From NCBI GenBank assembly GCA_030740435.1, contig JASLXG010000145.1, positions 1-38,174 on the forward strand: a DNA stretch of 38,174 nucleotides, given 5' to 3'. The position numbers and the translations under genes were made by a program. How positions within the stretch are numbered: position 1 is the stretch's first letter; every line of letters begins with the position of its first letter. Of this stretch, positions 1-38,174 are shown piece by piece. Below the pieces are notes generated by a model. It made no database searches. It was given only the letters and a program-made list of their open reading frames with translations, and was not told the origin of the DNA. The DNA comes from Alphaproteobacteria bacterium (GTDB lineage: Bacteria; Pseudomonadota; Alphaproteobacteria; UBA2966).

Positions 1-1
1 G

Positions 2-88
2 TGGTGCCCGCTGCCGGACTCGAACCGGCACTCCTGTTAGGGAACGGGATTTTAAGTCCCGAGCGTCTACCAGTTCCGCCAAGCGGGC
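2..88 (-). tRNA. tRNA-Leu (anticodon UAA)
   Basis: Read on the minus strand this is a complete cloverleaf of 87 nt including an encoded CCA. The acceptor stem pairs GCCCGCT at the 5' end with AGCGGGC before the A discriminator. The D-arm is GGCGGAACTGGTAGACGC, typical of leucine tRNAs. The anticodon stem-loop is GGGACTTAAAATCCC with anticodon TAA. A long variable arm (GTTCCCTAACAGGAGT) and a T-arm with GGTTCGAGTCC follow. The long variable arm and the UAA anticodon make this a class II tRNA-Leu. It lies just downstream of fdsA but has its own promoter-like sequence. Confidence 0.97.
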
Positions 89-96
89 GCCGCCGG

Positions 97-124
97 ATGA
101 TAGCAAGCGCCCGGTGTGTCACAA
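97..124 (-). promoter_or_regulatory. Probable sigma-70 promoter of the tRNA-Leu gene
   Basis: On the minus strand TTGTGA (119-124) and TATCAT (97-102) are separated by 16 nt, close to the sigma-70 -35/-10 consensus. The -10 box ends 8 nt before the mature tRNA 5' end, so transcription would start at or next to the tRNA. Prediction from sequence only. Confidence 0.5.
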
Positions 125-140
125 CAGCGAAGAAATAGTG

Positions 141-167
141 GGGCCTGAGGTTCCCAGGGCCTGAGGT
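141..167. repeat. Short direct repeat between fdsA and the tRNA
   Basis: The 11-mer gggcctgaggt occurs at 141-151 and again at 157-167, a 16-bp period. It sits just after the fdsA stop codon (minus strand) and upstream of the tRNA promoter. No clear terminator hairpin with a T-tract is visible, so its role is unknown. Confidence 0.4.
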
Positions 168-169
168 CC

Positions 170-2899
170 CTAACCGGCCTTTTCCACCCGGGCGGCGCAG
201 AACTTGAACTCGGGGATCTTGCCGAAGGGGTCGAGGGCCGGGTTGGTCAGCAGATTGGCCGCCGCCTCGGCATAGCAAAAGGGAATGAAAACCATGCCCG
301 GCGGCACCCAGTCGTCGATCCGGGCCTTCAGCTCGATGCTGCCGCGCCTCGTGGCGACGCGCACCAGGGCGCCGCCCTCGAGTTGCAGCGCCGCCAGGTC
401 ATGGGACGAGAAGTGGCCGGAGGCCTCGGGCTCGAGGGCGTCGAGGACGCTGGCCCGGCGGCTCATGGCACCCGAGTGCCAGTGCTCCAGCAAGCGCCCG
501 GTGGTCAGCACCAGGGGATAGTCGGCGTCGGGCAACTCGTCGGGCGGCAAGACCTCGGCCGGCACGAACTTGCCGCGCCCTGAGGCGGTGGGGAAGCCCG
601 AGCCGAAGATCACCTCCTGGCCCGGCTGGTCTTCCGCGCTGCAGGGGTAGGTAACGGCGTCCTCGCGCTCCAGGCGCCGCCAACTGATGCCGGCCAGCGG
701 TTCCATGCAGTGTTGCAGCTCGGCGAAGACCTCTCGGGGGTGGCCGTAGTTCCATTCCAGGCCCAGGCGCCGCGCGATCTCCTGGGTGATCCACAAATCC
801 TGGCGCGCCTCGCCCGGCGGCTCCAGCGCCTGGCGGCCAAGCTGCACGCGGCGGTCCGAGTTGGTGAAGCTGCCGTCCTTTTCGGGAAAGGCCGAGGCCG
901 GCAGGATGACGTCGGCGTAGGCCGCCGTCTCGGTGAGAAAAATGTCCTGCACCACCAGGTGTTCGAGCTTGGCCAGGGCCGCCCGGGCGTGCTCCAGGTC
1001 GGGATCCGACATGGCCGGATTCTCGCCCATGATGTACATGCCCTTGATGGTGCCGGCGTGGATGGCCTCGGTGATCTCGACCACGGTCAGGCCTTTGTTT
1101 GGATCGAGCTTGGCCTGCCAGAAGTCCTCGAAGTAGCGCTGGTTCTCGGCCACGTCGACGGCCTTGTAGTTGGGGTAGACCATGGGAATGAGGCCCATGT
1201 CGGAGGCGCCTTGGACGTTGTTCTGGCCACGCAGCGGATGCAGGCCGCTGCCCGGCCTGCCGATCTGGCCGCACATCAGGGCAAGTGCTATCAGGCAACG
1301 CGCGTTGTCGGTGCCGTGGACATGCTGCGATACCCCCATGCCCCAGAAGATCATGGCCCGCTCGGCCCCGGCATAGGCCCGGGCGATCCGGCGCAAGGTC
1401 TCGGCCTCGATGCCGCAAATTTCGGCCATGGCCTCGGGGGGAAAGGCCTGCAAGTGCTGGCGGAATTCCGCGAAGCCCTCGGTATGTTCGGCAATGTAGT
1501 TCTGGTCGAAAAGCGCCTCGTCGACGATGACGTGCATGATGGCGTTGAGCATGGCGACGTCGGCGCCGGGCTTGAATTGCAGCCAGTGATCGGCGTGGCG
1601 GGTAAGCGCCGAGCCCCTGGGGTCCATGACGATCAGCGTCGTGCCGGCCTGGGCCGCGTTCTTGATGAAGCTGGCCGCCACCGGGTGGTTGCTGGTGGTG
1701 TTGGAGCCGATGACGACGATGAGGTCGGCGTTGCCGGCTTCCAGGAACGGCGCCGAGACGGCGCCCGAGCCGATGGTCTCCATCAGCGCCGCCACCGACG
1801 AGGCATGGCAGAGCCGGGTGCAGTGATCGACGTTGTTGGTGCCAAAACCCACGCGCACCAGCTTCTGAAAAAGATAGGCCTCTTCGTTCGAGCACTTGGC
1901 CGAGCCGAAACCGGCCAGCCCGCCTGGCCCCTGGGCATCACGGATGCCTTTCAGGCCGGCGGCGGCGAGGTCGAGGGCTTCGTCCCATTCGGCCTCGCGG
2001 AAATGGGCCAGCGGGTTGCCCGGATCGACCTCGGGGGCGGCCTCCTTGGGCGCTCCATCACGCCGAATCAGCGGCCGCTTCAGGCGCTGGGAGTGGGCCA
2101 CGTAGTCGAAGCCGAACCGGCCCTTGACGCAAAGCCGGCCCAGGTTGGCGGGGCCGTCGCGGCCTTCGACGGCGACGATGGTGTTGTCCTCGACGTGGTA
2201 GGTGATCTGGCAACCGACGCCGCAATAGGGACAGAGGCTGGCGACCTGGCGTTCGGCCCGCCGAGCCCCGGCCGCCGGCAATAGCGCCCCGGTGGGGCAT
2301 GATTGCACGCATTCGCCGCAGGCCACGCAACTGCTCTCGCCCAAGGGGTCGGCGCAGTCGAAGACGATCCGTGAATTGGCGCCGCGCCAGGCCATGCCGA
2401 TGACGTCGTTGACCTGCACCTCGCGGCAGGCCCGCAGGCAATTCGTGCAATGGATGCAGGCCGCCAGATCGATGGCCATGGCGGGGTGGCTGGCATCGGG
2501 CGGGGGCGCCTGGCGGGCGGGGAAGCGGCTGCTGCTTTGCCCCACCATCTCGGCCATTTGCCAAAAGCGCGAATCCGCATCGGGGCCGGCCGCCCGCGCC
2601 GGCTGGTCGGCGACCAGCAGCTCCATCACCGTCCGCTGCGCCGCCCGCACCCGGTCGGAGCCGGTGCTGACCTTCATGCCGGCCGTGGGCTGGCGCAGGC
2701 AACTGGCGGCCAGGTTGCGCTCGCCCTCGACCTCGACCAGGCAAAGCCGGCAGTTGCCGTCGGCCCGGTAATGGCGGTTGAGGCCGGAACAGAGGTGGGG
2801 AATTTCCCGGCCCAGGCGGCGGGCGACCTCAAACAGCGTCTCGCCCGGCCCGGCCTCCACGGCCTCGCCGTCGAGCTCGAAGGTGACCGCATCGCTCAC
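170..2899 (-). CDS. fdsA: NAD-dependent formate dehydrogenase, alpha (molybdenum) subunit
   Basis: Catalytic subunit of a soluble Fds-type formate dehydrogenase, oxidising formate to CO2 and passing electrons through Fe-S clusters to the FdsB flavin and NAD+. The 909-aa protein has an N-terminal 2Fe-2S ferredoxin domain (Cys37, 50, 53, 67), two [4Fe-4S] ferredoxin motifs (Cys148-158 and Cys191-201), and a fourth cluster (Cys223, 226, 230, 257) opening the bis-MGD domain. The motif RLCHAS puts Cys364 where E. coli FdhF has selenocysteine, so this is a cysteine enzyme. The GTG start overlaps the stop of the upstream gene by 4 bp, indicating translational coupling. Longer in-frame readings upstream lie inside the upstream gene. 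It is somewhat shorter than described FdsA proteins (about 958 aa). No fdsC or fdsD accessory gene follows; a tRNA gene does. Confidence 0.95.
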   Translation of the reverse strand: MSDAVTFELDGEAVEAGPGETLFEVARRLGREIPHLCSGLNRHYRADGNCRLCLVEVEGERNLAASCLRQPTAGMKVSTGSDRVRAAQRTVMELLVADQPARAAGPDADSRFWQMAEMVGQSSSRFPARQAPPPDASHPAMAIDLAACIHCTNCLRACREVQVNDVIGMAWRGANSRIVFDCADPLGESSCVACGECVQSCPTGALLPAAGARRAERQVASLCPYCGVGCQITYHVEDNTIVAVEGRDGPANLGRLCVKGRFGFDYVAHSQRLKRPLIRRDGAPKEAAPEVDPGNPLAHFREAEWDEALDLAAAGLKGIRDAQGPGGLAGFGSAKCSNEEAYLFQKLVRVGFGTNNVDHCTRLCHASSVAALMETIGSGAVSAPFLEAGNADLIVVIGSNTTSNHPVAASFIKNAAQAGTTLIVMDPRGSALTRHADHWLQFKPGADVAMLNAIMHVIVDEALFDQNYIAEHTEGFAEFRQHLQAFPPEAMAEICGIEAETLRRIARAYAGAERAMIFWGMGVSQHVHGTDNARCLIALALMCGQIGRPGSGLHPLRGQNNVQGASDMGLIPMVYPNYKAVDVAENQRYFEDFWQAKLDPNKGLTVVEITEAIHAGTIKGMYIMGENPAMSDPDLEHARAALAKLEHLVVQDIFLTETAAYADVILPASAFPEKDGSFTNSDRRVQLGRQALEPPGEARQDLWITQEIARRLGLEWNYGHPREVFAELQHCMEPLAGISWRRLEREDAVTYPCSAEDQPGQEVIFGSGFPTASGRGKFVPAEVLPPDELPDADYPLVLTTGRLLEHWHSGAMSRRASVLDALEPEASGHFSSHDLAALQLEGGALVRVATRRGSIELKARIDDWVPPGMVFIPFCYAEAAANLLTNPALDPFGKIPEFKFCAARVEKAG

Positions 2900-4644
2900 G
2901 AGACTTCCTCCGGCCAGTAGCGCAGCAGGCTGGCGAAGACGTTGGGCGCGGCCTGCCCCAGGCCGCAGATCGAGGCCTCGGTCATGGCCCGGCCGAGCTC
3001 GCCCAGCAGCTCTCCGTCCCAGCTCTCCTCGGCCATCAGCGCCAGCGCCTTTTCGCAGCCCAAGCGACACGGCGTGCATTGGCCGCAGCTCTCGTCAGCG
3101 AAAAAGCCCATCAGGTTCCGGGCCACCTGGCCCAGGTTGTCGTGCTGCGAAAGCACGATGATGGCGGCCGAGCCGATGAAGGCGCCGTGCTCCTCCAGGC
3201 TGCCGAAATCAAGCGCCACGTCGGCCAGGCGGGCCGGCAGGATGCCGCCCGAGGCACCGCCGGGCAGGTAGGCCTCGAGCCGGTGGCCCTCGGCCATGCC
3301 GCCGCAATGCTCGGCGATCAGCTCGTTCAGCGTGATGCCGGCCGGGGCCAGCTTGACACCCGGCTGGCGCACCCGGCCGGAGACCGAAAAGCTGCGCCAG
3401 CCCGAGGCGCCGTGGCGGCCGGCCCCGTTGAACCAGGCGGCGCCCCGTTCGACGATGTCACGTACCCAATGCAGGGTTTCGACGTTGTTGATGAGCGTAG
3501 GCCGGCCGAACAATCCGGCCTGGCTGGGAAAGGGCGGCTTGTGGCGGGGCAGGCCGCGGCGTCCTTCGAGGCTTTCCAGCATGGCCGATTCCTCGCCGCA
3601 AATGTAGGCCCCGGCGCCACGGCGCAAGTGAATGGCCGGCAGCTCGGCGATGTCGCCGGCCCGCAGGGCCGGGATTTCCCGTTCCAGCCAGGCTCGGATC
3701 TGCGGATATTCGTCCCTGAGATAGATATATATGGCCTCGGCGCCGACCGCCCAGGCCGCGATCAGCGCCCCCTCCAACATTCGGTGGGGGTCGCTCTCCA
3801 GGTAATGGCGATCCTTGAAGGTGCCGGGTTCGCCCTCGTCGGCGTTGACCACGAGATAGCGCGGCGCCGCCTCGGCCGCCACCAGGCGCCATTTCCGGGC
3901 CGCCGGAAAGCCGGCGCCACCCAGGCCCCTGAGGCCGGCCGCCTCGAGCTCGGCGATGATGTCGTCGGGCTGGCGCTGACCCTCACGGCACGATTGGTAA
4001 AGCGCGTAGCCGCCGCCCTGGCGGTAGGCGGCAAAGTCGCTGCCCGAGACCGTGGGCGCGGCGCTGGCACCTGCCTCGAGGGCCTTGGCGACGCCGTCGG
4101 GCGTGGCTTGCGTGAGATGATTGTGACCCAGCGCCACCACCGGCGCGGCCTCGCAGCGCCCCATGCAGGGCGCCGCCTTAAGCCGCACCGAGGAGTCCGT
4201 GCGGGCGGCCAGGGCGGCAAACAGCTCGGCCGCACCCTCCAGCGCACAGGGCAGGCCTTCGCACACCCGCAGCACCAGCGGGGCGCTCTCGTCGGCCTCC
4301 TCGACCACCTCGAAGTGGGCGTAGAACGTGGCCACCTCGAAGACCTCGGCCTGGCTCAGTCCAAGCTCCTCGGCCAGGGCCGCCAGCAGGGCCAGCGGTA
4401 GCTGGCGCTGCTGGTCCTGGATGCGGTGCAGAAACTCGAGCAAGAGATCGCGCCGCCGTTCTCCGTCGCCGAGCAGCTGGCGCACGAGCCCGCGCGCCGC
4501 TGGCGTCGCCTGACGGCCCTTGTTGTGGGTGCCGCGGCCGCGGCCGGTATTTGCGCGCTTCGCCATCTCGTCGAGGACTGTGGCAAAAGGCCGGGATTTT
4601 GTAAAACCCGGATTCGTCGAACCGCCATTGTTTACCTCGCTCAT
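2896..4644 (-). CDS. Fused FdsG-FdsB formate dehydrogenase diaphorase subunit (NuoE-NuoF fusion)
   Basis: Diaphorase part of the formate dehydrogenase, carrying electrons from FdsA to NAD+. Residues about 50-195 are a NuoE/FdsG thioredoxin-like [2Fe-2S] domain with Cys128, 133, 160 and 164. The remainder is NuoF/FdsB-like: a glycine-rich flavin/NADH motif GLGGAGFPAARKW near 241, NADEGEPGTFKDR near 267, the CGEES motif, and a C-terminal [4Fe-4S] motif CGQCTPCRLGC. In described systems fdsG and fdsB are separate genes. The start is uncertain: neither Met1 nor Met27 (position 4566) has a good ribosome binding site. The first 26 codons have lower third-position GC than the rest, and a CATAAT box lies just before Met1, so 4566 may be the true start. 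It is divergent from chpT. Confidence 0.9.
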   Translation of the reverse strand: MSEVNNGGSTNPGFTKSRPFATVLDEMAKRANTGRGRGTHNKGRQATPAARGLVRQLLGDGERRRDLLLEFLHRIQDQQRQLPLALLAALAEELGLSQAEVFEVATFYAHFEVVEEADESAPLVLRVCEGLPCALEGAAELFAALAARTDSSVRLKAAPCMGRCEAAPVVALGHNHLTQATPDGVAKALEAGASAAPTVSGSDFAAYRQGGGYALYQSCREGQRQPDDIIAELEAAGLRGLGGAGFPAARKWRLVAAEAAPRYLVVNADEGEPGTFKDRHYLESDPHRMLEGALIAAWAVGAEAIYIYLRDEYPQIRAWLEREIPALRAGDIAELPAIHLRRGAGAYICGEESAMLESLEGRRGLPRHKPPFPSQAGLFGRPTLINNVETLHWVRDIVERGAAWFNGAGRHGASGWRSFSVSGRVRQPGVKLAPAGITLNELIAEHCGGMAEGHRLEAYLPGGASGGILPARLADVALDFGSLEEHGAFIGSAAIIVLSQHDNLGQVARNLMGFFADESCGQCTPCRLGCEKALALMAEESWDGELLGELGRAMTEASICGLGQAAPNVFASLLRYWPEEVS

Positions 4645-4688
4645 GCGTTATTATGCTGCAAGAAGATGCGGCGGACAGGGGGAGGGGC

Positions 4689-5333
4689 ATGGATGACGTG
4701 ACGCTGGCGGCGCTGCTGTCGTCGCGGCTCTGCCATGACCTTTCCGGGCCGGTGGGCGCCATCGGCAACGGCGTCGAGATGCTCGAGGGCGAAGACGATC
4801 CCGAGATGCGCCGCCAAGTCATCGAGTTGATGGCTTTCAGTGCCGGCGAAGCCCGGCGCCGGCTTGAATTCTACCGTCTGGCCTACGGCGCTCCCGGCGG
4901 TCTTGGGGCGGCCGTTCCCTTGGCCGAGGCACGGCGTGCGGCGCGACACTATTTCGAGACCCACAAGGCCGAACTTGATTGGCCCGAGGCGGCAGAGGAG
5001 GGGTCGCCCGAACTGCCGCCCGAGGCGGTGCGTCTTTTGCTCAACCTGGTGCTGCTGGGGGGCGAAGCCCTGGCCCGTGGCGGCAGCGTAGCCGTGCGCC
5101 TGGCGTTTGCCGCCGGATCGTTTTCGCTGGCGCTGGAGGCGAGCGGGCCCGGCGCCGCCCTCGATGCCGCCGAAGCAGCGGCGCTGCTTGGCCAAGTGGT
5201 GCCCGAGGCGCTGGATTCCCGCTCCGTGCAACCCTACTTTGCGGCACGCTTGGCGGCGGGGCTGGGGTGCGAAGTGGAGATCGCAGCCGATCAACCCGAT
5301 CGGATCGTTTTGCGGGCGGCCATCCCTCTATAG
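4689..5333 (+). CDS. chpT: Histidine phosphotransferase ChpT
   Basis: ChpT relays phosphate from the hybrid kinase CckA to CtrA and CpdR in the alphaproteobacterial cell-cycle and motility pathway. The 214-aa protein begins with the family signature around the phospho-accepting histidine (His16 in LCHDLSGPVGAIGNG) and continues as a helical hairpin plus a degenerate Bergerat-like C-terminal domain. This start was chosen because GGAGGGG lies immediately upstream; a further in-frame ATG at 4653 would add 12 residues without similarity. The neighbours fit: che genes follow and ctrA lies 6 kb away. Only 44 bp separate it from the divergent formate dehydrogenase operon if that gene starts at 4644. 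The kinase CckA is not in the window. Confidence 0.88.
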   Translation: MDDVTLAALLSSRLCHDLSGPVGAIGNGVEMLEGEDDPEMRRQVIELMAFSAGEARRRLEFYRLAYGAPGGLGAAVPLAEARRAARHYFETHKAELDWPEAAEEGSPELPPEAVRLLLNLVLLGGEALARGGSVAVRLAFAAGSFSLALEASGPGAALDAAEAAALLGQVVPEALDSRSVQPYFAARLAAGLGCEVEIAADQPDRIVLRAAIPL

Positions 5334-5397
5334 GCATGTCCAGTGCATCCCTCAAGGCTGATCGAGGGGACAACGAATTTCTGGAAATTACCTTTTG

Positions 5398-5429
5398 TTA
5401 ACCCAGATTCAGACCTTGTTAACTGAATC
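5398..5429. promoter_or_regulatory. Possible CtrA/CcrM-controlled promoter region of the che operon
   Basis: The 180-bp gap before cheA is AT-richer than its surroundings. It contains two GTTAAC-type motifs (TTAA at 5398-5401 and 5419-5422) and two GANTC sites (5406-5410 and 5425-5429). TTAA half-sites are known CtrA recognition elements, and GANTC is the CcrM methylation site in alphaproteobacteria. The TTAA spacing is 17 nt, not the canonical 7, so this is a suggestion rather than a consensus box. Confidence 0.4.
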
Positions 5430-5513
5430 CCGGAATTATTCCAATCTGGTCTGCCCGCGGCCTTGGACAGGGAGCAGATAGGACAGAAAAGAAGACGGAA
5501 GGTTGGCAGAGCC

Positions 5514-8426
5514 ATGGACGAACTTCTTACGGAATTTTTGACCGAGACGAACGAGTCGCTGGAGGTCATCGACAACGAACTGGTGACGCTGGAGAAGAAC
5601 CCGGACAGCCCGGAGATCCTCGACAACATTTTCCGCCTGGTCCACACCATCAAGGGGACCTGCGGCTTTTTGGGCCTGCCGCGTCTGGAAAGCGTGGCCC
5701 ATTCGGCGGAGAACATCCTGGGCAAGGTGCGCGACGGCGTACTGCCGATCAGCGGCGAGATCGTGACCATCGTGCTGGAGGCCTTGGATCGGCTGAAGTT
5801 GATCATGGCTGAGCTCGAGGCCACGGAGGCCGAGCCCGAGGGCGACGACCAGGAGCTGATCCAGCGGCTTGACGCGGCCGCGGCCGGGGTGTCGCTCGAT
5901 GGCGCGGCGGCGCCCGAGCCCGAGCCCGAACCCGAGCCCGAGCCCGAGCCGGCGGCGGCGGCGGTCGAGATTCCCACCGGGGGCTTCGACGAGGCGCTGG
6001 GGCGCGAGCTCAAGCAGGGCGAGGTGGCGCTCGACGAACTGGAGCGCATATTCCAGGAGACCGAGACCTTGGAGCCGGGGGATGCGCCGGCCGAGCAGCC
6101 GGCCGAGCAGCCCGAGCCCGCCGAGGTCTCGGCGGCCGAGGCGGCTTTGGCGGCGGCCGATGCCGAGCCGGCGGCCAAACCGGCAACGCCGGCCACGAGC
6201 GAGAAGAAGGAAGCCGAGGCGGCCACCGGGGGCAAGGGAGCGGTTGAGAAGTCGACGGCGTCGCAGAGCATTCGGGTCAGCGTCGACGTGCTGGAGAACC
6301 TGATGAACATGGTCAGCGAGCTGGTGCTGACGCGCAACCAGCTGCTGCAGCTGGCGCGCAACCAGACGGACAGCGAGTTCACGGTGCCGCTGCAGGGCCT
6401 GAGCCACGTCACCTCGGAGCTTCAGGAAGGCGTCATGAAGACGCGCATGCAGCCCATCGGCAATGCCTGGGCCAAGCTGCCGCGCATCGTGCGTGACCTG
6501 GCGCACGAGTTGGACAAGAAGATCGACCTGGAGATGCTGGGCGCCGATACCGAGCTCGACCGCCAGGTGCTGGAGCTGATCAAGGACCCGCTGACGCACA
6601 TGGTGCGGAACTCGGCCGACCACGGCCTGGAGATGCCGGCGGAGCGCCTGGCGGCGAACAAGCCGGAGATCGGCAAGGTGGTGCTGAACGCCTATCACGA
6701 GGGCGGCCACATCATCATCGAGATCAAGGACGACGGGGCCGGCATCGACGTCAACCGGGTCAAGGAGAAGGCCCTGGAGAACGGCCTGACGACGGAGGCC
6801 GAGCTCGAGGACATGACGGACCAGCAGGCCCTGCGTTTCGTCTTCCGGGCGGGTTTTTCGACGGCCAAGGTTGTGACCAGCGTCTCGGGCCGGGGCGTCG
6901 GCATGGACGTGGTGCGGACCAACATCGAGAAGATCGGCGGCACGGTGGACGTCAAGTCGGAGATGGGCAAGGGCTCGACCTTCACGATCAAGATCCCGCT
7001 GACGCTGGCCATCGTTTCGGCGCTGATCGTGGAGTGCGCCGGCGAGCGCTTCGCCATCCCGCAGATCAGCGTGCTCGAACTGGTGCGGGCCTCGGACGAT
7101 TCGGAGCACCGCATCGAGGAGATCCACGGCACGCCGGTGCTGCGCTTGCGCAACCGGCTGCTGCCGCTGCTGCAGTTGCGCGACATCCTGGGTCTGGGCG
7201 GTGCCTCGTCGGGGCTGCTGGCGGAGGCTGTGACGGAGACTGTGGTAGAGGCCGCGGAAGAGACTGTGGAGGATGCCGGCGAGGAAGTGGCCGCGGCCCA
7301 GGCCGATGGGGCCATCGAAGATGCCGCCGAGGCGGCCGGCGGGGCCGTCAACCAGGAAGCCTTCATCGTGGTGGCGCAAGTGGGCATCTATCGTTTCGGC
7401 ATCGTCGTCGACCGGGTCTTCGATACCGAGGAGATCGTGGTCAAGCCGGTGGCGCCGCTGCTGCGTCACGTCAAGGAATTCTCGGGCAACACCATCCTGG
7501 GCGACGGCAGCGTGATCATGATCCTCGATCCTAACGGCCTGGCCGAGGCCGGCGGCGAGACCGGCGTCTCGGAGGTCGAGGAATACGAGGAGGCCACGGT
7601 GGGCACGGGGACGTGGGGCGAGGAACAGGTTGCGCTGCTGGTCTTCCGGGCCGGCGACGACGAGCCCAAGGCGGTGCCGCTGTCGCTGGTGGCGCGTCTC
7701 GAGGAGGTCGATGTCGAGACCATCGAGTACTCGAACGACCGCATGGTGGTGCAGTACCGGGGGCATTTGATGCCGCTGGTGAAGATCTCGGCGGAGGTCG
7801 AGATCCGCGAGGCGGGGCGGCAGCCGATCCTGGTGTTCGCTGACGGCGAGCGTTCGATGGGCCTGGTGGTCGACGAGATCGTCGATATCATCGAGGACCA
7901 CCTGAAGATCGAGCTCTCCTCGGAGCGCGAGGGTCTGGTGGGCAGCGCCGTGGTCAACGGCAAGGCGACGGGCATCGTCGACGCGGCCTATTATCTGACC
8001 CAGGCCTTCGGCGACTGGTTCAAGTCGGCCGACGTGCCGCTGGGCGAGGGCGCCGCGCGGCAGCGGGTGCTGCTGATCGATGACAGCCCCTTCTTCCGCA
8101 ACCTGCTGACGCCGGTGCTTTCGACGGCGGGCTATGCGGTGATCACGGCCGAGAGCGGCGACGCGGCGCTGATGCTGCGCGACCAGGGCGAACAGTTCGA
8201 CGTCATCATCAGCGACATCGAGATGCCGGGCATGACGGGCTTCGACTTCGCCCGCTCGGTGAAGGGGGGCGGGCGCTGGCAGGAGGTACCCTTGATCGCG
8301 CTGAGCTCCCATACCACGCCGGCCGATCAGGACAAGGGCCGCGAGGCGGGCTTCGACGATTACGTGGCCAAGCATGACCGCGATGGCCTGATTGAATCCC
8401 TGAATGACATCGGAGGCGTGGCATGA
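5514..8426 (+). CDS. cheA: Chemotaxis histidine kinase CheA with two CheW-like domains and a C-terminal receiver
   Basis: CheA autophosphorylates in response to chemoreceptors and passes phosphate to CheY and CheB. In this 970-aa protein an HPt domain comes first (His44 in LVHTIKG), then an acidic Pro/Ala-rich linker with an EP repeat and no recognisable P2 domain. Next are the dimerisation helices (near 260-330), the HATPase domain (N box MVRNSADHGLE; G1 DDGAGID; G2 GRGVGMDVV), a CheW-like domain interrupted by an Ala/Glu-rich insert, a second CheW-like domain, and a receiver domain (VLLIDDS, SDIEMPGMTG). The start at MDELLTEF matches the HPt start; a longer reading from 5463 adds unrelated residues. 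It overlaps cheW by 4 bp (ATGA). Confidence 0.95.
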   Translation: MDELLTEFLTETNESLEVIDNELVTLEKNPDSPEILDNIFRLVHTIKGTCGFLGLPRLESVAHSAENILGKVRDGVLPISGEIVTIVLEALDRLKLIMAELEATEAEPEGDDQELIQRLDAAAAGVSLDGAAAPEPEPEPEPEPEPAAAAVEIPTGGFDEALGRELKQGEVALDELERIFQETETLEPGDAPAEQPAEQPEPAEVSAAEAALAAADAEPAAKPATPATSEKKEAEAATGGKGAVEKSTASQSIRVSVDVLENLMNMVSELVLTRNQLLQLARNQTDSEFTVPLQGLSHVTSELQEGVMKTRMQPIGNAWAKLPRIVRDLAHELDKKIDLEMLGADTELDRQVLELIKDPLTHMVRNSADHGLEMPAERLAANKPEIGKVVLNAYHEGGHIIIEIKDDGAGIDVNRVKEKALENGLTTEAELEDMTDQQALRFVFRAGFSTAKVVTSVSGRGVGMDVVRTNIEKIGGTVDVKSEMGKGSTFTIKIPLTLAIVSALIVECAGERFAIPQISVLELVRASDDSEHRIEEIHGTPVLRLRNRLLPLLQLRDILGLGGASSGLLAEAVTETVVEAAEETVEDAGEEVAAAQADGAIEDAAEAAGGAVNQEAFIVVAQVGIYRFGIVVDRVFDTEEIVVKPVAPLLRHVKEFSGNTILGDGSVIMILDPNGLAEAGGETGVSEVEEYEEATVGTGTWGEEQVALLVFRAGDDEPKAVPLSLVARLEEVDVETIEYSNDRMVVQYRGHLMPLVKISAEVEIREAGRQPILVFADGERSMGLVVDEIVDIIEDHLKIELSSEREGLVGSAVVNGKATGIVDAAYYLTQAFGDWFKSADVPLGEGAARQRVLLIDDSPFFRNLLTPVLSTAGYAVITAESGDAALMLRDQGEQFDVIISDIEMPGMTGFDFARSVKGGGRWQEVPLIALSSHTTPADQDKGREAGFDDYVAKHDRDGLIESLNDIGGVA
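5916..5951 (+). repeat. Hexanucleotide repeat (GAGCCC-type) inside cheA
   Basis: Six tandem copies of a gagccc-type unit (one gaaccc and one gagccg variant) encode an EPEPEP run in the CheA interdomain linker. Changes in copy number would keep the frame and only alter linker length. Confidence 0.85.
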
Positions 8427-8902
8427 GCGCGATCAATGAGGGCTGGGACGATCGCCAGGCTGTCGAAAACGAGCAGTTCGTCACCATCACCATCGCCGAC
8501 CAACTCTTCGGCATTCCGGTGCTGACGGTTCACGACGTCCTGGTGGCTCAGAAAATTACGCCAATTCCGCTGGCCCCGCCGGAAGTTGCAGGAGCGCTCA
8601 ACCTGCGCGGACGCATCGTTACCGCTATCGATGTTCGGCGGGCCTTGGGTCTCATGCCGCGCGAGGGTGACGATCCGGGCATGTATGTGGTGGTTGAGCA
8701 CGGCGAGGAATTGTACAGCTTGATTGTCGATACCGTCGGTGAAGTCATGGACTTGCCCTCCGACGCCTACGAGCGTCCACCGACGACGCTCGAGGTGCGC
8801 TGGCGCGACGTGACAATGGGGATTTATCGGCTAGAGGGTCAGCTTTTGCTGGTTCTCGACGTTGAACCGCTGCTGGATTTTGATAAAGCCAACGCCGCTT
8901 GA
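8423..8902 (+). CDS. cheW: Chemotaxis coupling protein CheW
   Basis: Adaptor that couples chemoreceptors to CheA. The 159-aa protein is a single CheW (SH3-like) domain: FVTITIADQLFGIPV at the first strands, the conserved GALNLRGRIVTAIDVRRALGL segment, and a C-terminal MGIYRLEGQLLLVLDVEPLL. The start overlaps the cheA stop (ATGA), so the two are translationally coupled. Length and layout are normal for the family. Confidence 0.93.
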   Translation: MSAINEGWDDRQAVENEQFVTITIADQLFGIPVLTVHDVLVAQKITPIPLAPPEVAGALNLRGRIVTAIDVRRALGLMPREGDDPGMYVVVEHGEELYSLIVDTVGEVMDLPSDAYERPPTTLEVRWRDVTMGIYRLEGQLLLVLDVEPLLDFDKANAA

Positions 8903-9010
8903 AGCCGGGTAAGATGGCATTCCAAGCCACCGGCCGAGGCACAGGCTCGGGGCCTGGCGAATTTAGGCTTTGTGCCCTCTGGTGAATGGCCGCGGATCGG
9001 AGAACAGTTG

Positions 9011-9376
9011 ATGAAGTCCTGTCTGGTCGTCGATGATTCAAAGGTTATTCGCATGGTTGCCCGGCGCATCCTGGAAGGGCTGGACTTCGAGGTCGACGAG
9101 GCCGCTGATGGCAAGGAGGCGCTGGATGCCTGCCTGCGCAAGATGCCGGACGCGGTGTTGCTGGATTGGAACATGCTGGTGATGAGCGGCATCGAGTACC
9201 TTCGCGAATTGCGCAAGAGCGAAGGTGGCGATCATCCGATTGTGGTCTTTTGCACCACGGAGAATGACCTCGATCATATACGCGAGGCCATGGAAGCGGG
9301 GGCGAACGAGTACATCATGAAGCCCTTCGACAGCGACATCCTTGAAGCCAAGTTCGCGCAGGTTGGTATTCTCTAG
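9011..9376 (+). CDS. cheY: Chemotaxis response regulator CheY
   Basis: Single-domain receiver of 121 aa that, when phosphorylated by CheA, would bind the flagellar switch. Visible receiver residues are the acidic pair in VVDDS, the phospho-acceptor Asp in VLLDWNM, a Thr in FCTTEND and the invariant Lys in YIMKPFD. The start MKSCLVVDDSK was chosen because it abuts the first beta strand and has GGAG about 8 nt upstream; an in-frame ATG at 8972 would add unrelated residues. It lies in the che operon between cheW and cheB. Confidence 0.93.
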   Translation: MKSCLVVDDSKVIRMVARRILEGLDFEVDEAADGKEALDACLRKMPDAVLLDWNMLVMSGIEYLRELRKSEGGDHPIVVFCTTENDLDHIREAMEAGANEYIMKPFDSDILEAKFAQVGIL

Positions 9377-9405
9377 TTTTTCCAGGGTAGGGGCCGCAAG
9401 GACTA

Positions 9406-10581
9406 ATGACGACGGAGGGTGCGCCAGGCGCGACCAACGCGAAGTCAGGCCCAGCCGGACCGCTGCGGGTCATGGTGGTCGACGATTCAGCCATTATCAG
9501 AGGCTTGATCGCCCGCAGTCTGGAAGCCGATTCCGAGATCGAAGTGGTGTCGTCGGTGAGCAACGGCGAACTGGCGGTCAAGGCCGCGGCACGCCACCAA
9601 CTCGACGTCGTGGTGCTCGACATCGAGATGCCGGTCATGGACGGCTTGACGGCGCTGCCCAAGCTGCTTGAGATCGACCCCGGTTTGCAAATCATCATGG
9701 CCTCGACGCTGACGCTGAGGAACGCCGACATCAGCATGAAGGCGTTGTCCATGGGCGCCGCCGATTATGTTCCCAAGCCCTCGTCGACCTCTGGCGCTCA
9801 CGGCGCCAGCGAATTTCGCCGCGATCTGACCGAGAAGGTCAAGGCGCTGGGGCTGGTGGCACGGCAGAAAATCGGCGCCGAGGCGCCCAGCAGACGTACT
9901 GATCCGGCCCAAATTCGTGGTCGCACGGCAATCTCGGCGCCGCCCTTGGTGAAGGCACCGGCGGCGAAGATCCCACTCAGGCAGGCGGTCACGACACTGC
10001 GCCCCGAGATCATCCTCATCGGCAGCTCCACCGGCGGCCCCCAGGCGCTGTTCACGGTCTTCGAGCATCTGCGCGACCGTCTCGAGGTGCCCATCCTCAT
10101 CACCCAGCACATGCCGCCCACCTTCACCACCATTTTGGCCGAGCACCTCAACCGACTGGTCGAAGGCCGCTGTGCCGAGGGCGTCGATGGCGAGCCCGTG
10201 CAAAAGGAGCGCATCTACCTGGCGCCCGGCGATCACCACATGGTGCTGGCGGAAGAGGAGGGCCGCAAGATCATTCGCATCAACCAGGATCCGCCGGAGA
10301 ATTTCTGCCGTCCCGCCGTCGATCCGATGTTCCGCAGCGTGGCCGCCCTATATGGCTCCCGCGTGCTGGCCGTGGTGCTTACCGGCATGGGTTCCGACGG
10401 CCTCAGGGGGGGGCGGGAGATCATCGAAAGCGGTGGCGTGATGATCGCCCAGGACGAGGCCTCCAGCGTTGTCTGGGGAATGCCCGGTGCCGTGGCGACG
10501 GACGGCCTGTGCAGCGCGGTATTGCCGCTACCGGAGATCGGGCCGGCCATCATGCGCAAGGCCGCGGGAGGGCGCTCGTGA
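9406..10581 (+). CDS. cheB: Chemotaxis protein-glutamate methylesterase/deamidase CheB
   Basis: Removes methyl groups from (and deamidates) chemoreceptors for adaptation; activated by CheA phosphorylation. The 391-aa protein has an N-terminal receiver (VMVVDDSAIIRG, VVLDIEMPVMDG, YVPKP), a linker of about 50 residues, and the C-terminal esterase domain. The catalytic triad is visible as Ser in GSSTGGP, His in TQHMP and Asp in TGMGSDG. AAGGA precedes the ATG. The stop overlaps the cheR start (GTGA). Confidence 0.95.
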   Translation: MTTEGAPGATNAKSGPAGPLRVMVVDDSAIIRGLIARSLEADSEIEVVSSVSNGELAVKAAARHQLDVVVLDIEMPVMDGLTALPKLLEIDPGLQIIMASTLTLRNADISMKALSMGAADYVPKPSSTSGAHGASEFRRDLTEKVKALGLVARQKIGAEAPSRRTDPAQIRGRTAISAPPLVKAPAAKIPLRQAVTTLRPEIILIGSSTGGPQALFTVFEHLRDRLEVPILITQHMPPTFTTILAEHLNRLVEGRCAEGVDGEPVQKERIYLAPGDHHMVLAEEEGRKIIRINQDPPENFCRPAVDPMFRSVAALYGSRVLAVVLTGMGSDGLRGGREIIESGGVMIAQDEASSVVWGMPGAVATDGLCSAVLPLPEIGPAIMRKAAGGRS

Positions 10582-11390
10582 GGGACGCTGACTTCGAGGT
10601 GCTGGCCAAGCTGCTCGCGGAGCGATCGGGCTTGGTGCTGACCGGCGACAAGACCTACCTGTTGGAAAGCAGGTTGACGCCGGTGGCACGCAAGCGTGAC
10701 CTCGAAAACCTCGACAAGCTGGTTGAAGAGGTGCGGATGCGTCCCACGGAGGCGCTGCTGCACGAAATCACGGAAGCGATGACGACGAACGAGACGTTTT
10801 TCTTCCGTGACAACACGCCCTTTGACATGTTCCGCGAAAACACGCTGCCCTTGCTGCTGGAGACCCGGGCCTCGGCCAAGCACATACGCATCTGGTGCGC
10901 CGCCGCTTCGACCGGGCAGGAGCCCTATTCGATCGCCATGATGCTCAAAGAGGAAGCGGCCAAGATACCGGGCTGGCGCGTCGACATCCTGGGCACCGAC
11001 ATCTCACCCACGGTGCTGGAAAAGGCCAAGGCCGGTCTCTATTCCCAGTTCGAGGTGCAGCGGGGCCTGCCCATTCAGTTGCTGGTCAAGAATTTCCAGC
11101 AGGTCAATGAAATGTGGCAGATCGACAGTGCCATCCGGGCCATGGTCAGGTACCAGGAATGCAACCTGCTCGAAGACATCACCAGGCTTGGTCAGTTCGA
11201 CGTGGTGTTCTGCCGCAACGTGCTGATCTATTTCGATCAGGAAACCAAGGGGCGGGTTCTTGCCAACGTCGCCAAGATGCTGACCCCCGAGGGCGTGCTC
11301 TTCCTTGGCGGTGCCGAGACGGTGCTGGGCATTTCCGACAAGTTCAAACCGCTGCCGGGACAGCGCGGCGTCTACGGCGTGGTGACTTGA
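10578..11390 (+). CDS. cheR: Chemotaxis protein methyltransferase CheR
   Basis: SAM-dependent O-methyltransferase acting on receptor glutamates, paired with CheB for adaptation. The 270-aa protein has the N-terminal helical domain followed by the MTTNETFFFRD motif, the SAM-binding IWCAAASTGQEPYS, ILGTDIS, and FDVVFCRNVLIYFD. The GTG start at 10578 overlaps the cheB stop by 4 bp and has GGGAGGG upstream; an ATG at 10509 in the same frame lies wholly inside cheB and encodes unrelated residues. Last gene of the che operon; no cheD, cheX or cheZ and no receptor gene is present. Confidence 0.94.
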   Translation: MRDADFEVLAKLLAERSGLVLTGDKTYLLESRLTPVARKRDLENLDKLVEEVRMRPTEALLHEITEAMTTNETFFFRDNTPFDMFRENTLPLLLETRASAKHIRIWCAAASTGQEPYSIAMMLKEEAAKIPGWRVDILGTDISPTVLEKAKAGLYSQFEVQRGLPIQLLVKNFQQVNEMWQIDSAIRAMVRYQECNLLEDITRLGQFDVVFCRNVLIYFDQETKGRVLANVAKMLTPEGVLFLGGAETVLGISDKFKPLPGQRGVYGVVT

Positions 11391-11422
11391 GGAGCCGTCG
11401 CACAACGACATTTTTGTAAATT

Positions 11423-11536
11423 GTCATTCCCGCGCAGGCGGGAACCCAGGTTTTGTTCCTTATTTTTTCTGTCGCCGCGTGGCCGCCAAATCGAAAAACC
11501 TAAATACACCTGGGTTCCCGCTTTCGCGGGGATGAC
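11423..11536. repeat. Long inverted-repeat (REP/MITE-like) element between cheR and ctrA
   Basis: Two arms of about 28 bp (11423-11450 and 11508-11536) are near-perfect reverse complements; each arm also contains its own small palindrome (ttcccgcgcaggcgggaa; ttcccgctttcgcggggat). The 57-bp centre is AT-richer. The arm type gtcattcccgc...gcggg is a widespread proteobacterial intergenic repeat. It sits between the convergent stops of cheR and ctrA and could terminate both transcripts. Confidence 0.8.
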
Positions 11537-11552
11537 GCTGGGTTGCGTTCCC

Positions 11553-12251
11553 TCAGGCCGCGCCCTTGGCGTCCTCGATCGGGTCGCGCAGCACGTAGCC
11601 CCGGCCCCAGACGGTCTTGATGTAATTGTCGCCACCGGTGGCTGTGGCGATTTTCTTGCGCAGTTTGCAGACGAAAACGTCGATGATCTTGAGCTCGGGC
11701 TCGTCCATACCGCCGTAGAGGTGATTGAGGAACATTTCCTTGGTCAGCGTCGTGCCTTTGCGCAGCGACAGCAGCTCGAGGATGCCGTATTCCTTGCCCG
11801 TCAGATGCAGCGGCTGGCTTTCGATCTCGACCGCCCGGGTGTCCAGGTTGACGGTCAATTTGCCGGTGCCGATGATCGACTGGGCGTGGCCCTTCGAGCG
11901 CCGCACGATGGCGTTGATGCGGGCCACCAGTTCGCTCTTGTTGAAGGGTTTGGTGAGGTAGTCATCGGCACCGAAGACCAGGCCTTTGACCTTGTCGTCG
12001 GGCTCCGACATGCCGGAGAGGATCAAGATCGGCGTCTCGATCTTCGACAATCTCAGCTTCTTCAGAACCTCGTAGCCATGCATGTCCGGCAAATTGAGGT
12101 CGAGAATGATGATGTCGTAGTCGTAAAGCTTGCCGAGATCCAAGCCCTCTTCGCCAAGATCCGTCGTATAGACGTTGTAACCTTCGCCCTTGAGCATCAT
12201 CTCGATGCCTTGGGCGGTGGCAGCATCGTCTTCCACTAGCAGCACACGCAT
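11553..12251 (-). CDS. ctrA: Cell-cycle response regulator CtrA
   Basis: OmpR-family master regulator of the cell cycle, motility and development in alphaproteobacteria; phosphorylated through CckA-ChpT. The 232-aa length matches Caulobacter CtrA (231 aa). The receiver starts [20 protein letters not shown] and has the phospho-acceptor at Asp51 ([19 protein letters not shown]). The C-terminal winged helix includes [20 protein letters not shown] and [12 protein letters not shown]. The protein ends in Ala-Ala, like the ClpXP-recognised tail of Caulobacter CtrA. The start has a near-ideal GGAGGAA site; a longer in-frame reading from 12287 is not needed. Possible CtrA half-sites lie upstream. Confidence 0.96.
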
Positions 12252-12290
12252 CGCTTCCTCCATGCCGGTTGGCGAGGCTTGCGGCAAATG

Positions 12291-12320
12291 TTAACCATTT
12301 CATTACCGCAAATTCGTTAA
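12291..12320. promoter_or_regulatory. Candidate CtrA binding sites in the ctrA-fliI divergent promoter
   Basis: TTAACCAT at 12291-12298 is an exact match to the CtrA half-site motif, and a second TTAA lies in GTTAAC at 12316-12321. They sit 40-70 bp upstream of ctrA and about 120-145 bp upstream of divergent fliI. This is consistent with ctrA autoregulation and CtrA control of flagellar genes, as known in Caulobacter. Binding is inferred. Confidence 0.5.
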
Positions 12321-12437
12321 CGTGGCAACCAGTGGCGGCGCCGAAGGAGATCGGACGTGGCTTTTGCGCATTTTGCTAAGCGATTGGGAATGAAGCATTT
12401 TTGCGGTAGGGGCGATTTGGGGCTGGGAAGGTAACTC

Positions 12438-13757
12438 ATGGAAAGCGTCGTCGCCGAGATCGAGGCGCTACAGGAATTCGAGCGCTACGGGCGGGTAGTC
12501 AGCATCCAGGGCCTGTTGATCGAGGCCGTGGGCCTGCAGTCGGTGGTCAGCATCGGCTCGCGCTGCCGCATCGTCAGCCGTAGCCGTGGCGAGGTTGCCT
12601 GCGAGGTCATCGGCTTTCGCGACGACCGGGCGCTGCTCATGCCGTTTGGCTCGCTCGAGGGCGTCGGCGTCGGCTGCAAGGCGATCATCGCCGAACATGA
12701 CGCCGTGGCTTATCCCGATGTTTCCTGGCTGGGCCGCGTCGTCAATGCCATGGGCCAGCCCCTGGACGGCGGCCCGCCGCTGATGCGCGGCGGCGTCGCC
12801 TACCGCCTGCATGCCGAACCGGCACCGGCCGCCTCACGCCGCCGGGTGGGCACCAAGATCGATCTCGGCGTACGCTCGATCAACGCTTTCCTGACCTGCT
12901 GCCTGGGTCAGCGCATGGGCATCTTTTCGGGCTCCGGCATCGGCAAGTCGGTGCTGCTGTCGATGATGGCCAAATACACCAATTCCGACGTCAACGTCAT
13001 CGGCCTGATCGGCGAACGCGGACGCGAGGTGCTGGAATTCATCGAGGACGATCTGGGGCCCGAGGGCCTGGCGCGCAGCGTCGTCGTGGTCTCGACCTCG
13101 GACGAATCGGCGCTGCTGCGCCGCCAAGGCGCCCATCTCACGCTGACGCTGGCGGAGTACTTCCGTGACCGTGACAAGCATGTGCTCTGCCTCATCGACA
13201 GCATCACCCGCTTCGCCATGGCGCAGCGCGATATCGGTCTTTCGGGTGGCGAGCCGCCGACCTCGAAAGGCTACACCCCCACCGTCTTCGCCGAGTTGCC
13301 GAAGCTTCTGGAGCGCGCCGGACCGGGCACTGGCGAGGGCACCATAACCGGCCTCTTTACGGTGCTGGTCGAGGGCGACGACCACAACGAGCCGGTCTCC
13401 GACGCCGTGCGCGGCATTCTCGACGGTCACATCGTGCTCGAGCGCTCCATCGTCGAGCGCGGCCGCTATCCGCCGGTTAACGTGCTGCGCTCCATCTCGC
13501 GCTCGATGCCGGACTGCAACAGCGAGGAAGAGAACCGCCTGATCGGCCGGGCTCGTGGCATGATCTCCGTCTACGAGGACATGGCCGAGCTGATCCGCAT
13601 CGGCGCCTACCGGGCCGGCACCGACCCCAGCGTCGACGAAGCCATCGAGCACCGCGACGCCATCGAGGCCTTTCTGGGCCAGGATCGCCACGAGGGTAGC
13701 GACCTGGCCGGCGGCTATGGCGAGCTCCTGGAAATCATCGAAGACGTGCTTGACTGA
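12438..13757 (+). CDS. fliI: Flagellum-specific ATPase FliI
   Basis: ATPase of the flagellar type III export apparatus, working with FliH and FliJ at the cytoplasmic face of the basal body. The 439-aa protein has the F1-beta-like fold: N-terminal barrel, Walker A GIFSGSGIGKSVL near 170, GLIGERGREVLEFIED, Walker B HVLCLIDSITRFAMAQRDIG, and a C-terminal helical domain. GGAAGG lies about 10 nt before the ATG. fliJ follows after 20 bp, and ctrA is divergent, an arrangement seen in other alphaproteobacteria. Confidence 0.95.
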   Translation: MESVVAEIEALQEFERYGRVVSIQGLLIEAVGLQSVVSIGSRCRIVSRSRGEVACEVIGFRDDRALLMPFGSLEGVGVGCKAIIAEHDAVAYPDVSWLGRVVNAMGQPLDGGPPLMRGGVAYRLHAEPAPAASRRRVGTKIDLGVRSINAFLTCCLGQRMGIFSGSGIGKSVLLSMMAKYTNSDVNVIGLIGERGREVLEFIEDDLGPEGLARSVVVVSTSDESALLRRQGAHLTLTLAEYFRDRDKHVLCLIDSITRFAMAQRDIGLSGGEPPTSKGYTPTVFAELPKLLERAGPGTGEGTITGLFTVLVEGDDHNEPVSDAVRGILDGHIVLERSIVERGRYPPVNVLRSISRSMPDCNSEEENRLIGRARGMISVYEDMAELIRIGAYRAGTDPSVDEAIEHRDAIEAFLGQDRHEGSDLAGGYGELLEIIEDVLD

Positions 13758-13777
13758 TGCCCGGAGGCGCATAACCC

Positions 13778-14194
13778 ATGAAAGGCTTGGCCACCTTGAT
13801 CCGGGCCCAGAGCTGGCGGCTTGAGGAAATGCGCCGCAACCTGGGCGAGTTGGAGGGCATGCGGGCCGATTTCGAACGCCGGGGCGTCGAGCTCGAGCAG
13901 GAACTCAAGCGCGAGCAGGTCATGGTAGCGGCCACCGAGGAGTTCGGTTTCGCCTATAACGCCTACGCCAATGCCGTGATCAACCGCCGCCAAAACCTGG
14001 CGGGCTCGATCGCCGACGTCGATGTCGAGATCATGAAGGCCCGCGACAAGGTGCGCGAGGCCTACCAGGAACTGCGCAAGTTCGAAATCACCGAAGAGCG
14101 GGACCTGGCGCGCGCCCAGGCCGAGGAAGAACGCCGCGAACGCATTATGCTCGACGACATCGGCGTCGAGCTGCACCGGCGCAAGACGGGTTGA
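13778..14194 (+). CDS. fliJ: Flagellar export protein FliJ
   Basis: Coiled-coil component of the flagellar export ATPase complex that links FliI to the export gate. The 138-aa protein is almost entirely charged amphipathic helix (long Glu/Arg/Lys heptads across residues 10-130), as expected for FliJ. GGAGG stands just upstream and fliI precedes it by 20 bp. Sequence signatures in FliJ are weak; the call rests on length, coiled-coil composition and position after fliI. Confidence 0.87.
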   Translation: MKGLATLIRAQSWRLEEMRRNLGELEGMRADFERRGVELEQELKREQVMVAATEEFGFAYNAYANAVINRRQNLAGSIADVDVEIMKARDKVREAYQELRKFEITEERDLARAQAEEERRERIMLDDIGVELHRRKTG

Positions 14195-14242
14195 CGGGCG
14201 GCGGCGGCGCGCCGATTTCGGCGGCCGCCCCCCCCACCCCAA

Positions 14243-14303
14243 CCCTCCCCCACAAGCGGGGGAGGGCGGTTTGTTTTCTTCCCTCCCCCTTGATGGGGGA
14301 GGG
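14243..14303. repeat. Twin hairpin repeat (CCCTCCCCC/GGGGGAGGG) after fliJ
   Basis: Two successive stem-loops with identical 9-bp arms: ccctccccc at 14243-14251 with gggggaggg at 14258-14266, then 14281-14289 with 14295-14303. Their flanks are C-rich (14228-14242) and G-rich. This is a common intergenic palindromic repeat type in GC-rich alphaproteobacteria. It separates convergent fliJ and the enoyl-CoA hydratase and may act as a terminator for either. Confidence 0.75.
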
Positions 14304-14337
14304 CAGGGAGGGGGTGTTTGGTGCCTTTGGCCACCCT

Positions 14338-15147
<810 letters not shown>

Positions 15148-15308
15148 GTCGAACGATCTCCACTTCTTGCCATTTCGTTTATGGCCGCAGGGTGCCTTGT
15201 TCGAGGGCGGCGTTCAACAGGCGAACTCCCGGACCGGCTGCGATTTTGCACCCGCGCCCCGGGCAGGGTAAAAGAGGGGTGATGGCGGGGGCTAACCGGA
15301 GGAAATTT

Positions 15309-16451
15309 ATGGGACCGTTGAGTGGGGTGAAAGTCGTCGAGTTGGCCGGCATCGGGCCGGGACCGATGTGTGCCATGCTGTTGGCCGACCTGGGCGCCGA
15401 GGTCATTCGTATCGATCGGTTGGAGGATTCAGGCCTGGGCGTGGTGCGCGATGCGCGCAACGATCTACTTAACCGGGGCCGGCGCTCGGCAGCCGTCAAC
15501 CTGAAGAGCCCAGAGGGCGTCGAGACCGTGCTCAAACTGATCGAGAGCGCCGATGCCCTGGTCGAGGGCTTCCGGCCCGGTGTCATGGAGCGCCTGGGGC
15601 TGGGCCCCGAGGACTGCTTCAAACGCAATCCCAAGCTGGTCTTCGGCCGCATCACGGGCTGGGGCCAGACGGGGCCGCTGGCCCTGGCTGCCGGCCACGA
15701 CATGAACTACATAGCATTGACCGGTGCGCTGCATTCCATCGGTAGCAGGGGTGGACCGCCGGTGCCGCCACTGAACCTGGTGGGCGACTTCGGCGGCGGC
15801 GCCCTCTATATCGCCTTCGGCATCGTCTGCGGCATCGTCGAGGCCGCCAAGTCGGGCCAGGGCCAAGTCGTCGACGCCGCCATGACCGACGGCGCCTCGT
15901 CGCTGATGACGGCCATCTACGGCCTCAAGGCCCAAGGCATGTTCGGCGCCGGGCGGGGCTCCAACGTGCTCGATTCCGGGGCCCACTTCTACCAGGTCTA
16001 CGAGACCAAGGACGGCCAGTACATCTCGCTGGCGCCCATCGAGCGCAAGTTCTATGAAGAGCTCCTGGAACGCGTCGGTTTCGACAAGCAGAAGTTCGAC
16101 AATCAGTGGACGGCCGACGGCTGGCCCGCCTCCCGCGACGGCATGCAAGAGGTGTTCAAGACCAAAACCCGCGACGAATGGTGCGAGATCCTCGAGGGCA
16201 CCGACGTCTGCTTCGCTCCGGTGCTGTCGCTCGACGAGGCGCCTGAACATCCCCACAACAAGGCTCGCGAGACCTTCGTCGAGGTCGAGGGCGTGGTGCA
16301 GCCGGCCCCGGCGCCGCGCTTCAGCCGCACACCCGGCAAGATCCATCGGCCGCCGCCGGTGGCCGGCGAGCACACCGACGAGGTGCTGGCCGAATGGGGT
16401 TTCGCGGCCGACGAGCTGGGCCGGCTGCGAGAGGCCGGCGCCATCGGCTAG
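15309..16451 (+). CDS. Alpha-methylacyl-CoA racemase/CoA-transferase family III protein
   Basis: The 380-aa length and sequence fit alpha-methylacyl-CoA racemase, which inverts 2-methylacyl-CoA thioesters so that acyl-CoA dehydrogenases can act on the S form. The family N-terminus LSGVKVVELAGIGPGPMCAMLLADLGAEV is present (quoted only in part: GIGPGPMCAMLLADLGAEV). Residues matching the racemase His/Asp pair occur in GHDMNYIALTGALH and LVGDFGGGAL. GGAGGAA lies at the ideal distance before this ATG; a longer in-frame reading from 15192 is rejected. A family III CoA transferase is the alternative, but the GHDMNY motif favours the racemase. Confidence 0.85.
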   Translation: MGPLSGVKVVELAGIGPGPMCAMLLADLGAEVIRIDRLEDSGLGVVRDARNDLLNRGRRSAAVNLKSPEGVETVLKLIESADALVEGFRPGVMERLGLGPEDCFKRNPKLVFGRITGWGQTGPLALAAGHDMNYIALTGALHSIGSRGGPPVPPLNLVGDFGGGALYIAFGIVCGIVEAAKSGQGQVVDAAMTDGASSLMTAIYGLKAQGMFGAGRGSNVLDSGAHFYQVYETKDGQYISLAPIERKFYEELLERVGFDKQKFDNQWTADGWPASRDGMQEVFKTKTRDEWCEILEGTDVCFAPVLSLDEAPEHPHNKARETFVEVEGVVQPAPAPRFSRTPGKIHRPPPVAGEHTDEVLAEWGFAADELGRLREAGAIG

Positions 16452-16471
16452 GCCACGGCGGGAGATCTGGG

Positions 16472-17644
16472 TTAAAGAAACGCCGTCCCGTTAGGCAGGG
16501 GATCGAGCCCCAGATGGCCGGCGATGCTTTGGCCGATGTCGGCGAAGCTCTCGCGAATGCCGATGGGACCGGCTTTGATTCCGGGGCCGAAGGCCAGCAC
16601 CGGCACCTGTTCGCGGGTGTGGTCGCTGCCCGGCCAGGTCGGATCGCAGCCATGGTCGGCACTGATAATGGCCAGATCATCCGGTTTGAGCGCCGCTTCC
16701 AGCTCCGGTAACGCCGCATCGAAGGCCTCGAGGGCGGCGGCGTAGCCGGCCACGTCGCGGCGGTGGCCGTAGAGCGAATCGAAATCGACGAAGTTGCTGA
16801 AGATGAGATCTCCGCCGCCGTCGGTGGCTGCCGCGATGGTGGCGGCCATCAGGGCCGCGTTGCCGTGGGCCTGGACGCTGCGGCTGATGCCGCGGCCGGC
16901 GAAGATGTCCGAGACCTTGCCGATGGCGACCACCTCGCCGCCGCCATCATTGATACGATCGAGCAGCGTCGGCGCGTGCGGCGGCGTGGCAAAATCGCGG
17001 CGGTTACCGGTACGCACATAGTCGCCGGCCCGACCCACGAACGGCCGGGCGATGACCCGGCCAACCTCGTAGGCATCGACCAGCCGGCGGGCAATGGCGC
17101 AGACCTCATAAAGACGCTCGAGCCCGAAGGCCTCTTCGTGGGCGGCGATCTGGAAGACCGAATCGGCCGAGGTATAGACGATGGGCCGGCCGCTCTCGAG
17201 GTGGCTGTCCCCCAGCTCCTCGATGATCTGGGTGCCCGAGGCGTGGCGCTTTCCCAGCAGTCCCGGCAGGCCGGCCTCGGCGATCAAGGCATCGGTCAGC
17301 GCGGCCGGAAAGCAGGGCTCGGTGTCGGGAAAGTAACCCCAGTCGAAGGTCACCGGCAGGCCGGCCATTTCCCAGTGTCCGCTGGGCGTGTCCTTGCCCC
17401 GGCTTTGCTCCCGGGCCACGCCCCAAAGCGCCTGGCCGGGATCGCCGGTCACGTCGGCCAAGGGAATGCCGCTGCTGGCCTCGGCCGCCGCCGTCAGACC
17501 CAGGCGGCTGAGGTTGGGAATGGCCAGCGCGCCGGCGGCGGCGATGTGGCCCAGCGTGTCGGCGCCCTCATCGCCGAAGCGCCCGGCGTCCGGGGCGCCG
17601 CCGATGCCGAGCGAATCCATGACCAGGAGAAAGGCGCGGGGCAT
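16472..17644 (-). CDS. deoB: Phosphopentomutase
   Basis: Interconverts ribose/deoxyribose 1- and 5-phosphates in nucleoside catabolism. The 390-aa protein has the alkaline-phosphatase-superfamily metal motifs at both ends ([15 protein letters not shown] and [25 protein letters not shown], the latter near 320-345). It also has the DeoB cap-domain segment [15 protein letters not shown] and the DTPSGHWEM motif. The start [11 protein letters not shown] was chosen because AGGA lies upstream; an in-frame ATG at 17704 adds 20 unrelated residues. It converges on the AMACR-like gene with a 20-bp gap. No other nucleoside catabolic gene is adjacent. Confidence 0.95.
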
Positions 17645-17739
17645 GATGGTTCCTGCTTTCCAAGATAGGCCGATGTGGACGCCGGGCCGGGAAAACCCGA
17701 TCATGGCGCCCGACGACCCAGCATAAGGAATTCCGCGAG

Positions 17740-18999
17740 ATGGATTTCGAGTATTCGGAGCGCACCAGGGAATTACAGTTTCGCCTGCGCGACTTCATGG
17801 AGCGCTACGTCGTGCCCCACATTCCCCAATGGCACCGCGAGGTCAAGGCCGGCCAGCGTCATCCTGATGTGGTTCGGGACCTCAAGGCCCTGGCCAAGGA
17901 CGAGGGGCTGTGGAACCTCTTCCTGCCGGGCTTGCGCGAGGACGAGCCGGGGACGCGCGTTTCGAACCTGGAATATGCCCCGCTGGCCGAAATCATGGGC
18001 CGCATCCATTGGGCCTCCGAGGTCTTCAACTGCAACGCCCCCGATACCGGCAACATGGAGCTTCTGCACATGTTCGCCAACGCCGAACAGCGCGAACAGT
18101 GGCTGTTGCCGTTGCTCGAAGGCGAAACGCGGTCGTGCTTCGCCATGACCGAGCCCGACGTGGCGTCGTCGGATGCCACCAACATCCAGACCATCATCCG
18201 GCGTGAGGGCGAGGACTACATCGTCAACGGGCGAAAATGGTTCATCACCAACGCCGCCCACCCCAACACGCGTCTCGTTATCGTGCTGGGCCTCAGCGAT
18301 CCCGACGGCCCCTCGCATAGCCGCCATTCCCAGATCCTGGTACCCATCGATGCGCCGGGGCTGGAGATCGTGCGCGACATCCCGATCATGCATCACTATG
18401 CGCCGGAGGGTCAGTGCGAGATCGTCTTTCGTGACGTGCGCCTGCCGGCGGCCAACTTGTTGGGCCAGGAAGGCGATGGGTTCCTGATGGCCCAGGCGCG
18501 GCTGGGGCCGGGCCGCATCCACCACTGCATGCGCTCGATCGGCCAGTGCGAGCTGGCGCTGGAGCTGATGCGCGAGCGCGCCCTGGACCGCCGGGCCTTT
18601 GGCAAACCCATTGCCGAGCAAGCCAACATCGCCGAGTGGATCGCGCGTTCGCGCCTGGAAATCGAACAGGCCCGGCTGCTGGTGCTCAAGACCGCCTGGA
18701 TGATCGACAACCTGGGCGCCAAGGCGGCGCGCCAGGAGATTGCGCTGATCAAGGTGCTGGTGCCCAAGCTGCAAACCACGGTGATCGACCGCGCCATCCA
18801 GATCTTCGGCGCCATGGGCCTCAGCCCCGATACGCCCTTGGCTTATCTTTGGACCTGGGGCCGGGCGCTCGAGATCCTCGACGGCCCCACCGAGGTGCAT
18901 CTGCGCACCATCGCGCGCTACGAATTCAACGCCGCCAAGGAAACCCTGGGCGAGGCCGCCGCCTACATGCTGCCGCCCGAGGCCTTGATGGCGGAGTAG
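17740..18999 (+). CDS. Acyl-CoA dehydrogenase family protein (ACAD10/11-like)
   Basis: FAD-dependent alpha,beta-dehydrogenase of an acyl-CoA, 419 aa. The middle domain carries [16 protein letters not shown] and [16 protein letters not shown]; the C-terminal domain carries [22 protein letters not shown] and the [17 protein letters not shown] and [17 protein letters not shown] segments. The last is typical of the ACAD10/11-type branch. AAGGA precedes the ATG. It is divergent from deoB and convergent with the GST-like gene (6 bp between stops). Chain-length preference cannot be read from the sequence. Confidence 0.9.
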
Positions 19000-19005
19000 G
19001 CGGGC

Positions 19006-20013
19006 TCAGCCGTCTTTTAGGTAGGCCAAACAGCCGCTTTCATCGAGCAGCGCTTCGAGGCGGTCCTGGCTGGCCGGATCTAGCACTTCGTAGAGCGCCC
19101 GCAAGCGCTCAAAGCAGCGCGCCTGGTACTTGTAGGTGCCTTGGCTGAAGGGCTGGCCGTCGATCTCCAGCGTCATGGTCTCGGCTCCGGCGGCGAAAGC
19201 CTCCGCGTTGGCTCGCAGAAACGGAAAATAGATCTTGCCGGCCAGCTCCAGCAGCTCGCCAATGGTCCCGGCGGGCTCGTCCGCCCATTCGCCCTCGACG
19301 CCCGAGGCATCGTCGGTACGGCGCAGCCAGTCGTAAAGCCGCTGCGCCTGGGCGCGCATGATCGCCGCCGGCACGGGGTCTATGGCGAGCTGCTGGAGCT
19401 GGCCGAAAAGGGCAAAATCGGCGAGCGTCGGGCGGCTTCCGAAAAGGTAGGGCTGGGCCGCCAGGTGGCGTTCCAAAATGTCGATCAGGCTGAGGTAGCT
19501 GCCCTCGATCACGGGTGCGTTCTCGGGCGTGCAACCGACCAGCGGCATGCGCTCGATCTGGCGTTTTGAAATCCCCTCCGCCAGCGCCTCGAGCTCGCCT
19601 TCGGCACCGGCCACCAGCATGTCGCCGGCCAGCCAGCGGCCGCAATAATCGATGCAATCGGCGTAGGCCCAGCGGTAGTGGAACATGGCTTTTGTGAACC
19701 ACTCATCCGCCATGTCTTCGATCAGGTGATTGAGAAAGCCGAGCACCGGATCGGGTGGCAACACCGAGCGCTGGCCCGGGTGGCGTTCCTCCAGAAGATG
19801 GGCGAGCGGCGTCGAATCGACATGGAAACTGCCGTCCTCGGGGAGTTGCAGGATGGGGATCAGCGGCGGCTTGACGTCGATCTTGCGCCGGCTGGTGCGG
19901 GGCGAGCCCATCTCCCAGACGAAATCGAGGCGGCGGTAGCGCATCAGCGCCCGCATCTTCAGCGAATAGGGAGAGGCCGGCATGCCGATCAGGACGTAGG
20001 CGGTGTCACTCAT
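19006..20013 (-). CDS. Glutathione S-transferase-like protein
   Basis: The 335-aa protein begins with a thioredoxin-like GST N-domain: VLIGMPASPYSLKMRALMRYR, then PLIPILQLPEDGSFHVDSTPLAHLLEE, which contains the cis-Pro and Glu/Asp-Ser glutathione-binding pattern (only partly quoted here as ILQLPEDGSFHVDSTPLA). A helical C-terminal domain follows, with LFGSRPTLADFALFGQL as the N-capping box. It is longer than typical GSTs (about 200-230 aa) owing to an extended helical C-terminus. The start MSDTAYVLIG has AGGAGAG upstream; an ATG at 20091 would overlap the divergent neighbour. No catalytic Cys is obvious at the first helix (SPYS). Substrate unknown. Confidence 0.82.
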   Translation of the reverse strand: MSDTAYVLIGMPASPYSLKMRALMRYRRLDFVWEMGSPRTSRRKIDVKPPLIPILQLPEDGSFHVDSTPLAHLLEERHPGQRSVLPPDPVLGFLNHLIEDMADEWFTKAMFHYRWAYADCIDYCGRWLAGDMLVAGAEGELEALAEGISKRQIERMPLVGCTPENAPVIEGSYLSLIDILERHLAAQPYLFGSRPTLADFALFGQLQQLAIDPVPAAIMRAQAQRLYDWLRRTDDASGVEGEWADEPAGTIGELLELAGKIYFPFLRANAEAFAAGAETMTLEIDGQPFSQGTYKYQARCFERLRALYEVLDPASQDRLEALLDESGCLAYLKDG

Positions 20014-20082
20014 GGTGGCTCTCCTGATCGCCGGAACTGATGTGCTAGGTTTGGCTTTTTTTCGCAGCGGCTGGCCAAAACC

Positions 20083-21285
20083 ATGAACCAATCATCCGAT
20101 CTCGGCAACCTCTCGCCCAACGCCTTCGCCCTCAGCGACGAACAGATGGTGCTCCGCGACGAGGCCCGGCGCTATTTCATGGCCCAGTTCTTTCCCCTGC
20201 AGGCGCGCATGGACGACGAGAGCTGGTGGCCCGAAGAGGCCTTTCCCACGCTTGGCGGCATGGGCTACCTGGGCCTTACCATCCCCGAGGAATACGGCGG
20301 CTCGGGCCTCGATTACCTCACTGCCGGCCTCATCTCCGAGGTCATGGCCGAGGCCAACCCGGCCATCGCCTGGTCGGCCACCGGCCACAGCAACCTCTGC
20401 CTCGATAATATTTTCAGGAACGGCAACGAGGCCCAGCGGCGCAAGTACGTGCCCAAGATGTGCACGGGCGAATACGTCGGTGCCCTGGCCATGACCGAGC
20501 CCGGCGCCGGCACCGATGCTATCGGCTCGATGCGCTCGCGGGCCCGGCTGGACGGCGATCATTACATTCTCAACGGCGGCAAGATCTTCATCTCCAACGG
20601 CCCCATCGCCGACGTCATGCTGGTCTACGCCAAGACCGATCCAGACGCCGGCAACCAGGGCGTCTCGGCTTTCATCGTCGAGAAGGACTTCCCCGGCTTC
20701 TCGGTGGCCCAGAAGCTCGACAAGATGGGCTATCGCGGCAGCCCACTCGGCGAATTGGTGTTCGAGGACTGCAAGGTTCCGGCCGAGAACCTGCTGGGCC
20801 AGGAGAACCGCGGCGTGGCTGTGATGATGAGCGGCCTCGACATGGAACGCGCCTACGTCACGACGATTAGCCTGGGTACGGCTCAGCGGGCGCTGGACAT
20901 CTCCATCGAATACGCCAAGACGCGCGAGCAGTTCGGCAAGCCGATTGCGTCGTTCCAACTGATCCAGGCCAAGCTGGCCGAGATGTACATCCGCCTCGAG
21001 GCCGCCCGCACGCTGGCCTACCGCGGCCTGGCCGCCTGCGCCGCTATGGACACCCGCGAGGCCGGACGCGGCGACATCCACAAGCTGGCGGCCGCCTCGG
21101 TCCACTTCGCCGCCGAGGCCGCGACGACCATCATGGACCACGCCGTACAGATCCACGGTGGCGGCGGCTACATGCGCGACACCGAAGTGAACCGCCTCTA
21201 CCGCACCGCAAAAATCATGGAAATAGCCGCCGGCACGCAGGAGATCCGCAAGTTGATCATCGCCGGGGAGCTGTTGAAGGACTGA
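20083..21285 (+). CDS. Acyl-CoA dehydrogenase (isovaleryl-CoA dehydrogenase-like)
   Basis: A 400-aa FAD enzyme with the complete acyl-CoA dehydrogenase fold. Signatures include LTIPEEYGGSGLDYLTAGL, ALAMTEPGAGTDA, ILNGGKIFISNGPIADV, REQFGKPIASFQLIQAKLA, and QIHGGGGYMRDTEVNRLYR. The SGLDMERAYV motif places a Glu where isovaleryl-CoA dehydrogenases have their catalytic base, suggesting a branched-chain or similar substrate. No liu-type carboxylase, hydratase or lyase genes are adjacent, so its role in leucine catabolism is unproven. It is divergent from the GST-like gene (69 bp). Confidence 0.9.
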   Translation: MNQSSDLGNLSPNAFALSDEQMVLRDEARRYFMAQFFPLQARMDDESWWPEEAFPTLGGMGYLGLTIPEEYGGSGLDYLTAGLISEVMAEANPAIAWSATGHSNLCLDNIFRNGNEAQRRKYVPKMCTGEYVGALAMTEPGAGTDAIGSMRSRARLDGDHYILNGGKIFISNGPIADVMLVYAKTDPDAGNQGVSAFIVEKDFPGFSVAQKLDKMGYRGSPLGELVFEDCKVPAENLLGQENRGVAVMMSGLDMERAYVTTISLGTAQRALDISIEYAKTREQFGKPIASFQLIQAKLAEMYIRLEAARTLAYRGLAACAAMDTREAGRGDIHKLAAASVHFAAEAATTIMDHAVQIHGGGGYMRDTEVNRLYRTAKIMEIAAGTQEIRKLIIAGELLKD

Positions 21286-21318
21286 GGGGCGGGAGCGATA
21301 TTACTAATATTAATGGCG

Positions 21319-21355
21319 TTAATGGCATTAATGAGAACCTTGTTAATGCCATTAA
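21319..21355. terminator. AT-rich perfect inverted repeat between convergent genes
   Basis: TTAATGGCATTAA at 21319-21331 is the exact reverse complement of TTAATGCCATTAA at 21343-21355, with an 11-nt loop. Further TTAATGGC copies precede it (21301-21320). The stretch is strikingly AT-rich for this genome and lies between the convergent stops of an acyl-CoA dehydrogenase and an MFS gene. Termination is likely but there is no clear T-tract, and protein binding is possible instead. Confidence 0.55.
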
Positions 21356-21371
21356 TTTCGACAAAAACCGG

Positions 21372-22580
21372 TCAGTGACCGCGCCCGCGCTCGGTCCACC
21401 AGATGATGAGCAGCGCCGCCGCGCCGAAAACCGCGAAGCCGCCCACCAGCGGCAGCAGCGTGTCGTCGTAGGCTTGGCCCACCAGCATGCCCAGCGGCAC
21501 CGAGATCAGCGACGAAAGCGAGCCCACCACGGCGGCGCCCAGGCCGGCGATGTGGCCCAAGGGCTCCATGGCGAGCGCATTGATGTTGCCGAAGACCAGG
21601 CCCAGGAAGAAAAAGGCGATCATGAAATAGGCCATGGCCGCCCACAGCGGCGGATCGCCGAACAGCAGCACGATCACCAGAAAAATCCCCGTGACGATGC
21701 TGAAGGCGATCAGTCCGCTGCGGCTCAGCCGCCGCATGCCCAGGCGCATCACCAGGCGGGCATTCAAGAGCGTGGCGGCGCCGATGGCCAGGGCGATGGC
21801 GCCGAAGTAGAAGGGAAACAGCGGCCCCAAACCGTAGTGCTGCTGAAAGAGCTGGGGCGCCGAATTGAGATAACCGAGGAAGCCGGCGAAGACCATGCCG
21901 GCCACCAGGGTGTAGCCCAGCGCCACCCGGTTGCTGAGAATTTCCTTGAGCGCTGCCGCCAGGCGCCGGGCCGACACCGGCGAACGCCGCTCGGGCTCCA
22001 GGGTCTCGGGCTGGCGGGCCGAGAACCAGCACCAGACGATCAGGGCCCAGGCCAGAAAGCCCCAGAAAATGCCGCGCCAGTCGGCGAGCAAAAGAATGCC
22101 CTGGCCCAGTATCGGCGCTATCGCCGGCACCAGGATGAAGACGGCCATGACGAACGACATCACCCGGGCCATGGCGCGGCCCGAGTACTGGTCGCGTACC
22201 ACCGCCACCATGACCACGCGGGGGCCGGCGACACCGAGGCCCTGCAAAAAGCGCCCGGCCAGCACCAGCGGCAAGTTGGGCGCCACGATACAGATCAGGC
22301 AGCCGCTCAGGAACAGCACCATGCCGACGTGGATGGGCGGCCGCCGGCCCAGGCTGTCGGAAAGCGGGCCGTAGATCAGCTGCCCCAGCGCCATACCCAG
22401 CAGCAGCGCCGTCACCACCAATTGGCTCTGGTTGGGGTCCGCCACCTTGAGGTCAAGGCCGATCTCCGGTAAGGCCGGCAGCATGGCGTCGATCGACAGC
22501 GCCACCAGCGATATGGTGGCCGCCGTCAGCGCCACGAACTCAGCAAAGCCGAGCCTCGGCCCTTTGTCGTCAGAAGCCAT
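21372..22580 (-). CDS. MFS drug-resistance exporter, Bcr/CflA-like
   Basis: A 402-aa inner-membrane protein with about 12 hydrophobic segments. Motif A between helices 2 and 3 reads GPLSDSLGRRPPIHVG, and GRFLQGLGVAGPRVV fits the DHA1 (Bcr/CflA) exporter pattern in helices 4-5. A cytosolic loop rich in Arg/Glu separates the halves. The chosen ATG (MASDDKG) precedes TM1; in-frame ATGs further upstream lie inside the divergent arfB coding region. Its start codon overlaps the arfB start (CATG). The weak GGTGAT is the only SD-like sequence. Substrate unknown. Confidence 0.88.
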   Translation of the reverse strand: MASDDKGPRLGFAEFVALTAATISLVALSIDAMLPALPEIGLDLKVADPNQSQLVVTALLLGMALGQLIYGPLSDSLGRRPPIHVGMVLFLSGCLICIVAPNLPLVLAGRFLQGLGVAGPRVVMVAVVRDQYSGRAMARVMSFVMAVFILVPAIAPILGQGILLLADWRGIFWGFLAWALIVWCWFSARQPETLEPERRSPVSARRLAAALKEILSNRVALGYTLVAGMVFAGFLGYLNSAPQLFQQHYGLGPLFPFYFGAIALAIGAATLLNARLVMRLGMRRLSRSGLIAFSIVTGIFLVIVLLFGDPPLWAAMAYFMIAFFFLGLVFGNINALAMEPLGHIAGLGAAVVGSLSSLISVPLGMLVGQAYDDTLLPLVGGFAVFGAAALLIIWWTERGRGH

Positions 22581-23001
22581 GATCACCATCACCGACAGCA
22601 TCGCCATTGCCGAGCACGAGATCGAGGAGAGCTTCGTGCGCGCCTCGGGCCCGGGCGGGCAGAACGTCAATAAGGTGGCGACGGCGGTGCAACTGCGTTT
22701 CGATCTGCGTCATTCGCCCTCGCTGCCGGCCGAGGTGCGGGCCCGGGCCGAGGGCCTGGCCGGCCGGCGCCTGACCAAGGAGGGCGTCATCGTCATCACG
22801 GCGGCGCGCTACCGCACCCAGGAACGTAACCGCGCCGACGCCCTGGCGCGCCTGGTGGCGCTTCTCCAGCGCGCCGCCGAGCCGCCGCGGCCCCGCCACC
22901 CCACGCGTCCCAGCCACGCCTCGCGCCGCCGCCGCCAGGACGCCAAGATCCGCCAAAGCACCCTCAAGCGCCGCCGCGCCACCCCGTCGGAGGATGACTG
23001 A
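22579..23001 (+). CDS. arfB: Peptidyl-tRNA hydrolase ArfB (YaeJ-like ribosome rescue factor)
   Basis: Releases stalled peptidyl-tRNA from ribosomes lacking a codon in the A site. The 140-aa length is standard. The catalytic GGQ is at residues 26-28 in RASGPGGQNVNKV, preceded by EIEESFVRA as in E. coli ArfB. The last 30 residues are strongly basic (Arg/Lys-rich), matching the tail that enters the empty mRNA channel. The ATG at 22579 gives the expected N-terminus; an in-frame ATG at 22432 would lie within the divergent MFS gene. No SD is visible, and the start overlaps that of the divergent MFS gene. Confidence 0.92.
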   Translation: MITITDSIAIAEHEIEESFVRASGPGGQNVNKVATAVQLRFDLRHSPSLPAEVRARAEGLAGRRLTKEGVIVITAARYRTQERNRADALARLVALLQRAAEPPRPRHPTRPSHASRRRRQDAKIRQSTLKRRRATPSEDD

Positions 23002-23016
23002 AGGCGGGACGGCACT

Positions 23017-23805
23017 TCAGCCAAGATAGTCCCGGGCCCAGCCGAGACCAGCGAGCGTGCCCTGTCGCGGCCGGTATTCGGCACCGACCCAGCCCTCGTA
23101 GCCCAGCCCGTCGATGTGGTCGAGCAGGAAACGGTGATTGCTCTCGCCCAAGTCCGGCTCATGGCGTTCGGGCACCCCGGCGATCTGGAAGTGGCGGATC
23201 AGGTCCCAATAGGCGCTGATGTTGCGGGCCACGTCGCCTTCCATGATCTGGGTGTGGTAGAGATCGAACTGGAGCCCCAAGTTGTCGCTGCCCACGGCCT
23301 CGATGAGGCGCCGGGCATGGTCCAGGCGGCTGAGGAAATAGCCCGGCTGGTCGCGGACGTTGAGCGGCTCGACCAGCGGCCGCACGCCGCGCTTGGCCCC
23401 CAGCTCCGCCGCCTTGCGCAAATTGGCGACAAAGGTGGCTTCCATTTCGGCCAAGTCGGCGTCTTCGGCCCCGGCGGGGATTTTGCCCGCCATGACGTGA
23501 AGATGGGGACACTTCAGCGCCTCGGCATAGTCGAGCGCCAACTCCAGGCCGGCCCGGAAATCGGCCTCCCGGCCCGGCAGGGCACCAAAGCCGCGCTCGC
23601 CGGCCTCGAAGTCACCGGGCGGCAGGTTGAAGAGCACCTGGCGCAGGCCGTGCTCGGCCAGGCGTTCGGCAATGTCGGCCGCCGGCCAGTCATAGGGGAA
23701 GAGGAATTCGACGCCCTTGAATCCAGCCTCTGCTGCCGCCGCGAAGCGATCAAGAAAGTCGTGTTCGGTAAACAACAGGCTGACGTTGGCGGCCAGTTTG
23801 GGCAT
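23017..23805 (-). CDS. otnI: 2-oxo-tetronate isomerase (OtnI), hydroxypyruvate isomerase family
   Basis: TIM-barrel sugar isomerase-like protein of 262 aa. N-terminal KLAANVSLLFTEHDFLDRFA, the metal-binding EPLN (VRPLVEPLNVRDQPGYFL), QFDLYHTQIMEGD, and the terminal GAEYRPR all match the Hyi/OtnI family. The divergent neighbour is an OtnK-type kinase. In characterised pathways OtnI and OtnK act together in D-threonate/D-erythronate breakdown, so OtnI is preferred over plain hydroxypyruvate isomerase. The decarboxylase OtnC and the first dehydrogenase are not in the window. A weak AGGCTG lies upstream of the ATG. It converges on arfB. Confidence 0.85.
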   Translation of the reverse strand: MPKLAANVSLLFTEHDFLDRFAAAAEAGFKGVEFLFPYDWPAADIAERLAEHGLRQVLFNLPPGDFEAGERGFGALPGREADFRAGLELALDYAEALKCPHLHVMAGKIPAGAEDADLAEMEATFVANLRKAAELGAKRGVRPLVEPLNVRDQPGYFLSRLDHARRLIEAVGSDNLGLQFDLYHTQIMEGDVARNISAYWDLIRHFQIAGVPERHEPDLGESNHRFLLDHIDGLGYEGWVGAEYRPRQGTLAGLGWARDYLG

Positions 23806-23882
23806 GGTGACAGCCTATCACTTCTTACCGCACCACCGGAATCGGCTAGAATCGAAAGCAGGCCACCACGGGAAGCCGGAAT

Positions 23883-25145
23883 ATGTACCTGGGTTGCATT
23901 GCCGACGACTCGACCGGAGCCACCGACCTTGCCAATACCCTGGTCAAACAAGGCCTGCGCACCATCCAGCTGATCGGCGTGCCGGCTGCCGGACGGGCCA
24001 TACCGGACGCCGAGGCCGTGGTGGTGGCGCTGAAATCGCGCACCGCGCCGCCGGACCAGGCGGTCGGCGAATCGCTCTCGGCCATGAACTGGCTGCGGGC
24101 GGGCGGGGCGGAACAGATCTTCTTCAAGTACTGCTCGACCTTCGATTCCACGCCTGCCGGCAACATCGGTCCGGTGGCCGACGCTTTGTTGGCCGAACTC
24201 GGTTCCGACTTCTCCATTGCCTGCCCGGCCTTTCCCACCGTTGGGCGCACCATCTACCAGGGGTTGCTTTTCGTGGGTCCGGTGCTGCTCAACGAATCGG
24301 GCATGCAGGACCATCCCCTGACGCCCATGACCGACGCCGACTTGGTGCGGGTGCTGGAACGCCAAACCGAGGGCGCGGTGGGGCTGGTGAATTACGGCGA
24401 GGTCGATGCGGGCCCCGCAGCCATCCGGGCTGCCTTCGATCGCCTGCGCCACGAGGGCAAGCGCTACGCCATCGTCGATGCCCTCAGCGACCGCCATCTT
24501 TTCGACATCGGCGCGGCCTCGGCCGACTTGGCCCTGGTCACCGGCGGCTCGGGCCTGGCCATGGGCTTGCCGCAGAACTTCCGCGCCCCGGGGGATTTGG
24601 CGGCCGGCAACGCGGCGGCGCTACCGCCGGCGGGCGGCCATGGCGCGGTGATATCGGGAAGCTGCTCGTTGGCCACGCTCGCCCAGGTGGCCCATTTTCG
24701 CGACCAGGGCGGGCCTGTCTTCGTGATCGATCCGCTGGCCATCGCGGCCGGCGAGGACGTGGCGGCGGCGGCCCTGGGTTGGGCCGAAGGGCGGCTCGCA
24801 GATGGGCCTCTGTTGGTGGCGGCCGGTGCCCCGGCCGAGGCCGTGGCCCGGGTGCAGGCGGAGCTCGGCCGGCAGCGCGCCGGCGAACTGGTCGAGGGCG
24901 TACTGGCCGACATTGCCCGGGGGCTGGTCGAGCTGGGCGTCCACCGCCTGGTGGTGGCCGGCGGCGAGACCGCCGGGGCGGCCCTGGCGGCGCTGGAAGT
25001 CGCAGGCCTGCGGATCGGCGGCGAGATCGATCCCGGCGTGCCCTGGACCCGGAGCCTCGATCACGACGATCTTTTTCTCGCCCTCAAGTCGGGCAATTTC
25101 GGCGGCCCGGATTTCTTCCTCAAGGCCTTCGAGGTGTTGGGTTAG
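23883..25145 (+). CDS. otnK: 3-oxo-tetronate kinase (OtnK), four-carbon acid sugar kinase family
   Basis: A 420-aa member of the DUF1537 four-carbon acid sugar kinase family, phosphorylating 3-oxo-tetronate before decarboxylation to a triose phosphate. The N-domain opens with GCIADDSTGATDLANTL and contains KYCSTFDSTPAGNIGP. The C-domain has VISGSCSLATLAQVAHF, VVAGGETAGAALAAL and the ending LALKSGNFGGPDFFLKA, all family hallmarks. GGAAG precedes the ATG. Divergent from otnI by 77 bp, a likely shared regulatory gap. Its stop codon overlaps the stop of the convergent lyase gene. Confidence 0.92.
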   Translation: MYLGCIADDSTGATDLANTLVKQGLRTIQLIGVPAAGRAIPDAEAVVVALKSRTAPPDQAVGESLSAMNWLRAGGAEQIFFKYCSTFDSTPAGNIGPVADALLAELGSDFSIACPAFPTVGRTIYQGLLFVGPVLLNESGMQDHPLTPMTDADLVRVLERQTEGAVGLVNYGEVDAGPAAIRAAFDRLRHEGKRYAIVDALSDRHLFDIGAASADLALVTGGSGLAMGLPQNFRAPGDLAAGNAAALPPAGGHGAVISGSCSLATLAQVAHFRDQGGPVFVIDPLAIAAGEDVAAAALGWAEGRLADGPLLVAAGAPAEAVARVQAELGRQRAGELVEGVLADIARGLVELGVHRLVVAGGETAGAALAALEVAGLRIGGEIDPGVPWTRSLDHDDLFLALKSGNFGGPDFFLKAFEVLG

Positions 25146-26035
25146 GACGCGCCCTCGATCTCGGCTGCCATGGCCAGCACGTGGCGGGCCTGCTTGAGGT
25201 GCGGCATGTCAAGCATCTTGCCGTCCAGACCGACGGTGCCGAGGCCGGGGTTCTGCTCGAACGCTTCGACCACGCGCCGGGCCTGGGCGATCTCGTCGGC
25301 TGAGGGCGTGAAAGCCCGGTTGATCACTTCCGCCTGGGCCGGATGGATGGCGATCTTGCCGACAAAGCCGGCGCGCCGGTCGCGCAGGCATTCCGCCTCC
25401 AGGCCCTCGAGGTCGCGGAAGTCGACGAACACCACGCCCACCGGCTGGGCCCCGATGGCCCGCGCCGTGGCCAGGCAGAGAGACTTGGCCAGCAGATAGG
25501 GGTCGTCGTAATCGCCGCTCGCGGGGTTGCGGTTGTCGCTGGCGCCAAGGGCGGCGGCCAGGTCTTCTCCGCCCCAGGTCATGGCCACCAGGCGCGGGGT
25601 CAGGCCCTCCAGGTAGGTATGGAAGGTGAGCAGCGAGGCCGCGGTCTCGGTTGCCACGCAGTGGATCTTGGTGGCGCCTTGCTCCAGGCCCTCGCGGGTC
25701 TCCAGGGCCGCGAGGTAGTGGTCGAGCGCGTTGACGTCGGCCGCCGAATAGGTCTTTGGCAGCACGATGCCGTCGGGCGCCCCCGGCATCACCGCCGCCA
25801 GGTCGGGAAGCGCCATATCGCCATCGAGCGGATTGATGCGCACCCAAAGCTGCTGGCGCGCGCGATCAGGTTCGGCCTTGAGATAGGCCTGAACCATGTC
25901 GCGGGCGATCTCTTGGCGGTCGTCGGCGACGGCGTCCTCGAGGTCGAGGATCAGCGCATCGGCTTCGTTTCCGCGCGCCTTCTCCAGCTTGCGTTCGCTG
26001 TCGCCGGGCACAAACAGCCAGGAGCGGATGATCAT
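25142..26035 (-). CDS. CitE-like CoA-ester lyase (HpcH/HpaI aldolase family)
   Basis: A 297-aa TIM-barrel lyase that cleaves (or forms) malyl-, beta-methylmalyl- or citramalyl-type CoA thioesters. Signatures are LFVPGDSERKLEKA, ALILDLEDAV, WVRINPLDG, IVLPKT, VATETAASLL and AMTWGGEDLAAALGA; the Asp/Glu residues in these bind Mg. The start MIIRSWLF overlaps the stop of the upstream MaoC gene (ATGA), so the two form one unit. A hydratase followed by a lyase resembles mesaconyl- or itaconyl-CoA hydratase plus citramalyl/malyl-CoA lyase. Exact substrate is inference. Confidence 0.88.
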   Translation of the reverse strand: MIIRSWLFVPGDSERKLEKARGNEADALILDLEDAVADDRQEIARDMVQAYLKAEPDRARQQLWVRINPLDGDMALPDLAAVMPGAPDGIVLPKTYSAADVNALDHYLAALETREGLEQGATKIHCVATETAASLLTFHTYLEGLTPRLVAMTWGGEDLAAALGASDNRNPASGDYDDPYLLAKSLCLATARAIGAQPVGVVFVDFRDLEGLEAECLRDRRAGFVGKIAIHPAQAEVINRAFTPSADEIAQARRVVEAFEQNPGLGTVGLDGKMLDMPHLKQARHVLAMAAEIEGAS

Positions 26036-26484
26036 GACGGCTGTTTCATGATGAGACCGGTGCGGACGCAATAGGCGATTTCCTGGTCCCGCTGGTTGAA
26101 GCCGAAATGCTCGAACGTGACGATGCCGTCACGAGGCCGCGATTTGCTCTCGCGCATGGCCTGGATGCGCGTCAGCGCCCGGATGGTGTCGCCGTGAAAG
26201 ACGGGATTGGCGAAGCGCACGTCGGTCATGCCGAGATTGCCCAGCGTAGTGCCCAACGTGGTGTCGCCGACGGTAATGCCGACCACCAGGCCCAGCGTGA
26301 ACAGGCTGTTGACGATGCGTTGTCCGAATTCGGTCTGCTTGGCGAACTCCTCGTCCAAATGCAGCGGTTGCGGGTTGTGGGTCATGGCGCAGAACATGAT
26401 GTTGTCCATCTCCGTCACCGTGCGGGTCAGCGGGTGATTGAACTCCATGCCGATTTCGAATTGCTCGTAATAAAGGCCTGCCAT
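26032..26484 (-). CDS. MaoC-like acyl-CoA hydratase (hot-dog fold)
   Basis: A single hot-dog domain of 150 aa, probably hydrating an enoyl-CoA for the lyase encoded downstream. The hydratase region reads CAMTHNPQPLHLDEEFAKQTEFG (key part HNPQPLHLDEEFA), followed by IVNSLFTLGLVVGI. In R-specific hydratases the catalytic pair is Asp-x4-His; here the His is kept but the Asp position reads Asn, as in some MaoC relatives linked to CitE-like lyases. AAGGA lies upstream. Stop and downstream start overlap (ATGA). It is divergent from the small ORF at 26605. Confidence 0.85.
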   Translation of the reverse strand: MAGLYYEQFEIGMEFNHPLTRTVTEMDNIMFCAMTHNPQPLHLDEEFAKQTEFGQRIVNSLFTLGLVVGITVGDTTLGTTLGNLGMTDVRFANPVFHGDTIRALTRIQAMRESKSRPRDGIVTFEHFGFNQRDQEIAYCVRTGLIMKQPS

Positions 26485-26604
26485 TTCGCCCCGTCCTTTC
26501 CAGCTCGCGAGGGATGGCCACAGGGTGGCGGTTTTTGTGACCCTCCGCCAATCCTTTTGTGCCCGGCGTTGGAGTGGTTAGCCGATTTGGCGTAGACTAA
26601 GGCC

Positions 26605-26778
26605 ATGCTTGCCCAAACCCGCAGCGTCGGCCTTGCCGCCGTGGCTTTGTCCGCGGGCCTGCTCACCATGTGGGCGCCCGAGCTTTTTGTTGTCTGCCGC
26701 GATCTGCTGGGCTACCTCCTCGATACCTATTTCCTGGTCTTCCTCGATTCCGAGACCTCGCGGTTTCTCTGCTTCTGA
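26605..26778 (+). CDS. Small hydrophobic ORF, unknown function
   Basis: A 57-codon ORF, MLAQTRSVGLAAVALSAGLL at the start and ending in RFLCF. It has one or two hydrophobic stretches (about residues 8-31 and 35-48) and could be a small membrane protein. It ends 13 bp before the MBL-fold gene, and its stop region carries the GAGGAG that serves that gene. No strong SD precedes it. Whether it is translated is uncertain; I do not recognise a family. Confidence 0.35.
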   Translation: MLAQTRSVGLAAVALSAGLLTMWAPELFVVCRDLLGYLLDTYFLVFLDSETSRFLCF

Positions 26779-26791
26779 GGAGCCCCCGGGT

Positions 26792-27670
26792 ATGCAGCCG
26801 CTGGCCTTTGCCGACATTACAGTCGACCGCCTGGTCGAGGCCGAGGGGCCGGGGTTCGCGCCGGCCTATCTGCTGCCCGATTCGGAGCTGGAAGCGATCA
26901 AGGCCGAAGGCGATTGGCTGGAGCCCCATTTCTACGACCCCGCCCGCGAGCGCCTGATCCAAAGCCAGCACACCTTCGTCGTGCGCACGCGCCACCACAC
27001 CATCCTGGTCGACACCTGCGTCGGCAACGACAAGGAACGGCCGTCGTCCAAGCCCTGGCACCACATGCGGACGCCCTATCTGGAAAATCTGGGGGCGCTC
27101 GGCGTGGCACCCGAGGCTGTCGATTTCGTGCTTTGCACCCACCTTCACGTCGACCACGTGGGCTGGAACACGCGGCTCGAGAACGGTCGCTGGGTGCCCA
27201 CCTTCGCCAATGCCAAATACCTCTTCCACCAGGTCGAGTTGGCCTACTGGGAGGAACACGGCGATTATCTGGGCCCGGGCACCGGGGCCAGCGACGGCTT
27301 TTACGAGGACAGCGTGCTGCCGGTGATGGCGGCCGGGCAGGGGGTCAAGGTGGCCGGCGACCACGCCATCGACGACAATCTCCACCTCGAGGCGTTGCCG
27401 GGCCATTCGCCGGGCCACGTGGTCATGCACCTGGACGGCGGCTCCGAGCGGGCCGTTTTCAGCGGCGACATGCTGCACCATCCCATCCAGGTGGCCCATC
27501 CCGATTGGAACAGCCGCTTTTGCTGGGATCCCGAGATGTCGGCCGCCGCCCGTGCTGCCTTCGTCGAGCGCCATTGCGACAGCGGCACCACCATCCTGGC
27601 CGCCCACTTCGCCGCGCCCACGGCGGGCCGCATCGTCAGCGCTGGTCCGCGGCGGCGCTTCCAGGTCTGA
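26792..27670 (+). CDS. MBL-fold metallohydrolase (lactonase-like)
   Basis: A 292-aa metallo-beta-lactamase-fold hydrolase. The dinuclear zinc motif is HLHVDHVGWN with His117, His119, Asp121 and His122; later ligands appear in LPGHSPGHVVMHL, AVFSGDMLHHPIQ and AAHFA. This pattern resembles the AHL-lactonase/quorum-quenching and related small hydrolase groups. GAGGAG precedes the ATG. The BcrB-like gene follows after 19 bp on the same strand, so they probably share a transcript. Substrate unknown; lactone or thioester hydrolysis is possible. Confidence 0.88.
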   Translation: MQPLAFADITVDRLVEAEGPGFAPAYLLPDSELEAIKAEGDWLEPHFYDPARERLIQSQHTFVVRTRHHTILVDTCVGNDKERPSSKPWHHMRTPYLENLGALGVAPEAVDFVLCTHLHVDHVGWNTRLENGRWVPTFANAKYLFHQVELAYWEEHGDYLGPGTGASDGFYEDSVLPVMAAGQGVKVAGDHAIDDNLHLEALPGHSPGHVVMHLDGGSERAVFSGDMLHHPIQVAHPDWNSRFCWDPEMSAAARAAFVERHCDSGTTILAAHFAAPTAGRIVSAGPRRRFQV

Positions 27671-27689
27671 GGAGAGATAAGGATAGATC

Positions 27690-28985
27690 ATGCCAGAGCC
27701 CGCCAAAGCCACGGACGACGTCCGCAAGGAAAGCTCGATGCTCAAGCAAAAGGCCATGATCACGGCTAACCACCAGCGCCTGGGCCGGGCCCGCGAGGAG
27801 GGGCGCAAGGTGGTCTCGACCTTCATCCCGGGCAACCTCAACGAGCTCTTGATGTGCTTCGACGTGGTCTCGAACCTGCCCGAAGCCAACGCGCTGGCCA
27901 ACGGCATGCGCCGGCGCAGCGGCGATCTGATCCGCGAGGCCGAAAGGTTCGGCCACTCGGAAGACGTCTGCACCTACGTCAAAGCCGACATCGGTATGTT
28001 TCTCGAGGGCAATTTGGGCCCCACCGGTGAGGCCCTGCCGACGCCCGATCTCTTGCTACTCTCCTATACCGGCTGCTTCACCTTCATGAAATGGTTCGAG
28101 CTCTTGCGCGACATGTACGGCTGCGAGACCAAAATGCTGCACGTGCCCTACCTGGGCGACGGCATCGTCACCCCTAGCATGCGCGAATACGTGGTGCGCC
28201 AGATAAAAGAAGAACTGATCCCGACCTTGGAGCGTATAAGCGGCGTCAAGTTCGACATCGACCGGCTGCGGGAACACATGCGCGAATCGGCCAAGGCCGA
28301 GGAAGACCTGGTCTGGGTGCTGCAATCGGCCCGCAACCAGCCCTCGCCGATCGACGCCTTCTTCGGCGGCGTCTATTACATCGGCCCCATCTTCACGGCC
28401 TTTCGCGGCACGCCTGAGGCCACCGACTACTACGCCGCGCTGCGCCACGAAGTCGAGGAACGCCAGGCCGCCGGCATGGGCCCGATCACGCCCGAGGGCG
28501 ATATGGGCGAGGAGCGCTACCGCCTGGTCGTCGACGGCCCGCCGGCCTGGACCCATTTCCGCGAATTCTGGAAGATGTTCTACGACCAAGGCGCCGTGGT
28601 CGTGGCCTCGACCTACACCAAGGTCGGCGGGGTGTTCGATTTCGGCTTTCGCCACGACCCCGATAATCCCTTGGAATCGCTGGCCGATTACTGCTTCGGC
28701 TGCTTCGGCAACCTCAACATGGAACAGCGCACCGACATAGTCGAGAGCTACATGAACGACTACCAGGCCGACGGCTTTCTCATCAATTCGGTCAAAAGCT
28801 GCAACAGCTACGCCGCCGGCCAACTCCTCATCCTGCGCGAGATCGAAAGCCGCACCGGCAAGCCGGCCGGCTTCATCGAGACCGATCTGGTCGATCCGCG
28901 CTACTTCTCGGCCGCCAATATCCGCACCCGGCTCGAGAGCTACTTCGAGATGATCGACCAGAAGCGCTCGGTGGCGGCGGCCTAG
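27690..28985 (+). CDS. BcrB/HgdB-like 2-hydroxyacyl-CoA dehydratase or benzoyl-CoA reductase subunit
   Basis: A 431-aa protein of the family whose members hold a [4Fe-4S] cluster and carry out ATP-driven radical reduction of CoA thioesters. Conserved-looking cysteines are Cys94 (DVCTYVKAD), Cys129 (SYTGCFTFMKWFELL), Cys145, Cys335/338 (YCFGCFG) and Cys371 (SVKSCNSY). Length and the FTFMKWFE segment fit BcrB-type subunits best. Neither the partner subunit (BcrC/HgdA) nor the ATP-dependent activator (BcrAD/HgdC) is in the window, so it is an orphan here. GGAGAGA precedes the ATG. Its stop overlaps the stop of the convergent S41 gene (CTAG). Confidence 0.85.
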   Translation: MPEPAKATDDVRKESSMLKQKAMITANHQRLGRAREEGRKVVSTFIPGNLNELLMCFDVVSNLPEANALANGMRRRSGDLIREAERFGHSEDVCTYVKADIGMFLEGNLGPTGEALPTPDLLLLSYTGCFTFMKWFELLRDMYGCETKMLHVPYLGDGIVTPSMREYVVRQIKEELIPTLERISGVKFDIDRLREHMRESAKAEEDLVWVLQSARNQPSPIDAFFGGVYYIGPIFTAFRGTPEATDYYAALRHEVEERQAAGMGPITPEGDMGEERYRLVVDGPPAWTHFREFWKMFYDQGAVVVASTYTKVGGVFDFGFRHDPDNPLESLADYCFGCFGNLNMEQRTDIVESYMNDYQADGFLINSVKSCNSYAAGQLLILREIESRTGKPAGFIETDLVDPRYFSAANIRTRLESYFEMIDQKRSVAAA

Positions 28986-30238
28986 CCCCCCGCCTTCGAC
29001 TTGATGAAATGCAGCGCCGCGGCCAGCGCGGCGTCGCCGGCCAGCAGAATTTTTTGCTTGAGCGGCACCGTGACGTCGGGGGTGACGCCCAGGCCCTCGA
29101 ACAGCGTGCCGTCGCTGGCCCGGGGCTCGCCGATGGTGTGCATGAACGAGGCGCCGTCGGGCAACTCGCGCCAGTTGGCCGCCAGCATGAAGCCAGGTGT
29201 CCGTTGGCCGATCACCAGCACCCGGCCCAGCACCTGCAAACAGCCGGCGAAATATTCGCTGGTCGACAGGCTCAGCGCATCGACCAGCACCACCACCGGG
29301 CCCGGGTAGCGCGACGTGGCCGGCTTCAGCGTCACCTCGACCTGGCGGTCGCACAGCTTCAGCGTCGAAAAAAGTGTCGGCCGGTCCAGCAGATGGCTGG
29401 CCATCAGGTGCGCGATCTTGAGGAAACCGCCGGGGTTGCCGCGAAGATCGATGATCAGGCCCGGCGCTGCGGCCGCCTGGCGCACGAGGTCGGCGAATGC
29501 CTTGTCGACCGGCGGCGCGAAGTGGTTGAAGCGCACGTAGGCGACGCCACCAGGCAAGCGGCTGGCCGAAAATTCGACAAAAAAGGGCGGCAGTGCCGCG
29601 CTGAAGACCTGGCCCCGGCCGCGCGATCGGCGCTTGAGAGTGGCTTCGCGCTGGGCCCCTTCGCCATCCAGATAGCGCAGCGTCACCAGGCTGCCGGGCT
29701 TGCCGTCGAGCTGCCCCAAGAGGTCGCTGGCGATGCGGTTGAGGCGGTTGGCGAGGTTGAAGGGTGGCACGAGCTCGCCTTGGGATCGTTTGACCAGATC
29801 GCCGACCGCTGTGCGGCCGATGCGCTGGATGACGTAGCCCGGCCGCAGGCCGGCCGCGGCGGCCGAGAATTTCGGGCCGACCTGGCTGACCACCACCCGG
29901 TCCTCCAGATATCGCACCGCCAGGCCGATGTGGCCTTCGGCAAAGATCGCCGGCACGCGCCGCTTGATCTCGGCCTTGTCGAGCACGATGAGGTGCGAGA
30001 GCCCGAGCTCGAAGAGCATGGCGTTGAGGCGGCGGTGGCGTTCCTCGCCGCTCTTGGCGGCCAGCACGGCGGTGCGGTGGCGCTCGCCGATGGCCTGCCA
30101 GTCGTGGCCGGCGAAAGTCGGATCGAAGTGGCTTTCGTTGACCGTGTTCCAGACGATGTCGAAATAGCGCTCGGCCGGCGAGGTCGTGACGCAGGCGGCC
30201 AGACCGGCCAGCACGATAGCCGCAATCCAGCGTCTCAC
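28982..30238 (-). CDS. Lipoprotein S41-family peptidase-like protein
   Basis: A 418-aa exported protein: N-terminal signal with a lipobox ending LAAC (Cys16), a PDZ-like domain around residues 85-165 (AAAAGLRPGYVIQRIGRTAV), and a C-terminal-processing-protease core with GLIIDLRGNPGGFLKIAHLM and DALSLSTSEYFAG containing the likely nucleophilic Ser. The segment after it reads VIGQRTPGFM, where CtpA-type enzymes have the catalytic Lys, so that Lys appears missing; a tricorn-like mechanism or loss of activity is possible. It starts with GTG five bases after the B12-subunit stop, making it the last gene of the mutase operon. Role there unknown. Confidence 0.82.
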   Translation of the reverse strand: MRRWIAAIVLAGLAACVTTSPAERYFDIVWNTVNESHFDPTFAGHDWQAIGERHRTAVLAAKSGEERHRRLNAMLFELGLSHLIVLDKAEIKRRVPAIFAEGHIGLAVRYLEDRVVVSQVGPKFSAAAAGLRPGYVIQRIGRTAVGDLVKRSQGELVPPFNLANRLNRIASDLLGQLDGKPGSLVTLRYLDGEGAQREATLKRRSRGRGQVFSAALPPFFVEFSASRLPGGVAYVRFNHFAPPVDKAFADLVRQAAAAPGLIIDLRGNPGGFLKIAHLMASHLLDRPTLFSTLKLCDRQVEVTLKPATSRYPGPVVVLVDALSLSTSEYFAGCLQVLGRVLVIGQRTPGFMLAANWRELPDGASFMHTIGEPRASDGTLFEGLGVTPDVTVPLKQKILLAGDAALAAALHFIKSKAGG

Positions 30239-30243
30239 GGGTA

Positions 30244-30642
30244 CTACCCCCCGGCGATCTGGCTGATGCGCTCGACGATGCCGTCCGGCGTAGCCGTCGG
30301 GCCGAAGGCGGCGGCCACACCTTTTGCCAGCATCTCGCGCTCGTCCTTGGCGGTGATCACCGAGCCCCCCAGGATCACCGGGATCTTGGCTCCCTTGTCC
30401 GCCAGTTCCTGAAAAAGCTCGTCCATGTAGTGGATGTATTCCCAGGAATGGCAGCTCAGCCCGATGACGTCCACGTCTTCTTCCATGGCGGCCTGGACGA
30501 TGGTCGGCGGCAGGTTGAAGCGCCCGGCGTAGATCACCTCCATGCCGGCATCGCGCAGGATACGGGCCACCGTCATGGCGCCCACTTCGTGCTGGTCGAC
30601 GCCGAGAATGCCGATCAGGACTTTTATGTTTTTGGCTGTCAT
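30244..30642 (-). CDS. Cobalamin-binding small subunit of an acyl-CoA mutase
   Basis: Rossmann-like B12-binding domain of 132 aa. The signature Asp-x-His-x2-Gly that provides the lower cobalt ligand is GVDQHEVG (Asp16, His18, Gly21). It is followed by GLSCHSW in place of the usual Ser-x-Leu loop, and ILGGSVI. It should assemble with the large subunit encoded just upstream, as in IcmB/HcmB- or McmB-type two-part mutases. The start MTAKNIKVLIG lies 7 nt after the large-subunit stop, with GGAG overlapping that stop; a longer in-frame reading from 30786 lies inside the large-subunit gene. Confidence 0.93.
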   Translation of the reverse strand: MTAKNIKVLIGILGVDQHEVGAMTVARILRDAGMEVIYAGRFNLPPTIVQAAMEEDVDVIGLSCHSWEYIHYMDELFQELADKGAKIPVILGGSVITAKDEREMLAKGVAAAFGPTATPDGIVERISQIAGG

Positions 30643-30649
30643 GACCGGA

Positions 30650-32254
30650 CTACTCCAGCGGCGAGGTGGCCATGTTGTAGGGATCGTAATCGCCGCCGTA
30701 GGCCTGGCGCAGCACGCCGGCGATCTCGCCCATGGTGGCAGCGGCCGCGGTGGCGGCGATGATCTCGGGCATGATGTTGTGATCAAAATCCTCGGCCTGG
30801 CCGCGCACCTCGGCCAGCGTCGTGCGCACGCGGTCCATATCGCGCTGTTCGCGAAAGGCGATGATGGCCTCGATGCGGGTATAATCGGGGTCGATCTTGC
30901 GCTCGGCCACCTCCTTCAGCAGCCTGTCCTCCTCTTCCGCGATCTGGTGGCAGTTGACGCCCACCTGCATCAGGGTGCCGTCGTCGACCTGGGCGGCCCG
31001 GCGCTCCATGGCCTTGATGAAGAGCTCGCGGAAATAGCCCTGCTCGGCCAGCTCGGCGGCATCGCCGGCCGCCTCGATCTCCTCCACCATCTGCCAGATG
31101 CGGGCCTCCATGTCGTCGGTCAAAGCCTCGACAAAGTAAGACCCGCCGAGCGGGTCGGCGACTTGGGCAACGTTGGTTTCCAGCGCCACCACTTGTTGCG
31201 TGCGCAGCCCCACCAGATGGGCCTCGGGGCTGGGCGTGCGGAAGGCCTCGTCGAAGGTCGAGATCTCGATGGCCTGGACGCCGGCCATGGCCAGCGCCAG
31301 GGTCTGGGCCGTGCCGCGGGCGATGTTGTTGACGGGTTGTTGCGCCGTCATGGAAAGGCCCGAGGTGTGCGAGGCGATGTTGCAGGCCAGCGAGCGGGGA
31401 TCCTGGGCGCCGAATTCGTCCTTCATCATGCGGGCAAAAAGGCGCCGGGTGGCGCGGATTTTGGCCACAGTTTCGAAGAAATCCATGTGGCAGTTGAGCA
31501 GGATGGCTATTCTTGGGGCAAAGGCATCGATATCGAGGCCGCGGGCCATCAGGTCTCGGGTGATGTGGCGGATCTCGACAAACGCCAGCGCCATCTCCTC
31601 GACGCCGTCGATGCCGCCTTCGGAGATGTAGTAGCTGTCCTCGAGAAAGGCGTGGAACTTGGGCATCTCGTGGGTGGCGAACTCGATGGAATCGCGCGAG
31701 AGCCGCAGCCTGAGCTTGACAGGCATGCCGATGAAATAGCCCGAATCGTCGCAATAAAGCGGTGTCTGGATGATCGATCCGCGCAAGCTCTTGGCCTCGA
31801 CGCCCAACTCGCGGGCCGCCAGATACGTGCCGGCCATGGCGAAGGCGGCGGGCAACGACTGGCTGATACTGATGCTGTCGAGCGGTAGTCCGGAAAAAAG
31901 ATCGACGTAGTCCTGCAGCCGGCAGATCGAAACCCCGGTGGTGCCGACGCCGTGCCGGGCCATGGGGTGATCGGGGTCGAGCAGGCTGACGGTGGGCATG
32001 TCGCCGATCACGTCGATGCCGGTCTGGCCCTTTTCCAAGAGGTACTTGAACTGCTCGTTCGAGCGCTTGGGGTCGCCCTCGCCGGAAAGCTCGCGGTGGA
32101 TCCAGGATTTGCGCCCGACCTCGACGCGGCGGCCGCGGGTGAAGGGGTAGGTCCCGGGATCGGCCAGCTTCTGGTCATAATCGAAGCCCTCGAGGTCTTC
32201 GGGCCGGTAAAGCGGCTTCAGCGGCAGGCCGGCTTGGGTGCTGTGATCGGACAT
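30650..32254 (-). CDS. Adenosylcobalamin-dependent acyl-CoA mutase, large subunit (not a typical methylmalonyl-CoA mutase)
   Basis: A 534-aa TIM-barrel subunit of the methylmalonyl-CoA mutase family, which moves a group between adjacent carbons of an acyl-CoA by a radical route. Family features are YPFTRG (36-41), the CoA/barrel segment with DPDHP, EMPKF (196-200), and HTSGLSMTAQQPVNNIARGT, ETNVAQVADPLGGSYFVE near 359-376 (key part ADPLGGSYFVE). By eye-alignment to the Propionibacterium enzyme, Tyr89 corresponds to Val46, Arg207 to about Gly172, and His244 to Tyr209. The methylmalonyl-CoA-specifying set is therefore not kept and the substrate is likely different. GGAG lies upstream. Second gene of the REC-MBL/mutase operon. 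No MeaB-type chaperone gene and no B12 riboswitch are seen. Confidence 0.9.
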   Translation of the reverse strand: MSDHSTQAGLPLKPLYRPEDLEGFDYDQKLADPGTYPFTRGRRVEVGRKSWIHRELSGEGDPKRSNEQFKYLLEKGQTGIDVIGDMPTVSLLDPDHPMARHGVGTTGVSICRLQDYVDLFSGLPLDSISISQSLPAAFAMAGTYLAARELGVEAKSLRGSIIQTPLYCDDSGYFIGMPVKLRLRLSRDSIEFATHEMPKFHAFLEDSYYISEGGIDGVEEMALAFVEIRHITRDLMARGLDIDAFAPRIAILLNCHMDFFETVAKIRATRRLFARMMKDEFGAQDPRSLACNIASHTSGLSMTAQQPVNNIARGTAQTLALAMAGVQAIEISTFDEAFRTPSPEAHLVGLRTQQVVALETNVAQVADPLGGSYFVEALTDDMEARIWQMVEEIEAAGDAAELAEQGYFRELFIKAMERRAAQVDDGTLMQVGVNCHQIAEEEDRLLKEVAERKIDPDYTRIEAIIAFREQRDMDRVRTTLAEVRGQAEDFDHNIMPEIIAATAAAATMGEIAGVLRQAYGGDYDPYNMATSPLE

Positions 32255-32281
32255 GGCGTTGCTCCGGTTCGGGAAGTCGTT

Positions 32282-33511
32282 TCAGATCGAGATCTTGTCG
32301 CCCTCGGTCGGCACTTTCAGTTTCGTGGCCGAGCCCAGTTCGTCGAGCCTGGCCAAAGCGGCCTCGCCCTTCTGGTCGATGGCATCGTCGTCCTGGTCGG
32401 GATCGTGGTGGAATAGGTAAAGCGTCTGCACCTCGGCCCGGTGGGCCAGCTCGACCACCCGGCCGACCGAGGAATGGCCCCAATCGACCTTGCCGAGATA
32501 TTCCTCGTCGGTATAGGTGGTGTCGGTGATCAGGGCGTCGGTGCCGCGCACGAAATCGGCCAGGGTTGCCTCGTAGCGTTCGTTGTGCTGCGGCGCCTCG
32601 GGCAGGTAGAGCTCGTTGTCGGTGACGTAGCAGAGCGATCGGCCGCCGTAGTCGATGCGGTAGCCGAGACAGGCACCGGGGTGGCTCAGCAGCATGGTAC
32701 GCACGCTGATGCCGTCGATCTCGTACTGGCCTTCCTGGAGATCGCGGAAATAGACCCGGGCGCCGAACTCGCGGATGGTGATGGGAAAATAGATGCCGTC
32801 CATCTGGGCCGAGATCATCTCGCGCACCGGCATGCCGCCCTGGTTGGGGCCGAGGATCTCGAACTCGCAGCCGGTGAGGTAAAGCGGCACGAAAAAGGGC
32901 AGCGCGTTGATATGGTCCCAGTGGGGGTGGGAAATGAATATCCGGCCCTCGACCCGGCTGCGCCCCGTCGCCAGCAGGTGGTCGCTGAGTGCCTTGATGC
33001 CGCTGCCGGCATCGAAGATGAAGAAGGGGCCGCGGGCGAACTCCAGCGTCAGGCACGAGGTGTTGCCGCCATAGCGCAAGGTCTGCGGGCCGGGCACCGG
33101 CAAGGTGCCGCGCACGCCCCAAAACGTGGTCTCGATGCGGTCGGTGACGATGCGCTCGAGCTCGGCCACGAAGGTCTCGGCCGAGATCGGCTTCTGGATG
33201 AAGCCATCGGCGCCGGACTTGAGGGCGCGCTTGCGGTCGAATTCGTAGGACTTGGCCGAAACCACGATCAGGCGGGTGTCGGCCAGCAGCGCTTGTTCGC
33301 GAACCTCCTTGCACAGCGTCAGGCCGTCCTTGCCCGGCATCATCAAGTCGACCAGCAGGCAATCCGGCCGCGCCGCCTCGATCGCCGCCAAGGCCTTCTC
33401 GCTGTCGGTCTCCGACGTCACGCGGTGCCCGGCCCCTTCGAGCAGCTTGGTGAGCAATTCGACGAAGATGAGATCGTCCTCGACGATGAATATGTTCAGG
33501 ACATCGCTCAT
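32282..33511 (-). CDS. Response-regulator receiver fused to an MBL-fold metallohydrolase
   Basis: A 409-aa two-domain protein. Residues 1-120 are a receiver: IVEDD, phospho-acceptor Asp55 (LLVDLMMPGKDG), Ser/Thr in VVSAKS, Lys107 in IQKPIS. Residues 127-400 are a metallo-beta-lactamase domain of the PhnP/RNase Z-like type: WGVRGTLPVPGP, RYGGNTSCL, ISHPHWDHINALPF with His195, His197, Asp199, His200, then LLSHPGACLGYRI, YVTDNEL, DTTYTDEEY and WGHSSV. The output is thus predicted to be a phosphorylation-gated hydrolase or phosphodiesterase. AGGAA precedes the start; longer in-frame readings run through the divergent methyltransferase gene. It is 27 bp upstream of the mutase gene and probably cotranscribed. 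The kinase partner is unknown. Confidence 0.88.
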   Translation of the reverse strand: MSDVLNIFIVEDDLIFVELLTKLLEGAGHRVTSETDSEKALAAIEAARPDCLLVDLMMPGKDGLTLCKEVREQALLADTRLIVVSAKSYEFDRKRALKSGADGFIQKPISAETFVAELERIVTDRIETTFWGVRGTLPVPGPQTLRYGGNTSCLTLEFARGPFFIFDAGSGIKALSDHLLATGRSRVEGRIFISHPHWDHINALPFFVPLYLTGCEFEILGPNQGGMPVREMISAQMDGIYFPITIREFGARVYFRDLQEGQYEIDGISVRTMLLSHPGACLGYRIDYGGRSLCYVTDNELYLPEAPQHNERYEATLADFVRGTDALITDTTYTDEEYLGKVDWGHSSVGRVVELAHRAEVQTLYLFHHDPDQDDDAIDQKGEAALARLDELGSATKLKVPTEGDKISI

Positions 33512-33586
33512 GACGGGGATTCCTAGCATCAACGGGCGGTCAAATCGACTTGTTCCCAGCCGCCCCCGGCCGCAGAATTCCCGCCC

Positions 33587-34216
33587 ATGACCGAAGACGA
33601 CGACGAAACAGCCGCAAGCAGCTTTTTCGAGCCCATGTACGCGGCTTCCAGCACCGAGGGCGAGGGCCTGCCTTGGGCCCACATGCAGGCCAACGGGCAG
33701 CTCGCGGAATGGCTCCGGGACCAGCCGCCAGGGAGTGGCCGCCCGGCCCTGGTGACGGGCTGCGGCCTGGGCGACGACGCCGAGGAGATCGCCCGCCGGG
33801 GCTGGGAGGTCATGGCCTTCGACGTGGCCGAAAGCGCCATCCGGCTCTGCCTCGAGCGTTTCCCCCAAAGCTCCGTCGACTATCGCATCGCCGATCTCTT
33901 CCGGCCGCCCGACGACTGGCGCGGCGCTTTCGCTCTGGTCTTCGACAACCGCACGGTGCAATCGCTGCCGTACGAACTGCAGCCCCGCGCCATGGCCGCC
34001 GTGGCCGGCCTGGTGGCGCCCGGCGGCACGCTGGTGGTGGTCACCGAGATCGTCGGACCCGAACACCTGAGCCAGGGCCCGCCCTACCGCATGCTGGCCG
34101 AATCGCTGGTGGCCTACGAAGCGGCCGGCCTGGCGCGCCAAAGCTGGGACGAGGTTCCCCACCGCGAAGATCCCCCCTCGCGCCACGCCCGGGTGGTTTA
34201 TGGCCGCTCGAGGTAA
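33587..34216 (+). CDS. SAM-dependent methyltransferase, thiopurine methyltransferase-like
   Basis: A 209-aa class I methyltransferase. Motif I reads LVTGCGLGDDAEEIARRGWEV, followed by AFDVAESAI (acidic SAM ribose ligand) and VDYRIADLF; a post-motif DNRTVQSLP and an APGGTLVVVTE strand complete the fold. The N-terminal FFEPMYAAS and PWAHMQANGQL segments resemble the TPMT/thiol-ester methyltransferase group. It precedes selA by 70 bp on the same strand, so a link to selenium or sulfur methylation is tempting but unproven. Confidence 0.8.
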   Translation: MTEDDDETAASSFFEPMYAASSTEGEGLPWAHMQANGQLAEWLRDQPPGSGRPALVTGCGLGDDAEEIARRGWEVMAFDVAESAIRLCLERFPQSSVDYRIADLFRPPDDWRGAFALVFDNRTVQSLPYELQPRAMAAVAGLVAPGGTLVVVTEIVGPEHLSQGPPYRMLAESLVAYEAAGLARQSWDEVPHREDPPSRHARVVYGRSR

Positions 34217-34286
34217 CGCGATGGTGTTGGGGGGGCGCGCTCTTTGGCGCTAAGCTAAGGCCCCCCGCAATCATGCCACCGCTTCC

Positions 34287-35702
34287 ATGCCGCCAGCCAA
34301 AGCCTCGCCCCAGGCCGCCATTCCCTCCGTTGACCGCGTGCTCGGCCTGGCCGGGCTGGCCGACGCCATCGCCGCCCATGGCCGGCCGCTGGTCACCGAT
34401 GCCGTGCGCGCGGCCTTGGCCGATCTGCGCCGGCGTCTGGCCGACAAAAAAACCGGCGAGCCGGCGGCCGAGGCAGCCATCATCGCCGACGTACTGGCGC
34501 GCCTCGAAGCCCTCAAGCGGCCGCCGCTGACCAGGGTCCTCAACCTCTCGGGCACCATCATCCACACCAACCTGGGCCGGGCCCTGCTGCCGGCCGCCGC
34601 GGCCCAGGCCATGGTGGCGGCGGCGACCTCGGCGGTGGATCTGGAATACGACCTCGGCAGCGGCCGGCGCGGCGATCGTGACAGCCGGCTCGAGGGCTGG
34701 CTCTGCCGCCTCACCGGCGCCCCGGCGGCGACCGTGGTCAACAACAATGCCGCCGCCGTGTTGCTGGTGCTCGACAGCCTGGCGAGGCGCAAGCAGGTGC
34801 CGGTATCGCGCGGCGAGCTGATCGAGATCGGCGGCTCCTTCCGTTTGCCCGACATCATGGCGCGTTCGCATTGCAAGCTGGTCGAAGTGGGCACCACCAA
34901 CCGCACCCATCTCGGCGACTTCGAGGCCGCGCTGGGGCCGCGCACCGGCTTGGTGATGAAGGTCCACACCAGCAACTACGTGGTCGAAGGTTTCACGGCC
35001 GCCGTGGCGGAAGCTGACCTCGCGAAACTCTGCCGGGCCCACGGCATCCCCTTCGTCGTCGACCTGGGCAGCGGCACGCTGGTCGACCTAGCGCGCTACG
35101 GCTTGCCGCACGAGCCGACACCGGCCGAGGCCCTGGCGGCAGGGGCCGACCTGGTGACGTTCTCCGGCGACAAGCTGCTGGGCGGGCCCCAGGCCGGCAT
35201 CATCGTCGGCCGAGCCGATCTTGTCGCCAAGCTGAAGAAGAACCCGCTCAAGCGCGCCTTGCGCATCGACAAGATCAGCACGGCGGCGCTGGGGGCCGTG
35301 CTGCCGCTTTACGCCGATCCCGAGCGCCTGCCCGAGCAGCTGCCGGCGCTCGGCTTCATGATCCGGGCCCAGGCCGACATCGAGGCCCAGGCGCGCCGCC
35401 TGGCGCCTCGGCTGGAGACGGCCCTGGAGAAGATCGGGGTCAGCGTCGCCCCCTGTTTGAGCCAGATCGGCTCCGGCGCGCTGCCCGACAAGGCACTGCC
35501 CAGTTGCGCCCTGGTGCTCAAGCCCGACGCCGGCTCGGGCCAGGCCCTGGCCCGCTTGGCGGCCCGCTTTCGCGGTCTGGCCCTGCCCGTCATCGGCCGC
35601 ATCCAGGACGGCGCGCTGTGGTTCGATCTGCGCTGCCTCGACGACGAAGAAGGGTTTTCGACCGGCCTCGCGGAACTCGCCACCGGGGCGGCGAAAAAAT
35701 GA
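34287..35702 (+). CDS. selA: L-seryl-tRNA(Sec) selenium transferase
   Basis: PLP enzyme converting seryl-tRNA(Sec) to selenocysteyl-tRNA(Sec). The 471-aa protein has the family segments LNLSGTIIHTNLGRALLP (about 85-102), VVNNNAAAVLL, EVGTTNRTHLGDFE and the PLP Lys296 in TFSGDKLLGGPQAGI. A helical N-domain precedes the fold. The stop overlaps the selB start (ATGA), so selA and selB are coupled. The start at 34287 gives the expected N-terminus. Confidence 0.95.
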   Translation: MPPAKASPQAAIPSVDRVLGLAGLADAIAAHGRPLVTDAVRAALADLRRRLADKKTGEPAAEAAIIADVLARLEALKRPPLTRVLNLSGTIIHTNLGRALLPAAAAQAMVAAATSAVDLEYDLGSGRRGDRDSRLEGWLCRLTGAPAATVVNNNAAAVLLVLDSLARRKQVPVSRGELIEIGGSFRLPDIMARSHCKLVEVGTTNRTHLGDFEAALGPRTGLVMKVHTSNYVVEGFTAAVAEADLAKLCRAHGIPFVVDLGSGTLVDLARYGLPHEPTPAEALAAGADLVTFSGDKLLGGPQAGIIVGRADLVAKLKKNPLKRALRIDKISTAALGAVLPLYADPERLPEQLPALGFMIRAQADIEAQARRLAPRLETALEKIGVSVAPCLSQIGSGALPDKALPSCALVLKPDAGSGQALARLAARFRGLALPVIGRIQDGALWFDLRCLDDEEGFSTGLAELATGAAKK

Positions 35703-37639
35703 TCGTCGCCACCGCCGGCCACGTCGACCACGGCAAGACGCTGCTGCTGAAGGCGCTCACCGGCGTCGATACCGACCGCCTGCCCGAGGAAAAAAAGCGC
35801 GGCCTCTCCATCGATCTCGGTTTCGCCTTCCGCGAGCTGCCGGGTGGCGACATCCTCGGCTTCATCGACGTGCCGGGGCACGAACGCTTCGTGCGCAACA
35901 TGCTGGTGGGCGTGGCGGCCATCGATTTCGTGCTTTTCGTGGTGGCGGCCGACGAAGGTCCCATGCCCCAGACCGCCGAGCACCTGGCGATACTGGATAT
36001 TCTGGGCATCGAACGCGGCGCCGTGGCGCTGACCAAGATCGACCGGGCCGAGCCCGAGCGCATCGCCGAGGTGACCACCCAGGTGCAGGAGATCCTGGCC
36101 CCCACCAGCCTGTCCGGGATTCCGATTTTCCCGCTCTCCTCTCTCTCCGGAGAGGGCGTCGAAGCTCTCAACGGACACCTCACCGAGACGGCGCTGGAGA
36201 TCCCGCCGCGCCCGGCAGGCGGCCGTTTTCGCCTTGCCGTGGACCGCTGCTTCACCATCTCGGGGGCCGGGTTGGTGGCCACGGGAACGGTCTTTTCCGG
36301 CACCATCGGGGTCGGCGAACGGCTGCTGCTGTCGCCGCCCGGCATCGAAGTCAGGCTGCGCAGCCTGCACGCCCAGAACCGCGACAGCCAGAGCGGACGG
36401 GCCGGCCAGCGCTGCGCCCTCAACATCGCCGGCAACGTCAAGCGCAGCGACGTGCAGCGCGGCCAATGGCTGCTCGAGGCCGCCGTCCACGCCCCGGTGC
36501 GGCGTCTCGACGCCCGCTTGAGGGTGTTGCCGGGAGAGGCCAAAGCGCTGCGCCACTGGACGCCGGTGCACGTCCACATCGGCGCCGCCGATGTCACCGG
36601 GCGCCTGGCACTGTTGCGCGACCGCAGCCTCAAGCCGGGCCAGACGGCGCTGGTGCAACTCGTGCTCGACCACCAGATCGGGGCACTGAGGGGCGATCAC
36701 TTCGTGCTCCGCGACCAGTCCGCCAAACGCACGCTGGGCGGTGGTATCGTGCTCGATCCCTTTGCGCCTGCCCGCGGCCGGGCGCGGCCCCAGCGCCTGG
36801 CCTATCTCGAAGCCATGGAGCGCGAAAGCCCGGGCGAGGCGCTCAAGGCGGCACTGGCCGCCCGGCCGCGCGACGGTGTCGACCTGGACCGCTTCGCCCG
36901 GGCCTGGAACCTCACCGCGGCCGAGGCCGAGGCGCTGGGCGACCGGGCCGGCGTCGTCGCCATCGGCGGCGGTGGGGGCGGCAACGACGCCATCGGCCTC
37001 GACAGCGGCCACTGGGAGAGCCTGCGGGCCGCCGTCATCGGCGCCCTGCGCCACTGGCACCGGCAAAAGCCCGACAGCGCCGGGCCCAGCGAGGTGGCGC
37101 TGCGCCTGGGCATCGACGAGCCCGTCGGGGCCCGCGTCTTTGCCGCCCTGATCCGCGATCTGGCGCGGCAAAAAGTTCTGCTGCGCGACGGCGCGGCGCT
37201 GCGCCTGCCCGACCACCGGCCGGAGATGTCGGCCCCCGATGCGGCGCTTTGGCAGCGCCTCGAGCCTTTTTTGCAGGAGGGCGGCGTGCGGCCGCCACGG
37301 CTGCGCGAGGTGGCGGCCGAGCTGGGCATCGATCTCAAGGCGCTGACCGGCTTTTATGGCCGGGCGGCGCGCCAGGGCCTGTTGCTGCCGGTGGCCGACA
37401 ACCGCTATTTCCCGCCCGCCGCCGTGGCCGAGTTGGCCCGCATCGCCGAGGATCTGGCCGGCCGCAGCTCCGACCAGGCCTTCACGGCGCGGCAATACCG
37501 CGACGCCGCCGGCATCGGCCGCAATTTGGCCATCGAGGTGCTGGAATACTTCGACAAGGTCAAGTTCACCGCCCGCAGCGGCGACAACCGCCGCCTCCGC
37601 CGCCCCGCCGCCGAGCTCTTCCCGGCGGCCGGGGAATGA
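35699..37639 (+). CDS. selB: Selenocysteine-specific elongation factor SelB
   Basis: GTPase that delivers selenocysteyl-tRNA to UGA codons marked by a SECIS element. The 646-aa protein has G1 GHVDHGKT (7-14), the switch region DRLPEEKKRGLSIDLGFAF, G3 DVPGHERFVRNM, and the TKID G4 motif. EF-Tu-like domains 2 and 3 and a C-terminal set of winged helices for SECIS binding follow (about 380-646). The ATG overlaps the selA stop. A longer in-frame reading from 35504 lies inside selA. No selC (tRNA-Sec) was found in the window on either strand. Confidence 0.95.
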   Translation: MIVATAGHVDHGKTLLLKALTGVDTDRLPEEKKRGLSIDLGFAFRELPGGDILGFIDVPGHERFVRNMLVGVAAIDFVLFVVAADEGPMPQTAEHLAILDILGIERGAVALTKIDRAEPERIAEVTTQVQEILAPTSLSGIPIFPLSSLSGEGVEALNGHLTETALEIPPRPAGGRFRLAVDRCFTISGAGLVATGTVFSGTIGVGERLLLSPPGIEVRLRSLHAQNRDSQSGRAGQRCALNIAGNVKRSDVQRGQWLLEAAVHAPVRRLDARLRVLPGEAKALRHWTPVHVHIGAADVTGRLALLRDRSLKPGQTALVQLVLDHQIGALRGDHFVLRDQSAKRTLGGGIVLDPFAPARGRARPQRLAYLEAMERESPGEALKAALAARPRDGVDLDRFARAWNLTAAEAEALGDRAGVVAIGGGGGGNDAIGLDSGHWESLRAAVIGALRHWHRQKPDSAGPSEVALRLGIDEPVGARVFAALIRDLARQKVLLRDGAALRLPDHRPEMSAPDAALWQRLEPFLQEGGVRPPRLREVAAELGIDLKALTGFYGRAARQGLLLPVADNRYFPPAAVAELARIAEDLAGRSSDQAFTARQYRDAAGIGRNLAIEVLEYFDKVKFTARSGDNRRLRRPAAELFPAAGE

Positions 37640-37658
37640 CAGGACCGATGCAACGCGG

Positions 37659-37687
37659 TTGCCGCCGCGCTCACGCCCCTCTAAGCT
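37659..37687 (+). promoter_or_regulatory. Putative promoter of the tiny transcription unit after selB
   Basis: TTGCCG (37659-37664) and TAAGCT (37682-37687) are spaced by 17 nt. Transcription would start near 37694, about 14 nt before the anti-SD-complementary sequence. The -10 match is modest, so this is a tentative call supported by the tidy layout up to the terminator at 37846. Confidence 0.35.
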
Positions 37688-37707
37688 GAGAGCGTGTTCA
37701 ACGAACG

Positions 37708-37721
37708 AAAGGAGGTGATCC
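37708..37721 (+). promoter_or_regulatory. Exceptionally long Shine-Dalgarno sequence
   Basis: AAAGGAGGTGATCC is a perfect 14-nt complement of the 3' end of 16S rRNA. The GGAGG core ends 7 nt before the ATG at 37723, an ideal spacing. No other gene in the window has an SD longer than about 7 nt. Confidence 0.85.
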
Positions 37722-37722
37722 C

Positions 37723-37803
37723 ATGTCGAGTGAATTGCGAGCCCCAGAGCTCAGCCTTGGTGTCCGTCGCCGGCAGCGGAGCAACCTCTTCTCCGGAAGC
37801 TGA
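37723..37803 (+). CDS. Candidate 26-aa microprotein with perfect Shine-Dalgarno
   Basis: The ORF starts MSSELRAPELSL, continues GVRRRQRSN and ends LFSGS followed by TGA. It is basic in the middle and hydrophilic, with no signal or membrane segment. It is framed by a promoter-like sequence, the 14-nt SD and a perfect-stem terminator, giving a predicted mRNA of about 180 nt. I do not recognise a function. An alternative is that the RNA itself, carrying a near-complete anti-anti-SD, is the functional product. Confidence 0.6.
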   Translation: MSSELRAPELSLGVRRRQRSNLFSGS

Positions 37804-37845
37804 CACCGGATCACAAGATCAGGGCTGAACTTGGGCCCATTCACG

Positions 37846-37876
37846 GAAAGGCGGCCATCCGGCCGCCTTTCTTTTT
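37846..37876 (+). terminator. Strong intrinsic terminator
   Basis: GAAAGGCGGCC (37846-37856) pairs perfectly with GGCCGCCTTTC (37861-37871) around a 4-nt ATCC loop and is followed by TTTTTAT. This is a textbook rho-independent terminator ending the 26-aa unit. Confidence 0.92.
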
Positions 37877-37884
37877 ATCTCTGT

Positions 37885-37899
37885 GCGGCCTCGGGCCGC
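37885..37899 (+). terminator. Second small hairpin after the terminator
   Basis: GCGGCC (37885-37890), TCG loop, GGCCGC (37894-37899), then CTTTCATT. It may back up the preceding terminator or serve the minus-strand gene fragment at 37930. The T-tract is weak. Confidence 0.4.
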
Positions 37900-37929
37900 C
37901 TTTCATTGTGATCCGGTGGGAAATGCGGG

Positions 37930-38040
37930 CTATTTGAACGCCGCGGCCAGCATCTTCTCGACCAAGGTGTGGGCCTTGGCCGCGGCAGCAGATGACATGT
38001 GGCAGCTGGCATCGTCTCCATAATCGGCGTCAAAGTGGCC
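37930..38040 (-). pseudogene. 3' fragment of an unidentified gene cut by an IS element
   Basis: On the minus strand an open frame runs from the IS boundary to a TAG stop at 37932-37930, encoding 36 residues starting GHFDADYGDDASCHMSS and ending VEKMLAAAFK. Going upstream into the IS, the frame meets a TAA without a start codon, so the gene has lost its 5' part here. The rest may lie beyond the IS outside the window. Too short for me to assign a family. Confidence 0.5.
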
Positions 38041-38174
38041 TGCCCCCCGAAAACTGGTCCAGCCCGGATGTTAGGATTGGGTTGGCTTGAAGGAGGGCAA
38101 AATGGCGAAGAAGAATCACACGGTTGAGCAGATTATCGGCAAGCTCCGCGAGGCGGAGGTCCGGCTAAGCCAGG
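38041..38174 (+). mobile_element. Left end of an IS3-family insertion sequence (cut by the window end)
   Basis: The element appears to begin at TGCCCCCCGAAAACTGGTCC, a TG-starting terminal inverted repeat of IS3 type. The transposase orfA starts 61 bp inside. The right end, orfB and the target duplication are outside the window, so the exact boundary is inferred from where the interrupted minus-strand frame stops making sense. Confidence 0.75.
38102..38174 (+). CDS. IS3-family transposase OrfA (N-terminal part only)
   Basis: The first 24 codons read MAKKNHTVEQIIGKLREAEV followed by RLSQ, the typical start of the helix-turn-helix OrfA protein of IS3-family elements. AAGGAGGG lies 6 nt upstream of the ATG. 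The gene runs off the end of the window; orfB would follow, usually by programmed -1 frameshift. Confidence 0.9.
   Translation, partial: MAKKNHTVEQIIGKLREAEVRLSQ

Follow-up and report, generated by a model that had tools for sequence, protein, structure and literature searches.

With leader peptides and attenuators, the choice between RNA helices depends on whether a short ORF is translated, and the output is a downstream gene on the same mRNA. A second group for comparison is found among small RNAs of alphaproteobacteria that carry an anti-SD-like stretch. SisA, one of the alpha-R8 sRNAs (SisA–D and MmgR), has an anti-SD seed directed against the Shine–Dalgarno (SD) sequences of mRNAs (PMC12559287), and action through an anti-SD seed has been proposed for BbsR14 (PMC7717549). 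The available portions of these two reports describe RNAs that act on mRNAs in trans, and include no account of a full 16S complement, a start codon or an ORF. Cryo-EM has shown SD helices in Staphylococcus aureus that extend towards the start codon (PMC13009471). The Caulobacter sRNA CC2171 (Rfam RF01867) is filed as a non-coding sRNA without a function; Mesorhizobium huakuii MH_s33 is listed under the same accession, and RNA-seq products were obtained for 34 of the 35 sRNAs predicted in that organism, all but MH_s6 (PMC5596092). Two earlier Caulobacter ncRNAs are reported to be translated (PMC4117421).

The locus considered here occupies positions 37659–37876 of the window, by which we mean the whole 38,174-nt stretch of alphaproteobacterial DNA that was analysed. 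It shares with the S. aureus sites an SD helix extended towards the start codon, but those sites belong to ordinary mRNAs, have a shorter extension and lack an internal copy of the 16S tail. Unlike the transcript of an attenuator, the RNA ends at a terminator with no gene downstream, and its peptide is not conserved.

Anatomy of the locus

The locus was recognized as a stand-alone transcription unit with the following features.

37659–37687, plus strand: promoter-like TTGCCG (37659–37664) and TAAGCT (37682–37687), separated by 17 nt, below the consensus threshold
37707–37721, plus strand: extreme SD sequence GAAAGGAGGTGATCC, a 15-nt perfect complement of the 16S rRNA 3′ tail
37723–37803, plus strand: 26-codon ORF with a 26-aa product, MSSELRAPELSLGVRRRQRSNLFSGS, and the stop codon TGA at 37801–37803; start and stop constrained
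37730–37735, plus strand: 5′ strand of helix H1 (GUGAAU), just past the start codon, pairing with 37839–37844; covariation
37759–37764, plus strand: 5′ strand of helix H3 (GGUGUC), pairing with 37802–37807; covariation
37777–37791, plus strand: internal copy of the 16S tail, CGGAGCAACCTCTTC, an anti-SD stretch that can pair with the RNA's own SD or form a small hairpin
37802–37807, plus strand: 3′ strand of H3 (GACACC), overlapping the stop codon; covariation
37839–37844, plus strand: 3′ strand of H1 (AUUCAC), at the foot of the terminator; swap control and covariation
37845–37876, plus strand: intrinsic terminator with a 12-bp stem and 4-nt loop (37845–37872) and a TTTT tail; the stem covaries in relatives

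All parts of the complete unit that the original prediction had placed after selB (SD, 26-codon ORF and terminator) were therefore found, with two corrections of length: the perfect complement of the anti-SD comprises 15 rather than 14 nt, and the stem of the perfect terminator 12 rather than 11 bp. The promoter-like sequence that had also been proposed proved weak by consensus, and the promoter scan of the window called none at its threshold. Its positions were nevertheless kept in relatives, in which TTG and TA..T/CATACT occur at equal distance from the SD; a promoter score of at least 6 was reached at 25 of 193 loci, compared with 3 of 193 in the reversed control.

A single base separates GAAAGGAGGTGATCC from the ATG at 37723. 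16S rRNA ends could be located in few assemblies, and the tail sequence was taken from four alphaproteobacterial genomes with a readable end. In these the 3′ end is GGCTGGATCACCTCCTTTCT, which makes the complement 15 nt long. The tail in the same four genomes reads GGATCACCTCCTTTCT, so that the complement begins at the base of helix 45 and ends at TTTC. No 16S rRNA gene was found in the assembly of the window genome itself, and the match between the SD and the 16S tail of that genome is therefore taken from relatives.

Relation to CC2171

At the gathering threshold a tRNA was the sole Rfam report in the window. A permissive scan of the region returned RF01867 with 39.7 bits (E = 3.6e-7), and this match was full-length (model positions 1–159 of 159). 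The curated cut-off of the family is 75 bits, of which the window copy falls short; the RNA is thus a divergent relative and not a threshold member. Of 55 genomes, 43 contained a match to the model, which in nearly every one of them fell on the extreme-SD locus. Seven loci scored above the cut-off and all seven coincided with matches to the extreme-SD pattern; those that were read had a GTG start, a short ORF and H1. The extreme SD, the start, the short ORF and the terminator are shared by CC2171 matches in other alphaproteobacteria, whereas the family's filing as non-coding contrasts with the ORF found here, with its signs of translation, and with the 16S-tail copy. Expression as a small RNA is documented for the relative in M. 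huakuii, and the window RNA itself is known from its sequence. The original prediction had spoken of an undescribed small regulator; as RF01867 matches it end to end, the novelty seems to lie in the translated, self-masking design, which appears undescribed, and not in the RNA family itself.

Distribution and conservation

BLAST searches with the region gave matches in 11 of the 96 genomes searched, including the window genome, and 194 distinct relatives were collected. The pattern GAAAGGAGGTGATCCNATGTC was found in at least 119 stretches in one-per-species genomes, and all matches listed by title were from Alphaproteobacteria. With one mismatch allowed, the core pattern was present in 84 of 378 good alphaproteobacterial genomes, nearly always once per genome. 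The 109 genomes from other classes of the phylum sample contained no match, and none was obtained with the reversed control pattern. These counts are lower bounds, since members with a shorter SD exist (G036). No plasmid relatives were found.

The exact 14-mer has a single occurrence in the 4.5-Mb window genome. Exact 15-nt SDs were present at 177 of 202 loci, a figure that is partly due to the construction of the search: the related sequences were in part collected via the SD, its constancy is partly built in and p-values are optimistic. Chance origin was rejected on the basis of the conservation, the single genomic copy and the absence of control matches. A decayed minus-strand 16S gene was also rejected as the source, as the tail alone matches and the flanks are not 16S. 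The element is confirmed as real, selected and stand-alone, and is centred on an extreme SD sequence.

Signs of translation in the short ORF

Start codons in the full collection were ATG (172), GTG (28) and TTG (2). Many of the collected loci had been found with ATG in the pattern, and the fair test is therefore the one-mismatch pattern count, in which, among the matches whose mismatch fell on the first base of the start codon, this base was G in 26 cases, T in four and C in none. The first in-frame stop was located at 14–36 codons in all 194 loci, compared with 31 % in each of the other frames, and codon 19 of the sphingomonad ORFs was TAA, TGA or TAG at 53 of 60 loci. Eight loci with ORFs of 56–59 codons were excluded because they resemble coding genes for a small secreted protein. 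The restriction of the start base to G or T and the constrained position of the stop support the view that the ORF is translated.

Values of pN/pS were 1.23 in the sphingomonad set, 1.16 in the rhizobial set and 0.77 in the window type, and gave no evidence of purifying selection on the peptide, none of the three sets falling below the column-shuffle null. The peptide differs between orders, and no protein family match was obtained for the 26-aa sequence. A recurring DNA motif, GGAGCARYCTC, occurs in each of the three reading frames and is therefore a feature of the RNA; a conserved EQP peptide motif was rejected as coding on the same grounds. If the RNA were a small mRNA whose microprotein, some 26 aa long, had a function, the start and short ORF that are always kept would be accounted for, and close relatives do have a similar peptide with the pN/pS of 0.77 given above, but a ratio of at least 1 in the two larger sets, the motif in three frames and the lack of a family match make this explanation improbable. 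Of the selection for microprotein translation that had originally been suggested, the constraint on start and stop was thus upheld, and the codon substitution pattern, which had been named as a check, gave no support to selection on the peptide.

RNA structure

The 183-nt window RNA was predicted to fold with −82.4 kcal/mol (z = −4.4). In the proposed structure, 12 pairs showed changes on both sides among 12 relatives, a number that was reached by none of 500 shuffles and by none of the slid versions of the structure. Strands of H1 paired with a mean of −10.3 kcal/mol with their own partners, compared with −6.4 kcal/mol when swapped between lineages. Covarying helices therefore link the start region with the foot of the terminator. 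The original prediction that the region is not random sequence is borne out by its conservation in the class, both by BLAST and by pattern, and by the fold; constraint on RNA structure is seen in the 12 covarying pairs.

That the parts came together by chance in the window genome, or are a dead remnant there, would be in keeping with a second partial copy without the SD elsewhere in that genome (L014), which suggests that copies can decay. Given the class-wide conservation with covarying structure, and a window copy that retains every part, we regard this as highly improbable; for the family as a whole such a reading is already refuted.

Internal copy of the 16S rRNA tail

In 66 distinct non-sphingomonad representatives, the terminal 40 nt of the ORF contained a site able to pair with the SD at a mean of −12.2 kcal/mol; the corresponding values were −8.5 kcal/mol for the 40 nt that follow the stop and −8.8 kcal/mol for shuffled sequences. 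These sites read CGGATCGCCTTTG, CGGATCTCTCCG, CGGAGCAACCTC and similar, and resemble the 16S tail GGATCACCTCC; many also match its GGATC part. Across the whole RNA body the excess of SD complementarity was weak (mean z −0.9), and it stood out only over the final 40 nt of the ORF. The sphingomonad loci have no such copy in the tail of the ORF.

The position of the stop follows that of the copy. With the copy located without using the stop position, the in-frame stop fell between −2 and 25 nt past the end of the copy in 78 % of cases. Permuting the stops lowered this figure to 51 %, and the stops of the other two frames gave 12 and 7 %. Copies occur in three frames, and outside the sphingomonads the stop lies just past the copy whatever its frame. 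Pairing of the window copy with the SD was kept in 97 % of cells among 12 relatives, with no both-side changes; as the SD is constant, this pairing is not open to proof by covariation. Single-sequence folding of the window RNA preferred a small hairpin at the copy over masking of the SD, and opening the SD costs 4.8 kcal/mol.

The main rival to a role of the copy within its own RNA is a trans-acting anti-SD sRNA, in which the C/U-rich tail copy would act as a seed and block SDs on other mRNAs, in the manner of SisA from the alpha-R8 group. Anti-SD seeds are common in alphaproteobacterial sRNAs, with SisA (PMC12559287) and, as proposed, BbsR14 (PMC7717549) as examples, and the copy is often within a hairpin. 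The GGATC part of many copies, however, pairs with the RNA's own extended SD and not with an ordinary SD, and the tracking of the copy by the stop would be left unexplained. We consider this reading rather unlikely, and likewise the form of it in which the extreme SD and short ORF merely stabilize the RNA through ribosome loading, or mask the seed.

The SD paired with the 16S tail at −26.8 kcal/mol. The alternative in the original prediction, an RNA that engages the anti-SD of 16S rRNA, was judged a fair option, the element being built around its extreme SD. One version is a decoy, an abundant RNA that would occupy the 16S tail and lower the pool of free 30S subunits, with the ORF as a release device; the strength of this pairing and a complement that spans the whole tail and is nearly invariant are in its favour. 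Cells contain many thousand ribosomes. A single gene copy per genome is set against that number, the start and stop constraints indicate ordinary translation, and self-masking would weaken the effect, so that we give the decoy little chance.

Gene neighbourhood

Genes for a TPMT-like methyltransferase, selA and selB (Pfam) lie consecutively at 33587–37639, directly upstream of the RNA, with selB ending at 37639. The neighbours vary by order: selB in the window, a 651-aa protein in many Rhizobiales, which by eye looks like an acetyl-CoA synthetase, and a small lipoprotein-like gene in the sphingomonads. A link of the RNA to sel genes was absent in the other orders, and a leader or 3′-UTR element of selB was rejected because of this variation and because the RNA has its own terminator. 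Nor does the RNA fit a leader-peptide attenuator: the transcript contains no regulated gene downstream of the ORF and ahead of the terminator, and the neighbours differ between orders.

Several further observations were made on the window and on individual members. The contig breaks off (38087–38174) within an ORF whose beginning, by eye, resembles orfA of an IS3-type transposase (MAKKNHTVEQIIGKLREAEV). L014 (G000:C58:3299–3377) is a second copy of the 3′ half in the same genome, 89 % identical to window positions 37799–37877; it includes the terminator, lacks the SD and start, adjoins an AMP-dependent synthetase-like gene and is possibly a decayed copy or an sRNA that shares the 3′ half. The closest relative, L004 (G001:C112), departs from the family inside the terminator, near a contig end, through either an insertion or an assembly break. 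G026 carries two members of different types, L182/L209 and L011/L208 (MSHC-type and MSHG-type); the two types can therefore coexist and may be paralogues.

The same extreme SD precedes secreted-protein genes at eight loci (L047, L078, L088, L133, L135, L136, L139 and L228), whose 56–59-aa products have a signal peptide followed by [DE]CS..H. The Azospirillum members of this group begin with ATGTCTCATGGAGC, a feature in common with the sphingomonad RNAs. The 5′ end of the RNA may here have been joined to a coding gene.

Proposed mechanism

The features read from these sequences, namely the complement, the start constraint, the placement of the stop, the unselected peptide, the covariation of H1 and H3 and the tail copy, suggest a self-masking RNA whose folding would be switched by ribosome docking and by translation of a disposable ORF. 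This is our preferred reading, put forward tentatively and at a little short of even chances. The locus would produce a stand-alone RNA, about 180 nt long and divergently related to CC2171, and the 5′ end of this RNA could base-pair along the entire single-stranded 3′ tail of 16S rRNA; 30S subunits should dock strongly on account of this full-tail complement. The tail copy inside the ORF would mask the RNA's own docking site. Where the 30S subunit wins, the ORF would be translated, with the peptide as a by-product, and H1 and the tail copy would be unfolded in the course of initiation and elongation. On reaching the stop, just beyond the copy, the ribosome would sit over the copy during termination and thereby keep the SD accessible to its successor. 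We infer two states, one closed and one ribosome-loaded and self-sustaining, and switching between them. The folding preference for the hairpin, the modest cost of opening the SD and the sphingomonad ORF tail that lacks the copy all count against the switch.

No gene is present between the ORF stop and the terminator in the window, and the output must therefore lie in what becomes of the RNA or in what it does, most likely its stability or the unmasking of a segment with regulatory effects on other mRNAs. That there is a widespread class of such RNAs, with a full complement and a 16S-tail copy, in which translation of a disposable ORF that stops just past the copy drives a ribosome-operated conformational switch with neither a meaningful protein nor a downstream gene, is a broader proposal to which we attach lower confidence.

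If the proposed mechanism is correct, a conserved alphaproteobacterial RNA would respond to ribosome docking itself. CC2171 and similar families have been filed as non-coding and left without a function. The effects of full-length SD sequences have mostly been studied with artificial constructs, and this RNA would offer a natural single-gene system for the effect of a full-length SD sequence in the cell.
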